Origin: an uncultured bacterium
GTDB taxonomy: Bacteria > Cyanobacteriota > Vampirovibrionia > Gastranaerophilales > Gastranaerophilaceae
NCBI GenBank assembly: GCA_902791985.1
Contig: CADAYD010000001.1
Coordinates: 1 to 64,000 of the forward strand
Length of the DNA: 64,000 nt
Direction: 5' to 3'
Below the pieces are notes generated by a model. That model searched no databases. It worked only from the letters and a program-made list of their open reading frames with translations, and was not told where the DNA came from. Below, piece by piece: positions 1-64,000 of this stretch. Both the position numbers and the translations under genes were made by a program. Each line of letters begins with the position of its first letter. Position 1 is the first letter of the stretch.

Positions 1-108
1 GGGATGTAGCACTCTGCCGAACAAAAAGTTGACTAAATGTCAAGTTTTTGTGAGAGGTGGTAGCGCACACAACAAAACGAAAGTTTTGTTGGTGGTAAAT
101 ATAAATAT
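1..108 (+). repeat. tRNA-5'-half-like fragments interrupted by hairpins
   Basis: The first ten bases repeat the 5' end of the adjacent tRNA-Pro. At 58-70 a second tRNA-like piece (the GGTAGCGCAC D-arm sequence) appears, followed by a hairpin that sits where the anticodon arm would be (ACAAAAC/GTTTTGT around a GAAA loop). Between the two pieces is a longer hairpin at about 24-53 with 12-bp arms and one mismatch. No intact T arm or acceptor 3' strand is present, so this is not a functional tRNA. It looks like decayed or tRNA-derived repeat material. The window edge cuts the left side. Confidence 0.45.
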
Positions 109-182
109 CGGGATGTAGCGCAGCTTGGTAGCGCACAACGTTCGGGACGTTGGGGTCGCAGGTTCAAATCCTGTCATCCCGA
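109..182 (+). tRNA. tRNA-Pro (anticodon CGG)
   Basis: A full cloverleaf can be folded. The 7-bp acceptor pairs 109-115 with 175-181, leaving discriminator A182. The D arm has GCGC/GCGC stems around AGCTTGGTA. The anticodon stem CAACG/CGTTG holds a seven-base loop TTCGGGA, giving anticodon CGG. The T arm carries the TTCAAAT loop. CCA is not encoded. A T-run follows immediately at 183-189 and may act as terminator. CGG reads the CCG proline codon. Confidence 0.93.
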
Positions 183-242
183 TTTTTTTGCATAAAATCG
201 ACATTCCATAATTACATCCTGAACACGCAGTTTTTTATGCAC

Positions 243-950
243 CTAAAGGTGCTCAAATGTTGGTTCATTTTTAATTTCTCTATTCCAATTATGCAGAAAA
301 TAGAGACCTAAAATAAAATAAGTTCCCCACATTAGTATTGTTGCAAAGCAGTGTGACCCGCTCAGATAAGCATTTATCCATATTATTATGCACAAACCGT
401 TTACGACTGTCCACAAATACCATTGTTCGATGCATCTTTTTACCGTAAGAATAAATGCTATTACTGACAAAACAGTTGTAATAGAATCCATTATTGAATT
501 AGAATCTCCAAAATATTTAAGTGCAAAATACAGAATTATTATCGTGATGATGCCAAAAATAGAATATATGATTCTTTCTTTTGCAGATAATTTAGTTTTA
601 TAAATTTCTTGCTTGTCTTTTTTCATGTGTTTTTTCCATTTAGCAATCCCCAAAAATTGCATGGGGAAATAATAAAGCATATTAAGACATAAATGTCCCC
701 AAAGTTGGGTTTTGAATGAAATGTATGAGTAACAAATATTTGAAATCATACCGAAAAAGTAGCAGGAAATTTTGCCTTTGCCGGCAGTAATTGTTGCGCA
801 AATCCCGCAAATTGCACTTATTAATGCTGCTGTTTTGTCTTTCATATAAATTGAAATAAGAGTTATAAACAAAATTTCGAGTGGGAATAAAATTCTTTCA
901 TATTTCCCCCATCCGCTAAGTTCACCTCTGGCAAATTCTAAAATGTTCAT
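243..950 (-). CDS. pnuC: PnuC-type nicotinamide riboside transporter
   Basis: This 235-residue, strongly hydrophobic protein has about seven membrane segments. It carries the PnuC-family signature region (NMLYYFPMQFLGIAKWKKH, about residues 90-108) and the conserved C-terminal aromatic segment (EQWYLWTVVNGLCIIIW). The family imports nicotinamide riboside by facilitated diffusion for NAD salvage in the inner membrane. No NadR or NAD riboswitch is visible nearby. Its start codon lies only 20 bp from the start of the divergent gene at 971, so any promoter must overlap one of the two coding regions. No Shine-Dalgarno sequence is visible. Exact vitamin specificity (riboside versus thiamine or riboflavin for Pnu relatives) cannot be read from sequence. 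Confidence 0.85.
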   Translation of the reverse strand: MNILEFARGELSGWGKYERILFPLEILFITLISIYMKDKTAALISAICGICATITAGKGKISCYFFGMISNICYSYISFKTQLWGHLCLNMLYYFPMQFLGIAKWKKHMKKDKQEIYKTKLSAKERIIYSIFGIITIIILYFALKYFGDSNSIMDSITTVLSVIAFILTVKRCIEQWYLWTVVNGLCIIIWINAYLSGSHCFATILMWGTYFILGLYFLHNWNREIKNEPTFEHL

Positions 951-970
951 GGTTTAATTGTATCATAACA

Positions 971-2005
971 ATGCAAGTTAATCGTATAGCAAATAATTTA
1001 CTAACAAATAAAGCGGTCTTAAAAGGACTGGAAAAAATATCAGAGCACGGGACATCATTTGCCGCCGGGGCTTCATTATTGATGTCTTTAGGGGTTCGTA
1101 CTTTTTCTATATACAATACTCCGGATGTTGAAAAAGAAAACAAGTTTTATATAATGGCAAATTCTATTACATCCGGCTTAGTAAAATTTGGTATTGTTGA
1201 GGCAATAGCACTACCTATTGAAAATGCGGTCAGTCGTATTGATAAAAATTCAAGCAAATATTTAACTGATGCTACATTGAAAAATTTTAGTCCGCAAACA
1301 AGAAGCTATAAATTTATAACACAAATTATAAAATTGAGTACCGGACTTTTAACTGCAATACCCAAATCCATTCTTACAATTGCGCTTATTCCGGTTGTTA
1401 TGGATAAAGTTTTTCACTACAATCCGCTTGAAGACTTGAAAAATGCTGTTGAAAAATTCCCTTATAAAAACGAAGCATCAAAATTTTTTATCGATAGCCA
1501 AAAATTAAGTTCGTATCCGGCTTTTACCGGTATTGGCAATAAATTGTCAAGGGGTATAAGTAAAATTATAAATAATGAAAAAGTTCAGAAATTTGCCAAA
1601 CAATATGAAATGGAGGATGAAGATATATATAAGCATACCACTGCAATTACTGATGTTCTTTTGACTTCTGCTGCCGTTTGGCAAACCAATAAATCAGATG
1701 GTATTAAAGAAAATTGTAAACGTGTTCTAAATTATAATAATATTATAAATACTGCAATTACAATAATGGCAGGATATTGGCTTGACGGCAGAGTAAAGAA
1801 TCATACAAGCAAGTTTATCGAAAGTTTTAAACAGGCTAATATTAATAACCCGAAACTTCCAAAATATATAGAAGGAATAAATATTCTGCGTCCGACAATA
1901 ATATTCGCATTTATTTACTACGGTTTGTTACCGATTTTCTCTACCTATACCTCAGAAAAACTTGATAAGTTTATTGTAAATGGTAGAAAATTAAAAAGTG
2001 AATAA
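971..2005 (+). CDS. Unrecognised helical membrane-associated protein
   Basis: I do not recognise this 344-residue family. It has several moderately hydrophobic helices (about residues 28-45, 70-90, 125-150, 250-262, 305-325), many Lys and Asn residues, and no signal peptide or cysteine cluster. It is divergent from pnuC with only 20 bp between start codons. TATCAT at 961-966 lies 4 nt from the ATG, which would give a leaderless message. In its arrangement of an N-terminal hydrophobic pair, a central Lys-rich soluble part and a C-terminal LIP/LLP-containing helix, it loosely resembles the 524-residue protein at 34233. That similarity is by eye only. The function is unknown. Confidence 0.7.
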   Translation: MQVNRIANNLLTNKAVLKGLEKISEHGTSFAAGASLLMSLGVRTFSIYNTPDVEKENKFYIMANSITSGLVKFGIVEAIALPIENAVSRIDKNSSKYLTDATLKNFSPQTRSYKFITQIIKLSTGLLTAIPKSILTIALIPVVMDKVFHYNPLEDLKNAVEKFPYKNEASKFFIDSQKLSSYPAFTGIGNKLSRGISKIINNEKVQKFAKQYEMEDEDIYKHTTAITDVLLTSAAVWQTNKSDGIKENCKRVLNYNNIINTAITIMAGYWLDGRVKNHTSKFIESFKQANINNPKLPKYIEGINILRPTIIFAFIYYGLLPIFSTYTSEKLDKFIVNGRKLKSE

Positions 2006-2045
2006 TTTAATAAAGGGTCATCCTGTTCACTGTTCTTACAATATC

Positions 2046-3326
2046 CTACATCGGTAATTTTACACAAAATTCGGTTCTGGTGTTTTCTTCACTTTCGACA
2101 GTTATTTCTCCCCCGTGCGCCTGTGTAATTTGTTGGGATAAATATAATCCCAGTCCTGTGCCGACTTTTCTCAATTTTTTTGCGGCGGAATAATATTTAT
2201 TAAATATCATTTTTATTTCGTCTTTTGGGATTCCTTGACCGTAATCAATAACCGATATTGTTGCAAAACCTTTTATTTCCCCTATTTTTACATCAATATC
2301 CTTTTGGGAATGACTGTGATTTATTGCGTTTGATATGAGATTTTTTATTACTCTTTGAAGCTGGACTTTATCACCGTTTATAACGGGGTTTGATTTTGCC
2401 GGTGTAAAATTGATGTTCATATTTAAATCTTTTGTTAGCGGAAGCATATTATTAACAACCTCTTGGGCAAACGGATTTAATTCAATATCTTCTTTATATA
2501 AATCAATACCTTTATCCCCGATTTTGTATGTCTCTAATAAAATTTGAACTAAATCTAAAAGTTCATTGTTAGAAGCTTGCATATTTTTTAATGCAAATTC
2601 TTGTTTTTCTGATACTTTACCAAATTTTTCATTTAAAAACAGATCTATCATATTTGCTGCGGCAATAATGGGAACTTTTAAATCGTGAGTCAGTGTTGCT
2701 GCAAAGTCGGTTTTTAGGGTTTCTATTTCTTTTTCTACGGTAATATCTTTTATAATAATTACATAACGCTTTTTTTCTATATGCATAAGCGGTTGAGAAC
2801 TAATAAGAAAATTATTTGTCGGCGTATGTTTGATGAATACTTCGTTATTCTCAAGTTTGTCTGCTTCTAAAGTGTCATCAGACAGTTGAATATATTCAAA
2901 AATGTTTTTCCCTATAATATTCTGTCCTTTTTTTATTCCAAACCACTTTAATATTTTTGGTGTTGCACGCAAGATTTCAAATTTATCATTAATAATCAAT
3001 ATTCCGTCAGACAAAGAGTTTATGACAGATTCAAGCAATCTGTTTTGATTCATTAGCTCTGATTGATATTCGGCTATCATTCGTTCTCTGTCATTGAGAG
3101 TTTCAACCATTCTATTTATACTGTGGGTTACATTTTGATAAGTCGGGTGGTCTGTATTAATTTTTTTGCTTAAGTCCCCGTATCGGATTGAATCAACTGT
3201 TGTAGTTACTTTTCCAAGATAATCGTTGATTTTTGACCAGCGCTTATTAGTTTTTCTTGTTATGAAGAAAAGTGATACAAAGACTAAAATTACTCCGATA
3301 TTAATTATGTAAAGATATGATGACAT
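2046..3326 (-). CDS. Membrane-anchored PAS sensor histidine kinase
   Basis: The protein has 426 residues. It has one N-terminal membrane helix (about 5-24), a HAMP-like linker (30-85), a PAS domain (about 95-195), a HisKA dimerisation box with the phosphoacceptor His214 in THDLKVP, and a HATPase_c domain with N-box NLISNAINH (329-337), G1 DYGQGIP and G2 GTGLGLYL. It is therefore a complete transmitter. There is almost no periplasmic domain, so sensing is probably through PAS in the cytoplasm. No response regulator gene is adjacent, making it an orphan kinase. It is divergent from kdsC, and the intergenic region carries TATAAT-like boxes around 3352-3370. The ligand and partner are unknown. 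The receiver protein at 58583 is a possible but unproven partner. Confidence 0.9.
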   Translation of the reverse strand: MSSYLYIINIGVILVFVSLFFITRKTNKRWSKINDYLGKVTTTVDSIRYGDLSKKINTDHPTYQNVTHSINRMVETLNDRERMIAEYQSELMNQNRLLESVINSLSDGILIINDKFEILRATPKILKWFGIKKGQNIIGKNIFEYIQLSDDTLEADKLENNEVFIKHTPTNNFLISSQPLMHIEKKRYVIIIKDITVEKEIETLKTDFAATLTHDLKVPIIAAANMIDLFLNEKFGKVSEKQEFALKNMQASNNELLDLVQILLETYKIGDKGIDLYKEDIELNPFAQEVVNNMLPLTKDLNMNINFTPAKSNPVINGDKVQLQRVIKNLISNAINHSHSQKDIDVKIGEIKGFATISVIDYGQGIPKDEIKMIFNKYYSAAKKLRKVGTGLGLYLSQQITQAHGGEITVESEENTRTEFCVKLPM

Positions 3327-3402
3327 TTACTCTCTCAAAATTAAATAACATGATATAATTAAATTATAATCAAGAGAGAGATGTTTGTAAACAGCAGGGG
3401 AT

Positions 3403-3885
3403 ATGACTGAATTAAGCTTGCCAAATACTATAAAAATGGTCATTACTGATTTCGACGGAATTGTAACTGATAATTGTGTTTATATCAGTGATGACGGAAT
3501 TTTGTCAAGAAAAATCAATTTTAAAGATGTTGTTGGGTTTTATAATTTGAAAAAAAATGGTATAAATGCTGCAATAATTTCAGGTGAAAAAAATTCTGCC
3601 ATTGAAACAATTGCAAAAAATCTTGAGATAAAAGAGGTTTACCAAAATATCAGAGAAAAACTTCCTGTTTTAAAAAATATTTTAGAAAAATATAATTTAT
3701 CGCAAGAAGAATATTTGTATATTGGGGATGAAATAAATGATTTGGAATGTTTAAATTATGCAAAATACAGATTAACCGTTCCAAATGCTGTTGATAAGGT
3801 AAAAGCCGTTGAAAATATACAAATTACGCAAAACTCCGGTGGGATGGGTGCATTCAGGGAGGTCACAGATTGCTTAATAAATTAA
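3403..3885 (+). CDS. kdsC: KDO 8-phosphate phosphatase (HAD superfamily)
   Basis: At 160 residues this is typical of KdsC, the cap-less tetrameric HAD phosphatase that converts Kdo 8-phosphate to Kdo for LPS inner core. HAD motif I is ITDFDGIVTD with nucleophile Asp16 and Asp18. Motif II is the IISGE segment, motif III is a Lys in the EKLPVL region, and motif IV is GDEINDLECL. The family's usual DVDGVLTDG is altered to DFDGIVTDN, but the catalytic aspartates are kept. The C terminus ends in a GGMGAFREV segment, as in KdsC. The presence of kdsA and waaA in the same window supports the call over other HAD phosphatases. The next gene starts inside its last codons, so the two are translationally coupled. 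Confidence 0.88.
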   Translation: MTELSLPNTIKMVITDFDGIVTDNCVYISDDGILSRKINFKDVVGFYNLKKNGINAAIISGEKNSAIETIAKNLEIKEVYQNIREKLPVLKNILEKYNLSQEEYLYIGDEINDLECLNYAKYRLTVPNAVDKVKAVENIQITQNSGGMGAFREVTDCLIN

Positions 3886-5354
3886 AAAATCTTTATGAAA
3901 ATGTTAAAAATATAAACAATACGGTGGATGATTATACAAGTGATACCATAATTCAGTCTTTGCCTACGGTTGCATATGTTAATAAAGCAAAAAAACTGAT
4001 TGAAAAAAAAGACTATGAAAGTGCAATTGAGGTTTTGAAATCAGCGTTGGATATCTCCGATAAAGATCCCCTTGTATATAAATATTTGGGGAAGATTTCG
4101 GAGATTAATCATAATTTTAGAGATGCTTATACATATTATAAAAGTTGTGCGGAATTAAATCAGAATGATAAAGAAATATGGTTGAGACTCGGAATGTGTT
4201 ACCTCTATGCGGATGTTTTGGATGAAGCATTGCATGCTTTTGAAATTGCGGATAAATTGTCTCCAATGAATACAGATGTTCAAACAGGCTGGGGTATGGT
4301 GTATATGAAGCAGAAAAAATATGCGCTTGCAAAAGATAAATTCAACCTTGCAGCTCAAATAAGTAAATACAATTTCTCTGCGATTCTCTTATCTGCGGTA
4401 ATGGAGATGCGTTTAGAAGAATATGCTATTGCAGAAGAAAAGCTCGGATTTCTTGTAAAAGTTGCCCCTAATGAGGGCAGCTTGTATGAATATTCTCATC
4501 TGAAATTACTTCAGGGGAAGTATGATGAAGCCGAAAAATACGCTCATAGTGTTCTAAACTTGAATAAATATATGCTTCCTGCGTATTTTATTCTCGGGGA
4601 AGTTTATTCTATCAGAAAAGATTATGAAAAAACTATAGAAAATTTTGAAACAGCGCAAAATTTAGGCTTAAAAAATGCAAATTTATACTTTGAATGGGGA
4701 AAAGCACTGATAAGACTATTTAAATTCGAACAGGCTGAAGTGAAATTTAATAAAGTTCTTGAAATTGATGAAAAAAATCAGGATGCAAAAATAGGACTGG
4801 CATTGTTAAAATCCTATAAAAAAGATTTTGCTTTGTTAGATGATTTAAAAAATACAAATCAAAATAATGTATACATTATGGAAGGTATAGGTTTAGAATT
4901 CCTCGCAAATAAAGATTATGAAAATGCAATAGATATGTTTAGAAAGGCACTTATTAAAGACAGGTACCAGTCTTATAATTATTATAATCTTGTTTGTGCA
5001 TATCGCAGTCTTAACAACAAATATAAAATTAAGGAATATTTTGATAAATTTACGCAAAATAATCCTGAATATGCTCAAGGTTATATAGATTATGCAGATT
5101 GGCTAATAAGTATATCTGATTTTGATGAAGCGCAAAGGAAATTAAAAAAAGCACAAAAATATGAACCGGATAATGTTCAATTGTTAAATATGTTATTTTT
5201 AACTTATTACACTCTTGTCAAGAATAACATTTGTGAATATAATATAAGGGAAGCAATATCAATTGCACAAAGAGCGCTTGAATTAGGAAAATTTGATTAT
5301 ATGCCCCAAAAACAAGAGCTTGAGGAAATATTAAAGGACTTTCAGGGAAATTAA
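3870..5354 (+). CDS. TPR-repeat protein (TTG start)
   Basis: This 494-residue, almost wholly helical protein has about ten tetratricopeptide repeats from residue 40 onward. Each has the small/aromatic pattern, for example AIEVLKSALDISDKDPLVYKYLG. It has no signal peptide or membrane helix, so it is probably a cytoplasmic scaffold. The start is TTG at 3870, 16 bp inside kdsC, with a good GGAGGT ribosome site at 3858-3863, seven bases upstream. It is followed by lysC with a 2-nt gap, so kdsC, this gene and lysC look like one transcript. The partner is unknown. Two other TPR proteins lie in the window (9316, 25631). Confidence 0.85.
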   Translation: MLNKLKNLYENVKNINNTVDDYTSDTIIQSLPTVAYVNKAKKLIEKKDYESAIEVLKSALDISDKDPLVYKYLGKISEINHNFRDAYTYYKSCAELNQNDKEIWLRLGMCYLYADVLDEALHAFEIADKLSPMNTDVQTGWGMVYMKQKKYALAKDKFNLAAQISKYNFSAILLSAVMEMRLEEYAIAEEKLGFLVKVAPNEGSLYEYSHLKLLQGKYDEAEKYAHSVLNLNKYMLPAYFILGEVYSIRKDYEKTIENFETAQNLGLKNANLYFEWGKALIRLFKFEQAEVKFNKVLEIDEKNQDAKIGLALLKSYKKDFALLDDLKNTNQNNVYIMEGIGLEFLANKDYENAIDMFRKALIKDRYQSYNYYNLVCAYRSLNNKYKIKEYFDKFTQNNPEYAQGYIDYADWLISISDFDEAQRKLKKAQKYEPDNVQLLNMLFLTYYTLVKNNICEYNIREAISIAQRALELGKFDYMPQKQELEEILKDFQGN

Positions 5355-5356
5355 AG

Positions 5357-6616
5357 TTGAAGAAAATAGTAGTTCAAAAATTTGGCGGAACTTCCGTTGC
5401 AGACATTGAAAAAATGCAGCACGTTGCAGACGTTATCATTAAAGAGAAAGAAAACGGCAACGATGTTGTGGTTGTTGTTTCTGCTATGGGACATACAACA
5501 GATCATCTTATAAAACTTGCTCATACTATAAATTCAAATCCTTCGGAGCGTGAGCTTGATATGCTTTTGTCAACAGGGGAATGTGTTTCAATGTCCCTTT
5601 TGACTATGGCTTTGCAAGCAAAAGGACATAAGGCGGTTAGCTACAATGCTGCTCAAATTGGGATTATAACCGAAAATGTTCATACTAAAGCAAGAATCGT
5701 CGATATTAAAACCGATAAATTAAGAAAAAGTCTTGATGAAGGTAATATAATTGTAATTGCCGGTTTTCAGGGCGTAACAACCGATGGCGAAATTACAACT
5801 TTAGGGCGCGGAGGATCTGACACTTCCGCTGTTGCGATTGCGTCAGCACTTGGGGCTGAAAGATGCGATATATATACTGATGTGGAAGGGGTTTATACAA
5901 CAGACCCGAGAGTTGTCCCCAATGCCTCAAGATTAAACGAAATTTCTTATGAAGAAATGCTTGAACTCGCTCATGCCGGTGCTAATGTTTTGCATCCGCG
6001 CAGTGTTGAAACTGCAAAACAATATAAAATGCCGCTTAGGGTGCGCTCAACGTTTAAATATGATAATAAAGGAACTTTAATATTAGGAGTTGAAGATATG
6101 GAAATTAATAAACCGGTTGCAGGTGTAGCGGCTGATTTGTCGCAAGTAAGGGTAGTTGTTTGTGACATTCCGGATACCCCCGGAGAAGCGGCAACATTAT
6201 TTGGCAGTCTTGCAAAAGAAAATATTTCTGTTGATATGATTATTCAATCTTATGCAAGAAAAGTCAAAAATGATATCGCATTTACAATAAATAAAGAAGA
6301 TTTACCTAAAACTCAAGAAGTTATTAATAGAGTAAAAGGACAGCTCAATGCGGGTGATGTAAGTTTTGATGATAATATCGCAAAAGTTTCTATAATAGGT
6401 GCCGGCATGATTGACAGACCGGGTATTGCGTCTACCATGTTTAAGACTCTTGCAGATGCAGGAATTAATATTCGAATGATTTCAACGTCAGAAATCAAAA
6501 TAAGCTGTTTAATAAATAAAGAAGATGCACAAAAAGCGGTGAAAGCGCTACATGAAGTTTTTGCTCTTGGCTGTGATGAGATTGCAGAAGTTAAAGGCAC
6601 ATTGCCGGATGTTTAA
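5357..6616 (+). CDS. lysC: Aspartate kinase with two ACT domains (TTG start)
   Basis: The enzyme phosphorylates L-aspartate, the first step towards lysine, threonine, methionine and diaminopimelate. Its 419 residues are usual for the monofunctional class. The N-terminal amino-acid kinase domain begins with KFGGTSVAD, then has the STGECVSM, GRGGSDTSA and TDVEGVYTTDPR segments. Two ACT domains follow (about 270-335 and 345-415), which bind lysine and/or threonine for feedback control. The start is TTG 2 nt after the TPR gene. The ribosome site is weak (AGGGA), consistent with coupling to the gene in front. No lysine riboswitch is visible since there is no leader. Confidence 0.95.
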   Translation: MKKIVVQKFGGTSVADIEKMQHVADVIIKEKENGNDVVVVVSAMGHTTDHLIKLAHTINSNPSERELDMLLSTGECVSMSLLTMALQAKGHKAVSYNAAQIGIITENVHTKARIVDIKTDKLRKSLDEGNIIVIAGFQGVTTDGEITTLGRGGSDTSAVAIASALGAERCDIYTDVEGVYTTDPRVVPNASRLNEISYEEMLELAHAGANVLHPRSVETAKQYKMPLRVRSTFKYDNKGTLILGVEDMEINKPVAGVAADLSQVRVVVCDIPDTPGEAATLFGSLAKENISVDMIIQSYARKVKNDIAFTINKEDLPKTQEVINRVKGQLNAGDVSFDDNIAKVSIIGAGMIDRPGIASTMFKTLADAGINIRMISTSEIKISCLINKEDAQKAVKALHEVFALGCDEIAEVKGTLPDV

Positions 6617-6619
6617 ATT

Positions 6620-6829
6620 TTATTGTAAATTATAATCATATATATTTTTTATCTTTATAACTTCATCTTGTATTTTCTCTAGTGCTAAATATATAGGGTT
6701 AAAATCTTCGATTTCTTCTTTATTTTCGATGTAATTTAGTGCTAATGATAAATAATTTTCTATTTCAACAACAGAATCACATATAATGCTATCTTTATCT
6801 GTCTTATTTTCTTCTTCGGAATTTGTCAT
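6620..6829 (-). CDS. Small acidic helical protein, partner of divergent XRE regulator (copy 1)
   Basis: This is a 69-residue acidic protein. The ATG at 6829 is preferred over an upstream ATG because GAGGT lies about nine bases before it. I do not recognise a family. The core (IENYLSLALNYIENKEEIEDF, split here as IENYLSLALN and YIENKEEIEDF) is visibly related to that of the short gene at 12230 (ALNYIDSKEDYDF). Both genes are divergent from a 67-codon helix-turn-helix gene. The fold is predicted to be helical, with no cysteines in the core and no membrane segment. It converges on lysC with only 3 nt between stop codons. It could be a regulator's small partner, an antitoxin-like protein or an accessory protein. 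There is no direct evidence for any of these. Confidence 0.6.
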   Translation of the reverse strand: MTNSEEENKTDKDSIICDSVVEIENYLSLALNYIENKEEIEDFNPIYLALEKIQDEVIKIKNIYDYNLQ

Positions 6830-6860
6830 AAATAGTACCTCACTTGTTAATAAATGTTGC

Positions 6861-6907
6861 GGATACATTCCGCTATAAAGGAATATTATACTATATATCG
6901 GAATATG
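6861..6907. promoter_or_regulatory. Putative operator array between divergent small genes
   Basis: Three direct copies of an octamer with consensus GGAATATK start at 6861 (GGATACAT), 6880 (GGAATATT) and 6900 (GGAATATG). They are spaced 19 and 20 bp apart, about two helical turns. A short perfect inverted repeat GCGGA/TCCGC (6859-6873) overlaps the first copy. The sites lie between the start codons of the small acidic gene and the XRE gene, where a self-regulating repressor would bind. No binding data exist, so this is pattern only. Confidence 0.45.
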
Positions 6908-6942
6908 TCAACTTATACTGAGTAAAAATATAAAATAAACTT

Positions 6943-7146
6943 ATGATTGAGAATAATATTTCTTTATTAATCGGAAAACGACGCACGAACGTTGCTGAGG
7001 TTGCAAGAATTGCAAAATTAAAATATTCTACTGTAAATAATTTATATCTTGATAAAACAAAGGGGATTGAATTTGAAACAATGAATAAACTTTGTTTTGC
7101 GCTTGATTGTACTCCGGGGGACTTATTTACATATATTCCTGATTAA
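6943..7146 (+). CDS. Small XRE-family helix-turn-helix regulator (copy 1)
   Basis: The 67-residue protein is essentially one Cro/CI-type DNA-binding domain: helix 1 (residues 3-13), the NVAEVARIAKLKYSTVNNLYL helix-turn-helix (about 15-36, quoted in outline) and a C-terminal FETMNKLCFALDCTPGDLF segment typical of YozG/HTH_26 single-domain regulators. It is divergent from the small acidic gene. No Shine-Dalgarno sequence is seen before ATG 6943. TATACT at 6913-6918 could be its -10 box. By family it probably autoregulates through the repeats at 6861-6907, which is inference. Confidence 0.8.
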   Translation: MIENNISLLIGKRRTNVAEVARIAKLKYSTVNNLYLDKTKGIEFETMNKLCFALDCTPGDLFTYIPD

Positions 7147-7227
7147 TAAGTTGTGCAAGTTTGGGGATAATTTATTTTGAGTCGGAGTGCTGGCAATAGG
7201 ATGCATTTTCAGTTCGATAAATATTGT

Positions 7228-7836
7228 CTACAGCCAATCGAGAAGTCTTTTGAATTCGCCAAAATCAAGATCCATAATTTCTTGTCCGAATTTTTTTACT
7301 AAAAATTCTACATCTAAATTGTATGTCAGCGGTTCTTTTTTGTAACCGGTTTTTTTAAATAATTCGGTTGAGAAAGTTTGGTTTTCTTTGTCATAAACTT
7401 CGCTGTAGTTCAAACCTTGTTCTATGCAGAAGGGCACTTTCAGAGTATTTTTTTCTTCATAAGTGGCTTTTTCGTAATATGAAAGACCGAAAGTTCTGCA
7501 AATTATCATCCTAAAAGGATAAACGCTGCATCTGTGGTTTATTAGAAACGGACATTTATGCATAAATAATTTGCCGTCAAATTCGGCTTTTTCTTTTTTT
7601 AGTTGGACAATATTTTCAACAATTTGCTGTTGAATATCTTTATCTAAAAGAGAAAAACCTTGTTTTAAAAATTCAAATTCAAGTTCGCTGCAAGGGTATT
7701 CTCCTTTTTCACAGCAAAGAGAACAGCCTTCTTTGCAGTGAATATATTCTTTTTGGTCCTCAAAATGGCTGTTTATGCGCTCCATTATAACCCGAATAAA
7801 TTGATAAAATTTTTCCATTCGTTCTTTGTCAACCAT
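7228..7836 (-). CDS. YkgJ-family cysteine-cluster protein
   Basis: The protein has 202 residues. Near the N terminus it has a C-x3-C-x2-C cluster (CKEGCSLCC, about residues 34-42) followed by more cysteines (YPCSE). In the middle is the CPFL..CSVYPFRMIICRTFG segment that defines the zinc/iron-chelating YkgJ/UPF0153 family. The biochemical role of the family is poorly known; metal binding is assumed from the cysteines. Its start overlaps the stop of the upstream gene (TAATG at 7836), so the two are coupled. It is a complete gene, converging with the XRE gene. Confidence 0.8.
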   Translation of the reverse strand: MVDKERMEKFYQFIRVIMERINSHFEDQKEYIHCKEGCSLCCEKGEYPCSELEFEFLKQGFSLLDKDIQQQIVENIVQLKKEKAEFDGKLFMHKCPFLINHRCSVYPFRMIICRTFGLSYYEKATYEEKNTLKVPFCIEQGLNYSEVYDKENQTFSTELFKKTGYKKEPLTYNLDVEFLVKKFGQEIMDLDFGEFKRLLDWL

Positions 7837-8513
7837 TATTGCTCCTTTTCATTAGAAATAAGATTATACACAACCATAACAGTCAAAATTGTGATGACTC
7901 CGAATATTTTAAAAGCCAGAACAAGAGCAGTTACGATAATTCCGACGGCTACCAATAAAAATATGTGATAAAAAAGGCGTTTAATTTTATTTATTTTACG
8001 TTCTTTCACAAATTCTTGCGCCATGATGTCTATATTTGATTGTTCTTTTGCTTTTTCTTCTGTTTCATCATTTATAATATTTGAATTTTTTAAATCTTCG
8101 ACTGCATCTTGGTATGTTCTGTTTACATATCTTTCTATTACGCTAAGAACTACACTGTCGGGGGCATTATTTTGAATGCAGGCATACATAACTTCCCAAA
8201 TCGTATACCAAATTTTTTGCATAACAATTTTCCAATATTTAGCAGGTATTCCTGAGCGAAACAAATCGATTTCTTTATGAAAAGACCATTCTGCCATTAT
8301 TTGTATATATGTACATTGTTTTTCAAAATCTAAACTTTGAAAAGTTTTATCAGTCTGCATTGAGCCTGCAAGCAGCATACTTGAACGTCGTATATTGTTT
8401 GTTAAATAATCCTCTTGGAGTTTGTTTATATCCTGAGGAAGTAAAGGGCTGATTTGTACGATTAATCCTTCAATATAATCAATATATTTCTGTTCAATAT
8501 CTACTTCTTCCAT
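7836..8513 (-). CDS. Unrecognised protein with C-terminal membrane hairpin
   Basis: This has about 225 residues from the ATG at 8513. An in-frame TTG at 8540 is less likely and has no ribosome site. Residues 1-165 are helical and soluble, with an acidic end (DETEEKAKEQ). After the basic stretch ERKINKIKR come two adjacent hydrophobic segments (about 180-215) and a charged tail, a C-terminal membrane hairpin or tail anchor with the bulk facing the cytoplasm. I recognise no family. It is translationally coupled to the cysteine-cluster gene downstream, so the two may act together. Confidence 0.65.
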   Translation of the reverse strand: MEEVDIEQKYIDYIEGLIVQISPLLPQDINKLQEDYLTNNIRRSSMLLAGSMQTDKTFQSLDFEKQCTYIQIMAEWSFHKEIDLFRSGIPAKYWKIVMQKIWYTIWEVMYACIQNNAPDSVVLSVIERYVNRTYQDAVEDLKNSNIINDETEEKAKEQSNIDIMAQEFVKERKINKIKRLFYHIFLLVAVGIIVTALVLAFKIFGVITILTVMVVYNLISNEKEQ

Positions 8514-8572
8514 TCTGATATTATAGATTATAAAAGCCAATTATTTGTCATATAGATAGAGTAAATATTAAA

Positions 8573-9313
8573 TTATTTATTATTTATTCCGTATGCAAAG
8601 AGGGCAAAATCGTATTTTATCGGGTCATCAGGGCAAAACTCTTTTAATTTATCAGTAAGCTCAATTACCGCCTTAAAATCGTTTGCGTTGCGTTTTAAAA
8701 GCCCCATTTGTCTTGATATTCTGCCTACATGCACATCTAAAGGGATATAAAGTTCGGACGGTTTCATAAATTCCCATATCCCAACATCTACGCTGGATTT
8801 TCTTACCATCCATCTTAAAAACATACACATTCGCTTCATTGCGCCGCCGTTATTAGGGTTTGGTATCATATGATAAAAACCTTGTCCTACATTTTTATCT
8901 GCTCTTGCATAAAAATAATCCACAACAGTTTCAAATATTTTATTTTGCTGATATCCATGTTTAAAAAGTTCTTCCAGTCCGTCAGTTGTTGAATAGAGCT
9001 CTTTTAATATTTTAAATATTGAAATAAAATCATTTGGTTTACCGAAACGGTAATTAAAATCCCCAATCATTTTTGGCTCAAAATTAAGAATAAAATTTAA
9101 CGGCTCGTTTTGTGCTTTATCTATTATAAGTTCGTTGAGTTTTTTAATAAATTGCGTTCTGCTTCCATATGCTAATAAAGACGCGATAAAACCTGCCAAC
9201 TCAATATCTTTTTTAGCCTTAAATCTGTGAATAAACTGAATTGGGTCATCTTTTATAAAATCTTCGTTTTCATATTTCAAAACAAGTGCATCAAGTTCGG
9301 ATTTAGTAATCAT
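8573..9313 (-). CDS. TIGR02757/DUF2400 family protein
   Basis: These 246 residues match the TIGR02757 pattern: an N-terminal helical region with FIASLLAYGSRTQFIKKL, a central Gly-rich RMCMFLRWMVRK segment, and PLDVHVGRISRQMGLL near the end. The last segment resembles the Asp-containing helix of HhH DNA glycosylases (compare VDVHVHRI in the Nth protein at 18778), and the family is thought to share that fold. The catalytic lysine of the glycosylases is not obvious, so activity on DNA is unproven. It lies 2 nt downstream of the TPR gene at 9316 and is probably cotranscribed with it. Confidence 0.8.
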   Translation of the reverse strand: MITKSELDALVLKYENEDFIKDDPIQFIHRFKAKKDIELAGFIASLLAYGSRTQFIKKLNELIIDKAQNEPLNFILNFEPKMIGDFNYRFGKPNDFISIFKILKELYSTTDGLEELFKHGYQQNKIFETVVDYFYARADKNVGQGFYHMIPNPNNGGAMKRMCMFLRWMVRKSSVDVGIWEFMKPSELYIPLDVHVGRISRQMGLLKRNANDFKAVIELTDKLKEFCPDDPIKYDFALFAYGINNK

Positions 9314-9315
9314 AG

Positions 9316-11088
9316 TTATGAAATCTTTCTTATAAGTTCTTGTGCTTCTTCACATTCCGGGAAAGTATTCACAATTTCATCCAAGTATTTAAGTGCTTCA
9401 TCAATTTCTTTAAGCTCAATGCAGCATTTTGCAACATTTAAAAGTGTATTAATGTTTAAAGGTGATTTTTCAAGTATGTTAGTAAAAATAATTTTTGCTT
9501 GATTAAAATCTTTTAAATTAAAGTAGCAAAGTGCGAGTAGATTTTGTGTTTCTGGCATTTTTTCAAGTTCAAAAGATTTTACCAAATAATCTTTTGCTTT
9601 TTCAAAATCATTAGAAAGGAAATAAATTCTACCTGCAATAAAGAACAGAAAAGCAGAAGCCGGAGCTTTGGAAAGTGCTTTTTTAATTTGTTCGGTTGCT
9701 TCTTTGATTTGCTTTAAATGTGTTTTATTAAGGGCTGAAAATGCTAATGCATTTGGATTATCGGGATTTAATTCAAGTGCTTTTTGATACATTTCATCAG
9801 CTTTTTCAAAGTTAGAGGTTGCGTGGAAATAATTTGCATACTCAATAACTATAGTAACATCTTCTTTTCCATACTCATATGCTTGTTCAAATTCATCTTT
9901 TGCGTAATCAAATAAACGTTTATTGAGATATATTACTGCCAAATCTTTATGGGCATTAGCAAAATCCGGTTTTAATTTGCAAACTTTTTTAAGCATTGTT
10001 TCGGCTCTGTCAGTATCTCCCGTTTTGATGCAAAGCATTGCAAGTTCATAATATGGCATAAAATCAGTTTGCCCATGTTTAATAATTTTTTCGTATATAT
10101 TTTTAGCTTGTGAAATTTGTCCTGTCATAATGTATACGGAAGCCAATTTCTTTAAAATATTGACAGATTTAGGGTTTATCATACTCAATTGTATAAGTAT
10201 CGATATTGCGGCTTCAAATTCTCCAACAAGTTGCAAACATCCGGCAAGATTAAATTTATAAGTTGTTTTCTGCGGGTAAGTCGCAGACAGATATTTATAA
10301 TGTTCTATTGCTTCATGAATCTTATTTGCTTTGACTTCTGAAACGGCCCAAGCAATTATGTATGCATCGTCTTCGGGTTCAAGTTCATGTGCTTTTGCAA
10401 AATATTCGCACGCCTCTTCGTGTTTATCCTGCATTTGTAATATTGAGGCAATATTAAAATATGCTAATGAATTTGAAGGATTTAGTTTTATTGATTTTTC
10501 GTATGTTTCGACAGCCTCGCTCAATTTACCTATGGTAAGATATGCTGTTCCGAGGTTATTATATAGCTGCACATTATCTGGAGCCAATTCAATAGCTTTA
10601 TTAATATATTTAATACTTCCTTCATAATCTTGTGCAGCCATGCAAGCTGTTCCGGCTATATAATAAAAAGCGTAATCATCTTTATCGGCATATTTTAGTC
10701 CCTCTTCAATGTATTCAATTGCTTTTTGGGGCTCTTGCGCTTTTATTTGTACGATTGCCATACTTTTATAAACGTCAACATATTCCGGACGTAATTTTAT
10801 TACTTGATTGTATGCATGTTTTGCTTCAATAAATTGCTCTAAATTATCATAACAGCAGCCTAAGTAATACCAGCAAATGGCATCATCTTGACGGTATTTG
10901 ATTATATCTTCAAGAATAATTCTTGCCTGTTCATAATTTTCGACATTAACTTCACACAATGCGACCAGTTTGAGCGCATCTATATCTTTTTCGTTTTCAG
11001 TAACAACGTCTGCAAGCAATTCTTTTGCTTTTGCATATTCTCCGGCTTCAATCAGTTTGTATATTTTATCTATTTCTTTATCATTCAT
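9316..11088 (-). CDS. Long TPR-repeat protein
   Basis: The 590 residues are built almost entirely of tetratricopeptide repeats, about sixteen by eye, starting at residue 3. Repeats such as AIKYINKAIELAPDNVQLYNN and SLAYFNIASILQMQDKHEEA appear in outline. There is no signal peptide, membrane helix or enzymatic domain, so it is a cytoplasmic superhelical scaffold by family knowledge. It heads a minus-strand unit with the TIGR02757 gene (2-nt gap). The SDR gene ends 15 nt upstream, so it may be part of the same transcript. The partner is unknown. Confidence 0.85.
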   Translation of the reverse strand: MNDKEIDKIYKLIEAGEYAKAKELLADVVTENEKDIDALKLVALCEVNVENYEQARIILEDIIKYRQDDAICWYYLGCCYDNLEQFIEAKHAYNQVIKLRPEYVDVYKSMAIVQIKAQEPQKAIEYIEEGLKYADKDDYAFYYIAGTACMAAQDYEGSIKYINKAIELAPDNVQLYNNLGTAYLTIGKLSEAVETYEKSIKLNPSNSLAYFNIASILQMQDKHEEACEYFAKAHELEPEDDAYIIAWAVSEVKANKIHEAIEHYKYLSATYPQKTTYKFNLAGCLQLVGEFEAAISILIQLSMINPKSVNILKKLASVYIMTGQISQAKNIYEKIIKHGQTDFMPYYELAMLCIKTGDTDRAETMLKKVCKLKPDFANAHKDLAVIYLNKRLFDYAKDEFEQAYEYGKEDVTIVIEYANYFHATSNFEKADEMYQKALELNPDNPNALAFSALNKTHLKQIKEATEQIKKALSKAPASAFLFFIAGRIYFLSNDFEKAKDYLVKSFELEKMPETQNLLALCYFNLKDFNQAKIIFTNILEKSPLNINTLLNVAKCCIELKEIDEALKYLDEIVNTFPECEEAQELIRKIS

Positions 11089-11103
11089 AACAACAATATT
11101 ATA

Positions 11104-11922
11104 TCACAATTTCATGCGGTATTTCATTCCGAATTTTATAATTTTATTAACAAATTTTTGTGGTAAAAGTGAAAGAATTTGAGAAAATTTTGCATCATTT
11201 CCTATAGTGTAAGAAGATTTAGGATTTTTTTTCTTATCAATTTTAATAATTAAGTCTGCGACTTTTGACACTGGCAGTCCTTTTTTAGTATTTTTAAGTG
11301 CATTATTTTTTACAAATTCAAGTTCTTTTTCATAGTCATTGTAATTTGTCAAATATTCAAGGTTTGCCTCAACCGATTTTTCCCAAATAGGTGTTGCTAT
11401 TACTCCGGGTTTAACCGAAATGATTTTTAGTTTTTTGTGATTTTCCAGTTCAAGGGCATTAAAAAATATATCTAGCGCTCTTTTTGACGCACAGTAAGGA
11501 CTTACAAACGGAAAATTCCCAAAACTCGCCATTGAACTGACATTAATAATTTTTGCTTCGTCTAAAATTCCCATTAAATTTTGAGTAAATTCAATATGAG
11601 AAAAAGTATTTACATCAAATTGGGTTCGTAATCTGTCTGTGTCAATTTTTTCTATCGGACCTGCTACAACGTTTCCGGCAACATTTATTAATGTATCGAT
11701 GTGATTTGTTTGCAATTTTATGAATTCTGCGGCTTTCACAATTGTTTTTCTATCTGTCATATCGATATAAAAATATTTGATGTTATCAGGTATAACATCG
11801 GGTAACTTTGATTCATTTCTGTATCCTGCAAATATAAAATTGTCGCTGTTTGCAGCCAATTTATTTAACACAGCCTTACCAATGCCTGAAGTTGAGCCGG
11901 TAATTACATAAGTTTTCTGCAT
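11104..11922 (-). CDS. Short-chain dehydrogenase/reductase (SDR)
   Basis: This is a 272-residue classical SDR. The NAD(P)-binding Rossmann motif is GSTSGIGKAV (residues 8-17), the NVAG-type motif is NVAGNV, the catalytic Ser is in INVSSMASF, and the Tyr/Lys pair is in YCASKRALD (Y-x3-K). PGVIATPIW follows as expected. The N-terminal region has GYRNES after the second strand, which favours NADP over NAD. The substrate cannot be inferred. It sits just after the small HTH gene (3-nt gap), which may control it. Confidence 0.88.
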   Translation of the reverse strand: MQKTYVITGSTSGIGKAVLNKLAANSDNFIFAGYRNESKLPDVIPDNIKYFYIDMTDRKTIVKAAEFIKLQTNHIDTLINVAGNVVAGPIEKIDTDRLRTQFDVNTFSHIEFTQNLMGILDEAKIINVSSMASFGNFPFVSPYCASKRALDIFFNALELENHKKLKIISVKPGVIATPIWEKSVEANLEYLTNYNDYEKELEFVKNNALKNTKKGLPVSKVADLIIKIDKKKNPKSSYTIGNDAKFSQILSLLPQKFVNKIIKFGMKYRMKL

Positions 11923-11925
11923 AAA

Positions 11926-12129
11926 TTATCTCTCTTTATACTCAATGTCAAACCCCAGAATGTCCATAATTTTACGGACTTCTTCAAATTTTATGGTTTG
12001 TCTTGACAATTTGTTGGATAAACTTTTAATTGACGATTTTATTCCGTTATCAGTCAAACATTTTGCCAATTCGGTCATTGTCATTGCTTTCTTCGCAAGT
12101 AACATTTTTATGTCTTCTTTTATACCCAT
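11926..12129 (-). CDS. Small helix-turn-helix protein (copy 2 cassette)
   Basis: This 67-residue single-domain protein has a phage-repressor-like helix-turn-helix (MTMTELAKCLTDNG...SIKSLSNKLSR, about residues 16-43). It is followed by a FEEVRKIMDILGFDIEY tail typical of small XRE-like regulators (DUF6471-like by eye). It is not closely similar to the XRE protein at 6943, but it has the same length and the same divergent arrangement with a small acidic gene. It is followed after 3 nt by the SDR gene, so it could be the regulator of an HTH-SDR transcript. Confidence 0.75.
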   Translation of the reverse strand: MGIKEDIKMLLAKKAMTMTELAKCLTDNGIKSSIKSLSNKLSRQTIKFEEVRKIMDILGFDIEYKER

Positions 12130-12183
12130 AATTCTATAATATTATTAAAGCGATATATTGACAATTTTCTATAAATATAATAC

Positions 12184-12209
12184 ATGTTTCTATGTTATAG
12201 TAGAAACAT
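12184..12209. promoter_or_regulatory. Perfect 9-bp-arm palindrome, probable operator
   Basis: ATGTTTCTA and TAGAAACAT form perfect arms around an eight-base spacer, between the HTH gene (start 12129) and the small acidic gene (from 12230). The size suits a dimeric HTH repressor. TTGACA at 12158-12163 and TATAAT at 12176-12181 lie beside it, but only 12 bp apart, so they are not a normal promoter pair. Confidence 0.5.
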
Positions 12210-12229
12210 CTATATAAAAAGGGATTAAT

Positions 12230-12430
12230 ATAAAAGAACAAGAGCTAATAAATAAACTTCATGAAATTTACGATTTAGTAAACATTGAAACCTGTTGGTT
12301 GGAAATTGCCCTCAATTATATTGACAGCAAAGAAGATTACGATTTTAATTTACTGCTTATACTTGATAAACTTGAAGCCGAAAATAAGAAATTATTTAAA
12401 CAAATTGATGAATTACTAATAATCACATAA
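12230..12430 (+). CDS. Small acidic helical protein with no AUG/GUG/UUG start (copy 2)
   Basis: The open frame runs from a stop at 12215 to TAA at 12428-12430 and contains no upstream ATG, GTG or TTG start. AAAAAGGG at 12216-12223 would be a ribosome site for ATA at 12230, giving 66 residues beginning KEQELINKLHEIYDLV after the initiator. The core LEIALNYIDSKEDYDFNLL resembles the small protein at 6620 (ALNYIENKEEIEDFN), and both are divergent from a 67-codon HTH gene. Coding character is supported by that similarity and an intact frame. Either a rare AUA (or AUU at 12224) initiation is used, or the start codon has mutated and this is a fresh pseudogene. Confidence 0.5.
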   Translation: MKEQELINKLHEIYDLVNIETCWLEIALNYIDSKEDYDFNLLLILDKLEAENKKLFKQIDELLIIT

Positions 12431-12605
12431 AACATATTATCGGAACTTATGTTCACTTTTCTGTTCCACAATCAGGCGGAATAACTCGCTAACGCTCAAA
12501 CAAATCCCCTCCCCCTGTTGTCGTGTAACAAACGATGTTTAATTCACTTCGCAAAGCCTGAAAAGCGACGATAGCGGAGCAAAATTGCAATAATTAACTT
12601 GCAAA
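12431..12605. other. Intergenic spacer of unusual composition
   Basis: This spacer between two convergent genes is much richer in G+C than other spacers. It holds several short inverted pieces, including TTGTCGTGTAACAAACGA (12518-12535), which pairs imperfectly with itself, and CAGGC (12471) opposite GCCTG (12557). No coding frame or known RNA was recognised. The style is that of a dispersed intergenic repeat. Confidence 0.35.
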
Positions 12606-12625
12606 CATTCTTTCACAAAAGAATG
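12606..12625 (-). terminator. Hairpin directly after pilC
   Basis: CATTCTTT and AAAGAATG form a perfect 8-bp stem with a four-base loop, 3 nt beyond the pilC stop on the minus strand. Only TTT follows it on that strand, so it is a weak intrinsic terminator or an mRNA-protecting 3' hairpin. Confidence 0.45.
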
Positions 12626-12627
12626 CG

Positions 12628-13851
12628 CTACATCCCCATATATGAAGCGAATAGAGGCAGATACAGTGCAGATGCAAGAATAAGTACGATTGTACCGATT
12701 ACTACAAGCATTATCGGTTCAATCATTTTTGTCATAATATCAATAATATTATCCAGTGCTTTATCAATATATGATACCGCTTGTCCTAACATATCACCCA
12801 AACGCCCTGACTGTTCACCTGTTGCAATCATGAACAAAATCATTTTAGGCATTGTTCTGGTAGCACGCAATGCTGCTGATAAATGCTGACCTTGTTGAAT
12901 TTTTACGGTTGCTTCTTCTACTCTTGTTTCAAGTGTATGGTTTGTCAATGTTAAATTTGCGAGATATAAACATTCCAAAATCGGTACGCCCGCATCGTAT
13001 GCAACTTGCATGACAGAAATAAAGTTTGCAAAATTTGAGTATTGAATGAGCTTTGTTAATACCGGAATTTTTAAAGAATATTCATCAATCTTCCATTTAC
13101 TTGGTTTCCATCTGAAAAGAAAATTTATCCCAAAAATAATGCCGGCAGCAGTCAAAGGTATAAGGTACCAGTTTGCTTTTAAGAATAATCCCATATCCAT
13201 CAAAACTCTTGTAATCCATGGGAGCTGCATGCCCATTTGTTCAAACATGTCTTTAAATACAGGGAATACAAATACCAGCATGACAATGACAATAAATACT
13301 GCCAAACATATGACAAATACCGGATACATCAATGTTCCGATTACTTTTGAACGTATAGCGGCCTGTTTATTTAAGAGTTCTAAAAGTCTTTCCAGTGTTT
13401 TTTCAAGTTCGCCGGCGTCTTCCCCTGTTTTTACAAGACCGATATAAACATGCCCGAATTGTTCTGGGTATTTAGCAATCGTACCCGCAAAAGTTCCTCC
13501 GTTCATAATTTGGCGTCTTAATTCTGCCGCAACTTGTCTCATTTTCAATTTTGCAGCATCATTTTCTATAAACAGCAAAGATTCAATGATAGGAATACCT
13601 GCGGCAGCAAGAATTTGTAATGTTGAGGTGAAATCGATTTGCTCAGCCAAGCCCATTTTTGGAATTTTGGGTACGGATTTTTTATTTTTTTGCTCTTTTT
13701 TAGCAATAACTTCCGCTTCAGTAATTGAAGTCGGAGTAAATCCCATTGCTCGAACTTCGGTTCTTGCTTCTCTAATACTTGCCGCTTCTACTTGACCTTT
13801 TACAATTTCACTTGTGCCGTTTTTGTATGCAGTATAATTATATCTAGTCAT
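12628..13851 (-). CDS. pilC: Type IV pilus inner-membrane platform protein PilC
   Basis: The 407 residues are typical for the GspF/PilC family. A cytoplasmic N-terminal domain starts with YNYTAYKNGTSEIVKGQVEA (outline). Two T2SSF repeats (about 70-190 and 270-395) each contain the LLELLNKQ/ATGEQSGRLGDML-type signature. Three membrane segments lie at about 170-195, 225-245 and 375-400. It forms the platform that couples PilB ATP hydrolysis to pilin insertion. It starts 1 nt after the pilB stop. Its stop codon lies inside a 13-base match to the start of the tRNA-Pro gene. Confidence 0.95.
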   Translation of the reverse strand: MTRYNYTAYKNGTSEIVKGQVEAASIREARTEVRAMGFTPTSITEAEVIAKKEQKNKKSVPKIPKMGLAEQIDFTSTLQILAAAGIPIIESLLFIENDAAKLKMRQVAAELRRQIMNGGTFAGTIAKYPEQFGHVYIGLVKTGEDAGELEKTLERLLELLNKQAAIRSKVIGTLMYPVFVICLAVFIVIVMLVFVFPVFKDMFEQMGMQLPWITRVLMDMGLFLKANWYLIPLTAAGIIFGINFLFRWKPSKWKIDEYSLKIPVLTKLIQYSNFANFISVMQVAYDAGVPILECLYLANLTLTNHTLETRVEEATVKIQQGQHLSAALRATRTMPKMILFMIATGEQSGRLGDMLGQAVSYIDKALDNIIDIMTKMIEPIMLVVIGTIVLILASALYLPLFASYMGM

Positions 13852-13852
13852 A

Positions 13853-15901
13853 CTATTCGCCCGCCAAACCTAATACTCTGACAAATTCTTCAATTGTTGT
13901 ATGACCTTCCAAAATGTGTTTTAAGCAAGAAGCACTCAATGTTTTCATGCCATGGTCTACAGCACATTCTTCAATTTCCAAATCGTGAGCACCTTGAGCA
14001 ATTAATTTTTTGATTTCTTTGGTTATAGACATAATTTCATATATGCCAATACGGCCTCTGTATCCTTGGAAATTACAATGGTTACAGCCAGCATGTTTGT
14101 ATATAGGGGTTTTCATTAATTTTTCTATTTCTTCTTCGTCCAATGTAACCTGCATTGCTTCTTCTCGTGTGCAATAATATTCTTGTTTACAATCATCGCA
14201 AAGTTTTCTAACCAAACGCTGAGCAATAACACCTGATAACGTTGAAGATACCAAATAGTCTTTTGCTCCCATTTCGATTAAACGTGTAACAGTTGCTGCT
14301 GCTGAGTTGGTGTGGACGGTACTTAATACAAGGTGACCTGTCAATGCTGCTGATATAGCAGTTTCTAATGTTTCATAGTCACGAATTTCACCGACTAATA
14401 TAATGTCAGGGTCTTGACGTAAGATTGCTCTCATACAAGACGCGAAAGTAATACCGGCTTTTGAGTTTACCTGAGATTGGTTTATACCTTCAAGCTTAAT
14501 TTCTATAGGGTCTTCGATTGTTGTGATGTTAACGGATTCATCATTTAAACTCTTTAAAATTGAGTACAAAGTTGTTGTTTTACCGGAACCAGTAGGACCG
14601 GAGGTTAGGATAACTCCGTTCGGACATGAAATCATTTTTGTAATTTCATCCAAATCTTGACTTGATGCCCCGACAAGTTTTATTTGTTTATCTTCTGATT
14701 TCAAACTGACTGCAGGTGCCAAAATACGAATTACGACCTTTTCTTTGCCCGAAACAGGTAAAGTATTTATACGAAAATCGTAATTACAATCTTTGTACGG
14801 CAGGCTGAACGTTCCGTCTTGAGGACGTCTTTGTTCTGCAATGTTCATTCTTGATAATACTTTAAAACGTGTTATAACTGAAGATTCCGCTTTATCAGGA
14901 ATATCAAGTGCTTTTTGAAGGATACCGTCTTTTCTGTATCTGACTATATATCCGTTCAATCTCGGTTCGATGTGAATATCGGAAACCTTGTTATCAATAG
15001 CATTTGTAAGAATTTGGTTAACAAATTTTGCAACTGTACCGGTTGAATCAAGAAGCTCTGCATCTAATTGATCCGAAAGGCTTGCTTCTGCTTCTGATTC
15101 ACTCGTTTCATTTTTAATTTGTTCCAAAATTCTTTCAGTTTGTTTTTTACGTTTTGAGAAAAATACTTCAAGTGAATTTTGAAATTCATAATGGGTCATT
15201 AAAAGCTGACGAGGATTTTGTCCCGTTATATAAATAATAGCTTTTAAAATATCCGGTTTTAAGGGTTTTGTAACCCCGACAGTGAGAGTTCTTCCATCTG
15301 ATGAAATCGGGATTACGGTATTGGTACGGATAAAATCTTCCGGCAATATATTGATAAATTTCTTTTGTTCATGAAGTTGTTCTGTTGTAACAAGTTTATA
15401 ACCGGTCTGTTCTCCTAATGCAGCTTTCAAATCTGTTAGGGTAATTAATCCCATTTCGTATAGAGTTGAACCGATTGGAGCATTAGAACGCTTTGCTTCT
15501 GCAAGTGCATCTTCGAGCTGTTCTGTTGTTATTAATCCTTTTTTTACGAGTAATTCCCCTAGCATTCCTCCTACCGGTTCTGCTACCATAACCGGAGCAT
15601 CTTTTTTCTGCTCAACTTTCGGGAAATCTTCTTCTATCTTTTTATCATCAATAAAACCGCTCAAAAGTTCCTGAAGGTCATCATCTCCTCCTACAGGCAT
15701 AAATCTGATTGGGTTAGCAAAGTATTTTTTTATTTGTTGACTTATTAAATCCATGTTGGATTTGCGAGATATCGCTACGAACAATTGACCTTGACGTATG
15801 CTAATAGGGACAAATTTCATTTTGCCCATCAGGCTTTTGTCCATTTTCTCCATTACACTTGGATCTATACTATTTTTTATTCTTGTTATAACTTCGTTCA
15901 T
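13853..15901 (-). CDS. pilB: Type IV pilus extension ATPase PilB
   Basis: The 682 residues are in the range for PilB/GspE. An N-terminal MshEN (T2SSE_N) region carries LLVKKGLITTEQLEDALAEA. The ATPase core has Walker A GPTGSGKTTT, an Asp box TIEDPIE, a Walker B with DPDIILVGEIRD, and a His box STVHTNSAAATVTR. The zinc-binding tetracysteine CDDC...CNHC is at about 585-625. All catalytic residues are intact. It powers pilus extension in the cytoplasm, docking on PilC. Order is pilP-like, pilQ, pilB, pilC with short gaps (18 and 1 nt), so this is one operon. A degenerate paralogue lies at 58961. Confidence 0.95.
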   Translation of the reverse strand: MNEVITRIKNSIDPSVMEKMDKSLMGKMKFVPISIRQGQLFVAISRKSNMDLISQQIKKYFANPIRFMPVGGDDDLQELLSGFIDDKKIEEDFPKVEQKKDAPVMVAEPVGGMLGELLVKKGLITTEQLEDALAEAKRSNAPIGSTLYEMGLITLTDLKAALGEQTGYKLVTTEQLHEQKKFINILPEDFIRTNTVIPISSDGRTLTVGVTKPLKPDILKAIIYITGQNPRQLLMTHYEFQNSLEVFFSKRKKQTERILEQIKNETSESEAEASLSDQLDAELLDSTGTVAKFVNQILTNAIDNKVSDIHIEPRLNGYIVRYRKDGILQKALDIPDKAESSVITRFKVLSRMNIAEQRRPQDGTFSLPYKDCNYDFRINTLPVSGKEKVVIRILAPAVSLKSEDKQIKLVGASSQDLDEITKMISCPNGVILTSGPTGSGKTTTLYSILKSLNDESVNITTIEDPIEIKLEGINQSQVNSKAGITFASCMRAILRQDPDIILVGEIRDYETLETAISAALTGHLVLSTVHTNSAAATVTRLIEMGAKDYLVSSTLSGVIAQRLVRKLCDDCKQEYYCTREEAMQVTLDEEEIEKLMKTPIYKHAGCNHCNFQGYRGRIGIYEIMSITKEIKKLIAQGAHDLEIEECAVDHGMKTLSASCLKHILEGHTTIEEFVRVLGLAGE

Positions 15902-15919
15902 TTTGTATTTTTATTTTTA

Positions 15920-17770
15920 TTATAAATCTAAATTTGTAGTTTCAACAGCATCCTCAGTATCAATAAGTATCTGAGGAGTTATCATGATAACCAGTTCTCT
16001 TTTATCTCGTTTATTTGTTGTACTCCTGAAAATAACCCCAATAAAAGGTAAATCTCCAAGAAAAGGAATCTTATTAACAGTTTTTTGTTCTTCTTCTTGT
16101 ATCATACCTCCGATGATTAGAGTTTCTCCATCTTTTATTCTCACGCCCTTTAAATCGAGATTACGTCTTTGTAATAAAGTCGCTGCAATATCTTCACCGC
16201 CTAAAGGGTTTGGGGTTGTTAAAGGTGGTCCTGAAGGAGTACTATATTCAGGTTTTATATCTAACGTTACATACCCGTCAGGACTGATAAACGGAGTTAC
16301 GGAAACTTTTATACCGTTATCGCTTTGGATATCATAATCTCTTTGGACCTGAGATGAACCGGAACCGGTTGAATCCAAATATTGTGTTGTAACTTTTGCT
16401 ACATAGTCAGAAGTTAAATCAATTACGGATTCCTGACCATTTGTAACTAATATTCGCGGATTTGCTAAAGATCTTGCTTTACTATTTTGTATTAAGTAGT
16501 ATATTGTCCAAGTAAGCTGAGGAGAGGTTGACCATTTCTCAACTGTCGCTTCTTGAGCCGGAGCAACATCCGAATATCCATGACCTGTAAGAAATATAGG
16601 GTATGGGTTAGTTGTTATACCACCATTGGAATTTATACTTATATTGTGTCCTCTATATTGCCATGTGTTATTAAATTGTTTAGAACCTGATTCTGTCAGT
16701 TCTATAAGTTGAACCTCAAGATATGCTTGAGGAGATTTAATATCATTCGCGGCAATATAATCTCTAATCATTTCGATTTGAGTAGGAGAACCGCCAATAA
16801 CCTGAATCATACCTATTGTAGGGAAATATGAAACCGTCATATTTTTAAACGGTAATGATGACATTTCTTCTGCTTCTGCTTGTTGATCAACAGAGCATAA
16901 CAGCTGACCTCCGCCAATAGATAAACCTTCTCCGCCTGAGCTGCTCATACTGTCTGAAGCAAAACCTGTCGGTACTCCTGCAGCACCTCCGGTAGGAATT
17001 CCTGCTGCTCCTCCTGCTGCTCCTCCTTTTGATGCTTCTCCGTTACTCATAAACGAGGGAATAAGTGTTGAACAAATCAAACCTGCCATTTCTGCCGGTG
17101 TAACGTGATTGACTTTAAAATTCGTAATCGCAGGTTTTTTATCAAATTGATCTATAATCTTCTGAGCTAACAAGGCATCTTCATGTGTACCCATAATGAT
17201 TAATTCATTATTTGCCGGATTAACCGTTACAACAGGTTTAGATGATGCTCCCGGACTTATGCTGTTTTTATTGAATATACTTTTATTTAAATAATCGGCA
17301 ATTGATGCGGCACTGACATATTTTACCGGAATCAGGATAATATCCTTTGAACCGGTTGCAACATCAAGGGAATCATCGCCTGCAGTGGTAATAATGAGCG
17401 TGTTGCCTTGAATAATATATTTTAGTTTACTTGTTGAGATAACAAGACTAAGTGCTCTTTGCAGCGTTACATTAACCAGGTCCATTGTAACTTTGCCAGA
17501 TATATCCTGCCCGAATATGATATTCATTCCGGCTTGATCTGCAAACATCCTCAGTACTTGCATTACATCTGCATCTCTCAAACTCAAATTTACAGGAGAG
17601 TTTCCATTTTGTATTCTGGTCTCAGAATTTATGTCTATAGATGTTATTGGCTGCTGAGAACGAATAAAAGGTGTATCATCCTGAGCACATGCTAAGGGTG
17701 ATGTTCCCATAACAGTGAATGATAATATCATTAGGCTCGCTATAAATTTTTCTCTCATTTTATTTTTCAT
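15920..17770 (-). CDS. pilQ: Type IV pilus secretin PilQ
   Basis: The protein has 616 residues. A signal peptide (about 1-29, MREKFIASLMILSFTVMG... then ACA) is followed by an STN domain (VNLSLRDADVMQVLRMFADQ), NolW-type repeats, a Gly/Ala/Ser-rich linker (about 245-290) and the secretin channel. The channel has VRIKDGETLIIGGMIQ and the KIPFLGDLPFIGVIF signature. It forms the outer-membrane pore for the pilus. No AMIN domain was noticed, so it is shorter than many PilQ proteins. The linker has repeated GGAAGIPTGGAAGVPTG units. Confidence 0.93.
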   Translation of the reverse strand: MKNKMREKFIASLMILSFTVMGTSPLACAQDDTPFIRSQQPITSIDINSETRIQNGNSPVNLSLRDADVMQVLRMFADQAGMNIIFGQDISGKVTMDLVNVTLQRALSLVISTSKLKYIIQGNTLIITTAGDDSLDVATGSKDIILIPVKYVSAASIADYLNKSIFNKNSISPGASSKPVVTVNPANNELIIMGTHEDALLAQKIIDQFDKKPAITNFKVNHVTPAEMAGLICSTLIPSFMSNGEASKGGAAGGAAGIPTGGAAGVPTGFASDSMSSSGGEGLSIGGGQLLCSVDQQAEAEEMSSLPFKNMTVSYFPTIGMIQVIGGSPTQIEMIRDYIAANDIKSPQAYLEVQLIELTESGSKQFNNTWQYRGHNISINSNGGITTNPYPIFLTGHGYSDVAPAQEATVEKWSTSPQLTWTIYYLIQNSKARSLANPRILVTNGQESVIDLTSDYVAKVTTQYLDSTGSGSSQVQRDYDIQSDNGIKVSVTPFISPDGYVTLDIKPEYSTPSGPPLTTPNPLGGEDIAATLLQRRNLDLKGVRIKDGETLIIGGMIQEEEQKTVNKIPFLGDLPFIGVIFRSTTNKRDKRELVIMITPQILIDTEDAVETTNLDL

Positions 17771-17789
17771 ATCTGCTCCCGATTGATTT

Positions 17790-18533
17790 TTAAATTTTCC
17801 TTCCGCCGAATCTCTCTTTCAAATTATATATATCAGTTTGATTGGTTTCGACTCCGTCTTTTGAGAATAACTCTCCTATGGCTGCTGAGTACACGTTTGA
17901 CCCCATTGCAGCCGTAACCCATGTTGGAGTTATTTTTACGATTTTATACTCTTGACCGATAATTTTATCTCCCGGTCTTACAAGATAATCTTTTTCATCA
18001 ACGTTTATGATTGCCGACGGACTTTTGACGTTGTACATAATCCCGACAACTTTTGTTTTTGTAATTTTTGCCGCAAATGTATGAGTATCCAATGAAGTTG
18101 GTGGTACCGGCAAATTAAATTTGTACGGACTTATATCATCTTGTTCTCTTATTGAATAATTTTGCATTTTTTGGTACTTGTATACTTCGGCATTTCTTGC
18201 GTTTGCTTCTGCTATTGCGGATGCTTTTGCTTTCTGATATTCAATCATTTCATTATAAGGCATAAACGGATCGCTGCGACCTATAGTTGTTACGTCATAA
18301 GAAACCATACGACTTGAAGCGGCTTCGTCTTCAACCTCAAGATCTACTGATTTTGTATGCTTATTTGATGCAATATCACTTCCTTGCATAGAATTATTAG
18401 TCGATTGCGGAATTGGTACTTCCGTCGGCGTTTGCTTTTGCGCCCCGCAACCGCTTAATACCAGAGCCACTGTTAATGCTGTTGCAAACAATCCCAAAGT
18501 GTATTTTATATGATTTTTAAATAATCTTCTCAT
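17790..18533 (-). CDS. Pilus-associated lipoprotein, PilP-like
   Basis: From the ATG at 18533 (247 residues) the product starts MRRLFKNHIKYTLGLF and has a lipobox LVLSGC, so it is lipidated. An upstream in-frame ATG at 18626 would put 31 extra residues before the signal sequence and is less likely. A proline- and charge-rich linker follows. The C-terminal domain has VVGIMYN...AIINVDEKDYLVRPGDKI and IVKITPTWV, the beta-fold pattern of PilP, which joins the inner-membrane pilus complex to PilQ. It lies 19 nt upstream of pilQ, as pilP does. pilM, pilN and pilO are not in the window. The assignment rests on context plus short motifs. Confidence 0.65.
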   Translation of the reverse strand: MRRLFKNHIKYTLGLFATALTVALVLSGCGAQKQTPTEVPIPQSTNNSMQGSDIASNKHTKSVDLEVEDEAASSRMVSYDVTTIGRSDPFMPYNEMIEYQKAKASAIAEANARNAEVYKYQKMQNYSIREQDDISPYKFNLPVPPTSLDTHTFAAKITKTKVVGIMYNVKSPSAIINVDEKDYLVRPGDKIIGQEYKIVKITPTWVTAAMGSNVYSAAIGELFSKDGVETNQTDIYNLKERFGGRKI

Positions 18534-18777
18534 CTTACCCGTCAAGTCTATTTTTATGGTTTTGTCCTTATTCGGACAACATACCATTCTATTACTAATA
18601 ATATCATAATTGCTGATATTGGGCAAAATTGGAGATAATTATCATCTATTTATAGTAGATGTCCTTAAAATTCAATAATAATAAGGAATACCAATATTTA
18701 TATTTTGTAACAGTTTGTGTAGTTTCTTTAAAATCAATCGGTCGATTGAGGGGTATGAAATTAAAGGTCTTAAGAAA

Positions 18778-19410
18778 TTATAGAACCTTATTACAATATT
18801 TCTCAATCGGGCATTGAGAACAAAGCGGTTTTATCGGTTTACAAATATTTTGACCGTGTGTAACTAAAAGAGAATTTATCGGAATCCAGTATTTTTTGGG
18901 TAAATTTTTTCTTAATGTAAATTCAGTTTCTTCCGGATTTTTTGTTTTTAAATAACCCAGTCTGTTAAATATCCTGTGTACGTGTACATCAACGCATATT
19001 GCAGGTTTATGAAAACCTTCCGACAATACTAAATTTGCTGTTTTTCTCCCTACTCCGCGTAATTTGCAAAGTTCATCTATATCGCAAGGAACTTTCCCTT
19101 CATATTTTTCCACAAGAATTTTTGACAGCTCAATAATTTGTCCGGCCTTGTTCTTATAAAATCCTACAGGATAAATCGCCTTAGCCAGTTCTTCCTCATT
19201 TACTCCCATCATTTCTTGTGGTGTTTTGGCAAGTTTTAGCATCCTAAGAGTTGCAGGGTAAGTTGTTCGGTCATTTGTCCTGAGGCTTAAAATACAAGCT
19301 ATCAAGACAATGTACGGATCTTTAAACGAATCCATCAGTTGAACGAAATCACTTTGAGGCTGCTTTGCTTCTTGTAAAACTTTTACAATTTTATCTATGT
19401 CAACCATCAT
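18778..19410 (-). CDS. nth: Endonuclease III
   Basis: This 210-residue base-excision glycosylase/AP lyase acts on oxidised pyrimidines. It has the helix-hairpin-helix LRGVGRKTANLV with catalytic Lys, then VDVHVHRIFNRLG with the catalytic Asp. A C-terminal 4Fe-4S motif is seen as C-x6-C-x2-C-x5-C (CKPIKPLCSQCPIEKYC). All key residues are present. The ATG overlaps the lpxK stop (ATGA), so it is translated with lpxK despite its unrelated function. Confidence 0.95.
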   Translation of the reverse strand: MMVDIDKIVKVLQEAKQPQSDFVQLMDSFKDPYIVLIACILSLRTNDRTTYPATLRMLKLAKTPQEMMGVNEEELAKAIYPVGFYKNKAGQIIELSKILVEKYEGKVPCDIDELCKLRGVGRKTANLVLSEGFHKPAICVDVHVHRIFNRLGYLKTKNPEETEFTLRKNLPKKYWIPINSLLVTHGQNICKPIKPLCSQCPIEKYCNKVL

Positions 19411-20426
19411 TTTAAAAGCCCTTCAACATCAATAACTGTTCTCAATTTCAGTGCATAAATATTATCTCTGTCAAAGCGTTCAAGTTTAACAGCATCCTTT
19501 TCGGTTGTGATAATATTCCCTTTAATATCAATAATATCTGTCGGAACATATTGATGATGGTCATCAAAAGTCAGAGTTTTAATTATGTTAAAATCTTTCA
19601 AAAAGTCATAAAATTGCTGTGGCTGTCCGATAGCGCATATCGCAGTTGCTTCCATTCCGTCCATAAGCCTTTGACCGTTTTTGATATTATATACATAATC
19701 CGGTTCGCTGTAACAAATTTCTGTCGGAAGTTTAAGACGCTTTTGCATTATTTTTGCAACTTTTTTAGCAAGTTCATGCTTTGTACTCTTACTGACAATT
19801 ATGAGTTTGTCTATTCTGTCAAGGGCTTCCGGTCCTTCTCTTAAAGGCCCTGCAGGCAGCAAATTTTCATTCCCGAAACCTTTTACACTATCCATCAGTA
19901 CTAAATCCAAATCTCTGTGAAGCTTGCGGTGTTGAAACCCGTCATCAAGAATTATTACTTCCGCACCGTATTTTTCAACTGCGAATTTCGAGGCATTGTA
20001 GCGGTTTTTACTGGTGAAAACAAGACACCCTTGAGTGTTTTGTGCCAGCCATAAAGGTTCATCTCCGCAATCATGAGCATCGAAGAAAATATTTTTACCG
20101 TCAGAAACCATATTAATATTTTTATTATTTAATTTCCCGCCGTATCCGCGTGAAACGATGGCGACTTTTTTATTTTTTGCGATAAAATATTTTGCAATTT
20201 CCGATACTACAGGAGTTTTCCCTACTCCTCCCGTTGTCATATTGCCGACAGATATTACAAAAGCATTAACTTTTTTAGGGCGAATTATTTTTTTGTCATA
20301 CAAAAAATTTTTAAAGTGTGCTCCGATTCCGTAAAAATAAGAGCAAAACTTTAAAATTTCAAATAGTACTCCGTGAGGATTCCCTGTATAATGTAATTTT
20401 GTTATCTGTGTTTTAATGTTTATCAT
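19407..20426 (-). CDS. lpxK: Tetraacyldisaccharide 4'-kinase
   Basis: The enzyme phosphorylates the lipid A disaccharide at the 4' position, a late step in Kdo-lipid A assembly at the inner membrane. It has 339 residues with P-loop GNMTTGGVGKTPVV (61-74; G66, K70, T71). The VSRGYGGK and GDEP motifs and the LDDGFQHRKLHRDLDLVL segment are diagnostic for LpxK. It sits between the MCE-domain gene (2-nt gap) and nth (overlap). Other lipid A genes are not in this window. Confidence 0.95.
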   Translation of the reverse strand: MINIKTQITKLHYTGNPHGVLFEILKFCSYFYGIGAHFKNFLYDKKIIRPKKVNAFVISVGNMTTGGVGKTPVVSEIAKYFIAKNKKVAIVSRGYGGKLNNKNINMVSDGKNIFFDAHDCGDEPLWLAQNTQGCLVFTSKNRYNASKFAVEKYGAEVIILDDGFQHRKLHRDLDLVLMDSVKGFGNENLLPAGPLREGPEALDRIDKLIIVSKSTKHELAKKVAKIMQKRLKLPTEICYSEPDYVYNIKNGQRLMDGMEATAICAIGQPQQFYDFLKDFNIIKTLTFDDHHQYVPTDIIDIKGNIITTEKDAVKLERFDRDNIYALKLRTVIDVEGLLK

Positions 20427-20428
20427 AC

Positions 20429-21796
20429 TTAGAATAATAATCTGAATAGTAAAAATCTCTTATTCAATTTTTCTGAGAATTTCTTTAAATTTTCTGCAAT
20501 GCAAACGGTATCGTCAACAATAATTTTTAAATCAGATGCTTGCTGTTTATTGTTTGGATCGACTTTATTAACTGTTTCAAGAGCAATTGACATTTGTGCC
20601 ATTGCGCTGTTTATATTTGTAACAGCCGATGATAATTCAGACTTTAATTTCCCGTCACTTGTCATTGCATTAACGCTTTCGCTAATTTGTGCAAGATTTT
20701 GAGAAATAATTTTAATATTTTTACCTGTTTCTTCCGCATCTGCTGCGTCCATTATTTTATTCAAGTTTTTAGAAAGTTTTCCTATAGAATCGGCAGCGTT
20801 TACAACAGTAGATTTGAATTTTGGATCTCCAATCAAATGATTTATATTTGCTGATAATTGAGAGAAATCATTTGTTGCTTGCTGTGTCAGTTCAAGAAGT
20901 TTGTTTATATCATCCTGAGAAGAATCAAGTAAAGTATCAATTTTATCAAGTGTAGTCGTTGATCGTGTACTTAATTGATTCATGTTTGCTATTGTATTTT
21001 TCAAGTCTTCAATGACTTTATCAGTTAAAATGTCATTTAATTTTTTGTTCGTTTCAGTTAAAGTTTTTGCTGCCTGATATTGCCAATCCATAAAATCGGA
21101 TAATCTCATCGGTTCCAGAATTGTGTAAGGAGAATCTTGCTTAGGATAAAGTAAAGGAGTGTCATCTAACGATACTAGTCTTAACTTATAAGAATCTTTA
21201 TCTTTTTGAGCAGAACCTCTCAAAAATTCAGGAGGAATAAGCCCAGGCATATTTATAAAATAATCCACTTTATAAGCATAAGGTGTTGAGATATTGTTTT
21301 TATAGTTATATGGAACTGAATCTTTTGGAAGTACTTCAACGCTTTTTATTACCCCAACATCGTAATATTTCCCACTAAGTTTCATTTGAACTTTATCATT
21401 TTTGTATAACAAATCTCTTTTGGACATTGGAATATAAATGGTTTTTGTTTTTGGAGGAGTTATCTCTAAGAACAATTCTCCGATAATTCCTGATTGCTGA
21501 ATAGAAAAAGATGATGCTTTAGGAATATCTACATCAGGATTTGTTATAACAAATTTTACTTTGACAAAACTTTTTTCATCTTTAACTATAGGAATAATTT
21601 CTTCTACTTGCCCTACTTTTAGTCCCATCATTTGTACGCCGGCACCGGGTCTTAAACCGTTGACGTCCTTGAATTGAATTTCAATTCTTTCAGCAGATGA
21701 AAATGCTCTCCCTTTTACTTTCAAAACTGTACCGACAAGTAAGCAAAGAGCTATGACAGTTAACAAACCTACTTTAAATGATGAAGAAAATTTCAT
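20429..21796 (-). CDS. MCE/MlaD-domain lipid-transport protein
   Basis: From ATG 21796 (455 residues) there is a GAAAGG ribosome site. An upstream ATG at 21901 adds 35 residues with no site. One N-terminal membrane helix (about 8-27) is followed by an MCE domain (IQFKDVNGLRPGAGVQMMGLKVG in outline). A long helical and coiled C-terminal region then starts at about 240, rich in Asn, Ser and Thr. It is anchored in the inner membrane, facing the periplasm. The family moves phospholipids between membranes, usually with MlaE permease and MlaF ATPase. Neither gene is adjacent here. It is cotranscribed with lpxK, which fits an envelope role. Confidence 0.85.
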   Translation of the reverse strand: MKFSSSFKVGLLTVIALCLLVGTVLKVKGRAFSSAERIEIQFKDVNGLRPGAGVQMMGLKVGQVEEIIPIVKDEKSFVKVKFVITNPDVDIPKASSFSIQQSGIIGELFLEITPPKTKTIYIPMSKRDLLYKNDKVQMKLSGKYYDVGVIKSVEVLPKDSVPYNYKNNISTPYAYKVDYFINMPGLIPPEFLRGSAQKDKDSYKLRLVSLDDTPLLYPKQDSPYTILEPMRLSDFMDWQYQAAKTLTETNKKLNDILTDKVIEDLKNTIANMNQLSTRSTTTLDKIDTLLDSSQDDINKLLELTQQATNDFSQLSANINHLIGDPKFKSTVVNAADSIGKLSKNLNKIMDAADAEETGKNIKIISQNLAQISESVNAMTSDGKLKSELSSAVTNINSAMAQMSIALETVNKVDPNNKQQASDLKIIVDDTVCIAENLKKFSEKLNKRFLLFRLLF

Positions 21797-22042
21797 TGTA
21801 AACCTTTCAATAATATTTATAGTCGTTTTTATATTATCAAAAAAATATAAAATATGTAAAGTTTTTATGTTAATAAGAGCAGATAATTTATTAAAAATCA
21901 TCTATATGGTTGATTTTTAAGTACTTAACTATATAAAACTTAATATATGCCGTATAATCGTTATAGCCAATGTTGACTTTTGAAAAAAAATTATTAAAAG
22001 TCTGACAGGTAGAAAAATAAAAATCAGAAAGAGGTAGAAGAT

Positions 22043-23125
22043 ATGGGTTTGGCAGCATCTCAGGCAAGATGGATTTCTCTTGCAGCCAGAAAGACTAATG
22101 TTGAATATGAAGGACAACAAATAAACCAAGCGAGAACCGCATTAGCTAATCAGAGTTCGGAACTTTGGAACAAATTATACAAGATGGATGTTCCTGTACC
22201 ACCAAGTACTACTGATTTTACAAAAACGAAATATACGTTTAATATCGGTGACAGTCTTAAGACTATTACTGAAATTCAGGAAGCAGATTATTATGATCCT
22301 GAAGATGGGATTACATATAATTCTTACGTAACATATACGGCGGATGTTATTGAATATAAAGGTGTTAGAATTACCAATTCAAATCCTCAGGTCCAATATG
22401 TTGTACCTCCCGGAGGTGAACCTCCATACTACATGGTTGGGACAAGAAAATTGACCTGTATGGGTAATTGCGATCCTGAAAGTGATGAATGGGCAACATA
22501 TATTGCTGCTTTAGAGCAAATCGTAACTGATTGGCCTGATAGCGTAGTTGCAAAAGAATGGAAGAATATAAATCCGGATCCGGCTCTTGATCCGAGTAAG
22601 GATGCTTCATTGTATTCTCATATACATTTCTGGAAAGATGGTCAAAACAATATGAATTTTGTAGTTGATGGGCAGGAAGGGAGTGCTTCTCCAGGGGCTT
22701 TAGATACGTTGGATTATTGTATTGACCATACTAATGAGGCTCTTCATTCATTTTATGCTCAAAATCAAAATGTAACACAGACATTATCAAAGTATGCCGT
22801 AATGGAATATGATGCAAGCGGTCGTGCTACAACTATTCAATTAGAAAAATCAAGTGCTGTTTATGATTTGACAACTTCAACTCAAACGGATGATAAGGCA
22901 TACAATGATGCAATGAACCAATATTATTACGATAAACAAGTTTATGAAAAACATGTTCAGGATATAAATGCTAAAACTGAGCAAATTCAAACAGAAGATA
23001 GAACTTTGGAATTACGTTTAAAACAGCTTGATACAGAGCAAAATGCTCTTCAGACAGAAATGGATGCTGTGCATAAAGTTATTTCTAAGAATATTGAAGG
23101 TACATTCAAAACATTTGAAAGTTAA
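22043..23125 (+). CDS. Unrecognised protein with helical ends and beta-rich middle
   Basis: These 360 residues start with MGLAASQARWISLAARKTNV and then a helix YEGQQINQARTALANQSSELW. The middle (50-270) is beta-rich and acidic with many Tyr. The C terminus (about 295-360) is a heptad-type helix (LELRLKQLDTEQNALQTEMD). I recall similar N termini from multicopy hypothetical proteins of gut bacteria, but no named function. Helical ends around a variable middle resemble the layout of flagellin and hook-associated or type III-secreted filament proteins, without proven homology. There is no Sec signal peptide. The ribosome site AGAGGT is good. It is followed by the Gly-rich gene at 23183. Confidence 0.7.
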   Translation: MGLAASQARWISLAARKTNVEYEGQQINQARTALANQSSELWNKLYKMDVPVPPSTTDFTKTKYTFNIGDSLKTITEIQEADYYDPEDGITYNSYVTYTADVIEYKGVRITNSNPQVQYVVPPGGEPPYYMVGTRKLTCMGNCDPESDEWATYIAALEQIVTDWPDSVVAKEWKNINPDPALDPSKDASLYSHIHFWKDGQNNMNFVVDGQEGSASPGALDTLDYCIDHTNEALHSFYAQNQNVTQTLSKYAVMEYDASGRATTIQLEKSSAVYDLTTSTQTDDKAYNDAMNQYYYDKQVYEKHVQDINAKTEQIQTEDRTLELRLKQLDTEQNALQTEMDAVHKVISKNIEGTFKTFES

Positions 23126-23182
23126 AATAGTTAATATGTAGATTGGCATCGTCATGCCGATATAATAAAAAGAGGTTTTAAT

Positions 23183-24007
23183 ATGTCTTACAGATATGAT
23201 AGCGAATTAGTTATAGCAAACAGATTTAGCAGTGCAAGCAGTGATGCCAAGGCACAGTTGTGGGAAACTTATGACAGATTAAGAGATTTGACGGTATCCG
23301 GAAGTGGTACAGGTACAGGTTTTGAATCCGCAGGGAATTTAATTTATAATATGGCAAGTTTGCTTGCTCCGTCATCATTTGCTACGGTATTTGGAGCCTC
23401 GGAAACAATGAATGTACCGGGTACTTCATATTATTCAAAAGGCAATACAGGTACTGCTTATGGTGTAGATTCTCTATATAATTATTCGGGTTTCCCGAGT
23501 GGGGCCGCATCAATTGCATCGGTATACGGTCTTGCAACCGGTGGAGCATCAAATGTATTCAACGGTTGGGGCAGTGCTTATTCAACAAGCGGGACTGCAA
23601 CCGGTGGAGCATCAAATGTAGCGGGTGTTGCTGATATAGCCAGCGCTGCTGCATATGGTATCGGGACAGGCAGCGGATTAGGCAGAATTTCATCAAATGT
23701 TGTTATGCCGGTTGCCGGTACTATCTCAGGTTTTGGGGGAATTTTAACAGCTATATCACCTTATTTAGGAGTTTATGGGGCAGGTACTACTGTTTTAGGA
23801 AACTTGATGCAGGGTACAACTTCTGCAGCATTGGCTGCATATCAAAATATTACAGGTAATATTACGACAAATGCTGATGTTATTCTTTCTACAAAAGTAA
23901 GAAATATTGAAACGGTATGTAAAATGCTTGATACTCAAGGTGATATCGTTAAAAAGATGCTTAAAGAAAGCATGGAAAGTTCAAAGAACGCTTTGCAGAA
24001 TTTGTAA
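23183..24007 (+). CDS. Gly/Ala/Ser/Thr-rich unrecognised protein
   Basis: This is a 274-residue protein. A short helical N terminus (residues 1-38, ending in WETYDRLRDL) precedes a long low-complexity Gly/Ser/Ala/Thr/Tyr-rich body (40-215). The last 50 residues are a charged helix (VRNIETVCKMLDTQGDIVKK in outline). It has one Cys and no signal peptide. The body contains an exact internal repeat (ATGGASNV twice). An RNA hairpin at 23143-23160 and AGAGG before the ATG separate it from the gene at 22043, from which it is probably coexpressed. The composition suggests a surface or filament-type protein, perhaps exported with its neighbour. The function is unknown. Confidence 0.65.
   Translation: MSYRYDSELVIANRFSSASSDAKAQLWETYDRLRDLTVSGSGTGTGFESAGNLIYNMASLLAPSSFATVFGASETMNVPGTSYYSKGNTGTAYGVDSLYNYSGFPSGAASIASVYGLATGGASNVFNGWGSAYSTSGTATGGASNVAGVADIASAAAYGIGTGSGLGRISSNVVMPVAGTISGFGGILTAISPYLGVYGAGTTVLGNLMQGTTSAALAAYQNITGNITTNADVILSTKVRNIETVCKMLDTQGDIVKKMLKESMESSKNALQNL
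23533..23620 (+). repeat. 25-bp exact direct repeat inside a gene
   Basis: The same 25 bases (beginning TGCAACCGGTGGAGC) occur at 23533-23557 and 23596-23620. They are offset by 63 bp, an exact multiple of three. Recombination between them would delete or add 21 codons in frame. Confidence 0.85.
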
Positions 24008-24073
24008 TATAGGGCGCTAATACCTTTTGCAAAAACATCGACATCAATTTTATTTTGTGCTAATATCTGTGGT

Positions 24074-24655
24074 ATGGATTTTAAGCAATTATCAAAGAAA
24101 AAAAGAGTGTATCTTGTAATTACTGCAGCTGTCACTGCGATATTATTGTGGGCTTTTGTTTCCGCAAGGATAATTACCCATGACTTCAATAGACAAATGG
24201 TTTCAGGCAAACAAAATGAGCAGGAGGCTATTGTTAAAGGAGTAATTTTAACAGAGACAAAAAATGACAAAAAATATTGGGAAATATATGGTGATACCGG
24301 TCATTGGCACAGCCAAAACGGGGTTGCGGAATTGGATAGCGTTTGGGTAAATTTCTATAAAGATAACAAGGTTACGATGAGTATAAAATCATCTAAAGGA
24401 ACTTATGATTCAAAAACAAAAGTCATAAAGTTGTATAAGGATACTTTGATTGCTCTTGATAACGGAGTTACTCTCAATGCTGACAAGCTTACATACGTAA
24501 ATTCTGAAAATCCTATTGTTGCAGAGGGACATATTAAAGTAAGGAAAGATAATTCAATGTTGGCAACGGCTGAAAAAATTGTTATCAGTCCGGATTATGA
24601 GAATTTTAAAATAATTGGAAATACTGTTACAAAAGTTTATGAGGATAAAAAATAA
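24074..24655 (+). CDS. lptC: LPS transport periplasmic protein LptC
   Basis: The 193 residues are normal for LptC. One N-terminal membrane helix (about 12-32) anchors it to the inner membrane. The rest is a beta-jellyroll OstA/LptC fold, with IYGDTGHWHSQNGVAELDSV and SSKGTYDSKTKVIKLYKD as typical strands. It passes LPS from LptBFG to LptA. The gene is 1 nt upstream of lptA and followed by a TPR gene; lptB, lptF and lptG are not here. Identity is supported by order and by the SxxGxYD-type motif. Confidence 0.85.
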   Translation: MDFKQLSKKKRVYLVITAAVTAILLWAFVSARIITHDFNRQMVSGKQNEQEAIVKGVILTETKNDKKYWEIYGDTGHWHSQNGVAELDSVWVNFYKDNKVTMSIKSSKGTYDSKTKVIKLYKDTLIALDNGVTLNADKLTYVNSENPIVAEGHIKVRKDNSMLATAEKIVISPDYENFKIIGNTVTKVYEDKK

Positions 24656-24656
24656 T

Positions 24657-25628
24657 ATGAAGAAGATTTTATTGTTGGCTATCGGATTATTGTTATTAAG
24701 CGGAATTGTTACACAAGCATCTGATTTAATAATTGAATCGAAAAAACAGTCATATACAGAACAAGATAGTAAAATAAAATTTGACGGAGATGTCAAAGTT
24801 ACTATTGATGAGTTAAAAGTCGTTGGTGATAGTGCGGATGTAAATGTAATTAACGGGAAAAAGCTTGATACTGCAACTTTTTATGACAAACCGTATGCTT
24901 TTGAAATAAAGAAAAATAAAAAAAGAGAAGTAAAGGCTAATATTTTAAAAGTTTCTTTAATAACAAAAATAATACGAGCAGAAGGTGATACTCAGTCAAT
25001 AGTATTTGATGGCAAAACCCCTGTTGTTATTATAAACTCTGATACTCAGGAGTATAATACAAAAACTGGTGTAATGGTAGCAAACGGTGCAGTTACAATG
25101 TTGTATAAGGATATTGAAACATTTTCTAATGAAGCAGAGATAACTACCGATAAGAATGGTGATTTGAAGAAGTTGGTTTTAATTGGCAGTGCACGTGTTA
25201 AACAAGAAAATAACGAAACATTTGCTGATAGGTTTGTATATGAAGCTTCAACCGGAAATATTGTAGCAACAGGAAATACAACATCTAAAGTGTTGAGTGA
25301 TGATGGAACAAAATTGGTATTAAAATCTGGGTATCAAGAATATAACCAAAAAAGAGGTGTATTTAACGCAAGTAATAATGTAAGAATTTGGTACGAAGAT
25401 TATTATGCCGCAGGTCCAAAAGTTACTTTGTATCCGGGACCTAATGGGAAGCCAAATGAAGCAAATTTCATAGGGCGTTCAAGTATTACTCAAGGGGTAA
25501 GAACTATTTTTGCAGACAGGATTAAGATGACAATGAAGCCAAAAACATTTGATGCTCAGGGTAATACAAGAACGGTTATTAAAAATATCGGTTCAAATAC
25601 GGATGAGAATGTGACTTTGGGATTGTAA
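24657..25628 (+). CDS. lptA: LptA/OstA-like LPS bridge protein
   Basis: From ATG 24657, 1 nt after the lptC stop, it encodes 323 residues. A Sec signal peptide (MKKILLLAIGLLLLSGIVTQAS) precedes repeated OstA beta strands (KIKFDGDVKVTIDELKV; YNTKTGVMVANGAVTML; EYNQKRGVFNASNNVRIWY). It is nearly twice as long as E. coli LptA, so probably two OstA units are fused or it forms a longer periplasmic bridge. Cotranscription with lptC supports LPS transport. Confidence 0.85.
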   Translation: MKKILLLAIGLLLLSGIVTQASDLIIESKKQSYTEQDSKIKFDGDVKVTIDELKVVGDSADVNVINGKKLDTATFYDKPYAFEIKKNKKREVKANILKVSLITKIIRAEGDTQSIVFDGKTPVVIINSDTQEYNTKTGVMVANGAVTMLYKDIETFSNEAEITTDKNGDLKKLVLIGSARVKQENNETFADRFVYEASTGNIVATGNTTSKVLSDDGTKLVLKSGYQEYNQKRGVFNASNNVRIWYEDYYAAGPKVTLYPGPNGKPNEANFIGRSSITQGVRTIFADRIKMTMKPKTFDAQGNTRTVIKNIGSNTDENVTLGL

Positions 25629-25630
25629 CA

Positions 25631-26389
25631 ATGGAAAAAATAAATAAAGCAATAGAATGTTTTAAAAATAAGGATTGGAATGGTGCGATAGATTTATTCA
25701 CGTCTGTCCTTGAAACAGATACGACAAATGCTGAAGTTTATAATAACCTTGGGTTATGTTATGCTAATTTGGGCAACGACGAGAAAGCTGAAAAGAATTA
25801 TTTAAGAAGTATTGAACTAAATTCAAGAATTGCTCAAACTTATATAAATCTTGTAGATATTTATTACAGGCAGCAGCGTTTTGCGGAAGGGATAAATATT
25901 CTGTCTTATGCTATTGAAAATCTGCCGGATGATTTAGTCTTCAGACATTATCTTGCCAGATTTTATATGGAAGATTCAAAAAGAGATTTGGCAATTGATG
26001 AGCTTGAGTATATTTTAGAAAAGCAGCCCAATAATTATGATGCTTATTACGATTTGGGTAGAGTTTATTTTGAGCTCGGCAACTATGACAGCGCCATAGA
26101 AAATTTTGAAAATATCCTTGAATACAAAGATGAAAACGAATGGATATATTATTATTTAGGCGAAGCCTATCAGGCAAATGATGAGATAGACAAGGCTTTG
26201 TCTAACTTTTTAAAAGCAATTGCACGGAATAATAAACTTGCCATAGCCTATAAAAAAGCGGCAATTTTGTATATGGCAAGAGGCGACAATGAAGATGCCG
26301 TTGAATATTTTGAAGACTATTTAAACATGGATATTCCCGACGAGGAAAAAGATAATATAAAAAAGATTATAGAACGAATCAAAAAATAA
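25631..26389 (+). CDS. TPR-repeat protein of the lpt operon
   Basis: The 252 residues form about seven tetratricopeptide repeats beginning at residue 1 (KAIECFKNKDWNGAIDLF, then AEVYNNLGLCYANLGNDEKA). There is no signal peptide or membrane helix, so it is likely cytoplasmic. It starts 2 nt after lptA, so it is translated with the LPS-transport genes. A scaffolding role in envelope assembly is possible, but only context suggests it. A palindromic repeat follows its stop. Confidence 0.85.
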   Translation: MEKINKAIECFKNKDWNGAIDLFTSVLETDTTNAEVYNNLGLCYANLGNDEKAEKNYLRSIELNSRIAQTYINLVDIYYRQQRFAEGINILSYAIENLPDDLVFRHYLARFYMEDSKRDLAIDELEYILEKQPNNYDAYYDLGRVYFELGNYDSAIENFENILEYKDENEWIYYYLGEAYQANDEIDKALSNFLKAIARNNKLAIAYKKAAILYMARGDNEDAVEYFEDYLNMDIPDEEKDNIKKIIERIKK

Positions 26390-26390
26390 T

Positions 26391-26459
26391 CGTCATTCTG
26401 AGCGAATAAAAGGAGATTCTTCGGGCTTTGCCCTCAGAATGACGTCAGCGAAGAATCTC
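26391..26459. repeat. Interleaved palindromic intergenic element
   Basis: Two perfect inverted repeats are interleaved in A-B-A'-B' order: CGTCATTCTGAG (26391-26402) with 26433-26444, and GAGATTCTTCG (26413-26423) with 26449-26459. A short hairpin GGGC/GCCC lies at 26423-26433. An 11-base piece of arm A' recurs at 56025-56035. The layout fits a dispersed repeat with two alternative stems or a pseudoknot; such CATTCTGAG elements occur in many genomes. Confidence 0.75.
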
Positions 26460-26478
26460 ACACAAAACAAATTTTGAC

Positions 26479-27567
26479 ATGAACTACAAATACTGGATAG
26501 CATTTTCATCAATAGAACAAATTGACAGTCGGTTTATAAAGCGGCTGTATGATTATTTTGGCGATATTGAAAAAGCTTTTAATTGCAACATAAAAGAACT
26601 TGAAAATATTGACGGTTTGTCTGTAAAACAGGCGCAGAATTTTATCAAACTCAGGGATAAGGTTGATATTGATAAAGTTTTTGCAAATGTCGAATCCAAA
26701 GGGATAAATTTTCTTACGCTTGAAGATGAAAATTACCCAAGGATGCTCAAAAATATTGAAAATCCGCCTGCGGTTTTGTATTATAAAGGCAAACTTTTTG
26801 ATTGTAATCTCGATAAAACAGTTGCAGTTGTAGGTTCAAGAAGGGCGAGTACAAATTCAAGAAACAATTTAAGAAAGATTATTTCGGGTCTTTCAAATAC
26901 GGATATATGTATTGTTTCAGGACTGGCATCGGGAATTGATACAGTTGCGCATACTTCTGCCATAGAAAGTAATTTAAAAACTATCGGAGTTATTGCAAGC
27001 GGATTTGATTATGTATATCCGACACAAAATAAGACTTTGTATGAGAATATTGAAAATGGTTACGGGGCGGTTGTAACAGAATACTACCCGACTTTTGAAC
27101 CGATAAAATTCAGATTCCCTCAGAGAAACAGGATAGTTTCGGGATTAAGTTACGGCACGCTGGTAGCGGAAGCGGGAATTCAAAGCGGTGCGCTGATTAC
27201 TGCAAACTTAACGCTTGAGCAGGGCAGAGAGTTAATGTGTATTCCGGGGGAAATTTCCAACCCGAATACTCAGGGGATTTATAAATTGCTCAAAAACGGC
27301 GCAACTATGGTAACTGAAAGCGGGGATATTCTTGAGGCTTTAGGGTGGGAAATAAAAAAAGAGGTTCAAACTCAACTTACGTTGCCTACGCTTACACCTG
27401 ATGAAGAAAAGATTTACGAGTATGTTTCAATTGAGGAACGTGGGGTAGACGAACTGCTGACTCTGACAGGGTTGAATTTGGATAATCTCTTGATGAACTT
27501 GACAACCATGGAACTTAAAGGGATAATAGAACAGGTAAACGGGGATAGATACAAAGCGTATAGATAA
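26479..27567 (+). CDS. dprA: DNA-processing protein DprA
   Basis: This 362-residue protein has an N-terminal HhH/SAM-like region (1-75). The Rossmann-type DprA domain has VAVVGSRRASTNSRNNL, IVSGLASGIDTVAH and FPQRNRIVSGLSYGTLVAEA. A C-terminal winged helix (about 295-362) follows. DprA loads RecA on incoming single-stranded DNA during natural transformation. Together with the pilus genes at 12.6-18.5 kb this makes competence plausible, although ComEC and ComEA are not in view. It lies directly after the palindromic element. Confidence 0.95.
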   Translation: MNYKYWIAFSSIEQIDSRFIKRLYDYFGDIEKAFNCNIKELENIDGLSVKQAQNFIKLRDKVDIDKVFANVESKGINFLTLEDENYPRMLKNIENPPAVLYYKGKLFDCNLDKTVAVVGSRRASTNSRNNLRKIISGLSNTDICIVSGLASGIDTVAHTSAIESNLKTIGVIASGFDYVYPTQNKTLYENIENGYGAVVTEYYPTFEPIKFRFPQRNRIVSGLSYGTLVAEAGIQSGALITANLTLEQGRELMCIPGEISNPNTQGIYKLLKNGATMVTESGDILEALGWEIKKEVQTQLTLPTLTPDEEKIYEYVSIEERGVDELLTLTGLNLDNLLMNLTTMELKGIIEQVNGDRYKAYR

Positions 27568-27675
27568 GATATAATAAATTTTATATTTTATTCGTTCTTC
27601 AAGGTAGAGAGTTAGAAAGTATATAGTATGTAGTGTGGGCAAAACGAATACGTACCCGCAAAGAAGAAAACAAAA

Positions 27676-29973
27676 ATGGCAGCACAAGAAAAATCATTAG
27701 TAATAGTCGAGTCACCGGCTAAATCAAAGACAATTAAGAAGATATTAGGCGATAGTTTCCAGATAGAGGCAAGTTACGGGCATGTACGCAATTTGCCGAC
27801 AAAAGACCCGTCAACTGATAATCTCGGGTTTGATGTAAACAAAAATTTTGAAATGAAATTTGAAATTATCCCGGGCAAACAGCAGGTTGTGCGCAAACTA
27901 AACGACTTAGCCAAAAAAGCAGGCAAAATATACCTTGCATCCGACCCCGATCGAGAGGGAGAAGCGATAGCATGGCATGTCCGCCAGATTTTAAAAGTAC
28001 CTGACGATAAAATTTATCGTATTGTGTTTAACGAAATTACTCCAAAAGCCGTAAAACATTCCGTCGAAAATCCGCGCGGAATCGATATGGATATGGTTAA
28101 GGCCCAGCAGACACGCCAAATTTTAGATAAACTTGTAGGTTATAAACTCTCGCCTGTTTTGTGGAAAGAGATGGGAAACCGCAAACTTTCTGCGGGACGT
28201 GTTCAGTCTGTTGCGCTCAGAATGATTTGCGAGCGAGAAGAAGAAATTGAAGCGTTTAAACCGCAGGAATACTGGTCAATTCACGCTTTGCTTGATAAAG
28301 AAGGCAAACAGTTTGAAGCTGAATTATCAAAAATTAAAGGCAAATCAGTTGAAAAAACTGTAAAAAATCAGGAAGAAGCGCAAAAAATCGTTGATTATTT
28401 AACTAATCCTTCAACGCAATATGAAGTTTCGAAGGTCACAAAAAAGACCATAAAAAGAAAACCGACCGCTCCGTTTATCACATCAACAATGCAGAGAGCG
28501 GCAAGTTCAAAACTCGGTTTCGGGGTATCAAAAACCATGCAGGTTGCCCAAAAACTCTATGAAGGCGTGGAAATTGACGGTGCACCTGTCGGTTTGATTA
28601 CCTATATGAGAACCGACTCTGTCAGAGTTTCTGACGATGCGCAGAATATGGCGCATGATTTTATTTTGCAAAATTACGGTGAAAATTATTATCCGAAAGA
28701 ACCAAATATTTATGCAAAAGGAAAACAAAACGTTCAGGACGCGCACGAAGCCATCCGCCCTGCGTATCCTGAAAGAACGCCTGACAGTATAAAGCAGTAT
28801 CTTGATAATGATCAGTACAAACTTTATAAATTAATTTGGGAAAAATTCATGTCCTCTCAGATGGCACCAGCTGAAATTGCAAATAAATCAATAGAAATTG
28901 ATGCCGGTGATTACACTCTCAAAGCAGGCACAAGCAAGGTTATGTTTGATGGATTTTTGACTCTATACAACGACGATGAGGAAGAAGAAGGCAAAGAAGC
29001 CGATGCAAAAATTCCTGATTTAGAAAAAGGTGACAAGATTGTTTGCAAAAAGGTTGAACCAAAACAACACTTCACCCAGCCTCCGCCAAGATATAACGAA
29101 GCATCTTTGGTTAAGGCTTTAGAAGAATACGGTATAGGTCGTCCGTCTACATACGCAACGATTATTACGGTTATTCAGACAAGAAAATATGTAGAAAAGA
29201 AGAATAAGGCACTTTTCCCGACTCTTTTGGGACGTGCGGTTTCAAAACAGTTGGTTTCCGAATTCTCTGATATTATGGATTACAAATTTACCGCCGGCAT
29301 GGAGGCAAAATTAGACGAAATCGCAGACAAAAAAGTTGAATGGTTAAAGGTCCTGAATGATTTTTACGCTCCGTTTATGGAAGAAGTTAATAAGGTTATG
29401 CAATCAGCGCAAAGGGTTACGGTTTCAAGTAACATCAAGTGCCCGAATTGCGGAAGACCTATGGTTTTGCGTTCCTCAAAAACGGGCTCTCAGTTTTTAG
29501 GCTGCAGTGGTTATCCTGAGTGCAAAACTGCGATGTCGCTCAATGTGTTACAAGAATTAGAAAACGAAACTGTCGAAAACGGGGAAGAAAAACCGCAAGA
29601 AATTTGTGAAGAAAAATGTGAAAAATGCGGTGCGGATATGGTTTTCAAGACAGGACCTTACGGGAAATATCTTGAATGTACCTCACCCGACTGCGGTTAC
29701 CGTAAACCGTTTAGAAAATCAACGGGGGTAACTTGCCCGAAATGCGGAAAAGGAACTATAGTTGAACGTAAATCAAAACGCGGAACAGTTTTTTATGGTT
29801 GCGACAAATACCCTGACTGCAATTTTGTACTGTGGAATGAGCCGACAGGCGAAAAATGTCCTCAGTGCGGGGAACTTTTGGTTAAGAAGACCCTAAAAAA
29901 CGGTGAAGTTATAACATGTTCAAGCATTAAATGCGGGTATAAAAAGACGGAAGAAAACACTGAAAATAATTAA
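27676..29973 (+). CDS. topA: DNA topoisomerase I
   Basis: The 765-residue type IA enzyme relaxes negative supercoils. It has a Toprim domain (IVESPAKSKTIKKILG; ASDPDREGEAIAWH) and the active-site Tyr in LITYMRTDSVRVS. The RPSTYATII segment and four C-terminal zinc ribbons (each CPxCG...C, from about residue 588 to the end) follow. All catalytic residues are intact. No strong ribosome site is seen before ATG 27676. The linker contains an acidic run (DDEEEEGKEAD) between core and C-terminal domains. Confidence 0.97.
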   Translation: MAAQEKSLVIVESPAKSKTIKKILGDSFQIEASYGHVRNLPTKDPSTDNLGFDVNKNFEMKFEIIPGKQQVVRKLNDLAKKAGKIYLASDPDREGEAIAWHVRQILKVPDDKIYRIVFNEITPKAVKHSVENPRGIDMDMVKAQQTRQILDKLVGYKLSPVLWKEMGNRKLSAGRVQSVALRMICEREEEIEAFKPQEYWSIHALLDKEGKQFEAELSKIKGKSVEKTVKNQEEAQKIVDYLTNPSTQYEVSKVTKKTIKRKPTAPFITSTMQRAASSKLGFGVSKTMQVAQKLYEGVEIDGAPVGLITYMRTDSVRVSDDAQNMAHDFILQNYGENYYPKEPNIYAKGKQNVQDAHEAIRPAYPERTPDSIKQYLDNDQYKLYKLIWEKFMSSQMAPAEIANKSIEIDAGDYTLKAGTSKVMFDGFLTLYNDDEEEEGKEADAKIPDLEKGDKIVCKKVEPKQHFTQPPPRYNEASLVKALEEYGIGRPSTYATIITVIQTRKYVEKKNKALFPTLLGRAVSKQLVSEFSDIMDYKFTAGMEAKLDEIADKKVEWLKVLNDFYAPFMEEVNKVMQSAQRVTVSSNIKCPNCGRPMVLRSSKTGSQFLGCSGYPECKTAMSLNVLQELENETVENGEEKPQEICEEKCEKCGADMVFKTGPYGKYLECTSPDCGYRKPFRKSTGVTCPKCGKGTIVERKSKRGTVFYGCDKYPDCNFVLWNEPTGEKCPQCGELLVKKTLKNGEVITCSSIKCGYKKTEENTENN

Positions 29974-29995
29974 TTTTGGTGCCAAAAATTGCACA

Positions 29996-30160
29996 CTAAT
30001 TACTTTTCAAAATATTGTCCCATAGAATATCAAATGATTTAAGTTGAATGATTGTATATTGAAATGCTTCTTCAAATTTTATATTTTTCGATATTTGTTG
30101 TTTGTCATATAATTTAGCCATCCATGCGATGCCAATGGCTAAATTATACCTTAATATATT
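29996..30160 (-). pseudogene. Short unrecognised frame, possible gene remnant
   Basis: On the minus strand an open frame of about 54 codons ends at TAG 29996-29998. It reads LAIGIAWMAKLYDKQQI, then KFEEAFQYTIIQLKSFDILWDNILKSN (shown in outline). Only an internal ATG (30121) is available and no ribosome site is seen. The composition is protein-like, but the start is missing. The region also holds a perfect 11-bp inverted repeat, AATTTAGCCAT (30111-30121) with ATGGCTAAATT (30135-30145). It may be a decayed gene end or a chance frame. Confidence 0.25.
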
Positions 30161-30200
30161 TTAATTGTAATGTTGCTGATTTGTTGGAATATACACCTGA

Positions 30201-31241
30201 TTAAGCATACATCATCTGCTTATACAGTTCAAGTTGTTTTGCGGTGAGTTTTTCTGGCAGAACGATTTTGATTTTTGCGTTCAGGTTTCCGTACCCACCT
30301 GATTTCTTAGGCAATCCAAGATTTTTTAGCCGTAACATTTTACCCGTTGAAGTCATTTGCGGAATTTGGATAGTAATGTTTCCGTGCAGGGTTTTAATCT
30401 CTTTTTTACACCCCAAAACTGCTTCGGGTGGTGTTATTTCAATTTCTTTTGTCAAATCGCTTTCATTTATTTCGTATTCGGAGTCTTTTGGATGAATAAC
30501 AAGATACATATCGCCCTTTTGGCCGTAGGAGTCCGTTTTACCCTCTCCTTTAAGCCTGATTTTTTGACCGTCTTTGATTCCTTTTGGAAGCTTAACCTTT
30601 ATTGATTTATTCTCATTAACAATCCCTGTTCCTCCGCAATGTGAACAGAAGCCTCCGCCATTGCACTGGGTGCATTTTTCCATTTTGTTATAATGAACAT
30701 TTATCGGCTCAGAACCAAACAGGTCTTTTGCCGTAACATTAAGATTCAGGGTTATGTCTAAATCTTCTTTTTTAGTTCTTGTGCTACGTTGTGTCCTGCG
30801 TGTTCGTGGCGATTCTTGAGCCATTGAGCCGAAATCAAACCCGCCAAAACCGCCTGCTGTTCTTTGTGCGCCTGCGCCCATCATATCGCCAAATAGCGAG
30901 CTAAAAAAGTCACTAAATCCGCCCATATCACCGCCGCCGAAGTTAAACTGCTGATAACTTCCGCCGTTCGGGTTAAATCCAAAGTTTTCAAACCCAGGAG
31001 GCGGAGTATAATCAGCACCTCCCTGCCAATTTGCGCCCAGGCTATCGTATCTTTGACGTTTTGCTTTGTCGCCCAAAACCTCGTAGGCTTCGTTTATTTC
31101 TTTAAATTTTGCCTCTGCCTCTTTTGTTTTATTAACGTCAGGGTGATATTTGCGGGCGAGTTTGCGGTATGCCGATTTGATTTCCGAGTCTGATGCTCCT
31201 CGTTTTACGCCTAATATTTCGTAGTAATCTTTATACTTCAT
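30201..31241 (-). CDS. DnaJ-family co-chaperone with a half zinc finger
   Basis: The protein has 346 residues. A J domain at 1-68 (HPD motif in KYHPDVN) is followed by a Gly/Phe-rich region (75-140). The cysteine-rich part has only two CxxCxGxG-like units (CTQCNGGG and CSHCGGTG) instead of four. A DnaJ C-terminal domain ([15 protein letters not shown]) ends the protein. It stimulates DnaK ATP hydrolysis by family knowledge. The reduced zinc region makes it intermediate between DnaJ and CbpA. A good AGGAG ribosome site precedes the ATG. A paralogue lies at 61005. Confidence 0.88.
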
Positions 31242-31378
31242 AAATTATAATCTCCTAACATACATGATAATACAGTCAAGACAGATTTTAAGAATTTTTA
31301 ATTATTTCTTAATTATGTCTAATGATTTTAAACACAATCATAACAAGGCTGGATTTAGGAAAAATTTTAAAAATATTA

Positions 31379-32221
31379 TTATTGTGAATATTTCTTTAGT
31401 AATTCTGACAAGCGGCCAAACATTTCTATTGAAAGCTTTTCCCCTCTGGTGTTTTCGTCAATTCCAAGTTCCGACAATGATTTTAATACTGCATCTTTCA
31501 AAAATCCGCCATTTAGCAGGCAATTCTTTATATTTTTTCTGCGCTGTGCAAAACCAGCCCGCACTGTCTTTCTAAAATGCGAATAATCACTCAAATCTAA
31601 TAATGGGGTTCTTCGTACAACCAGCCGTACAAGCGCCGAAGTTACTTTTGGGGCCGGATAAAAGCATTTTCTGCCAACCGTTCTTAATATCTCAACATCT
31701 GCCCAAAATTGGGATAGGATTGTCAAAAGTCCGTATTGCTTCCCTTGTGAAGATTCATTCGCGCACATTCTATTGGCAACTTCTTCCTGCACCATCAAAA
31801 TTATATCGGTTATTTTTGCCCTGTTTTTATTATCTAAATCATCAACTTCGCCCAGCAGATGCGCAATAATAGGGCTTGTTATGTAATAAGGAATATTTGC
31901 AACAACTTTAATTTGTCCTTCGCACAACGTCGATAAATCCGTTTTCAAGATGTCTTGATGAATTATTTTAAGATTAGGAGCATTTAATTTTTGAAGTTCT
32001 TTAATCGCTTCTTCATCAAGCTCTACAGCTATAACTTTTTTTGCGTGTTTAACGAGTTGTTCGGTAACAAACCCTACCCCAGGACCGATTTCCAGCACTG
32101 TATCTTCAGGTGAAATGTTTGCAAAATCAATTATATCTGCGATAACTTCTCCGTCAATGAGGAAATTTTGCCCGAGTCTTTTTTTGGTTCTGAAATATTT
32201 TGCCCGTTCAAAGTAATTCAT
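31379..32221 (-). CDS. rsmA: 16S rRNA dimethyladenosine transferase
   Basis: This 280-residue RsmA/KsgA methylates two adjacent adenines at the 3' end of 16S rRNA using SAM. Motif I is VLEIGPGVGFVTEQL, the acidic loop is VIAVELDEEAI, and the catalytic motif IV is NIPYYITSPII. The C-terminal helical domain is present. An AAGGA ribosome site lies before ATG 32221. The gene is complete. Confidence 0.96.
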   Translation of the reverse strand: MNYFERAKYFRTKKRLGQNFLIDGEVIADIIDFANISPEDTVLEIGPGVGFVTEQLVKHAKKVIAVELDEEAIKELQKLNAPNLKIIHQDILKTDLSTLCEGQIKVVANIPYYITSPIIAHLLGEVDDLDNKNRAKITDIILMVQEEVANRMCANESSQGKQYGLLTILSQFWADVEILRTVGRKCFYPAPKVTSALVRLVVRRTPLLDLSDYSHFRKTVRAGFAQRRKNIKNCLLNGGFLKDAVLKSLSELGIDENTRGEKLSIEMFGRLSELLKKYSQ

Positions 32222-32316
32222 ATTATCCTTGATAATACCACAAAAGGATAGATGTTTATATTTAATTTTTTGTTATTTTTAATATTGTTGTGATAATATG
32301 ATTTAGAAAAGGGATA

Positions 32317-33648
32317 ATGATGCTGAATTTAAGGTCAAATGTTTTAGATAGGAGCGAAATATTAAAACTTTATACGAAGGGGTTTAAGACTCTGGATAAT
32401 TACAAAATCGGACTGGAATACGAAAGGCTGCCGATAAATTCGGAAACCTTGCAGGCTGTTGATTATTGGGGAGAAAAAGGGGTTGCTGCCTGTTTGGAAC
32501 AATTTGCCAGATTGTATGGCTGGGATTATATCGTAGATGATAAGAACGTAATTGGGCTTGCAAAGGAGCACGATACGATTACACTTGAACCCGGAAGCCA
32601 AATTGAAATAAGTACCAAACCTGAAAGATCAATATTTGAATTAAAAAAGAAAATTGATAAAATAAATTCCGCACTTGAACCGATATTAGCAAAAAATAAA
32701 ACAATTCTTCTTGATTATGGAGTCTCTCCATTTTCGACATTCAAAAATATTCACCTTATCCCCAAAAGACGATATAAAATCATGGCGAATTATCTGTGGG
32801 GAATATTGTCCGATGTTATGATGCGAGAAACTGCAGGAATTCAATGCTGTATTGATTTTAAATCAGAAGAAGATGCGATGAGAAAGTTCAAACTCGCAAA
32901 CAAACTTATTCCATTTATGACTGCTATGTTTTCGAATTCTCCTATAAGAGGCGGGGTAGATACCGGATATAAATCTTTTCGTGCATTAAGTTGGTTAAAT
33001 ACTGATAATGACCGATGCGGTTTTGCCGGAAAAATCAGCGAAGAATTCTCTTTTGAAGATTACATTGAAATCGTTATGAAAACCCCGATGATATTTATTC
33101 AGCGAAACGGTCAGCCTATTGCAATTAATGGTGATATAACATTTGAAGAATACATGAATGAGGGCTATGGCGGTGTTCTGCCAACATTAAGCGATTATGA
33201 GCTTCAGGCTAATTTATATTTCCCTGAAGTGCGTTTGAGAAACTTCATTGAAATCAGAAACCACGATTGTGTTGGCGGGGATTTAAAATATGCGATTTTA
33301 GCGATATATAAAGGTATTTTTTATAATATAAATGCTATATATGAGGTTGAAGAACTTTTCAAACATTTGCAGTATAAGGATTTTTCGGAACTAAGATATA
33401 ATATTCCCAAACTAGGATTAAAGGCTGTCGTTAAGAATACTTCGGTTTTAGATTATGCAAGAAATATTGTAAATATTGCAGAAAAGGCTCTAAAAGATGA
33501 GCAAATGGGCGAAACTCTCTTTTTGCAATCTGTAAAAGAATATTTAGACAAAGGGATGTCTCCGGCTGATGTTATAATTAAAAAATGGAATGGGGTATGG
33601 AATAAAGACTTGCGGAAAATGATTAATTATTTGACACAGGGACTATAA
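32317..33648 (+). CDS. gshA: Glutamate-cysteine ligase, GCS2 (plant/EgtA) type
   Basis: The 443 residues match the GCS2 family found in plants, proteobacteria and cyanobacteria: IGLEYERLPI near the N terminus, LEPGSQIEISTKPERS, MMRETAGIQCCIDF and SNSPIRGGVDTGYKSFR. It makes gamma-glutamylcysteine, the first step to glutathione. No glutathione synthetase is in view. The start is ATG 32317 (or 32320) after an AAGGGATA site. The EgtA branch, which feeds ergothioneine synthesis, cannot be excluded by sequence reading, but no egt genes are near. Confidence 0.88.
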   Translation: MMLNLRSNVLDRSEILKLYTKGFKTLDNYKIGLEYERLPINSETLQAVDYWGEKGVAACLEQFARLYGWDYIVDDKNVIGLAKEHDTITLEPGSQIEISTKPERSIFELKKKIDKINSALEPILAKNKTILLDYGVSPFSTFKNIHLIPKRRYKIMANYLWGILSDVMMRETAGIQCCIDFKSEEDAMRKFKLANKLIPFMTAMFSNSPIRGGVDTGYKSFRALSWLNTDNDRCGFAGKISEEFSFEDYIEIVMKTPMIFIQRNGQPIAINGDITFEEYMNEGYGGVLPTLSDYELQANLYFPEVRLRNFIEIRNHDCVGGDLKYAILAIYKGIFYNINAIYEVEELFKHLQYKDFSELRYNIPKLGLKAVVKNTSVLDYARNIVNIAEKALKDEQMGETLFLQSVKEYLDKGMSPADVIIKKWNGVWNKDLRKMINYLTQGL

Positions 33649-33691
33649 AATCAATAAAATACTCATATCACAAAGAATTGAGGATAGAATA

Positions 33692-34129
33692 ATGAAAAAA
33701 TACTTTTTATTATTTGGAATAATTATATTAGCAATGAGTGCAAATGCTTCGGAATACACTTACACTCCGTTATATATTCAACATTTAAAAGCTTGTAGTG
33801 CTTATACAGATGAATATACAACGAGTGTGTCGACCGGAGATGAAAATTCTCCGTATTTAAAATTAAAATCAACGGAAGAGATTTTAGGATTAATCAATGG
33901 TAAATGTTACACAAAAAGCACTATTTACAGCTATGATTTAGATAAAATTATAATGACAATAAAATGTGGGTTATCAAAGGTACAGCAAGAAGAAATGATT
34001 ACCTTATTGCAAAAAGTCAATAAAGAAAAATCAATAAAGGCAAAGAAAAAATTGCAAGATGGGCTGGTTAAATTTATTGAAGATAATTCTACTTGCAGAG
34101 TAAAAAATTATTTGGAAGAAGAAAATTAG
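33692..34129 (+). CDS. Small secreted protein, unknown
   Basis: The protein has 145 residues. A Sec signal peptide (MKKYFLLFGIIILAMSANAS) should be cleaved after about residue 19. The mature part is about 126 residues with four spaced cysteines (in KACSA, GKCYT, IKCGL, STCRV), so two disulphides are possible in the periplasm. It is mostly helical and charged at the end. No family was recognised. It lies 43 bp after the glutamate-cysteine ligase and may share its transcript. Confidence 0.7.
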   Translation: MKKYFLLFGIIILAMSANASEYTYTPLYIQHLKACSAYTDEYTTSVSTGDENSPYLKLKSTEEILGLINGKCYTKSTIYSYDLDKIIMTIKCGLSKVQQEEMITLLQKVNKEKSIKAKKKLQDGLVKFIEDNSTCRVKNYLEEEN

Positions 34130-34232
34130 TTATTAATGTTACAAAATTTTAACTTTAACGCTATATGAGGGCAAAAATAAACCTTGAGATGTTTTATGCA
34201 TGATATCTTAGTAGTGTGGAAGTAAGAATTAA

Positions 34233-35807
34233 ATGACCGGCATAAAAATTCCAAAAGCAAATATAAATAAGACTTTTTCACTGGCAAATTTAAAGAAGCA
34301 ATTTCAACCCCGCAATATTGTTTCAGCTATGGCAAGTGATGGTTTTTTGCCTGTCATTGCTTTGGAAGCTTTTGTAGAAGCGGGAAGAACTTATCAGGCA
34401 TACAAAAGGGGCGGATTTGACGAGGCACGAGAAAGAATAACCGAAGAATTTTCCGGTGCAGTATTTTGGTTGGGCGGAGTTACCGGACTTAACTGGATAT
34501 TTGAAAAACTCGGGCAAAAATTATTAAAACTTCCTAATAAAATGGTTGATATTGCTCATGACGAAACTAGAAATCCGCTCAAAAAATACCTCAGAAATGA
34601 GCTAAAAACAAATGGTGAAGGAATATCAGAAAGCCTCATGGCGAAATTTAAATTTACGAAAGTTATTGCAAGTGTTCTGATTGCCAATGCTTTTATCGGT
34701 TTTATTCTGCCAAAAATCAATCAGGCAATAACCCGTTCTTATCACAAGAATGATAATAAGAATACACAAAATGCAAATGACGAATTTTTCAAACGCCCGC
34801 ATCTTGATACATTTGGTCAGAAAAATGATGATAAAGATACTTCATTTACCGGAAAATGGGATTTACTAACTATTGCAAATAATTTTGAAAATAAGAGAAA
34901 CTGGAAACTTTTAGCAGTTGATGCGGGTACGGCTTCGGGCAGAGCGTATTCGGCAAGAAATAATGACGAACGGGTAGAAATCCTGTTTAGAGATTTATCT
35001 TCTATTTACTTCTACATGTTTAATATGGCAAATATGAACAGCTGGCTCAATCAAATTGAACAGGGCAAGGGTAATAAATCAAGGCTTGATCCGTCTTCAG
35101 CCAAATTCGCAACCGAATATCTGCAGAACTATGTTGCTGATGGTAAGGTTGATATTCAAACATTTGCTAAAGAAGTTTTAGGCGAAAATGTAGAACTTCC
35201 GCAATGCCTAAAAGAAAGGTTTAAAAAACATAAGATAATTACTCTTGACGACTTCAAAGCAGAACTCAAAAATATTGTTCCAGCCGACAAACTGGTTGAT
35301 TATGAAAGAATTGCGCAGCAGATGTCTGAGCTTCAACCTGAAAGGGTTGTACAAAAAGAAGTTGCAGGCGTAATTGTTAATGTTCAGGAAAGAATATTAA
35401 CACAAGGTCAGGTTAAAGATGTATTAAGCGGGGGGCATATCAATGATCCTGAGTTCTTAAAAGAATTCTATGCAAATGCACTTGGGCACAGAAAATTCAT
35501 GGACAATGATAAATACAAATTTGTACCGCAAAGCAGACTTGATTCACTCAAAAAAGACCTGACAAATTATGTTAAATCAATTATTGAAAAAGCGCAAAAA
35601 ACAGATGCAAAAGAAATTACCTCGAGTATGCTCAAGAAAGCATCAAGACACAACTTCAAGATGAATTTAATCAACTGGGGCAGCGGATTTGCGGTTTCTG
35701 CGTTGTTCTTATCAACTCTTATTCCTAAAATGCAGTATTGGATTACCAAGATGAGAACAGGGCAAGACGGTTTCCCCGGAACTGAAGAATACAGACAAGC
35801 CGCATAA
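34233..35807 (+). CDS. Unrecognised large helical membrane-associated protein
   Basis: This 524-residue protein has hydrophobic helices at about 75-95, 140-162 and 485-505, and long charged helical stretches between. The N terminus is MTGIKIPKANINKTF, followed by a short TPK-like basic region (KKQFQPRNI). There is no Sec signal. No domain was recognised. Its general arrangement (N-terminal helical pair, large soluble part, LIPK-type helix near the end) resembles that of the protein at 971. A strong rho-independent terminator follows at 35890. The role is unknown. Confidence 0.65.
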   Translation: MTGIKIPKANINKTFSLANLKKQFQPRNIVSAMASDGFLPVIALEAFVEAGRTYQAYKRGGFDEARERITEEFSGAVFWLGGVTGLNWIFEKLGQKLLKLPNKMVDIAHDETRNPLKKYLRNELKTNGEGISESLMAKFKFTKVIASVLIANAFIGFILPKINQAITRSYHKNDNKNTQNANDEFFKRPHLDTFGQKNDDKDTSFTGKWDLLTIANNFENKRNWKLLAVDAGTASGRAYSARNNDERVEILFRDLSSIYFYMFNMANMNSWLNQIEQGKGNKSRLDPSSAKFATEYLQNYVADGKVDIQTFAKEVLGENVELPQCLKERFKKHKIITLDDFKAELKNIVPADKLVDYERIAQQMSELQPERVVQKEVAGVIVNVQERILTQGQVKDVLSGGHINDPEFLKEFYANALGHRKFMDNDKYKFVPQSRLDSLKKDLTNYVKSIIEKAQKTDAKEITSSMLKKASRHNFKMNLINWGSGFAVSALFLSTLIPKMQYWITKMRTGQDGFPGTEEYRQAA

Positions 35808-35889
35808 AATAATCGGATTTTTCATATAAAATCTCTACTTGCAAATGTAGCAGATGCATTTAAGGCATAAAACAAAATCGCTAAGCAGT

Positions 35890-35925
35890 GATGGACAAAA
35901 CATTTATGGTTTGCCCATCTTTTTT
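35890..35925 (+). terminator. Rho-independent terminator
   Basis: A 14-bp stem, with two mismatched positions that are G-U compatible in RNA, pairs GATGGACAAAACAT with ATGGTTTGCCCATC. A run of six T follows at 35920-35925. It ends the transcript of the gene at 34233. Confidence 0.85.
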
Positions 35926-36016
35926 ACTTTCTTATTGCCTTAGTATATTAGTGCCCTAGTGCCTCTAAAACAACTGTAACCCTGCAGTCCTCTGACTTAT
36001 ATCTGTAATTCGGCAT

Positions 36017-36048
36017 AAAAAAAAGACCTTGTGTATATTACCAAGGCC
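36017..36048 (-). terminator. Rho-independent terminator
   Basis: On the minus strand GGCCTTG/CAAGGTC pairs around a ten-base loop, then eight T follow. It is about 105 bp past the stop of the enzyme gene ending at 36153, in the right orientation. Confidence 0.75.
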
Positions 36049-36066
36049 TATCCGTTTAAATAAGAA

Positions 36067-36100
36067 GAGAGAGCTTTATATATTAATATAAAGTTCTCTC
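36067..36100. repeat. Long near-perfect palindrome
   Basis: GAGAGAGCTTTATATA and TATAAAGTTCTCTC face each other around a short centre, with one G-U type mismatch in the stem. It lies upstream (in minus-strand direction) of the terminator, so it may be a second 3' hairpin for the same mRNA. Confidence 0.6.
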
Positions 36101-36152
36101 AATCCAAAAAATTGCTAAATTTATTGAAATAAATTTACAAAACTTAATATAT

Positions 36153-37463
36153 TTATATAACTTCTTGCGGAGCCTTAATTTTTTGAGCTTCAACTCTTTC
36201 TTTTATTGCTCCCATTGGCTCGTAGTATGGCTCGACTGTCATTACTTTTGCCGCTATATCGGGATAATAATAAATAAATTTCAATTCGCTTTTTGTCAAA
36301 GGCTTCTGGGTATGAACGTTTGCATAACGCACAAGTTCAAGGATATTCCTTGCTTCGTGTTCGTCTTTGAATTCAAGTTCAAGATTGTTATAAACGTTTC
36401 TGAATCCTTTAATCCCGCCGTATTCGCCGGTTGTAATCATTCTTCCCGTTTCAATGATTTCCGGTTCTCCTCTGCCGAGTTCTTCAAAGTCGTACAATTC
36501 ATAGTTCCTGCGGTCTTTAAGCGCTCCGTCAGCATGAATCCCTGATTCGTGTGCAAATGCGTTGTCCCCTACTGCCGGTTGATTCATAGGAATCGGAACC
36601 CCAAATGCGTATGCGGTATATTTCGCAATTTGCCAAGCTTTGTCGAGTCTGATATTTTCATCAATTTTGTACTTCCCCCTAAAACCTGCAGATTTTAGAC
36701 AGCCTAAAAGACAAGATACCAAATCTGCATTTCCTGCTCGCTCGCCCATTCCGTTTATTGCAGTGTTTATATAAGCATCTACTCCTGCATCTATTGCTGC
36801 TTTAGCCCCAATAATCGAACACGCTGCAGCCATTCCTAAATCATTATGAAAATGCAATTCTATAGGCATTTGTAATTCTTTTGCGAGAGTATAAATCCTA
36901 TCATAAGTTGTTAATGGATCTTCTCCTCCGAGTGTATCGCAGTATCTGAAACGGTGTGCACCGGACTTTTTCGCTTCTTTACCGTACTTAATTAAGAAAT
37001 TAATATCGCTTCTTGAAGCATCTTCTGCGTTGACGCCGATAATTCTTGCCCCTTTATCTACTGCACATTCAACTGCATCTTTAGTCATTTTTATTATGTC
37101 GTCAGGTGTTTTCTTGCCTCCGTATTTTCCGTTTATCATTTGTTCTGAAGTAGATTGAGAAAGGTTTACATATTGTAGTTCCGGAACATTTTTAAACGAT
37201 AGCTCAACATCTTCAGCTATTCCTCGCATCCAACCCGACAATTTTGTCGTTGTAATTACGCCGCGTTTGACAAGTTCTAAATTCCCGTTGAGGTAATTAA
37301 TTTCGTGCTTTGTAGTGGGAAACCCAAATTCCGATTGGGTTATACCCATAGAATTAAGCATAAGATTTATAATAGTTTTTTGAAGCTTAGCTAAGCCTAA
37401 GCGTGAAGTTTGTACCCCATCGCGGTTTGTTACATCTACAAAATATATTCTATTTTCACTCAT
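36153..37463 (-). CDS. Homocitrate-synthase-family enzyme, possibly Re-citrate synthase
   Basis: This is a 436-residue HMGL-like/DRE-TIM barrel enzyme. The N-terminal DVTNRDGVQTSRLGL carries the metal-binding RDGVQ. VNAEDASRSD, HFHNDLGMA and NTAINGMGERAGNADL are the usual metal and acetyl-CoA motifs. A C-terminal HESGIHADG segment follows. It belongs to the homocitrate/isopropylmalate synthase superfamily. To my memory the EFGFPTTKHE and TTGEYGGIKGF style matches the anaerobe branch that includes Re-citrate synthase. Nothing nearby makes homocitrate for nitrogenase. The 2-oxo acid substrate (oxaloacetate versus 2-oxoglutarate) is not decided. The AAGGA site and a terminator define a single gene. 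Confidence 0.75.
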   Translation of the reverse strand: MSENRIYFVDVTNRDGVQTSRLGLAKLQKTIINLMLNSMGITQSEFGFPTTKHEINYLNGNLELVKRGVITTTKLSGWMRGIAEDVELSFKNVPELQYVNLSQSTSEQMINGKYGGKKTPDDIIKMTKDAVECAVDKGARIIGVNAEDASRSDINFLIKYGKEAKKSGAHRFRYCDTLGGEDPLTTYDRIYTLAKELQMPIELHFHNDLGMAAACSIIGAKAAIDAGVDAYINTAINGMGERAGNADLVSCLLGCLKSAGFRGKYKIDENIRLDKAWQIAKYTAYAFGVPIPMNQPAVGDNAFAHESGIHADGALKDRRNYELYDFEELGRGEPEIIETGRMITTGEYGGIKGFRNVYNNLELEFKDEHEARNILELVRYANVHTQKPLTKSELKFIYYYPDIAAKVMTVEPYYEPMGAIKERVEAQKIKAPQEVI

Positions 37464-37503
37464 TTCTATTCCTTTTTTTACATTATAGTATAAAAATATT
37501 GGT

Positions 37504-38160
37504 TTAATTTTCTTTTAATATTTTTACTCCGGAGCTGGTTCCAAGCCGCGATGCACCGGCATTTATCATGTCGATTGCAGTTTGTTTGTCACGTATTCCA
37601 CCTGAAGCTTTAACTTGTAATCCGGCATTTTTCACCGTTTCATACATCAATTTGACATCTTCAACTTTTGCTCCGACTCCGCCTTTTACAAAGCCTGTTG
37701 AAGTTTTTACAAAATCAGCACCGCCTAAAATTGAATATTCACAGGCTCTTTTTATTTCTTCTTTAGTGAGTAAATCCGTTTCTATTATCACTTTAAGATT
37801 ATGTCCCGAGCACGCCGATTTTATTGCCTTAATTTCATTTACAATAAAATCTTTGTCATTATCTTTTAATTTGGTTACATTTATGACCATATCAATTTCA
37901 TTTGCACCGTCTGAGATTGCTTTTTGGGTTTCAAATACTTTAACCTCGGTTGTATTTGCCCCGAGCGGGAACCCAATGACTGTTACTATTTTTACATTTG
38001 AATCTTTTAAATTTTCTTTTGCAAATTTGATATAGCAAGGATTTATACACACTCCCAAAAAATTATTTTCTTTTGCTTCATCAAAAAGCTTGATTAAATC
38101 ACTTTTTGTAGCATCTTGTTTTAGTAGTGTGTGTTCAATATATTCGTTTAAATTTTTCAT
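37504..38160 (-). CDS. deoC: Deoxyribose-phosphate aldolase
   Basis: This 218-residue class I aldolase splits 2-deoxyribose 5-phosphate to glyceraldehyde 3-phosphate and acetaldehyde in deoxynucleoside breakdown. The Schiff-base lysine lies in ADFVKTSTGF, and KASGGIRD holds the second lysine. EHTLLKQDAT is the N-terminal motif. AAGGAG precedes the ATG. It sits 18 nt after metF on the same strand and is probably cotranscribed with it. No deoA or deoB is in view. Confidence 0.95.
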   Translation of the reverse strand: MKNLNEYIEHTLLKQDATKSDLIKLFDEAKENNFLGVCINPCYIKFAKENLKDSNVKIVTVIGFPLGANTTEVKVFETQKAISDGANEIDMVINVTKLKDNDKDFIVNEIKAIKSACSGHNLKVIIETDLLTKEEIKRACEYSILGGADFVKTSTGFVKGGVGAKVEDVKLMYETVKNAGLQVKASGGIRDKQTAIDMINAGASRLGTSSGVKILKEN

Positions 38161-38178
38161 GATATCTCCTTATATAAA

Positions 38179-39039
38179 CTACATTATATTATCTAAAATT
38201 GTACTTACTTGGTCGCTATGATTAAGTGTAAAGAAATGAAGAAAATTAACCTGATTATTTATCAAATCTTCGCATTGTTCAATTGCAAATTCTGTTCCGA
38301 TTTTCATGGTGTCATTGGGAAATTTTTCAAGCATTTTTTTGAGCTTATTCGGGATTGTAACCCTTGCCATAGAAGTCATTTTTTCTATTTGATTAAGGCT
38401 TCTTATTGGCATAATTCCGGCGATAATAGGACAATCCATTCCCGTATTCCGAACAGAATCAATATACTTATATAATTTATCATTATCAAAAAACATTTGT
38501 GTAAAAATTGCGCAGCCTCCGGCTTCGATTTTCTTTTTAAGGTATTTTATATCTTCGTGAAAATTTTTACTTTCTATATGACCTTCCGGGTAGCCGGCAA
38601 CACCGATAGATAAAGTTGTTTTTGCCTGTATAAATTCTACAAGTTCGTTTGCGTGAGAAAAATCAAGCTCTTGTGAGTCTATATATTCTGGAATATCGCC
38701 TCTTAGGGCTAATATATTTTCTATTCCTAAGTTCTCAATAGATGTAATGTGCTTTTCTATTTCATTTTTTAACATAGAAACGCAGGTAAAATGCGGCATA
38801 AGGTTAAATTCTAAATCTCGAATACTTTTTATATCTTCGAATGTGAATCTGCTCAAGCCCCCGCTTGCTCCGTATGTCATAGAAACCAATACCGGATTAT
38901 ATTTTTTTAAAATTCGCAGTTCTTCAAAGAGATTAGATATATCACCGTTTTTAGGCGGAAAAATTTCAAACGAAACTTTCGGGCAGAAATCTTTAACCGG
39001 TCCAAATTCTCGATTTTGGTATATTTCAGATAATTCCAT
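38179..39039 (-). CDS. metF: Methylenetetrahydrofolate reductase
   Basis: This 286-residue MTHFR of bacterial length reduces 5,10-methylene-THF to 5-methyl-THF with FAD. The barrel motifs are seen as VSFEIFPPKN, MTYGASGG, ILALRGDIP and FTQMFFD. SIGVAGYPEGH is diagnostic. The ATG is only 6 nt past a TATAAT box, so the message may be leaderless. The folK gene at 44429 is another folate gene but is not in the same transcript. Confidence 0.95.
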   Translation of the reverse strand: MELSEIYQNREFGPVKDFCPKVSFEIFPPKNGDISNLFEELRILKKYNPVLVSMTYGASGGLSRFTFEDIKSIRDLEFNLMPHFTCVSMLKNEIEKHITSIENLGIENILALRGDIPEYIDSQELDFSHANELVEFIQAKTTLSIGVAGYPEGHIESKNFHEDIKYLKKKIEAGGCAIFTQMFFDNDKLYKYIDSVRNTGMDCPIIAGIMPIRSLNQIEKMTSMARVTIPNKLKKMLEKFPNDTMKIGTEFAIEQCEDLINNQVNFLHFFTLNHSDQVSTILDNIM

Positions 39040-39045
39040 AAAATA

Positions 39046-39051
39046 ATTATA
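39046..39051 (-). promoter_or_regulatory. -10 box close to the metF start
   Basis: TATAAT on the minus strand is separated from the metF ATG by six bases and there is no ribosome site. The -35 region is weak. This suggests a leaderless transcript starting at or near the ATG. Confidence 0.45.
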
Positions 39052-39063
39052 GCATTGATATAA

Positions 39064-42000
39064 TTACTTGCATAACATGATTGATTTTCCACATTCTTTA
39101 TCTTGTGGAGAATATGCTTTTGTTAATTTATTTAATCCCTGTTTAATGTGATATTGACCTGTAAATGACAGAGGAGATTTTTGCGGATTGCTGTATAGTA
39201 CAAGTGTCGGTTCGTTAATAGTTATTTGACCGTTATCTTTTCCACGTTTTATGACATAATGTTTTCCGTCATCAGATATATTTACGTAGTAGATATCATT
39301 CGGGTCATTCGCATTATAAAACTCAATATTATGTTTCAATCCCATAATTCCGATTCCCATAGCGCCGTTTTTAATAACATTTTTTTCAGTGTTTAAATTT
39401 ATTGCAGGGAGTTTAATGCATTTCGTATCCAGTGGTTGTCTATAATCATAATGTGGTTTGTCAGGATTTACATTTCTGTGGAGATTAAATAAAGAAATGG
39501 TCATTCGTCCATCCGTACTTTGCTGCAGAACTGCAGGAATATTATATTCTGTTTTATCTCCGCCAAAAGGGTTATATCCGTGCTGCATTGGTAATACGAA
39601 AGGTGCACCGTTATTTAGGGCGTTGCAGTTCGGGTTAGTTCTAACTCCCATTGCTTTATCAAATTTTGCTTTATTATCTGCTATGAATTTTCTGTATCGA
39701 GGACTGTCAGCTTCTGCCCATTCATTATGAACCCTTTGTCTCCCTTGCAGGAATACATTTTTCTTTTTCGTGTCATATCCTGTAGCCCCTAAATCATCAC
39801 CGTCATAAAGTGTGGGCATTCCAGGAAGTGCTGCAAGAATTTGCATCATAGCAAGAACTTTTGTCATCGCAGGTCGCATAACGGCTTCAAATACTTCTTC
39901 ATCAAATTTATTTGAAAATTTTGAACAATCAAATTCATATTTATTTTTTGCTTGTTCGATGACTTTTTTGATATTAAAATCTATTGGTTTAGTTCCAAAA
40001 GCGTCACTTTCAAATCTTATATCTCCGAATTTCCCGCTGGATAAATCAGCAACCGCTTTACAGATTGCTTTGAAATTCTTATCATACTCATCGGGATTCA
40101 TGTTTTTCTTATATTTATCTTCTAAAACTCCGGTAAAGCCGTCTCTTAATGCAATCCCCATAGCAACCGCTTTTGGAGAAATATTTTCAAAATTATAATT
40201 TTTGACTTCAGCCGGTGATACATCCCCAAACAGTTTATCCTTAACCAATCTGTATGCTTGAGTTCTGTGTTCTGTATCTTCCAAGAAAGTCAAATCACTA
40301 TAAAACATTTCCATATCCAGTGCTGCACAATGAAGTGCTCTTGGCTTGTCGTGATTACCTATAAATGTATATGCAAAATTTACTGCGGGGAGAGAGAATG
40401 CTTTTAAGAATGAGCCAGTATCAGTCATAAGCATTGATTGCAATTTATAAGCAAGTTCATTAGTGTTTTCTATGCCACCATCCAAAGTATTTCCATCTTC
40501 AAAAGATTTCGAAAACAATTTTACTATGTCATAATAATATTTAGAATACTGAGCATTTGCCGTAATCCCTGTGGTTCTGAAAAATTTTGTCAATATATCG
40601 CTTTTTTTAGGATAAATGCCGGATTTGATGCCATATGAGGAATCATACAAATCATCTTCATCGGTTATTTCGGCAACTATATAAGAATTTGGATTTTGTG
40701 AATATATTCCTTTTGCAAATTTTGTCCAAAAATCAGTTACGTTGTTCCATATATCTTCAAAATGTTGTTTATGAGTTCTCAGGGCATCTATATCTGCAAT
40801 ATCTTTTGTTGCATCAATTCTCCAATCTAAGCCGGATTGAGTTTTGTCAATAATTAAATCGGCAAGTTTAAAGCTTTGTACATTTGTATTTTTTAATATA
40901 TTTAAAATACTTTTTTGTAATAAGTCTTTTGAATCCTCAGGGATTGTGTTTATTCCTTGTTTTAGTTTCTCCAGAACAAGCATTGCTTCATCTTGTGGGG
41001 ATGAAACTTTAGGTAAGTTTAGTGATTGCAGGTTTGTATTTAGAAGTTCGTTGTAATCATACTTTATTTCCCTGTTGTTTGGGTCATATTCTATATTGAC
41101 ATTAGGCGCAAGCGATTTAACTATAGAATATTTTGCAATTTGCGGAACAATAATCGGTAAAACGTATTGCCCGTATTGTGTAACTTTATCACCATCAAAC
41201 AATTTGCTCTCTGCAGGTAATTTTTTGTTAACATTTTCTAATATTTCTTTTGCAAAATCGGACATTTCGTTTTTGTAAATATTATCCATTGCATTGTAAG
41301 TTTTTGTATATTCTAAAGGCAGGTTAGGATTACCTTTTTTATAAAGATCGTATCTGGGAACTCCGATTTCATCTTTGGTATTTGCTCTTTTCGTGATTAA
41401 TGGAGAACCCAAAACTCCAACAAGGTTTGTCCCAAATTCAATCGATTCAAGGGGCATATTCATAAGTTGTTCAAGTATTTGCCCGTTCTTATCCTCGTTT
41501 GATAATTTTCTTGTTGTTTTATAAAATCCGTTCAAAACGTTTCTGACGTCATTTTCAAAAACTTCAGCTGAAAGTGATTTCGGGAATATCTTACCGTTAG
41601 CCATGCCGGTAATTCTTTTGTATACAGCGTTTGGATTTTGCAAATCTGCAGATTGTATTTGTTGTGCAATGTGTAATCTTAAAATATCATCGGTTTTTCT
41701 TGTCCAGTATTTACCGCCTTCTACTGCATAATCTTGAACCTGATAATTAGCCTGCAAAATCTTTTTTTCTTCTTGCAAAGATTGTTGATTTGGAAGATTT
41801 TGTAATGTTTTTAAATCATTGTTTGATAATACGAAATTTAATTTTGCAATGTCAGGGTTTGCATCCCAAGTTTCAAAACCGCTTTCAAATTTTTCATCAA
41901 CAACGAAATTTTCGTTTTTTGACATAATTCTGGCTGCTTCGTATTCATCGAATTTCAATCTTTCATCTTTTGTCAGAAAAGAATTATGCTGATTAAAGCG

Positions 42001-43203
42001 TTTTGCGTTTGCTTGTATTGTTTGTGGATTTACTTCGAAATAATAGGGGAAAACGGAATCATTGTGAGTGTGAAGGTCATAACCGTCTTTGGTATCCAAT
42101 TTTGAATATGATTTAATCAAAAATTGGGGATCCTGTTTTTCTTCTTTTGAAACAAATCTCTTATCAAAGAATTGGATATAAGTTGGTTTATTGGGGTCAT
42201 ATTTCTCATTTGGGATTTCTTCAATCTTTTTATTGACCGTATCCTGAACATAAAGTTTTGGAGAGTTAACAAGTTTCCAAGAAATATTTTCTGAACGCTT
42301 CGGGAATACACCTAAACTAAGAGGTGCATCTTTCAAATTGCTTGCTCTAAACCATCTGTAATAAGGGGAATCTGTACCCCATCTTAAGATGTTTGTAAAG
42401 TGGGTTCCCATAAGGCCCTCGTTTACAAAAGCACCGTCAGATACAAAATTCAAATTGTGGGCAAACATTTTTTTCTGAAGAGATGCGTAGTTATTGATGT
42501 TCATTAAGTCGTTGCATGGTTGAAATATATTTTCAATCCAATATTTGTGAGACGTAAAGTTTTCTCTTGTAAAAACAGGCAAAGATATTATGCGTGAATA
42601 ACTGTCAAATTTACCGCTTTCTATATCTTTTTCTATACCTGCCGCAGTCCCTCCGTATACATTGGTTAATGTTTTTAAGGAATCAAGTCCTCGCTTTTGA
42701 ATGTCTTTATTAAGTTCCCATTGTCCGTCTTTGTTATATACAATACCGACATTTTGTGTGTCGATATTAACAAGTTTCATTGAGCCGCCTTTAGACATTT
42801 GCGAACCGTTTTGTGTTACCACATTATATGATTTGCCCTCTACATTAATACTGTCTCCGGCATCAATTTGTATATGTTCATTATTATCTTTATCTTTTAT
42901 AACATAGTGATATGCAAAAGACTGATCAGGAAGAATCCCGAATGTTTTAGCCAAATTAATTCTGTTTTTGCCGGATTTTAATTTTATTCTATAACCTCCG
43001 TTGCGTGCTTTAGCCGGAGATTGTAAACGAAAATTATTGAATTCGTCAGTTCCTACTGTATATACTTCAAGATAACAGCTTTGTTTTTCTTCATCAAAAG
43101 GAAATGTAGTTTCAAAGTTTTTAAACCCACACTCGTCTTTAACCCATTTATATCCGGTAAAATTAGTTCTATCTGGATTATTTATATTTAAACTGACTTT
43201 CAC
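39064..43203 (-). CDS. Very large GH13-type glycoside hydrolase/transferase (GTG start)
   Basis: The protein has 1379 residues, far above the 450-700 usual for alpha-amylases. The start is GTG with AAGGAG. The N-terminal part looks like carbohydrate-binding/E-set strands. Catalytic-barrel signatures are region I-like FVSDGAFVNEGL (D256), region II GLDWRIDATKDI with nucleophile D797, region III IVAEITDED with acid/base E845, and region IV IGNHDKPRA with D952. GMPTLYDGDDLG follows. A stretch of about 500 residues lies between regions I and II, and extra segments sit elsewhere. No signal peptide is present, so it probably acts on cytoplasmic glycogen-like glucan. The residue set suggests it is active. 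The exact activity (amylase, transferase or branching) is unknown. Confidence 0.8.
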   Translation of the reverse strand: MKVSLNINNPDRTNFTGYKWVKDECGFKNFETTFPFDEEKQSCYLEVYTVGTDEFNNFRLQSPAKARNGGYRIKLKSGKNRINLAKTFGILPDQSFAYHYVIKDKDNNEHIQIDAGDSINVEGKSYNVVTQNGSQMSKGGSMKLVNIDTQNVGIVYNKDGQWELNKDIQKRGLDSLKTLTNVYGGTAAGIEKDIESGKFDSYSRIISLPVFTRENFTSHKYWIENIFQPCNDLMNINNYASLQKKMFAHNLNFVSDGAFVNEGLMGTHFTNILRWGTDSPYYRWFRASNLKDAPLSLGVFPKRSENISWKLVNSPKLYVQDTVNKKIEEIPNEKYDPNKPTYIQFFDKRFVSKEEKQDPQFLIKSYSKLDTKDGYDLHTHNDSVFPYYFEVNPQTIQANAKRFNQHNSFLTKDERLKFDEYEAARIMSKNENFVVDEKFESGFETWDANPDIAKLNFVLSNNDLKTLQNLPNQQSLQEEKKILQANYQVQDYAVEGGKYWTRKTDDILRLHIAQQIQSADLQNPNAVYKRITGMANGKIFPKSLSAEVFENDVRNVLNGFYKTTRKLSNEDKNGQILEQLMNMPLESIEFGTNLVGVLGSPLITKRANTKDEIGVPRYDLYKKGNPNLPLEYTKTYNAMDNIYKNEMSDFAKEILENVNKKLPAESKLFDGDKVTQYGQYVLPIIVPQIAKYSIVKSLAPNVNIEYDPNNREIKYDYNELLNTNLQSLNLPKVSSPQDEAMLVLEKLKQGINTIPEDSKDLLQKSILNILKNTNVQSFKLADLIIDKTQSGLDWRIDATKDIADIDALRTHKQHFEDIWNNVTDFWTKFAKGIYSQNPNSYIVAEITDEDDLYDSSYGIKSGIYPKKSDILTKFFRTTGITANAQYSKYYYDIVKLFSKSFEDGNTLDGGIENTNELAYKLQSMLMTDTGSFLKAFSLPAVNFAYTFIGNHDKPRALHCAALDMEMFYSDLTFLEDTEHRTQAYRLVKDKLFGDVSPAEVKNYNFENISPKAVAMGIALRDGFTGVLEDKYKKNMNPDEYDKNFKAICKAVADLSSGKFGDIRFESDAFGTKPIDFNIKKVIEQAKNKYEFDCSKFSNKFDEEVFEAVMRPAMTKVLAMMQILAALPGMPTLYDGDDLGATGYDTKKKNVFLQGRQRVHNEWAEADSPRYRKFIADNKAKFDKAMGVRTNPNCNALNNGAPFVLPMQHGYNPFGGDKTEYNIPAVLQQSTDGRMTISLFNLHRNVNPDKPHYDYRQPLDTKCIKLPAINLNTEKNVIKNGAMGIGIMGLKHNIEFYNANDPNDIYYVNISDDGKHYVIKRGKDNGQITINEPTLVLYSNPQKSPLSFTGQYHIKQGLNKLTKAYSPQDKECGKSIMLCK

Positions 43204-43293
43204 AAAAGGACTCCTTAACGATAATTATAAAAAACCTAAAGATTTTTTTTGTTATATTTTCAATTATATATTACAAAATTTTTACAAAAATTT

Positions 43294-44457
43294 TTACTTT
43301 TTATTCATTATTGAATTTGCACAAACATATCCTGTAGACCAGCAATTTTGCAGATTAAAACCTCCGCACAATCCGTCGATATCCAAAACTTCTCCACAAA
43401 AATATAATCCTTCATATTTTTTTGATTCAAGAGTTTTTGAATTAATTTCTTTTAAATCAATTCCTCCGCAGGTTACGACTTCTCCATCAGGGGATTTTCC
43501 GGTTATGGTAATGTCAAAATCCGTCAATTTTATATATATATTGTTACGCATAGAACTGTTTATATTATGACAAGGAAGTTCGGGATTAATTCCGGCAGCA
43601 TTTATTAAATAGTGAGCGAATGATTTTGGTATAAATTGTCCTATCAAGTTTTTAATTTCTTTATGCGGATTTTCGTTTAGAAGTTTTTGAAAATCAAAAT
43701 CGTCTGTGAATTTTAATGATATTTTGTATGGAGTTTTTTGTCGGGCATAAATAGACGAAATTGTATAAATTAGCGGACCGGATATTCCTTTGTGGGTAAA
43801 AATCATATCACCACAGAAATTATTTTTATAAATTTTGGCATTCACATTTTTTATACTTACTCCTGAAAGTGTTGAAAAATCTTCTTTTGTAACGAGCCCG
43901 ACAAGTGACGGTTCCGGAGAAATTATATTTATATTGAAATTTTTTAAAATGCCATAATCGGCATGCCCTCCGATTGCGATAACTATATAATCAAAATTAT
44001 ATTCATTTTTATTTGTAATCACTTTATATTCAGGGGTTATTTCTAATACAGTTTCGTTTATAAATTTACATTTTATTGATTTTAGTAATTTTTCTCTAAT
44101 ATCGTGTGCCGAGTTTGAAGTAGGGAATATTCTTTTATCGTCTTGAATATATGTTTCAATTCCTATAGATTTAAAAAATTTTAAAGTTTCGTTTGTTCCG
44201 AATTTAGAAAAAACAGAATATAAAAACTTTTCCCCTCTGGGATAATTTTGTGCAAGAGATTTAAAATCAAAATCTGCATGAGCGAGATTACATCGTCCTC
44301 CTCCGGTGGGTAAAATTGTTTGCAGAAATTTGCCTTTATCAAAAAGTACAACATTAAATCCTGCATCTGAAAGAAACTTGGCACAAATACAGCCTGACGG
44401 ACCGCCACCTATTATTGCAACAGTTTTTTTAGAAATTGAAATCAACTCTTGTTCCAT
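43294..44457 (-). CDS. HI0933/BaiN-family flavoprotein
   Basis: This 387-residue FAD oxidoreductase of the HI0933 (YhiN/BaiN/RdsA-like) family has AIIGGGPSGCICAKFL with the GxGxxG FAD motif. LPTGGGRCNLAHA and FTHKGISGPLI are diagnostic for the family. GLYFCGEVLDIDGLCGGFNLQ lies at the C terminus. Family members reduce bile-acid intermediates or other enones; the substrate is not evident here. Its first codons overlap the end of folK by 29 nt, so the two are coupled. Confidence 0.85.
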   Translation of the reverse strand: MEQELISISKKTVAIIGGGPSGCICAKFLSDAGFNVVLFDKGKFLQTILPTGGGRCNLAHADFDFKSLAQNYPRGEKFLYSVFSKFGTNETLKFFKSIGIETYIQDDKRIFPTSNSAHDIREKLLKSIKCKFINETVLEITPEYKVITNKNEYNFDYIVIAIGGHADYGILKNFNINIISPEPSLVGLVTKEDFSTLSGVSIKNVNAKIYKNNFCGDMIFTHKGISGPLIYTISSIYARQKTPYKISLKFTDDFDFQKLLNENPHKEIKNLIGQFIPKSFAHYLINAAGINPELPCHNINSSMRNNIYIKLTDFDITITGKSPDGEVVTCGGIDLKEINSKTLESKKYEGLYFCGEVLDIDGLCGGFNLQNCWSTGYVCANSIMNKK

Positions 44458-44941
44458 ATAAAAAGACCATTTCAGGGTTTTCTAAATCTTCATGCATTTG
44501 TACAATAGTTTTGTGCAAAACAGGATGTTCGTAATCCGCATTAAGCTCAAGCATAGGTACAAGGTTAAATGCTCTTAAATGAACATATTTATGCGGAATT
44601 ACAAGATTTTCTTCATTTATTACATCGTTATTGTAAAACAGAATATCAATATCTATTGTTCTGTCTTCATAATCGTTGCCTTGCTTGTGTTCTCGACCTA
44701 GTTTTCGTTCTATTTCTTGACAAATTTTTAATAATTCTTGAGGTGAATATTTGGTTTTTATTTCAATAATCGCATTAACAAACCAAGTTTCTGTTTTCAT
44801 GTTCCATGGTTCTGTTTCATAAAATGCAGAGCTTCTGACTATAGAAATCCCTTCATCCATTCCAAGCAGGCTTGCTGCCTGTTGGACAAATCCTATTCTA
44901 TCTCCTTTATTTGAGCCTAAACTTAAATATACTATCGCCAT
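44429..44941 (-). CDS. folK: HPPK (folate pathway pyrophosphokinase)
   Basis: The 170-residue enzyme transfers pyrophosphate from ATP to 6-hydroxymethyl-dihydropterin. VYLSLGSNKGDR is the N-terminal motif. AFYETEPW, and EDRTIDIDILFYN with metal-binding aspartates, are intact. folP is not adjacent. The start ATG is only 6 nt from a good -35/-10 promoter, so the mRNA looks leaderless. It is divergent from waaA. Confidence 0.95.
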   Translation of the reverse strand: MAIVYLSLGSNKGDRIGFVQQAASLLGMDEGISIVRSSAFYETEPWNMKTETWFVNAIIEIKTKYSPQELLKICQEIERKLGREHKQGNDYEDRTIDIDILFYNNDVINEENLVIPHKYVHLRAFNLVPMLELNADYEHPVLHKTIVQMHEDLENPEMVFLYGTRVDFNF

Positions 44942-44947
44942 AACTAA

Positions 44948-44976
44948 ATCTTATAAATTTTTAAATATAATGTCAA
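44948..44976 (-). promoter_or_regulatory. folK promoter with leaderless geometry
   Basis: On the minus strand TTGACA (44971-44976), a 17-bp spacer and TAAGAT (44948-44953) form a canonical sigma-70 pair. Six bases then separate the -10 box from ATG at 44941. No ribosome site fits in this space. Confidence 0.6.
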
Positions 44977-44993
44977 TATATTGTTTTTTGATG

Positions 44994-44999
44994 TATAAT
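44994..44999 (+). promoter_or_regulatory. waaA -10 box
   Basis: TATAAT lies 10 bases before ATG 45010, leaving a leader of only a few nucleotides. A 17-bp spacer would place the -35 hexamer (TGTCAA) exactly over the folK -35 box, so the divergent promoters would share one site. Confidence 0.45.
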
Positions 45000-45009
45000 T
45001 CTCTTTGTT

Positions 45010-46314
45010 ATGGCTACTATATATACAATTCTAATAATCTTATTAATTCTTATACTAATATCAATAATTGATGTATTTTTCTTATACGGGCTTGTTTCAA
45101 CCGTTGTATTTGTTGTATTTTTACCATTTTATTTCATTGTCCGTGTAATGAATAAAAAGTTTTTATACGGGTGGAAAGAGAAATTGGGTTTCTTTAAGCC
45201 TCCTGTACTCGGTGATAAGGTTATAATGTATCATGGTGTATCTGTTGGGGAAGTTATAGCGCTTGAAAATTTAATCAAAAAAACAAAAGCAGTTTTCCCC
45301 GAATATAAAATAGTTGTAACTACCGGTACAAAAACGGGACAAGAAATTGCACTGAAAAAATATTCACAGATTGCGGATTTTATAACATATTTCCCTTTTG
45401 ATATTACATATTGTGTAAATGTATTTTTAAATAAAGTCAGACCAAATGTTGTTTTAATAGCAGAAACAGAGTTGTGGCCGATATTTTCATCTTCCTGCAA
45501 GCGCAGAGGGATTCTGCTCTACTGTATAAATGGTAGAATGTCAGATTCAACATTTTCTATATATAAAAAATTTAGATTTTTCTTTAAGTTTGTTTTGCAA
45601 AAATATACAAAAATTCTTACTCAAAGTGAAATTGACATGAACAAGCTGCTTGCAATAGGTGCTCCAATAGAAAAAACTTCTGTTATGAAAAATTTAAAAT
45701 TTGATATAAAGGCGTCAAATGAAGCGGTTGATTTAGGACAGGCTGGTTATAGGGTAATAATTGCAGGCAGTACCCATAAAGGTGAGGATGAAATTATTAT
45801 TCCGATATTTAAAGAAAAACATGAAAAATATCCAGATACAAAATTGCTTTTGGTTTCAAGACATATTCAAAGAATACCTAATATTGTTGAATTACTTAAT
45901 AAATCCGGTCTAAAATACGGATATCGTTCAAAGGGTGATACTTTTAAAGATTTTGATGTGATTTTGCTCGATACAATGGGTGAACTTGGTAAAATGTATT
46001 CAATTTGTCATTTTGCGTTTATCGGAGGAAGCTTTAATAACACCGGCGGTCATAACCCTTTAGAGGCTACAGTGTATTCAAAACCGACAATAACAGGTCC
46101 GTCTATTCATAATTTCAGAGATATTTATTGGCTATTGTCACGTTCTAATGCCGGTAAAATAGTGAAAACTCCCAAAGAACTTTCTGCTTATATGGAAAAA
46201 TTATTATCCGACAACGAGTTTTATTCTCAGGCTTGCAAAGATTGCAAAACCATTTTTGAGGATCAGCAAGGCGCGCTTGATGTTGTCATAAACGAATTAA
46301 AAGAAGTTTTATAA
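45010..46314 (+). CDS. waaA: 3-deoxy-D-manno-octulosonic acid transferase
   Basis: The 434-residue GT30 enzyme adds Kdo to lipid A at the inner membrane. An N-terminal membrane segment (about 4-40) is followed by KLGFF and MYHGVSVGEVIAL (catalytic Glu region). IAETELWPIF and IIAGSTHKGEDEII, then FIGGSFNNTGGHNPLEA with the substrate-binding NPLE motif, are all canonical. Its stop codon abuts the rseP stop on the other strand with no spacer. kdsC and kdsA elsewhere in the window supply its substrate. Confidence 0.95.
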   Translation: MATIYTILIILLILILISIIDVFFLYGLVSTVVFVVFLPFYFIVRVMNKKFLYGWKEKLGFFKPPVLGDKVIMYHGVSVGEVIALENLIKKTKAVFPEYKIVVTTGTKTGQEIALKKYSQIADFITYFPFDITYCVNVFLNKVRPNVVLIAETELWPIFSSSCKRRGILLYCINGRMSDSTFSIYKKFRFFFKFVLQKYTKILTQSEIDMNKLLAIGAPIEKTSVMKNLKFDIKASNEAVDLGQAGYRVIIAGSTHKGEDEIIIPIFKEKHEKYPDTKLLLVSRHIQRIPNIVELLNKSGLKYGYRSKGDTFKDFDVILLDTMGELGKMYSICHFAFIGGSFNNTGGHNPLEATVYSKPTITGPSIHNFRDIYWLLSRSNAGKIVKTPKELSAYMEKLLSDNEFYSQACKDCKTIFEDQQGALDVVINELKEVL

Positions 46315-47697
46315 TTACCATTTATGCATTAAAAGGGCATAAATATCATTGAATATGACAAAAATCATCAATATAATTAGCAGTAAGAAAAATATATTAC
46401 TGATTTTTTCTATTGTTTCTTGATTGAGAGGTTTGCCTCGAAGTTTCTCTATTACCAAAAACATAAAGTGCCCGCCGTCAAGTGCAGGTATCGGTAAGAA
46501 GTTTATTAATGCCAAGTTTATTGATATAACTGCGGTCAATAATAATCCTGAGAATAAACCATTACTCTTAATTACATCTCCGCCTAACTTCGCAATCAGC
46601 ACAACTCCATGTAACTCAGAAATTTTTATTTTACCTGTAAAAATTGTCCAAAGTCCGTAACACATCATATATGTCTGATAGTTTAGATAGTCAACCGAAC
46701 TTTTTATTATTTGTTTCGGAGTTTTAGTCGTAACAAGTTTTTGCGACGCTGCGAGCATTATACCCATTAAGCCCTTTTCGTTCGGATAAATTGGCTTTAA
46801 TTTAATTTGTTTTGTATCTCGTTCAACTACAATATTCAATGGTGATACGCTGTCTGATACTGCATAAGCCAAATCCTTAAGGCTTATATCGGTAGTAGGG
46901 GTATAAACTTTTGTTCCGTTGATTTTATTGCGCAGTTCTATTTGTTGTTCGGTCAGGGGAAGGCGAGTGTCATTTTCATATTTGTCATTAAACAACTGCA
47001 TGTCAAATAGGTCTTTATCTGCAAAATGGATGGCAGGTTCAATAACATTTTGAGGTAAGACAACTTTTGTTCCTTTTTTTATAACATCTGTTGATTTTAA
47101 TTGCGGATTAAGTTTTTTAATAAGCTCTAAATTTTTAGCTGCAAATTCAGGTTCGACTTTCCCGTCTTTTTCGGCGCTGTATTTTGAATAAAGAGAAACA
47201 ATATTTGTTGAATTTATCGCTGAATCATTTATTGAAACAATTAAATCGCCTTTCTTCATTCCGCTTTGCCAGACGGAAGCAGTTTTTTCAGCTTGAATTC
47301 CGCCTACATAAACTTGATGTATTCCGGATGGTAATTTCCCCCATACGGAGGCAACAAAAAATACCAAAAAGTATGCGATTATTACATTAGCAATAACGCC
47401 TGCTGAAATTACAATCATACGCTGCCAAACCGGACGATTAATAAATCTGTCTTTCGAATCAAGCGGCAATTCAGACTCCTTATCATCATCTGGGAACGCA
47501 ACATATCCGCCCAGTAAGAAAGCGTGTATTAAATATTCAACATCACCGATTTTTTTGCTCCATAGTGTCGGACCGATTGGAAATCCAAGTGCAAATTTTG
47601 ATACTTTAATGCCCAATGCACGTGCGGATAAAAAATGCCCAAGTTCGTGCATGAATATTAAAAATCCGAGTAATAAAATCATTATGATTATTGACAT
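46315..47697 (-). CDS. rseP: Site-2 zinc metalloprotease RseP-like
   Basis: A 460-residue membrane-embedded S2P protease. The active-site HELGH is at residues 17-21 in the first membrane helix. The FLLGGYVAF loop follows, then a PDZ domain (SVWQSGMKKGDLIVSINDSA). FLPIPALDGGHFMF carries the third metal ligand (LDG). Between PDZ and the C-terminal helices there is an extra charged insertion (about 160-265) not found in short homologues. It cleaves anti-sigma or other membrane proteins by family. No sigma factor gene is near. It starts 15 nt after pheS. Confidence 0.9.
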   Translation of the reverse strand: MSIIIMILLLGFLIFMHELGHFLSARALGIKVSKFALGFPIGPTLWSKKIGDVEYLIHAFLLGGYVAFPDDDKESELPLDSKDRFINRPVWQRMIVISAGVIANVIIAYFLVFFVASVWGKLPSGIHQVYVGGIQAEKTASVWQSGMKKGDLIVSINDSAINSTNIVSLYSKYSAEKDGKVEPEFAAKNLELIKKLNPQLKSTDVIKKGTKVVLPQNVIEPAIHFADKDLFDMQLFNDKYENDTRLPLTEQQIELRNKINGTKVYTPTTDISLKDLAYAVSDSVSPLNIVVERDTKQIKLKPIYPNEKGLMGIMLAASQKLVTTKTPKQIIKSSVDYLNYQTYMMCYGLWTIFTGKIKISELHGVVLIAKLGGDVIKSNGLFSGLLLTAVISINLALINFLPIPALDGGHFMFLVIEKLRGKPLNQETIEKISNIFFLLLIILMIFVIFNDIYALLMHKW

Positions 47698-47712
47698 ATT
47701 TATATTTCCCTT

Positions 47713-48750
47713 TTATTTAAACTGAGCTGTAAACCTGACGTCATTATTGAAGAATAAACGGATATCATCTACCGCATATTTTAGCATTGCAAGTCTTTCA
47801 ACTCCGACACCGAAAGCAAATCCTGAATACACATCAGGATCAATATCGACTCCTCTTAATACATTCGGGTCAACCATGCCAGCCCCAAGAATTTCCAGCC
47901 AACCTGTACCTGAACAAGTTCTGCAGCCTTTACCTTGACACATTATGCACTGAACATCCACTTCAGCAGACGGCTCAGTGAACGGGAAAAAGCTGTTGCG
48001 GAATCGAGTTGGGCGGCTTTCCCCAAAATAAATTCTGATAAATTCGTTCAATACACCTTTCAAGTCCCCGAATGTAATACCTTTATCCACATAAAGTCCC
48101 TCAATTTGGTGAAAGAAGTTGTTTTTGCGTGAATTAATATTCTCGTTACGATAAACACGTCCCGGTGCAATAATTCTAATTGGCGGCTTTTTGGCTTCCA
48201 TCGCATGGATTTGAGCACCTGAAGTTTGACTTCTTAACACTACATTTGGAGCTACGTTTGTAAAAAATGTATCCTGAACATCTCGTGCCGGGTGGTCTTT
48301 AGGAACATTCAGCATATCAAAATTGTAATATTCTGTTTCAACTTCCGGCGCGAACTTGTCTTCAACAACGCTGAAACCTAAACTTCTAAATATTGAACAA
48401 ATTTCTTCGGTCGTTGAAGTCAAAAGGTGAGTGTGCCCTTTTGGGATAAATTGACCGGGCATAGTCACGTCAAGTCTTTCTTTTTGTAATTTTTCGTTCA
48501 ATTCTTTTTCATAGAATAATTTGAATTTATCTGCAATTGCCCCCTCAAGTTTTTGGGTTATTTCGTTTGCAAGCGCACCGACAATTTTTTTGTCTTCAAT
48601 AGATAAATCCTTCAGACCTTTTTTTATTTCATTAAATTCGCCTTTACGGCTCAAATATTTATTTTTTATTTCTTCTAAGTCTTTGACGCTTTGTGCTTTT
48701 TCAATGTCTGAATTTGCGTCTGTGTAAATTTTTTCTAATTGTTCTTTCAT
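47713..48750 (-). CDS. pheS: Phenylalanyl-tRNA synthetase alpha subunit
   Basis: 345 residues. An N-terminal coiled coil (1-90) precedes the class II core, with FKIEGL-type IEGLYVDKGI, TFGDLKGVLNEF and FPFTEPSAEVD motifs. The zinc-like CIMCQGKGCRTCSGTGW loop and the GFAFGVGVERLAML motif 3 are present. AAGAGG precedes the ATG. pheT is not adjacent. No T-box leader is seen; the upstream spacer holds a palindromic element instead. Confidence 0.96.
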   Translation of the reverse strand: MKEQLEKIYTDANSDIEKAQSVKDLEEIKNKYLSRKGEFNEIKKGLKDLSIEDKKIVGALANEITQKLEGAIADKFKLFYEKELNEKLQKERLDVTMPGQFIPKGHTHLLTSTTEEICSIFRSLGFSVVEDKFAPEVETEYYNFDMLNVPKDHPARDVQDTFFTNVAPNVVLRSQTSGAQIHAMEAKKPPIRIIAPGRVYRNENINSRKNNFFHQIEGLYVDKGITFGDLKGVLNEFIRIYFGESRPTRFRNSFFPFTEPSAEVDVQCIMCQGKGCRTCSGTGWLEILGAGMVDPNVLRGVDIDPDVYSGFAFGVGVERLAMLKYAVDDIRLFFNNDVRFTAQFK

Positions 48751-48774
48751 AATATTTTCCTCTTAATTTATCTG

Positions 48775-48812
48775 CCCCTTTTTAGGGGAAGTGGCACGAA
48801 GTGCCGTAGGGG
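48775..48812. repeat. Small double-hairpin palindromic element
   Basis: It contains CCCCT/AGGGG (48775-48788) and GGCAC GAA GTGCC (48793-48805), followed by GTAGGGG (48806-48812). It lies in the 63-bp spacer between pheS and the upstream hydrolase gene. It resembles short dispersed palindromic repeats and could also act as an intercistronic mRNA hairpin. Confidence 0.6.
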
Positions 48813-48813
48813 T

Positions 48814-49443
48814 TTACCCTATCAATTCATTATATTTTTTCTCATAGCCTATTGTAGTTTTAGGTCCGTGACCGCAATATACAACCGTATCATCGCTTAG
48901 TTTAAAAAGTTTTTCTTTGACGCTATGCTTCAAATCTTCAAGATTCCCGCCAAGGAAATCTGTTCTTCCGACACTCCCTTGAAACAAGGTATCTCCGCTA
49001 AAGAGTTTGCCATCGTTTGTATAATAACACATTCCGCCTTGAGTGTGTCCGGGAGTTGAAATTGCAGTCAGTTCAATTTCACCGATTTTAAATTTATCGC
49101 CTTCCTTGACTTCTTTTTTAACGCTTGTTACTTCAGGAATTCTTATTCCTCCGAGTGTGAATGTCATTTGCGGGGCATATTCAATTTGAGCTTTATCTTC
49201 TTTTGATACATAAATATCGCATCCGAATTCTTCAAAAAATCTGTTGCAACCTAAAATATGATCAAAATGCCCATGCGTTAAAAGAATTTTTTTAAGATTT
49301 ATTCCGAGTTTTTTGATCTCTTTTATATATTCATCGTCAGGGCTTGAGCAGTCAATAAGTAATGCATCATTAGTTTTTTTATCAATTAAAAGATAGTTAT
49401 TTGCATCAATGGGGCCTTTGACATATGTAATCATTTCAACCAT
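48814..49443 (-). CDS. Metallo-beta-lactamase-fold hydrolase (GloB-like)
   Basis: This is a 209-residue MBL-fold enzyme. The binuclear metal site is seen as THGHFDHILG (HxHxDH), ISTPGHTQGGMCYY and SGDTLFQGSVGR, then YCGHGPKTTIGYEK. The size and GDTLF style match the bacterial glyoxalase-II-like group that hydrolyses thioesters such as S-lactoylglutathione. A glutathione route is plausible, since a glutamate-cysteine ligase is present. It begins immediately at the kdsA stop, so the two are coupled. Confidence 0.85.
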   Translation of the reverse strand: MVEMITYVKGPIDANNYLLIDKKTNDALLIDCSSPDDEYIKEIKKLGINLKKILLTHGHFDHILGCNRFFEEFGCDIYVSKEDKAQIEYAPQMTFTLGGIRIPEVTSVKKEVKEGDKFKIGEIELTAISTPGHTQGGMCYYTNDGKLFSGDTLFQGSVGRTDFLGGNLEDLKHSVKEKLFKLSDDTVVYCGHGPKTTIGYEKKYNELIG

Positions 49444-50271
49444 CTAATCAAGACCTCTTACAAGTTTGAATATTTTGTTGCAAATATCAAACAATTCTTT
49501 TGCATCTTTTAATGCAATCATGTTATCTCCATCGCAAAGCGCTTTATTAGGTTCGGGGTGAATTTCAAAGAACAAAACATCTGCGCCTGAAGCCATAGCT
49601 GATTTTGCAAGAGTCGGAACAAATCTTCTGTCTCCACCCGAACTTGTACCGTTTGCTCCTGGGAGTTGCACACTGTGAGTTGCATCAAAAACTACAGGAT
49701 ATCCAAATTCTTTCATAATCGGAATCCCGCGAAAATCGACAACCAGATTGTTATAGCCAAAAGACGTTCCTCTGTCTGTAACCATAATATTTTGATTGCC
49801 GGAATCTTCAACTTTTTTAATCAATGATTTCATTTGTTCCGGAGAAAGAAATTGACCTTTTTTGATATTTATAATTTTATTTGTTTGCCCTGCTGCAACA
49901 AGTAAATCGGTTTGACGGCATAAGAACGCCGGAATCTGAATAATATCAGCTACTTGCGCAACTTTTTGCGCTTGAGCCGGTTCATGAATGTCAGTCACTA
50001 TTGGTAAATCATATTTTTCCTTGACATTTTGCAGCATTTCCAAACCTTTTTCAAGCCCCGGACCTCTAAATGAAGTCAATGATGAACGGTTAGCCTTGTC
50101 AAACGATGATTTAAACACAAAATTTATGTCTAAATCTCGTGTAATTTCTTTTAATCCTTGTGCGGTTTCATTCAAAATCTCTTGACTTTCAATAGCACAA
50201 GGTCCTGCAAGGATAGTTAATTTATCCCCGCCTATTTCAAAATCCCTAAGTTTAATCCTGTGTTTATTCAT
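49444..50271 (-). CDS. kdsA: KDO 8-phosphate synthase
   Basis: From ATG 50271 it has 275 residues, normal for KdsA. The longer frame from 50424 would add 51 hydrophobic residues and is rejected. It condenses arabinose 5-phosphate with PEP to give Kdo 8-phosphate. Motifs are LAGPCAIES, FKSSFDKANRSS, TDIHEP, QIPAFLCRQTDLL and FDATHSVQLPG. Metal-dependence cannot be decided without alignment. It works with kdsC (3403) and waaA (45010). Confidence 0.95.
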   Translation of the reverse strand: MNKHRIKLRDFEIGGDKLTILAGPCAIESQEILNETAQGLKEITRDLDINFVFKSSFDKANRSSLTSFRGPGLEKGLEMLQNVKEKYDLPIVTDIHEPAQAQKVAQVADIIQIPAFLCRQTDLLVAAGQTNKIINIKKGQFLSPEQMKSLIKKVEDSGNQNIMVTDRGTSFGYNNLVVDFRGIPIMKEFGYPVVFDATHSVQLPGANGTSSGGDRRFVPTLAKSAMASGADVLFFEIHPEPNKALCDGDNMIALKDAKELFDICNKIFKLVRGLD

Positions 50272-50391
50272 ACAAAAATTATAGAAAAAAGGCACAAAAA
50301 TTACAAGATTCAGAAAAAATCTTAAAAAAAATATCTTAAAACAAATTAATAAATTATTTTTTTGAAAATATTTTCTTGATATTTTTAAATT

Positions 50392-53300
50392 ATGGCTGAT
50401 GAAATTCAATATGTACCGCTCCATTTACACACTGAATATTCTCTGCTGGATGGGGCAATAAGAATAGGGGATTTGTGTAAATTCTGTAAAGAACATAACA
50501 TGCCTGGTGTTGCAGTTACAGACCACGGCGTTATGTATGGTGCTATGGATTTGTATATTGAAGCCGATAAAATTAATGCTAAGGAAAAAGAAAAGGCTCA
50601 GCAAGATCCCGAATACCAACCGCAATTATTCAACCCGCTTATCGGAGAAGAATTTTATGTCCATGACGGTGAAATTTCCGAACGTGATGCTAATCACAAT
50701 CCTCGTTATCACTTGATTTTGCTTGCAAAAAATAATACAGGATACAAAAATCTGGTCAAACTATCTTCTATTGCGCATATTGATGGTTTCTATGTTAAAC
50801 CGAGAATAAATTTTGAACTCCTTGAAAAATACCATGAAGGTTTAATATGTTGTAGCGCGTGTTTAGCCGGTGAAATTATACAACATTTGTTGCGTACGGA
50901 TTACGAAGGTGCAAAAGCCGTTGCAAAAAAATATCAGAACTTATTCGGAGAAGATTATTATATAGAACTTCAGGATCATGGTTTGGACGATCAGAAACGC
51001 ACTAATCCCGAACTTATAAAATTGGCAAAAGAACTTGGGATAAAAATGGTTATCACAAATGATTCCCACTATTTGAAGAAGGAGGATGCCGATTGGCATG
51101 ACACTTTATTGTGCATGCAGACAAAATCATCAAAAACAGAGCCAAATCGTTTTCATTTCCCGAATAATGAATTTTATGTCAAAACTGTTGACGAGTTGCG
51201 TGAAGCATTTCGATGGTTGGATGGAGAAACTTTTAGTGAATGTATACGGAATACTGTTGAAGTATGTAAAAAATGTTCTATAACAATTGAATGGAAGGCT
51301 CCGCTTCCTGACTTTCCTGTGCCTGAAGGTTTTACGACTGATACATATCTTGAATCTCTTGTTAATGAAGGAATGAAACGTAAGTATCCTAAAGAAAAAA
51401 TAACAAAAGAATTGCAGGAAAGAGCAAAATATGAGCTTGGCATTATTGAAAAAATGGGCTTTAGTGCATATTTTCTCATAACTTGGGATTTTATTCATTA
51501 CGCAAAAACTCATGATATCCCTGTTGGTCCGGGCAGGGGTTCTGCAGCCGGTTCTTTAGTTGCTTATTGTCTTGATATTACTGATTTAGACCCGATTGAG
51601 CATCATCTGTTGTTTGAAAGATTTTTGAATCCTGAAAGATTCTCCATGCCTGATATTGATACTGATTTTTGTATTGATAAACGCGGGGAAGTTATTGATT
51701 ATGTTGTTCAAAAGTATGGAGCAGACAAAGTTTGTCAGATTATAACTTTTAATACGCTCGCTGCACGCAATGCAATGAAAAGTGTCGCAAGAGTATTTGA
51801 TATCCCTTATGCAAGAAGTAAAGAATTGTCGGATTTGATTTCCGGTGACCCCGGGGCAAAAATATCTGATGCTTTGCAGGAAGGGATGGAATTAAAACGA
51901 CTTTATGACAGTGATGAAGAAGTAAAAAGGCTTGTTGATACTGCGCTTCATGTTGAGGGACTAAAAAATGCAACCGGCATGCACGCAGCAGGGGTAATAA
52001 TTTCTTACAAACCGCTTGATGAGATAGTACCTGTTCAACACGGCAAAGATGGGGTTGTTGTAACTCAATATCATAGAGAAATCTTAGAAAAGATGAAACT
52101 TTTGAAAATGGACTTTTTAGGGTTACGCAATCTTACGATGATTTCAAAAACGGTCAAACTTATCAAAAAATGCCAAAATATTGATGTTGATATTAATCAC
52201 ATTCCGCTCGATGATAAGCCTACTTATGATATGTTAATCCGCGGTGAAACTGTCGGGGTATTCCAGCTTGAATCTCAAGGTATGACAAATTTAGTTAAAA
52301 AATTGCAGCCTGACGTATTTGAAGATTTGGGTGCTTTAGTTGCTCTGTTCCGTCCGGGGCCTCTGGGCTCAGGGATGGTTGATGAATTCGTAGACCGTAA
52401 ACATGGGCGCAAAGCAATTACTTATCCTCATCCAAGGTTAGAGCCGGTGTTGAAAGATACATATGGTACGATGGTTTATCAAGAACAGATTATGCAAATC
52501 TTTCAGGTAATGGCTGATTATTCACTCGGTCAAGCTGACCAAGTCCGTCGTATGATGGGGCACAAAGATCCGGCTGCGATGGCCGCTCAAGAAGGTAAAC
52601 TTATTGAGGGCTCTGCTAAATATGGGATGAAAGCAGAAGATGCAAAAGTCCTGTTTGAACAAATCCAAAATTTTGCGGCATATTGCTTCAACCGTGCACA
52701 TTCATCTGCTTATGCATTTGTTGCGTACCAAACAGCATACCTAAAATGTCATTATCCTGTTGAATATTTATCGGAATTATTAACCAGTGTTGCAGGTGAT
52801 CAGGAAAAAACGCAGGCATATATTGAAGAAGCATTAAAATATGGAATAAAAGTTCTTCCTCCTGACATTAATAAGTCTTTCTCCGAATACGCACCTGACG
52901 GACATAATATCCGCTTTGGTTTAGCATCAATCAAGCAGGTTGGAGAAGGGGTTGTTGACGAAATTATAAAAGAGCGCGAAGAAAACGGAGAATTTACTTC
53001 AATATATGATTATATTAAAAGGGTGGATGTAAAATGTTCAAATAGACGTGCACTGGAAGGTTTAATCAAAGCCGGAGCGTTTTCTCAGATAGAAAAGAGT
53101 CGTAAGCAATTGATGGAGAATCTTGATTATATTGTTTCTACGGCTTCAAAAGAGGCAAAAGAAAAAGAATCAGGGCAAGCGAGCTTATTTGATATGCTGG
53201 GAGACAGTGCATCAGTTGACAGTGCAAAATTCACCCTTGGTGGTAGTGATGAAGAATATGATGCAAGGCAAATCCAAATTTTTGAAAAAGAATTTTTAGG

Positions 53301-53907
53301 TTTCTATGTCACAAGTCACCCGCTTTCTACCATAAGAGAAAAGTTGCCTTTTTTGATGACTCACAAGATTTCGCAAATCCCAAATATTGAAAATGATAAA
53401 TCTGTTACTATTTGCGGACTTGTTACGGCTACAAGGCAAATCCCGCAAAAATCTGATCCGACAAAGTTTATTAGATTTGTTACTATTGAAGATCTAACCG
53501 GCAAAATTGATACTCTCGCATTTAATTCAAAAATTGCCGAATACGGGGATTTAATGCAAAATGAGCAAAGAATTATTGTATCCGGAAAAGTCAGCCGAAG
53601 AAGCGATGATGAGCCGCCTATAATTCTTGTCGACACAGTTAAGCCCGTCGATAATACCAATATTGTAACCGTCGAATTGAAAGATGAATTTAAATATGAA
53701 GAAATTATGCTTTTAAAGCAAATGCTTTGTAAATATAAAGGTTCAGATCCTGTGATGTTAAAACTTCAAGATTTGACAGGAGAGACAAAAATATTGACAT
53801 CTTCAATGTTTTGGGTAAATACTTCAAATGATCTTATAAGTACTTTGAATAAAGGGTTTGATAACAGACTTGAAGTTAGTGTAAAATCAATGGATAAAAA
53901 GTGGTAA
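50392..53907 (+). CDS. dnaE: DNA polymerase III alpha subunit
   Basis: This 1171-residue replicative polymerase is of the DnaE1 class. The PHP domain starts with LHLHTEYSLLDGAIRIGDL. The palm motifs are GPGRGSAAGSL and PDIDTDF with catalytic Asp residues, then HAAGVIIS and LKMDFLGLRNLT. FRPGPLGSGM, YQEQIMQI and AYCFNRAHS complete the fingers. A C-terminal OB domain (VTICGLVTATRQIP) is present. The gene is complete. No ribosome site is seen before ATG 50392. It is divergent from kdsA across a 120-bp AT-rich spacer. Confidence 0.97.
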   Translation: MADEIQYVPLHLHTEYSLLDGAIRIGDLCKFCKEHNMPGVAVTDHGVMYGAMDLYIEADKINAKEKEKAQQDPEYQPQLFNPLIGEEFYVHDGEISERDANHNPRYHLILLAKNNTGYKNLVKLSSIAHIDGFYVKPRINFELLEKYHEGLICCSACLAGEIIQHLLRTDYEGAKAVAKKYQNLFGEDYYIELQDHGLDDQKRTNPELIKLAKELGIKMVITNDSHYLKKEDADWHDTLLCMQTKSSKTEPNRFHFPNNEFYVKTVDELREAFRWLDGETFSECIRNTVEVCKKCSITIEWKAPLPDFPVPEGFTTDTYLESLVNEGMKRKYPKEKITKELQERAKYELGIIEKMGFSAYFLITWDFIHYAKTHDIPVGPGRGSAAGSLVAYCLDITDLDPIEHHLLFERFLNPERFSMPDIDTDFCIDKRGEVIDYVVQKYGADKVCQIITFNTLAARNAMKSVARVFDIPYARSKELSDLISGDPGAKISDALQEGMELKRLYDSDEEVKRLVDTALHVEGLKNATGMHAAGVIISYKPLDEIVPVQHGKDGVVVTQYHREILEKMKLLKMDFLGLRNLTMISKTVKLIKKCQNIDVDINHIPLDDKPTYDMLIRGETVGVFQLESQGMTNLVKKLQPDVFEDLGALVALFRPGPLGSGMVDEFVDRKHGRKAITYPHPRLEPVLKDTYGTMVYQEQIMQIFQVMADYSLGQADQVRRMMGHKDPAAMAAQEGKLIEGSAKYGMKAEDAKVLFEQIQNFAAYCFNRAHSSAYAFVAYQTAYLKCHYPVEYLSELLTSVAGDQEKTQAYIEEALKYGIKVLPPDINKSFSEYAPDGHNIRFGLASIKQVGEGVVDEIIKEREENGEFTSIYDYIKRVDVKCSNRRALEGLIKAGAFSQIEKSRKQLMENLDYIVSTASKEAKEKESGQASLFDMLGDSASVDSAKFTLGGSDEEYDARQIQIFEKEFLGFYVTSHPLSTIREKLPFLMTHKISQIPNIENDKSVTICGLVTATRQIPQKSDPTKFIRFVTIEDLTGKIDTLAFNSKIAEYGDLMQNEQRIIVSGKVSRRSDDEPPIILVDTVKPVDNTNIVTVELKDEFKYEEIMLLKQMLCKYKGSDPVMLKLQDLTGETKILTSSMFWVNTSNDLISTLNKGFDNRLEVSVKSMDKKW

Positions 53908-53994
53908 ATATTTAATTGTAATATTAATATTATTGCACTAGCAAAAATATAATTGTTTGGTTTTTATATTGTTAATTATAATAAGGAGCTAGTC

Positions 53995-54474
53995 ATGAAT
54001 GATATAACATTTACCGGTATAAAATATACCTCAGCAGGAAGATTGTTTGCGGAATCGCAATCTCCGCAAACACAAGAAATTCTTACAAGAGCCGAAAAAA
54101 TGATGAAAAATCACAGATATACAAATCTTGTAGTAAATAAAAACGGATATGCTATTCAATTTGCGGATGCAAGCGGTCGTCATAGTTATAAGATAGATGA
54201 AGTATTATATGGTTGTCAAAATAATGTAAATTTTCATCTTCGGGGTAAGGAAAACAAAGTGTTTACATTTGACTTTTGTTACTATCCGAAAAAATATCAC
54301 AATTGTGCGGTTGCTTCTTCTGAAGATGCGAGGTATAAAAATTCCTTTTTAAATTCCAGTATTGAATTGGTAAATCTTTTGGAAAAAAAAGGGGAGTATC
54401 CCTTAAAGCCGGCTTGGTATGATAAAGTAAAAAAAATGATTAACAAAAGTCGTTTAATATCTTTTCTTTTCTAA
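53995..54474 (+). CDS. Unrecognised small protein with FTG-type N terminus
   Basis: From ATG 53995 (159 residues) AAGGAG lies seven bases before the start. An in-frame ATG at 53953 has no site. It starts MNDITFTGIKYTS. A mixed alpha/beta body with NLVVNKNGYAIQF, then HLRGKENKVFTFDF, and a basic C-terminal helix follow. It contains few Cys. There is no signal peptide. No family was recognised. The FTG-type start is shared with the GH13 protein (NFTGYKW). Confidence 0.7.
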   Translation: MNDITFTGIKYTSAGRLFAESQSPQTQEILTRAEKMMKNHRYTNLVVNKNGYAIQFADASGRHSYKIDEVLYGCQNNVNFHLRGKENKVFTFDFCYYPKKYHNCAVASSEDARYKNSFLNSSIELVNLLEKKGEYPLKPAWYDKVKKMINKSRLISFLF

Positions 54475-54504
54475 AAAGTTTTAATTCCCCCTTGACAATC
54501 ATGC

Positions 54505-54510
54505 TATAAT
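54505..54510 (+). promoter_or_regulatory. -10 box close to the tolC-like start
   Basis: TATAAT ends six bases before ATG 54517 and no ribosome site is present. TTGACA at 54492-54497 is only 7 bp away and cannot be its -35 box. Confidence 0.4.
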
Positions 54511-54516
54511 TAATTT

Positions 54517-56007
54517 ATGAGCATAAAAAAGGTATTATGTTCGGCACTGGTAATAGCATTTTTATTAGCCGGAAACAGTGTAGTAGCTATCCACGAACAC
54601 AACGAGGATGAATTATTACTCAGACCCGCTGTGGAAATAAAAGACGGAACTCTTTTGAGTATCCTGGATTGCGTTTCATTGGCTTTTAAAAACAGTCCGA
54701 AGATTAAACGTAAAAAATATGAATTAGATATAGCAAAAAGTAATCTTGGAGTTGCTAAATCACAGTATTTCCCCACTTTTAATGCTGGTATCGGTTTTAA
54801 TTATCAAAGAAATTCTGATGGAATTTATTATGATAAAAGATATCGTGATTTACCTGCTGTCGGTGTCAGTGTGAGCCAACTTATCTATAATTTTGGTAAA
54901 ACAACTGCATTTATTAAGATGGAAGAATTTTATAAAATTGCCGCAGAATATGAGTTTATGGATAGTCTTTGTTATACCTTGTTTGATATTAAAGCAAAGT
55001 ATTACAATCTTTTACAGAAAAAAGCTCTGTTAAATGTTGCAAAAAATAATGTAGATATAAACGAGAAATTTTTAGAAATAGCAAAGACAAAAACAGAACC
55101 TGACATCGCAACAGCAGAACTGAATTTGAGCGAAGCAAAAATAAAATATATTGAGGCGGAAAACAGTTATAATAACGCAAGATATGATTTAAGTAATGCT
55201 ATGTATATAGATTCTCAGCCGAATTATGAAATAGAAAATACTCCTACATTTACTTATAATGATGATTTTGCCTATGGAACAAAAGGACATGTTGAAGTGA
55301 AACCTTTTGAACCGTACGTCTTTCCCTTTAATATGAGTGATTCTTTTGATATTGCATATGAAAACAGTCCTGATTTAAAGGTGCTTATAAATACAAAATA
55401 TGCAATGGAAGAATCTTTAAAATATGTCAAACGCACATATTTACCTAATTTAACTGCTGATGCCGGTTACGGATTGAACCATACAAATTTTACAAATAAT
55501 AATAGTTTAACTGTCGGTATAAACCTTACGACAAATGTTAATTTAATGGAATTAAAACATTCAATTAAAGGTGCGGATGCACAGTTAAATATTGCTGAAA
55601 ACGAAATAAATCTTTTTAAACAAGATTTGAAGTATGAGATTTTAAGAGCATTTAATAATGTAGACAGGGCTAAAAAGCAAGTTCCTACAGCAAAAACAGA
55701 AGTTGAGCAGGCTCTGAAAAATCTTGAAATAGTTGAGAAAAAATATCGTTCCGATGTGCTGAATTATGTTGCATTACAAGATGCAAGAAAAGATTACATA
55801 CGCGCATTAGACAGTTATATCCAAAGCGTGTATAACTATAATATTGCTTTGATTCAGGTTGAAATGGCTTTACACTATCATTTGGTTGATATCCACCATA
55901 AATCCGAACATGCGATGCATTATCATAACGCAGAATTGGTTGAACACTTAATTAAGGCTCTTGAATGTGATCAAAAGGATGTTCACAGAAAAAAGAAAAG
56001 AAAATAA
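54517..56007 (+). CDS. TolC-family outer-membrane efflux protein with His-rich ends
   Basis: The protein has 496 residues. A signal peptide (about 1-24, ending VVA) is followed by IHEHNEDE. Two OEP repeats run about 40-240 and 270-470, with typical LAFKNSP, IAYENSP and RAFNNVDRAKKQVPTAKTEVE coiled helices. It forms an alpha/beta channel trimer by family. The C terminus is unusual: HYHLVDIHHKSEHAMHYHN then basic KKKRK, with about ten histidines. This suggests metal binding or metal export (CusC/CzcC-like), which is inference. No RND or MFP genes are adjacent. Confidence 0.88.
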   Translation: MSIKKVLCSALVIAFLLAGNSVVAIHEHNEDELLLRPAVEIKDGTLLSILDCVSLAFKNSPKIKRKKYELDIAKSNLGVAKSQYFPTFNAGIGFNYQRNSDGIYYDKRYRDLPAVGVSVSQLIYNFGKTTAFIKMEEFYKIAAEYEFMDSLCYTLFDIKAKYYNLLQKKALLNVAKNNVDINEKFLEIAKTKTEPDIATAELNLSEAKIKYIEAENSYNNARYDLSNAMYIDSQPNYEIENTPTFTYNDDFAYGTKGHVEVKPFEPYVFPFNMSDSFDIAYENSPDLKVLINTKYAMEESLKYVKRTYLPNLTADAGYGLNHTNFTNNNSLTVGINLTTNVNLMELKHSIKGADAQLNIAENEINLFKQDLKYEILRAFNNVDRAKKQVPTAKTEVEQALKNLEIVEKKYRSDVLNYVALQDARKDYIRALDSYIQSVYNYNIALIQVEMALHYHLVDIHHKSEHAMHYHNAELVEHLIKALECDQKDVHRKKKRK

Positions 56008-56040
56008 ATATCACTATAATGCCACTCAGAATGACTTAGT

Positions 56041-57387
56041 TTAAACATCTGAATTTTCTTTTACTTCTTTATTTTTAATAAGCAGAATTTTTATAATTCT
56101 TGCACCGTCGATTTCTGAAACGGTAAATGTAAATTGCCCGTAATTTACTCTGTCGCCGACTTTTGCGATTCGTTCAAGTTCTTTTACGACAAGTCCTGCA
56201 ACAGTATCAACATCTTCAACTTCAAGTTCTTCTTCAGGAATATCAAAGAATTTTGCCAGTTCATCAAGCCTCATTGTACCGGTAACTTCAAACACTTGAG
56301 GCCTAATTTCTTTTATATCCTTTTCTTCATCAATATCAAATTCGTCTTGAACATCTCCAAATATTTCTTCTAAAACGTCTTCCAGCGTTATGAGTCCTGA
56401 GGTTCCGCCAAATTCATCAACAACAATCGCCATTTGTGCACGCTGCTTTTTGAATAATATAACCAATTTATCCAGCGTAATTGTTTCCGGTACAAGTGGA
56501 ATTTTTCGCTGAATTTGTTCTATCGGACGAGTTTCGTTCTTTAAAGAAAGCATAAACAAATCTTTGACATGTACAAAACCTGTAATATGGTCAATATCTT
56601 CATCATAAACAGGATATCTTGTATATTGATTTTCGGTTGCAATACTATTTAATTCATCAAGCGGTGTGTCAATTGAAACACAGACCATATCTGTTCTCGG
56701 GGTCATAACTTCGTGTGCCGTCAAATCTGAAAACTGCAATACATTATGGAACATATCTTTTTCGGTTTCATTTAAAACCCCTTCGTCATAACTGTTTTCT
56801 ACATACATATCCAAATCGTCAATTGTGTGAACGGTTTTTAATGACGGATTAACAGGTATTCTTAACATTCTCAAAATTCCGTTGCAGGTTTTATTGAGTA
56901 GCCATACAAACGGCTTTGATAAAGTCATAAACACATCCATTGGTTTTGCAACAAACAGTGAAATCTTTTCGGGATACTGAAGTGCAATGCATTTTGGTAC
57001 TTGTTCACCGATTAATACATGTAAAAAAGTAATTCCGATAAACGCAAGCACTGCAACAACAATTTGTGCAATATAAGCATCTGCGCTGGGTACGGATTTT
57101 AGAATCGGGGTAAGCATTTTTTCAATAGTTGGCGAACCAAACCAACCTATACCGATACTTGCGATAGTAACCCCGACCTGAACCGCAGCGATGAAAAAGT
57201 TGACATCATCCAGTGCTTTGAGTGCAAGTTTTGCATCAATATTACCGTCTTTTTCCATCTGCTCAATTCTGTTTTTGCGGGCACGCACAATAGCAAATTC
57301 TGCGCCGACAAAAAATGCATTTACAAGCAATAACAAAAATACTATAACCCAATTAAAAACTATGGTATTTATGCTTGATTCATCCAT
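56041..57387 (-). CDS. CNNM/CorC-type membrane protein
   Basis: 448 residues. DUF21 has about four membrane segments (10-180), then two CBS domains (about 200-320; MTPRTDMVCVSIDTPLDE, GTSGLITLEDVLEEIFGD) and a CorC_HlyC domain. The domain order matches magnesium/cobalt exporters once called hemolysins. It lies in the inner membrane with CBS in the cytoplasm, and CBS may bind Mg-ATP. It converges with the tolC-like gene. Confidence 0.9.
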   Translation of the reverse strand: MDESSINTIVFNWVIVFLLLLVNAFFVGAEFAIVRARKNRIEQMEKDGNIDAKLALKALDDVNFFIAAVQVGVTIASIGIGWFGSPTIEKMLTPILKSVPSADAYIAQIVVAVLAFIGITFLHVLIGEQVPKCIALQYPEKISLFVAKPMDVFMTLSKPFVWLLNKTCNGILRMLRIPVNPSLKTVHTIDDLDMYVENSYDEGVLNETEKDMFHNVLQFSDLTAHEVMTPRTDMVCVSIDTPLDELNSIATENQYTRYPVYDEDIDHITGFVHVKDLFMLSLKNETRPIEQIQRKIPLVPETITLDKLVILFKKQRAQMAIVVDEFGGTSGLITLEDVLEEIFGDVQDEFDIDEEKDIKEIRPQVFEVTGTMRLDELAKFFDIPEEELEVEDVDTVAGLVVKELERIAKVGDRVNYGQFTFTVSEIDGARIIKILLIKNKEVKENSDV

Positions 57388-57455
57388 TACTTTTCTTTAA
57401 TCCTCTAGGAATTTATTATAATATCCCCATACCAAAAATGCAAGAGGGAAGATAA

Positions 57456-57474
57456 AAGGCGATATGGCGATAGG
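57456..57474 (+). repeat. Inverted repeat, left copy
   Basis: AAGGCGATATGGCGATAG recurs in inverse orientation at 58482-58500 with 17 of 18 matches. The pair flanks the yjbQ and DUF378 genes. The spacer around it (57388-57643) shows no gene or known RNA. Confidence 0.6.
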
Positions 57475-57643
57475 ATTATGGTGATAAGTTCGTATTGGAT
57501 AAGTGAATAGCGAGGAGTGAGAATTTAGTCGTCGTTATTGATGCTATCGCACAATTTAGAAATATCCGTATGGGTTTGTTCACTTTTCACTGCTTACTAT
57601 TCCCTCAAAATGGTCTTGTCGCTATAAAGTTTTATTGTCTTTG

Positions 57644-58060
57644 TTAATAAACTATTTGTACGTTAACTTTTCTTGCTCTGGCTTTGTTATCAAAATCAAT
57701 CAAAACAACTTGCTGCCATTGCCCTAATTGCAAAACACCGCCAATTAATGGTACATAAGTAGAGTTGCCGACGATTGATGCTCTGATGTGTGCATATCCG
57801 TTGCCGTCATGCCACATTTCATCGTGGTGGTAATCCTTATTTGTTGGAACAATTTTATCCATAATTTCCGGAAAATCAACCAAAAGCCCCGGTTCAAATT
57901 CAATATTGGTAATTGAAACTGTGCTGCCTTGCGCATAAACATATATAACCGCATTTTGCAGACCGTGATTGTAAACCAAGTTCCGGATTTGCGGCGTAAT
58001 ATCAATTATATCCGTGTTACCTTTAGTATGTACCGTAAAATGTTCATTAACTACTGTCAT
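57644..58060 (-). CDS. yjbQ: YjbQ/UPF0047 family protein
   Basis: The 138 residues match YjbQ (secondary thiamine-phosphate synthase family). AVIYVYAQGSTVSITNIE, DEMWHDGNGYAHIRASIVG (with the metal-site His), and GVLQLGQWQQVVLIDFD are diagnostic. The family can weakly replace ThiE, but its natural role is uncertain. The gene is single and flanked by AT-rich spacers. Confidence 0.93.
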   Translation of the reverse strand: MTVVNEHFTVHTKGNTDIIDITPQIRNLVYNHGLQNAVIYVYAQGSTVSITNIEFEPGLLVDFPEIMDKIVPTNKDYHHDEMWHDGNGYAHIRASIVGNSTYVPLIGGVLQLGQWQQVVLIDFDNKARARKVNVQIVY

Positions 58061-58201
58061 AACAATTTATCCCCAAAAACTTTTTCCTTATTGTACAAAG
58101 GACAAAAATTTTTTGCAAACCTTACCTAAGAAAAAAGACTGATGTAATTATATTGTTTTAATCAAATAATAACTTCGCACAGTAATGAAAGGAGTTTTAT
58201 T

Positions 58202-58411
58202 ATGAATATTTTAAGAACCGTAGCGTATATATTGGTACTGATTGGATCAATAAACTGGGGTTTAGTCGGCTTGATGGATATCGATTTGGTCGCTTTGATT
58301 TTTGGAGAAATGACCGTTTTATCAAGAATTGTTTATTCTATTGTAGGGATTTCTGCGATTATTCTTTTAATAACTACTTATAAAGATATTTTTTATCGTG
58401 AGAATTATTAG
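58202..58411 (+). CDS. DUF378 small membrane protein
   Basis: This 69-residue protein has two membrane helices (about 5-25 and 38-60). The IGSINWGLVGL motif between them is diagnostic of DUF378/YuzA. It sits in the inner membrane and its function is unknown. AAAGGAG precedes the ATG. Confidence 0.9.
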   Translation: MNILRTVAYILVLIGSINWGLVGLMDIDLVALIFGEMTVLSRIVYSIVGISAIILLITTYKDIFYRENY

Positions 58412-58481
58412 ATAATGGCGATATGCCTATATGGCGTCGGGACGATACAACTGTTACAATTTAAGTCAATAAGGCTGCAGC

Positions 58482-58500
58482 TCTATCGCCCTATCGCCTT
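58482..58500 (-). repeat. Inverted repeat, right copy
   Basis: The reverse complement reads AAGGCGATAGGGCGATAG, matching 57456-57473 at 17 of 18 bases. A related phrase (GGCGATATGCC) lies at 58417-58427, so the spacer has several GGCGATA units. Confidence 0.6.
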
Positions 58501-58582
58501 TATATACATTTGTTACAAATTTCCCTTAAACAAAAAATGTGCTATATTGTAGTAAATCAGCATTGTTTTTAAGGGTATTTTT

Positions 58583-58957
58583 ATGAAAAAGATTTTGATA
58601 GTTGATGATGAGCAAGATATTGTAGAGAGTCTAAAATTTGTTTTTGAAGGTTGCAATTATACTTGTTATACCGCATTTAATGGTGAGGACGGACTGAAGC
58701 TGGCAAGAGAAATTTCTCCGGATTTAATTATTTTGGATGTTATGATGCCGAGAATTAATGGTTATAAAATAAGTCGTCTGTTGAAGTTTGATAAAAAATA
58801 TAAGGATATCCCTATCTTGATGATTACTGCACGTTCTCAGGAAGAAGATAAACTGATTGGAGAAGAAACCGGAGCAAACGAATATATTACAAAACCGTTT
58901 GATTTGGATGAGGTATTAAAAATTGTACAAAAATACTTGGGAGCAGATGAGAATTAG
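58583..58957 (+). CDS. Receiver-only response regulator
   Basis: 124 residues, a bare CheY-like domain. The acidic pocket is D8 and D9, phosphoacceptor D52 (ILDVMMP), Thr82 (MITA) and K104 (TKPFD) are intact. No DNA-binding or other output domain is present, so it signals by protein contact. The kinase is unknown. It is 3 nt upstream of the degenerate ATPase gene, which is its likely partner. A palindrome ATTTGTTACAAAT lies upstream at 58508-58520. Confidence 0.92.
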   Translation: MKKILIVDDEQDIVESLKFVFEGCNYTCYTAFNGEDGLKLAREISPDLIILDVMMPRINGYKISRLLKFDKKYKDIPILMITARSQEEDKLIGEETGANEYITKPFDLDEVLKIVQKYLGADEN

Positions 58958-58960
58958 AAT

Positions 58961-60343
58961 ATGCCTGCAATTACGAATAAAACATTAGAAACTTTAAAAT
59001 ATGACTTAGTCAGGGAAGGACTTGTTCAGTACGAAATTGTTGAACAGGCACAGGAAATTGCTAATGCACGTAATATAAATATCGGTCAGGCGCTTATTGA
59101 TTCAGGTTTTATAACAGAAGAACAATTAATAAAATTTTTGGAGGCAAAACTCCATACCCCGTTTGTAAATCTTGATGATTATGATTTGGATAAAAATTGT
59201 TTGAAGTATATCAGTTATTCTGATGCAAGAAGATATAAAATAATACCTTTATTTAAGATTGAAAATACCCTGACAGTTGCAATGTCAGATCCGCGTAATC
59301 TTTTTGCGATAGATAAAATTATGGAAAGTGCAGAATGTGAAATTGATCCTGTACTTGCAAATGAAGAAACGATACTTAAAAAAATTGATGAATACTACAA
59401 AATTGATGTTGCTGTCGGAAATATTTCAACAGCATATGAGGCCGGTTATGATTGGCAAGAAGAATTGCATAAAGAAGATTTGAGTGACAATCATATTCAA
59501 AAAATTATTCGCGCAATACTAAAACAGGCAATTATAGAAGATATTCATGAAGTAGTATTTCAAGGTGAGGATGACGGTTTAGGGGTAAATTTCAAAACTA
59601 AGGGCGAGATGTGCAATAAGGGTTTTATACCGTCAGTTTTAATTTCGTCTTTTGTGTCAAAACTGAAAACTTTATCCGAACTTGATCCGTCTGTTTCTGA
59701 AGTTCCGCAGCTGGGCAAGTTGTGCTTCAAGGTTGATAATGTGGTTATTATGGCGAGTGTTTCTACATTTCCGACCATAATGGGAGAGCGTATATTCTTG
59801 AAAATTTATAAGCCTCCAAAAGCTTTAGGTCAAATGGTTTCATCAAAATTTGAGCTTTCAGAAATTCGTCAATCACTTGAGAAACCCGGTATAATACTGG
59901 TTTGCGGTTCTGCGCTTAGTGGTAAAACTCACGTTATTTATTCCCTTTTGTTGGAGGCTGCTAAAACGACTTCAAAAAATATCATGACACTTGAAAGTAT
60001 TGCTAAATACGAACTTAACGGGGTTAATCAGTGTGAATTTAACGAAAATGTCGGATTTAATATGGATAAAGCGGCAAGATTTATAACATTTCAGAACCCT
60101 GATATTATTTATCTTGAAGGTATTAAGTCTAAGGCGTCGTTTGATTATTTTTCGAGTCTTGTTTATGAAGGCAAAACAATTATTATGGAATTTCTCGCAA
60201 ACAATATGGATGATTTACGCTCAAAAATGGCATTTTCGGACTTTGATACTCTAAAAGCCATCATTTCATCAATGATATTTATTCACTCCAAAAACAGTAT
60301 AGAGGTTTTTGACAAAGATAGTTTGCAAAAGTATTTAGGGTAA
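58961..60343 (+). CDS. Degenerate PilB/GspE-like protein
   Basis: The protein has 460 residues. The MshEN domain is complete (about 1-150; VEQAQEIANARNINIGQALI). The C-terminal ATPase-like domain keeps a P-loop GSALSGKTH (316-324). The Walker B region has become NPDIIYLEGIK in place of DPDIILVGEIR, so the catalytic Glu is displaced. The Asp box is LESIAKYE rather than IEDPIE. The His box STxHTN is lost. The tetracysteine is absent. It may bind but probably not hydrolyse ATP. It is 3 nt after a receiver gene, so a phosphorylation-controlled partner of pilus or secretion machinery is plausible. Confidence 0.85.
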   Translation: MPAITNKTLETLKYDLVREGLVQYEIVEQAQEIANARNINIGQALIDSGFITEEQLIKFLEAKLHTPFVNLDDYDLDKNCLKYISYSDARRYKIIPLFKIENTLTVAMSDPRNLFAIDKIMESAECEIDPVLANEETILKKIDEYYKIDVAVGNISTAYEAGYDWQEELHKEDLSDNHIQKIIRAILKQAIIEDIHEVVFQGEDDGLGVNFKTKGEMCNKGFIPSVLISSFVSKLKTLSELDPSVSEVPQLGKLCFKVDNVVIMASVSTFPTIMGERIFLKIYKPPKALGQMVSSKFELSEIRQSLEKPGIILVCGSALSGKTHVIYSLLLEAAKTTSKNIMTLESIAKYELNGVNQCEFNENVGFNMDKAARFITFQNPDIIYLEGIKSKASFDYFSSLVYEGKTIIMEFLANNMDDLRSKMAFSDFDTLKAIISSMIFIHSKNSIEVFDKDSLQKYLG

Positions 60344-61021
60344 TTATTTTACATTTAAAAATTTATGAACTTGCGGTATCAGACGGGTGTCGGGGTTAAT
60401 TTCAAGAAAATTTTTAAAAACTTTTTGGCAAAAATCGTTATCAACGCTCATGATGTTTCCGTTCATTTTTGGTTGAAGTATAAGTTCAATTCCGTATTTT
60501 TTCCCTAAATTAGCGCATGTGTGGATTTCGCTATCTGTTATGTTTTTATCAAAAACGATTTTTGCAAATGTGTATATTCCCTTGCAATTACTCAAAAACT
60601 CATTGTGCAATTTAAAAGTGTCTTTTCCTGTTGAACTTGGCAATTTGATATCAGCTGAAATAATGTCAATTTTATCTTTTAATTTTGATAATTCTTTTGT
60701 CATAGTTGCATTTGTTTCAAGGTAAATTTTTGTTTTAGTCAGCAACGGAACAAATTCATTTATAAAATCGGCATTTAAAAGCGGTTCTCCTCCTGTTAAA
60801 GAGATTGAATGAATTTTTTTTAAATCATATTCTTTTACAATTTTTCGTACCAAACTTTCTGCAGTGTAAGATTTTGCTCCGTTCATACCAAAATCTGTAT
60901 CGCAGTAATTACAATTAAGATTGCAACCGCAAAAACGTAAGAACAATTGATTAACTCCGACAAAAGGACCTTCGCCCTGTATAGATTCAAATATTTCTTT
61001 TATTTTAACTTCCGTAGCCAA
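60344..61021 (-). CDS. queE: 7-carboxy-7-deazaguanine synthase (TTG start)
   Basis: This 225-residue radical-SAM enzyme of queuosine synthesis has the CxxxCxxC cluster in GCNLNCNYCDTDF, the GGEPLL SAM motif and IYLETNAT. EIFESIQGEGPFVG is the QueE N-terminal signature. The start is TTG at 61021, inside the end of the dnaJ-like gene (17-nt overlap), with GAGG upstream. No ATG is available near the N terminus. queC and queD are not in the window. Confidence 0.92.
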   Translation of the reverse strand: MATEVKIKEIFESIQGEGPFVGVNQLFLRFCGCNLNCNYCDTDFGMNGAKSYTAESLVRKIVKEYDLKKIHSISLTGGEPLLNADFINEFVPLLTKTKIYLETNATMTKELSKLKDKIDIISADIKLPSSTGKDTFKLHNEFLSNCKGIYTFAKIVFDKNITDSEIHTCANLGKKYGIELILQPKMNGNIMSVDNDFCQKVFKNFLEINPDTRLIPQVHKFLNVK

Positions 61022-62096
61022 AGTTTTTCCTCACATTATCCGTTGACAAATTTTTTAACTGTTCGTACAGTTTTATTTCATCATCTGACAAATTATGAGA
61101 AAATTCAATACTGACTGTTACAATTAAATCTCCGACTTTGCCGTTTTTCTTTAATCCTTGTTTTGCAATACGGAATTTTTGACCGGAACAAGTGTTTTTA
61201 GGTAGTTTTAGTTTTATTGTTCCGTCAAATGCAGGTATGGAAATTTCTTCTCCTAATGCAGCTTCAAATGGTGTAATAGGAACATTGTAATATATGTTTA
61301 GTTTATCAAAATGCACCTGAGTTTTTGTTTCAATCCTTATTTGTACATAAACATCGCCGTTTGGTCCGCCGTTTTTGCCTGTTGTTCCCTCTCCTTTTAA
61401 GCGTAATTTTGCGCCGTCTTTTATCCCTTTGGGTATAGTAAGAGTAATTTTTTTTGTTTCTGTTACAAATCCCTTGCCACCGCATTTGCTGCATTTATCT
61501 CCGTTTGCGAACCTATGCCCGAAGCATTTCGGACAAGTTTTTGTGGTACGGATATTTATTATACGTTTTGAACCTGTCATAACTTCATCCGGGGTAATTA
61601 CAACTTCCGTTGAAATATTTTCACCTTTTTGCGGCTTTTTATTATCTTTTTCTTTTTTGTTTTTCTTAAATTTTGCGCTCCAATATTTTAATGTATTGAT
61701 TAATGTATTACGCTTTTTCGTTTGATTTTTCTTTTTAATTTTTTGTTCAGGTTTTGGTGTTTCTCTTTTTTCATTTTCTTCATTATCGATTTTTTGATTA
61801 ACTTTTTGAGTCGATTCCTTCGGATTTTTATTTTGGGATTCGGTATTGATATCAGAATTAAAGCCGGAATTAAAAATTCCGTGTATAGTATCATATTTTT
61901 TTCGTTCTGAGTCATTACATAAAGTTTCGTATGCAGATGTTATTTCTTTAAACATTTCAATAGCATTTGCGTTTTTATTTACATCAGGATGATAAATTCG
62001 GGCAAGTTTTCTGTATGCGGATTTTATTTCAGATGTACTTGCATCTGTGCTAACCTCTAAAATTTCATAATAATTTTTTACACCATTAAACACCAT
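61005..62096 (-). CDS. Second DnaJ-family protein with half zinc finger
   Basis: 363 residues. The J domain (6-70) has HPD in RIYHPDVN. A low-complexity, charged Lys/Glu/Asn linker (about 80-165) replaces the Gly/Phe region. The cysteine part has CPKCFGH and CSKCGGKG, two units instead of four. The C-terminal domain has KGIKDGAKLRLKGEG. It resembles the protein at 30201 but with a different linker. It overlaps queE. The client range is unknown. Confidence 0.85.
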   Translation of the reverse strand: MVFNGVKNYYEILEVSTDASTSEIKSAYRKLARIYHPDVNKNANAIEMFKEITSAYETLCNDSERKKYDTIHGIFNSGFNSDINTESQNKNPKESTQKVNQKIDNEENEKRETPKPEQKIKKKNQTKKRNTLINTLKYWSAKFKKNKKEKDNKKPQKGENISTEVVITPDEVMTGSKRIINIRTTKTCPKCFGHRFANGDKCSKCGGKGFVTETKKITLTIPKGIKDGAKLRLKGEGTTGKNGGPNGDVYVQIRIETKTQVHFDKLNIYYNVPITPFEAALGEEISIPAFDGTIKLKLPKNTCSGQKFRIAKQGLKKNGKVGDLIVTVSIEFSHNLSDDEIKLYEQLKNLSTDNVRKNFGYGS

Positions 62097-62178
62097 ACAA
62101 ACTATTTAATGATGTTTTAACAAAAATCAACATGCCCCAACAGATTAAACGCAAATTTATTGATGCAAAATGTTGCTG

Positions 62179-62472
62179 TTAAACCATTGTTCTATTATAG
62201 CCGTCTAACCCCTGTAAAAAATTCATAATCTGTTTTTCTGTTTGCGGAGTAATATGGTTCTTTGTATTTATGTCTGCCGCTTTTGGTGTTTGATGTCCGA
62301 TATTATTTGTATTAGTGTCGTCAAAAGCAATACGATTATTTGCATACATATCTGATTTCAGCGTTTGCCCGCCGTCAGTTCCGATGTCATACCCGGGCAG
62401 GTTGCCGTATAAAAGCTCCGCACTCTGTCCGATTTTTGCACCAAGTTGTATTCCGTTAATTGATTCTGCCAT
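62179..62472 (-). CDS. Small unrecognised protein (second of a pair)
   Basis: 97 residues, MAESINGIQLGAKIGQSAEL..., polar with no Cys, signal or membrane segment. AGGAG lies seven bases before the ATG. It starts 12 nt after the upstream small gene, so they form a two-gene unit. No family was recognised. Confidence 0.6.
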   Translation of the reverse strand: MAESINGIQLGAKIGQSAELLYGNLPGYDIGTDGGQTLKSDMYANNRIAFDDTNTNNIGHQTPKAADINTKNHITPQTEKQIMNFLQGLDGYNRTMV

Positions 62473-62484
62473 TGATCGCTCCTG

Positions 62485-62820
62485 TTAACCCATTGAATAG
62501 AATGAAAAACATCCGCCCGAGGGGTTCCCGTTTTCATTGTATGGTTTTAAATTTCCGATACCTGTGTGAGGATAATATTTACGTCCTCGTATATTAATTT
62601 CATTATTCGGATTAGACAATATTTCTGCATATCCGTCACTTACGTTCAAATCCAATCCGATGCCCATTAAGACGGCATCCAGTATATTTTTTGTTAATGC
62701 TCCAAATGTTGCGGCAACTGTTCCTTTGTCAATATTAAGATTCGTTGATGCGTAACCTTCGCCGCTTGCAGCCTGAACTCGGTTAATTTGGTCAATTGCT
62801 CTGCTCTTTGTTTTTGACAT
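62485..62820 (-). CDS. Small unrecognised protein (first of a pair)
   Basis: This 111-residue protein starts MSKTKSRAIDQINRVQAASG. A hydrophobic helix (LTKNILDAVLMGIGLDLNV) lies in the middle. The end is Gly/Asn/Tyr-rich. AAGGA precedes the ATG. It is divergent from minC. It has no signal peptide. No family was recognised. Confidence 0.6.
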   Translation of the reverse strand: MSKTKSRAIDQINRVQAASGEGYASTNLNIDKGTVAATFGALTKNILDAVLMGIGLDLNVSDGYAEILSNPNNEINIRGRKYYPHTGIGNLKPYNENGNPSGGCFSFYSMG

Positions 62821-62904
62821 GATAAAATCCTTATACTCTGCTCTTATATATATAAAGTATATAATCGCAAAATAATTGCCTTTTTTTAATAAATATTCTT
62901 AACA

Positions 62905-62926
62905 TTTTGTAACACATATTACAAAA
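62905..62926. promoter_or_regulatory. Palindrome upstream of minC
   Basis: TTTTGTAA and TTACAAAA form perfect 8-bp arms around CACATA, in the spacer between minC and the divergent small gene. The size fits a dimeric regulator. A shorter related palindrome is upstream of the receiver gene (58508-58520). Confidence 0.4.
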
Positions 62927-63002
62927 CTACAAAAATTCTTGAAGATTAATGTTTTTTAGGGTAGTTTTTACATGTAACCGATTTTTTTTTAGAAAGGAAG
63001 AT

Positions 63003-63842
63003 ATGGAAACGGGGTATATAGATAACGGCTTTATTGTGGATTTAACCCATGCCGTAAAAATTTCTGAAATAATTTATGAATTGTCAAGAACACTTGATAT
63101 GCCTGAAGCGAAGAATAAACACATTTGTTTAAAACTTGGCACAATTGATTTGAGTGTTGAAGAGCTGACAAGTATTAAAACACTTATAGAACTTATGGAA
63201 TCAAAGCTCGCTTGTGTAAGTACGAGTTCTGCTCAAACAGTGGAATCTGCAACGGCGATGGAGATTGATGTGTCTGAATTTACAAATGAAATGAGTGCTC
63301 CGTCTTTTGATCAAACCGAAGAACCGACAAATGAAGTTGTTCAAGCGCTTGACAATATTTTTGGAGAAGAGAAAACAAAAGATGAAAATTTAATAAATGA
63401 AATTCGTCATGATGATGAATTTGAAGAACCTGAGCCCTCAGAAAACGAAGAAGAACATATAAAAGAATTGCGCATTGAGCCTGAAAAACTTCCAACACTT
63501 TATATTCGCAGAACAATTCGCTCAGGGCAAAGTATTTCTTCTGACGGTAATATAGTGATTGTTGGGGATGTTAACCCGGGTGCGGAAATTATCGCAAAAG
63601 GAGACGTCACTGTTTGGGGAATATTGGCAGGTATTGTCCATGCCGGTTCAGATGGAAACAATTATGCAAGAATAAGAGCGCTAAAACTCAATCCGGTACA
63701 AATAAGAATAGGAGAAGTTTTTGCGCGCAGACCTGATACGGTTAATTTACCGTTTATTCAAAAAACAAGTGAGTATACTCCTGAAGAAGCATTTACTCAC
63801 AAAGGAATTATCATAATCAAAAAAATACATAATGAAAACTAA
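63003..63842 (+). CDS. minC: Septum-site inhibitor MinC
   Basis: From ATG 63003 (279 residues) a GAAAGGA site is present; an upstream ATG at 62949 is less likely. The C-terminal MinC_C beta-helix is clear: TIRSGQSISSDGNIVIVGDV, NPGAEIIAKGDVTVWGILAG and RIRALKLNPVQIRIGEVFAR. The N-terminal MinC_N region and a long acidic linker (about 80-170) precede it. It blocks FtsZ assembly away from midcell with MinD. It ends 10 nt before minD. Confidence 0.92.
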   Translation: METGYIDNGFIVDLTHAVKISEIIYELSRTLDMPEAKNKHICLKLGTIDLSVEELTSIKTLIELMESKLACVSTSSAQTVESATAMEIDVSEFTNEMSAPSFDQTEEPTNEVVQALDNIFGEEKTKDENLINEIRHDDEFEEPEPSENEEEHIKELRIEPEKLPTLYIRRTIRSGQSISSDGNIVIVGDVNPGAEIIAKGDVTVWGILAGIVHAGSDGNNYARIRALKLNPVQIRIGEVFARRPDTVNLPFIQKTSEYTPEEAFTHKGIIIIKKIHNEN

Positions 63843-63852
63843 GGAGATATAA

Positions 63853-64000
63853 ATGACCGGAAGAGTAATAGTAATAACCTCGGGAAAAGGAGGAGTCGGA
63901 AAAACAACTACTAATGCTAACATCGGTACTGCTCTTGCAAGAGCCGGTAAAAAAGTCGTTATGGTTGATACCGATTTGGGTTTAAGAAACTTAGACCTGT
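63853..64000 (+). CDS. minD: Septum-site ATPase MinD (5' part, cut by window end)
   Basis: The visible 49 codons read [20 protein letters not shown] and then the switch I region [11 protein letters not shown]. The deviant Walker A with both lysines (KGGVGKTT) is intact. AAGGAG precedes the ATG. The rest of the gene and any minE lie beyond the window. Confidence 0.95.

Follow-up and report, generated by a model that had tools for sequence, protein, structure and literature searches.

The question raised by this locus is what two small divergent gene pairs do in the chromosome of an uncultured member of the Gastranaerophilaceae. The window, i.e., the whole 64,000-nucleotide stretch of DNA that was analysed, has a G+C content of ~33% and belongs to a 1.9-Mb genome assembled into 34 contigs; the MAGs that hold close relatives of its helix-turn-helix (HTH) gene are named Candidatus Gastranaerophilales or uncultured bacteria, and many come from the ruminant gut. 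In cassette A (6620-7146), an HTH_26 regulator gene (6943..7146, + strand, 67 aa) is divergent from the gene of a 69-aa acidic protein (6620..6829, - strand), the start of which was set at 6829 and not at 6868, as in the ORF list, because the ribosome-binding site and the homologues favour 6829. In cassette B (11926-12430), a DUF6471-type HTH regulator gene (11926..12129, - strand, 67 aa) is divergent from a related acidic frame (12230..12430, + strand, 66 aa) that has ATA at the start codon position. Such a pair had been described twice in the window by the initial annotation, and both cassettes are indeed found where it put them.

The two HTH proteins had been held to differ in sequence, and they belong to separate Pfam families. 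HTH A matches HTH_26 (PF13443; E 2e-17, 63.6 bits vs a curated cut-off of 22, positions 1-63 of 63), while HTH B matches DUF6471 (PF20075; E 3e-7, 30.7 bits vs a curated cut-off of 26.8), a family of which no mention was found in the literature searched, as none was found there of Gastranaerophilales together with helix-turn-helix. The predicted structure of HTH A (AF2, pLDDT 94) matches that of CylR2 (Foldseek E 3e-5, TM 0.84 over 66 residues; profile E 1.5e-6), and further fold matches are the DNA-binding domains of the SaPI2 Stl repressor and of SinR.

The acidic proteins, whose likeness had been noticed by eye, are homologous according to their alignments: their Smith-Waterman score is 69 against 32.7 +/- 6.5 for shuffled sequences (0/5000 shuffles as high), and the families built around A and B align profile-profile with an E of 5e-6 and a probability of 86%. 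The claim that the pair had no known family stands for these proteins, which matched no family in Pfam, PHROGs, NCBIfam or PADLOC, but not for the HTH proteins. Structure prediction gives the cassette A acidic protein as an alpha-helical hairpin (helices 2-36 and 44-63, pLDDT 87), for which no match at E <= 0.001 was obtained against the PDB by sequence or against the PDB and BFVD with Foldseek. A second small acidic family (MDI..EIxxLSKxL) also partners DUF6471-type HTHs; nothing in Pfam, NCBIfam, PHROGs or PADLOC matched it, and relatedness to the A/B family was undetectable on comparison.

The intergenic region of cassette A holds predicted promoters and putative operators. The acidic gene has a promoter TTGACA-17-TAATAT scoring 10/12, with the -35 box at 6906..6911 and the -10 box at 6883..6888, both on the - strand. 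Two copies of a 20-nt tandem repeat make up its putative operators: O1 (TATTCCGATATATAGTATAA; 6886..6905, - strand) lies between the -35 and -10 boxes, and O2 (TATTCCTTTATAGCGGAATG; 6866..6885, - strand) is a near-perfect dyad over the -10 region and the transcription start. The HTH gene has a weak -35 and a -10 box TAAAAT (6931..6936, + strand) whose last T is at -7 from the ATG, so that its transcript is predicted to be leaderless. Cassette B has TTGTCA-17-TATTAT as its HTH promoter (12136..12164, - strand), which ends 7 nt from the ATG and likewise predicts a leaderless transcript; the -35 box of this promoter overlaps the oppositely directed TTGACA of the acidic gene (12158-12163). The acidic-gene promoter has a weak -10, and the candidate operator is an inverted repeat, ATACATGTTTCTA/TAGAAACATCTAT (12180..12213), with 13-nt arms that are 92% complementary.

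Among 57 nonredundant HTH_26 cassettes, TAnnnT ends 7/8 nt before the HTH start in 55, and a Shine-Dalgarno-like motif is present at 2% of HTH starts vs 93% of partner starts, the values for control ORFs, in which the start was guessed as the first ATG, being 18% and 50%, respectively. Because the HTH start has no ribosome-binding site and a -10 box stands ~7 nt upstream, the HTH mRNA is probably leaderless, a signature known for lambda cI transcribed from PRM. The start signature of the DUF6471 type is weaker (TAnnnT in 25/45; Shine-Dalgarno-like motif in 29%). The partner promoter is visible as TTGA[CT]A 31-32 nt from the HTH start in 30/57 HTH_26 cassettes, and the 20 nt that follow this -35 repeat 20 nt further on (identity 0.555 vs ~0.33 at other shifts), which points to two tandem operators reaching from the -35 to just beyond the transcription start. 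The dyad symmetry of the operators is a modest signal (0.749 vs 0.705 +/- 0.015), the 20-nt tandem repeat being the stronger one.

In a search of 146 Gastranaerophilaceae genomes, homologues of the acidic proteins were found next to HTH genes; as the alignment of the two window proteins also outscores shuffled controls, none of the refuting outcomes named by the initial annotation came about. The HTH_26-type profile matches 120/288 genomes and the DUF6471-type profile 218/288, with up to 20 copies per genome; the DUF6471-type HTH thus represents a strong lineage-specific expansion in the Gastranaerophilaceae. Across the phylum, the HTH_26 subfamily hardly occurs outside this family: it matches 84/386 genomes, all but five of them Gastranaerophilaceae. 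Among 174 distinct HTH copies (87 HTH_26 and 87 DUF6471-type), the start-to-start gap is 110-114 bp in 43 of the 67 partnered HTH_26 cassettes (median 113), and its median is 112.5, with a wider spread, for the DUF6471 type. Under fixed criteria (opposite strand, gap of 100-125 bp, ribosome-binding site, 55-90 aa, net acidic), a small acidic partner was found for 34/87 HTH_26 and 15/87 DUF6471-type copies and for 0/586 control long ORFs. The proposal that the pair is a recurring regulatory module equipped with operators of its own gains strong support from the conserved spacing, the promoters, the tandem operators, the recurrence in the family and the zero count among 586 control starts.

No other kind of partner comes near the small acidic proteins in frequency, and about a quarter of the HTH copies have no partner by the criteria used. 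Prepilin-like genes occupy the partner position of 11 HTH_26 and 21 DUF6471-type copies, and further divergent partners found there are a 150-aa protein and a secreted protein. The prepilin-like partners (FTLAEVLITLGIIGVVAA) stand at the same spacing in L105, L110-L112, L114, L119, L120, L150, L265-L278 and other loci; since regulators of both types are often divergent from such genes at this spacing, the lineage may possess many pilin-like proteins of one large family, each under a regulator of its own. A separate family of 150-160-aa partners (MLVELNSEQMKSLL...) is likewise found at the same spacing from HTH_26 genes (L146, L147, L255, L086). In the window's own genome, a DUF6471-type HTH gene is divergent from another small HTH gene in a cI/cro-like layout (L347, 1483-1995 of contig C23).

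Sister genomes have empty sites at both positions, and by this comparison the two cassettes are insertions. In genome G277, lysC and the gene of a CxxCxxCC protein are 26 bp apart, where the window has ~0.6 kb holding cassette A; in G074, G291 and G302, gspF and an SDR gene are separated by a few bases, where the window has cassette B. Neither target-site duplications nor terminal repeats were seen at the two insertions. Among the genes of the run that cassette B interrupts (12628-17770) are secretin genes and genes of the gspF/gspE type, as in a type IV pilus or type II secretion system. The stretch that follows cassette B (12425-12640) is non-coding and made of dispersed repeats: the initial 41 nt are found again at several other places of the genome at 86-95%, a second part of 34 nt turns up some five times, and contig C10 carries a 127-nt copy at position 36760.

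Cassette B also bears marks of decay and exchange. Its acidic frame is intact and preceded by a ribosome-binding site, and it offers no in-register ATG, GTG or TTG at the start, where ATA is found at 12230; the frame has probably lost its start or is poorly translated. In the sister genome G100, the counterpart has ATG at this position and a stop after 13 codons, and the acidic gene is, as read from this frame, dispensable there. The HTH proteins of the window and of G100 are identical at 66/67 residues (dN 0.006, dS 0.37), while the genes next to the cassette differ with a dS of 1.4-1.75. The low dS suggests that cassette B may have been transferred or gene-converted between lineages.

In several orthologous cassettes, a block of ~200 bp that spans the operators and the part of the HTH gene encoding the recognition half has been swapped, while the partner and the dimerisation half of the HTH protein were retained. 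In the case of L131 and L136, the orthologous 8-kb loci are ~95% identical, the partner proteins are 94% identical and the HTH residues from ~31 on are identical, but identity falls to 66% between positions -95 and +95 relative to the start of the HTH gene. The same pattern is found in L066/L072, in L161/L167 and in L081/L163, the last aligning over 3.2 kb at 88% with a partner identity of 98% and a block identity of 52%; L070/L157 and L076/L169 show a similar exchange with less clean flanks. In the control pairs L081/L084 and L161/L162, the block is retained at 93-94%. On the predicted structure, the exchanged part of the HTH protein corresponds to beta1 plus helices alpha1-alpha3, the recognition helix (28-35) among them, and alpha4-alpha5 are kept. 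Assembly chimerism was considered as a cause and is unlikely, the pattern being seen in MAGs of different studies and with flanks that are themselves no long exact repeats.

Covariation among 36 cassettes follows the same division, with permutation tests that ignore relatedness: operator similarity goes with the HTH N-half, for which the partial r is 0.71 (p 0.0005), but does not go with the C-half, for which it is 0.05 (n.s.). For partner similarity, the larger value is that of the C-half (0.43, vs 0.21 for the N-half), and partner type tracks the C-half once the N-half is accounted for (r 0.44, p 0.001), in permutation tests that again ignore relatedness, although this link can come from block exchange alone, because the partner and the C-half are the two flanks of the block. 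The prepilin-type HTHs form one clade. Pairs of cassettes within one genome were also compared for heteroimmunity; they number only 8, none exceeds an N-half similarity of 0.8, and the chance expectation is <1.

Several known systems share part of this organization. SinR and SinI of Bacillus are an HTH repressor and a small antagonist that binds the repressor's dimerisation part; SinR has an extra C-terminal domain and the sin genes are not divergent, unlike the cassettes, and no sequence relation was found between SinI and the acidic proteins. CylR2, the Enterococcus faecalis cytolysin regulator, is the closest solved fold and, like HTH A, a single-domain HTH protein (66 aa); it is a dimer that represses a divergent operon via overlapping opposed promoters (PMC3709268). 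HTH A fits a CylR2-like minimal repressor by size and fold, and is predicted to bind the dyad operator as a dimer. CylR2 differs in that it works with a membrane protein, CylR1, controls a toxin operon and has no acidic hairpin partner. In the TF-smORF modules of phages, an HTH-type regulator, in some cases of the XRE type, is divergent from a homologue-poor small protein, at a distance of ~150 nt in one case (PMC10432266). The cassettes share this divergent arrangement of regulator and small protein; however, the phage regulator activates the smORF, whereas the putative operators of the cassettes overlap the -35 and -10 boxes of the small gene, which fits repression. The phage modules are located in phages, where they act on cI; the cassettes have housekeeping neighbours with no phage near. 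The CI/MOR switch of phage TP901-1 comprises, in <1 kb, two divergent promoters, two interacting proteins and operators between them (PMC7250872). The cassettes likewise have divergent promoters with operators between; MOR has its own putative DNA-binding motif, while none is recognised in the acidic hairpin. The XRE-DUF397 pairs of Streptomyces, formerly taken for toxin-antitoxin (TA) systems, are lineage-expanded pairs of an HTH and a small protein (PMC10364602), but there the small gene lies downstream of the HTH gene, and the acidic proteins had no DUF397 match in Pfam. The cassettes differ from all of these in combining a chromosomal location, near restriction to one family, insertion, a specificity block that can be exchanged and an acidic hairpin for which no relatives are known.

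The architecture of the cassettes, their promoters, operators, recurrence, insertion, block exchange and covariation are all established at the level of sequence, and this anatomy strongly suggests that the HTH protein would repress the acidic-gene promoter; we further infer that the acidic partner binds the HTH protein and acts on the repressor. We give an even chance to a model in which each cassette is a CylR2-like repressor switch modulated by its acidic partner. The HTH protein, made from a probably leaderless mRNA, would act as a minimal CylR2-like dimeric repressor and, bound to the two tandem 20-bp operators over the strong divergent promoter, would keep the acidic gene off. Where repression fails, the acidic helical-hairpin protein would be produced and, most likely, act back on its own repressor via the dimerisation half (alpha4-alpha5), making the switch self-reinforcing in the manner of SinI or of TP901-1 MOR. 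Swapping the operators and the recognition half as one block would then confer a new DNA specificity on a cassette whose partner and dimerisation half stay the same.

Points against this model are the weak -35 of the HTH promoter in cassette A, the weak -10 of the acidic-gene promoter in cassette B, and the acidic gene of cassette B itself, which looks start-lost in the window and, being truncated in G100, is dispensable there. Against a modulating partner also stands the fact that some HTHs of the same families control non-homologous genes, for prepilins or the 150-aa protein, with no acidic partner. This observation belongs to the main rival, in which the acidic protein is the output, or cargo, of a portable repressor-promoter unit, made up of the HTH gene and its promoter, that drives acidic, prepilin-like and secreted proteins alike from the same spacing. 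It would also accommodate the faster evolution of the acidic partners (dN ~0.5-0.6 vs 0.07-0.1 for the HTH) and the service of two unrelated small acidic families as partners, yet a pure cargo has no need for partner similarity and type to track the HTH C-half, and the predominance of small acidic proteins among the partners likewise counts against it; we consider it possible, if rather doubtful. It is unlikely that the cassettes are TA-like addiction modules, in which the acidic protein would inhibit growth, the HTH C-half neutralise it and the N-half repress. A near-invariant HTH (dN 0.006) beside a partner inactivated in G100 and without its start codon in the window is what one would expect if the toxin must go first, and the patchy insertion at differing sites and the modularity (N-half with operator, C-half with partner) agree with this. 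On the other hand, in the cassettes examined the genes are divergent and not co-operonic, the acidic hairpins match no toxin family in Pfam, NCBIfam, PADLOC or among PDB toxins, and the analogous Streptomyces XRE-DUF397 pairs, once proposed as TA systems, turned out to be regulators (PMC10364602). In the literature searched, the two papers that bring up Gastranaerophilales as well as toxin-antitoxin concern other matters, to judge by title and abstract.

Very improbable is a role as a remnant of mobile elements or as a tool against them, with the small protein serving as an anti-repressor against a prophage repressor, as in the phage TF-smORF modules (PMC10432266). The layout is the same, the HTH protein resembles the SaPI2 Stl repressor in fold and the block exchange recalls phage immunity switching, but the viral contigs searched with both HTH profiles contained no relatives, and the neighbours of the cassettes are housekeeping genes, with none of phage type in the vicinity. 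The suggestion of a defence-like role is unsupported: there is no PADLOC match, the viral contigs searched lack relatives and housekeeping genes flank the cassettes.

If the repressor switch with a modulating acidic partner is taken further, the cassettes could be chromosomal, non-phage, insertable repressor units with a phage-like 'heteroimmune' switching, in which operators and recognition half are replaced as a block, the acidic antagonist and the dimerisation half that it binds are kept, and each cassette gains a private, orthogonal switch; we advance this proposal only tentatively. Were it true, the family would offer a ready-made collection of minimal repressor-operator pairs that have changed DNA specificity time and again against a constant background, which would be useful to read the HTH-operator code and to build orthogonal switches. 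Immunity-type specificity switching, known from phages, would also operate in cassettes resident in the chromosome of gut bacteria from an uncultured lineage, and these cassettes would provide a first handle on gene regulation in the Gastranaerophilales, including that of the prepilin-like genes placed under the same regulators.
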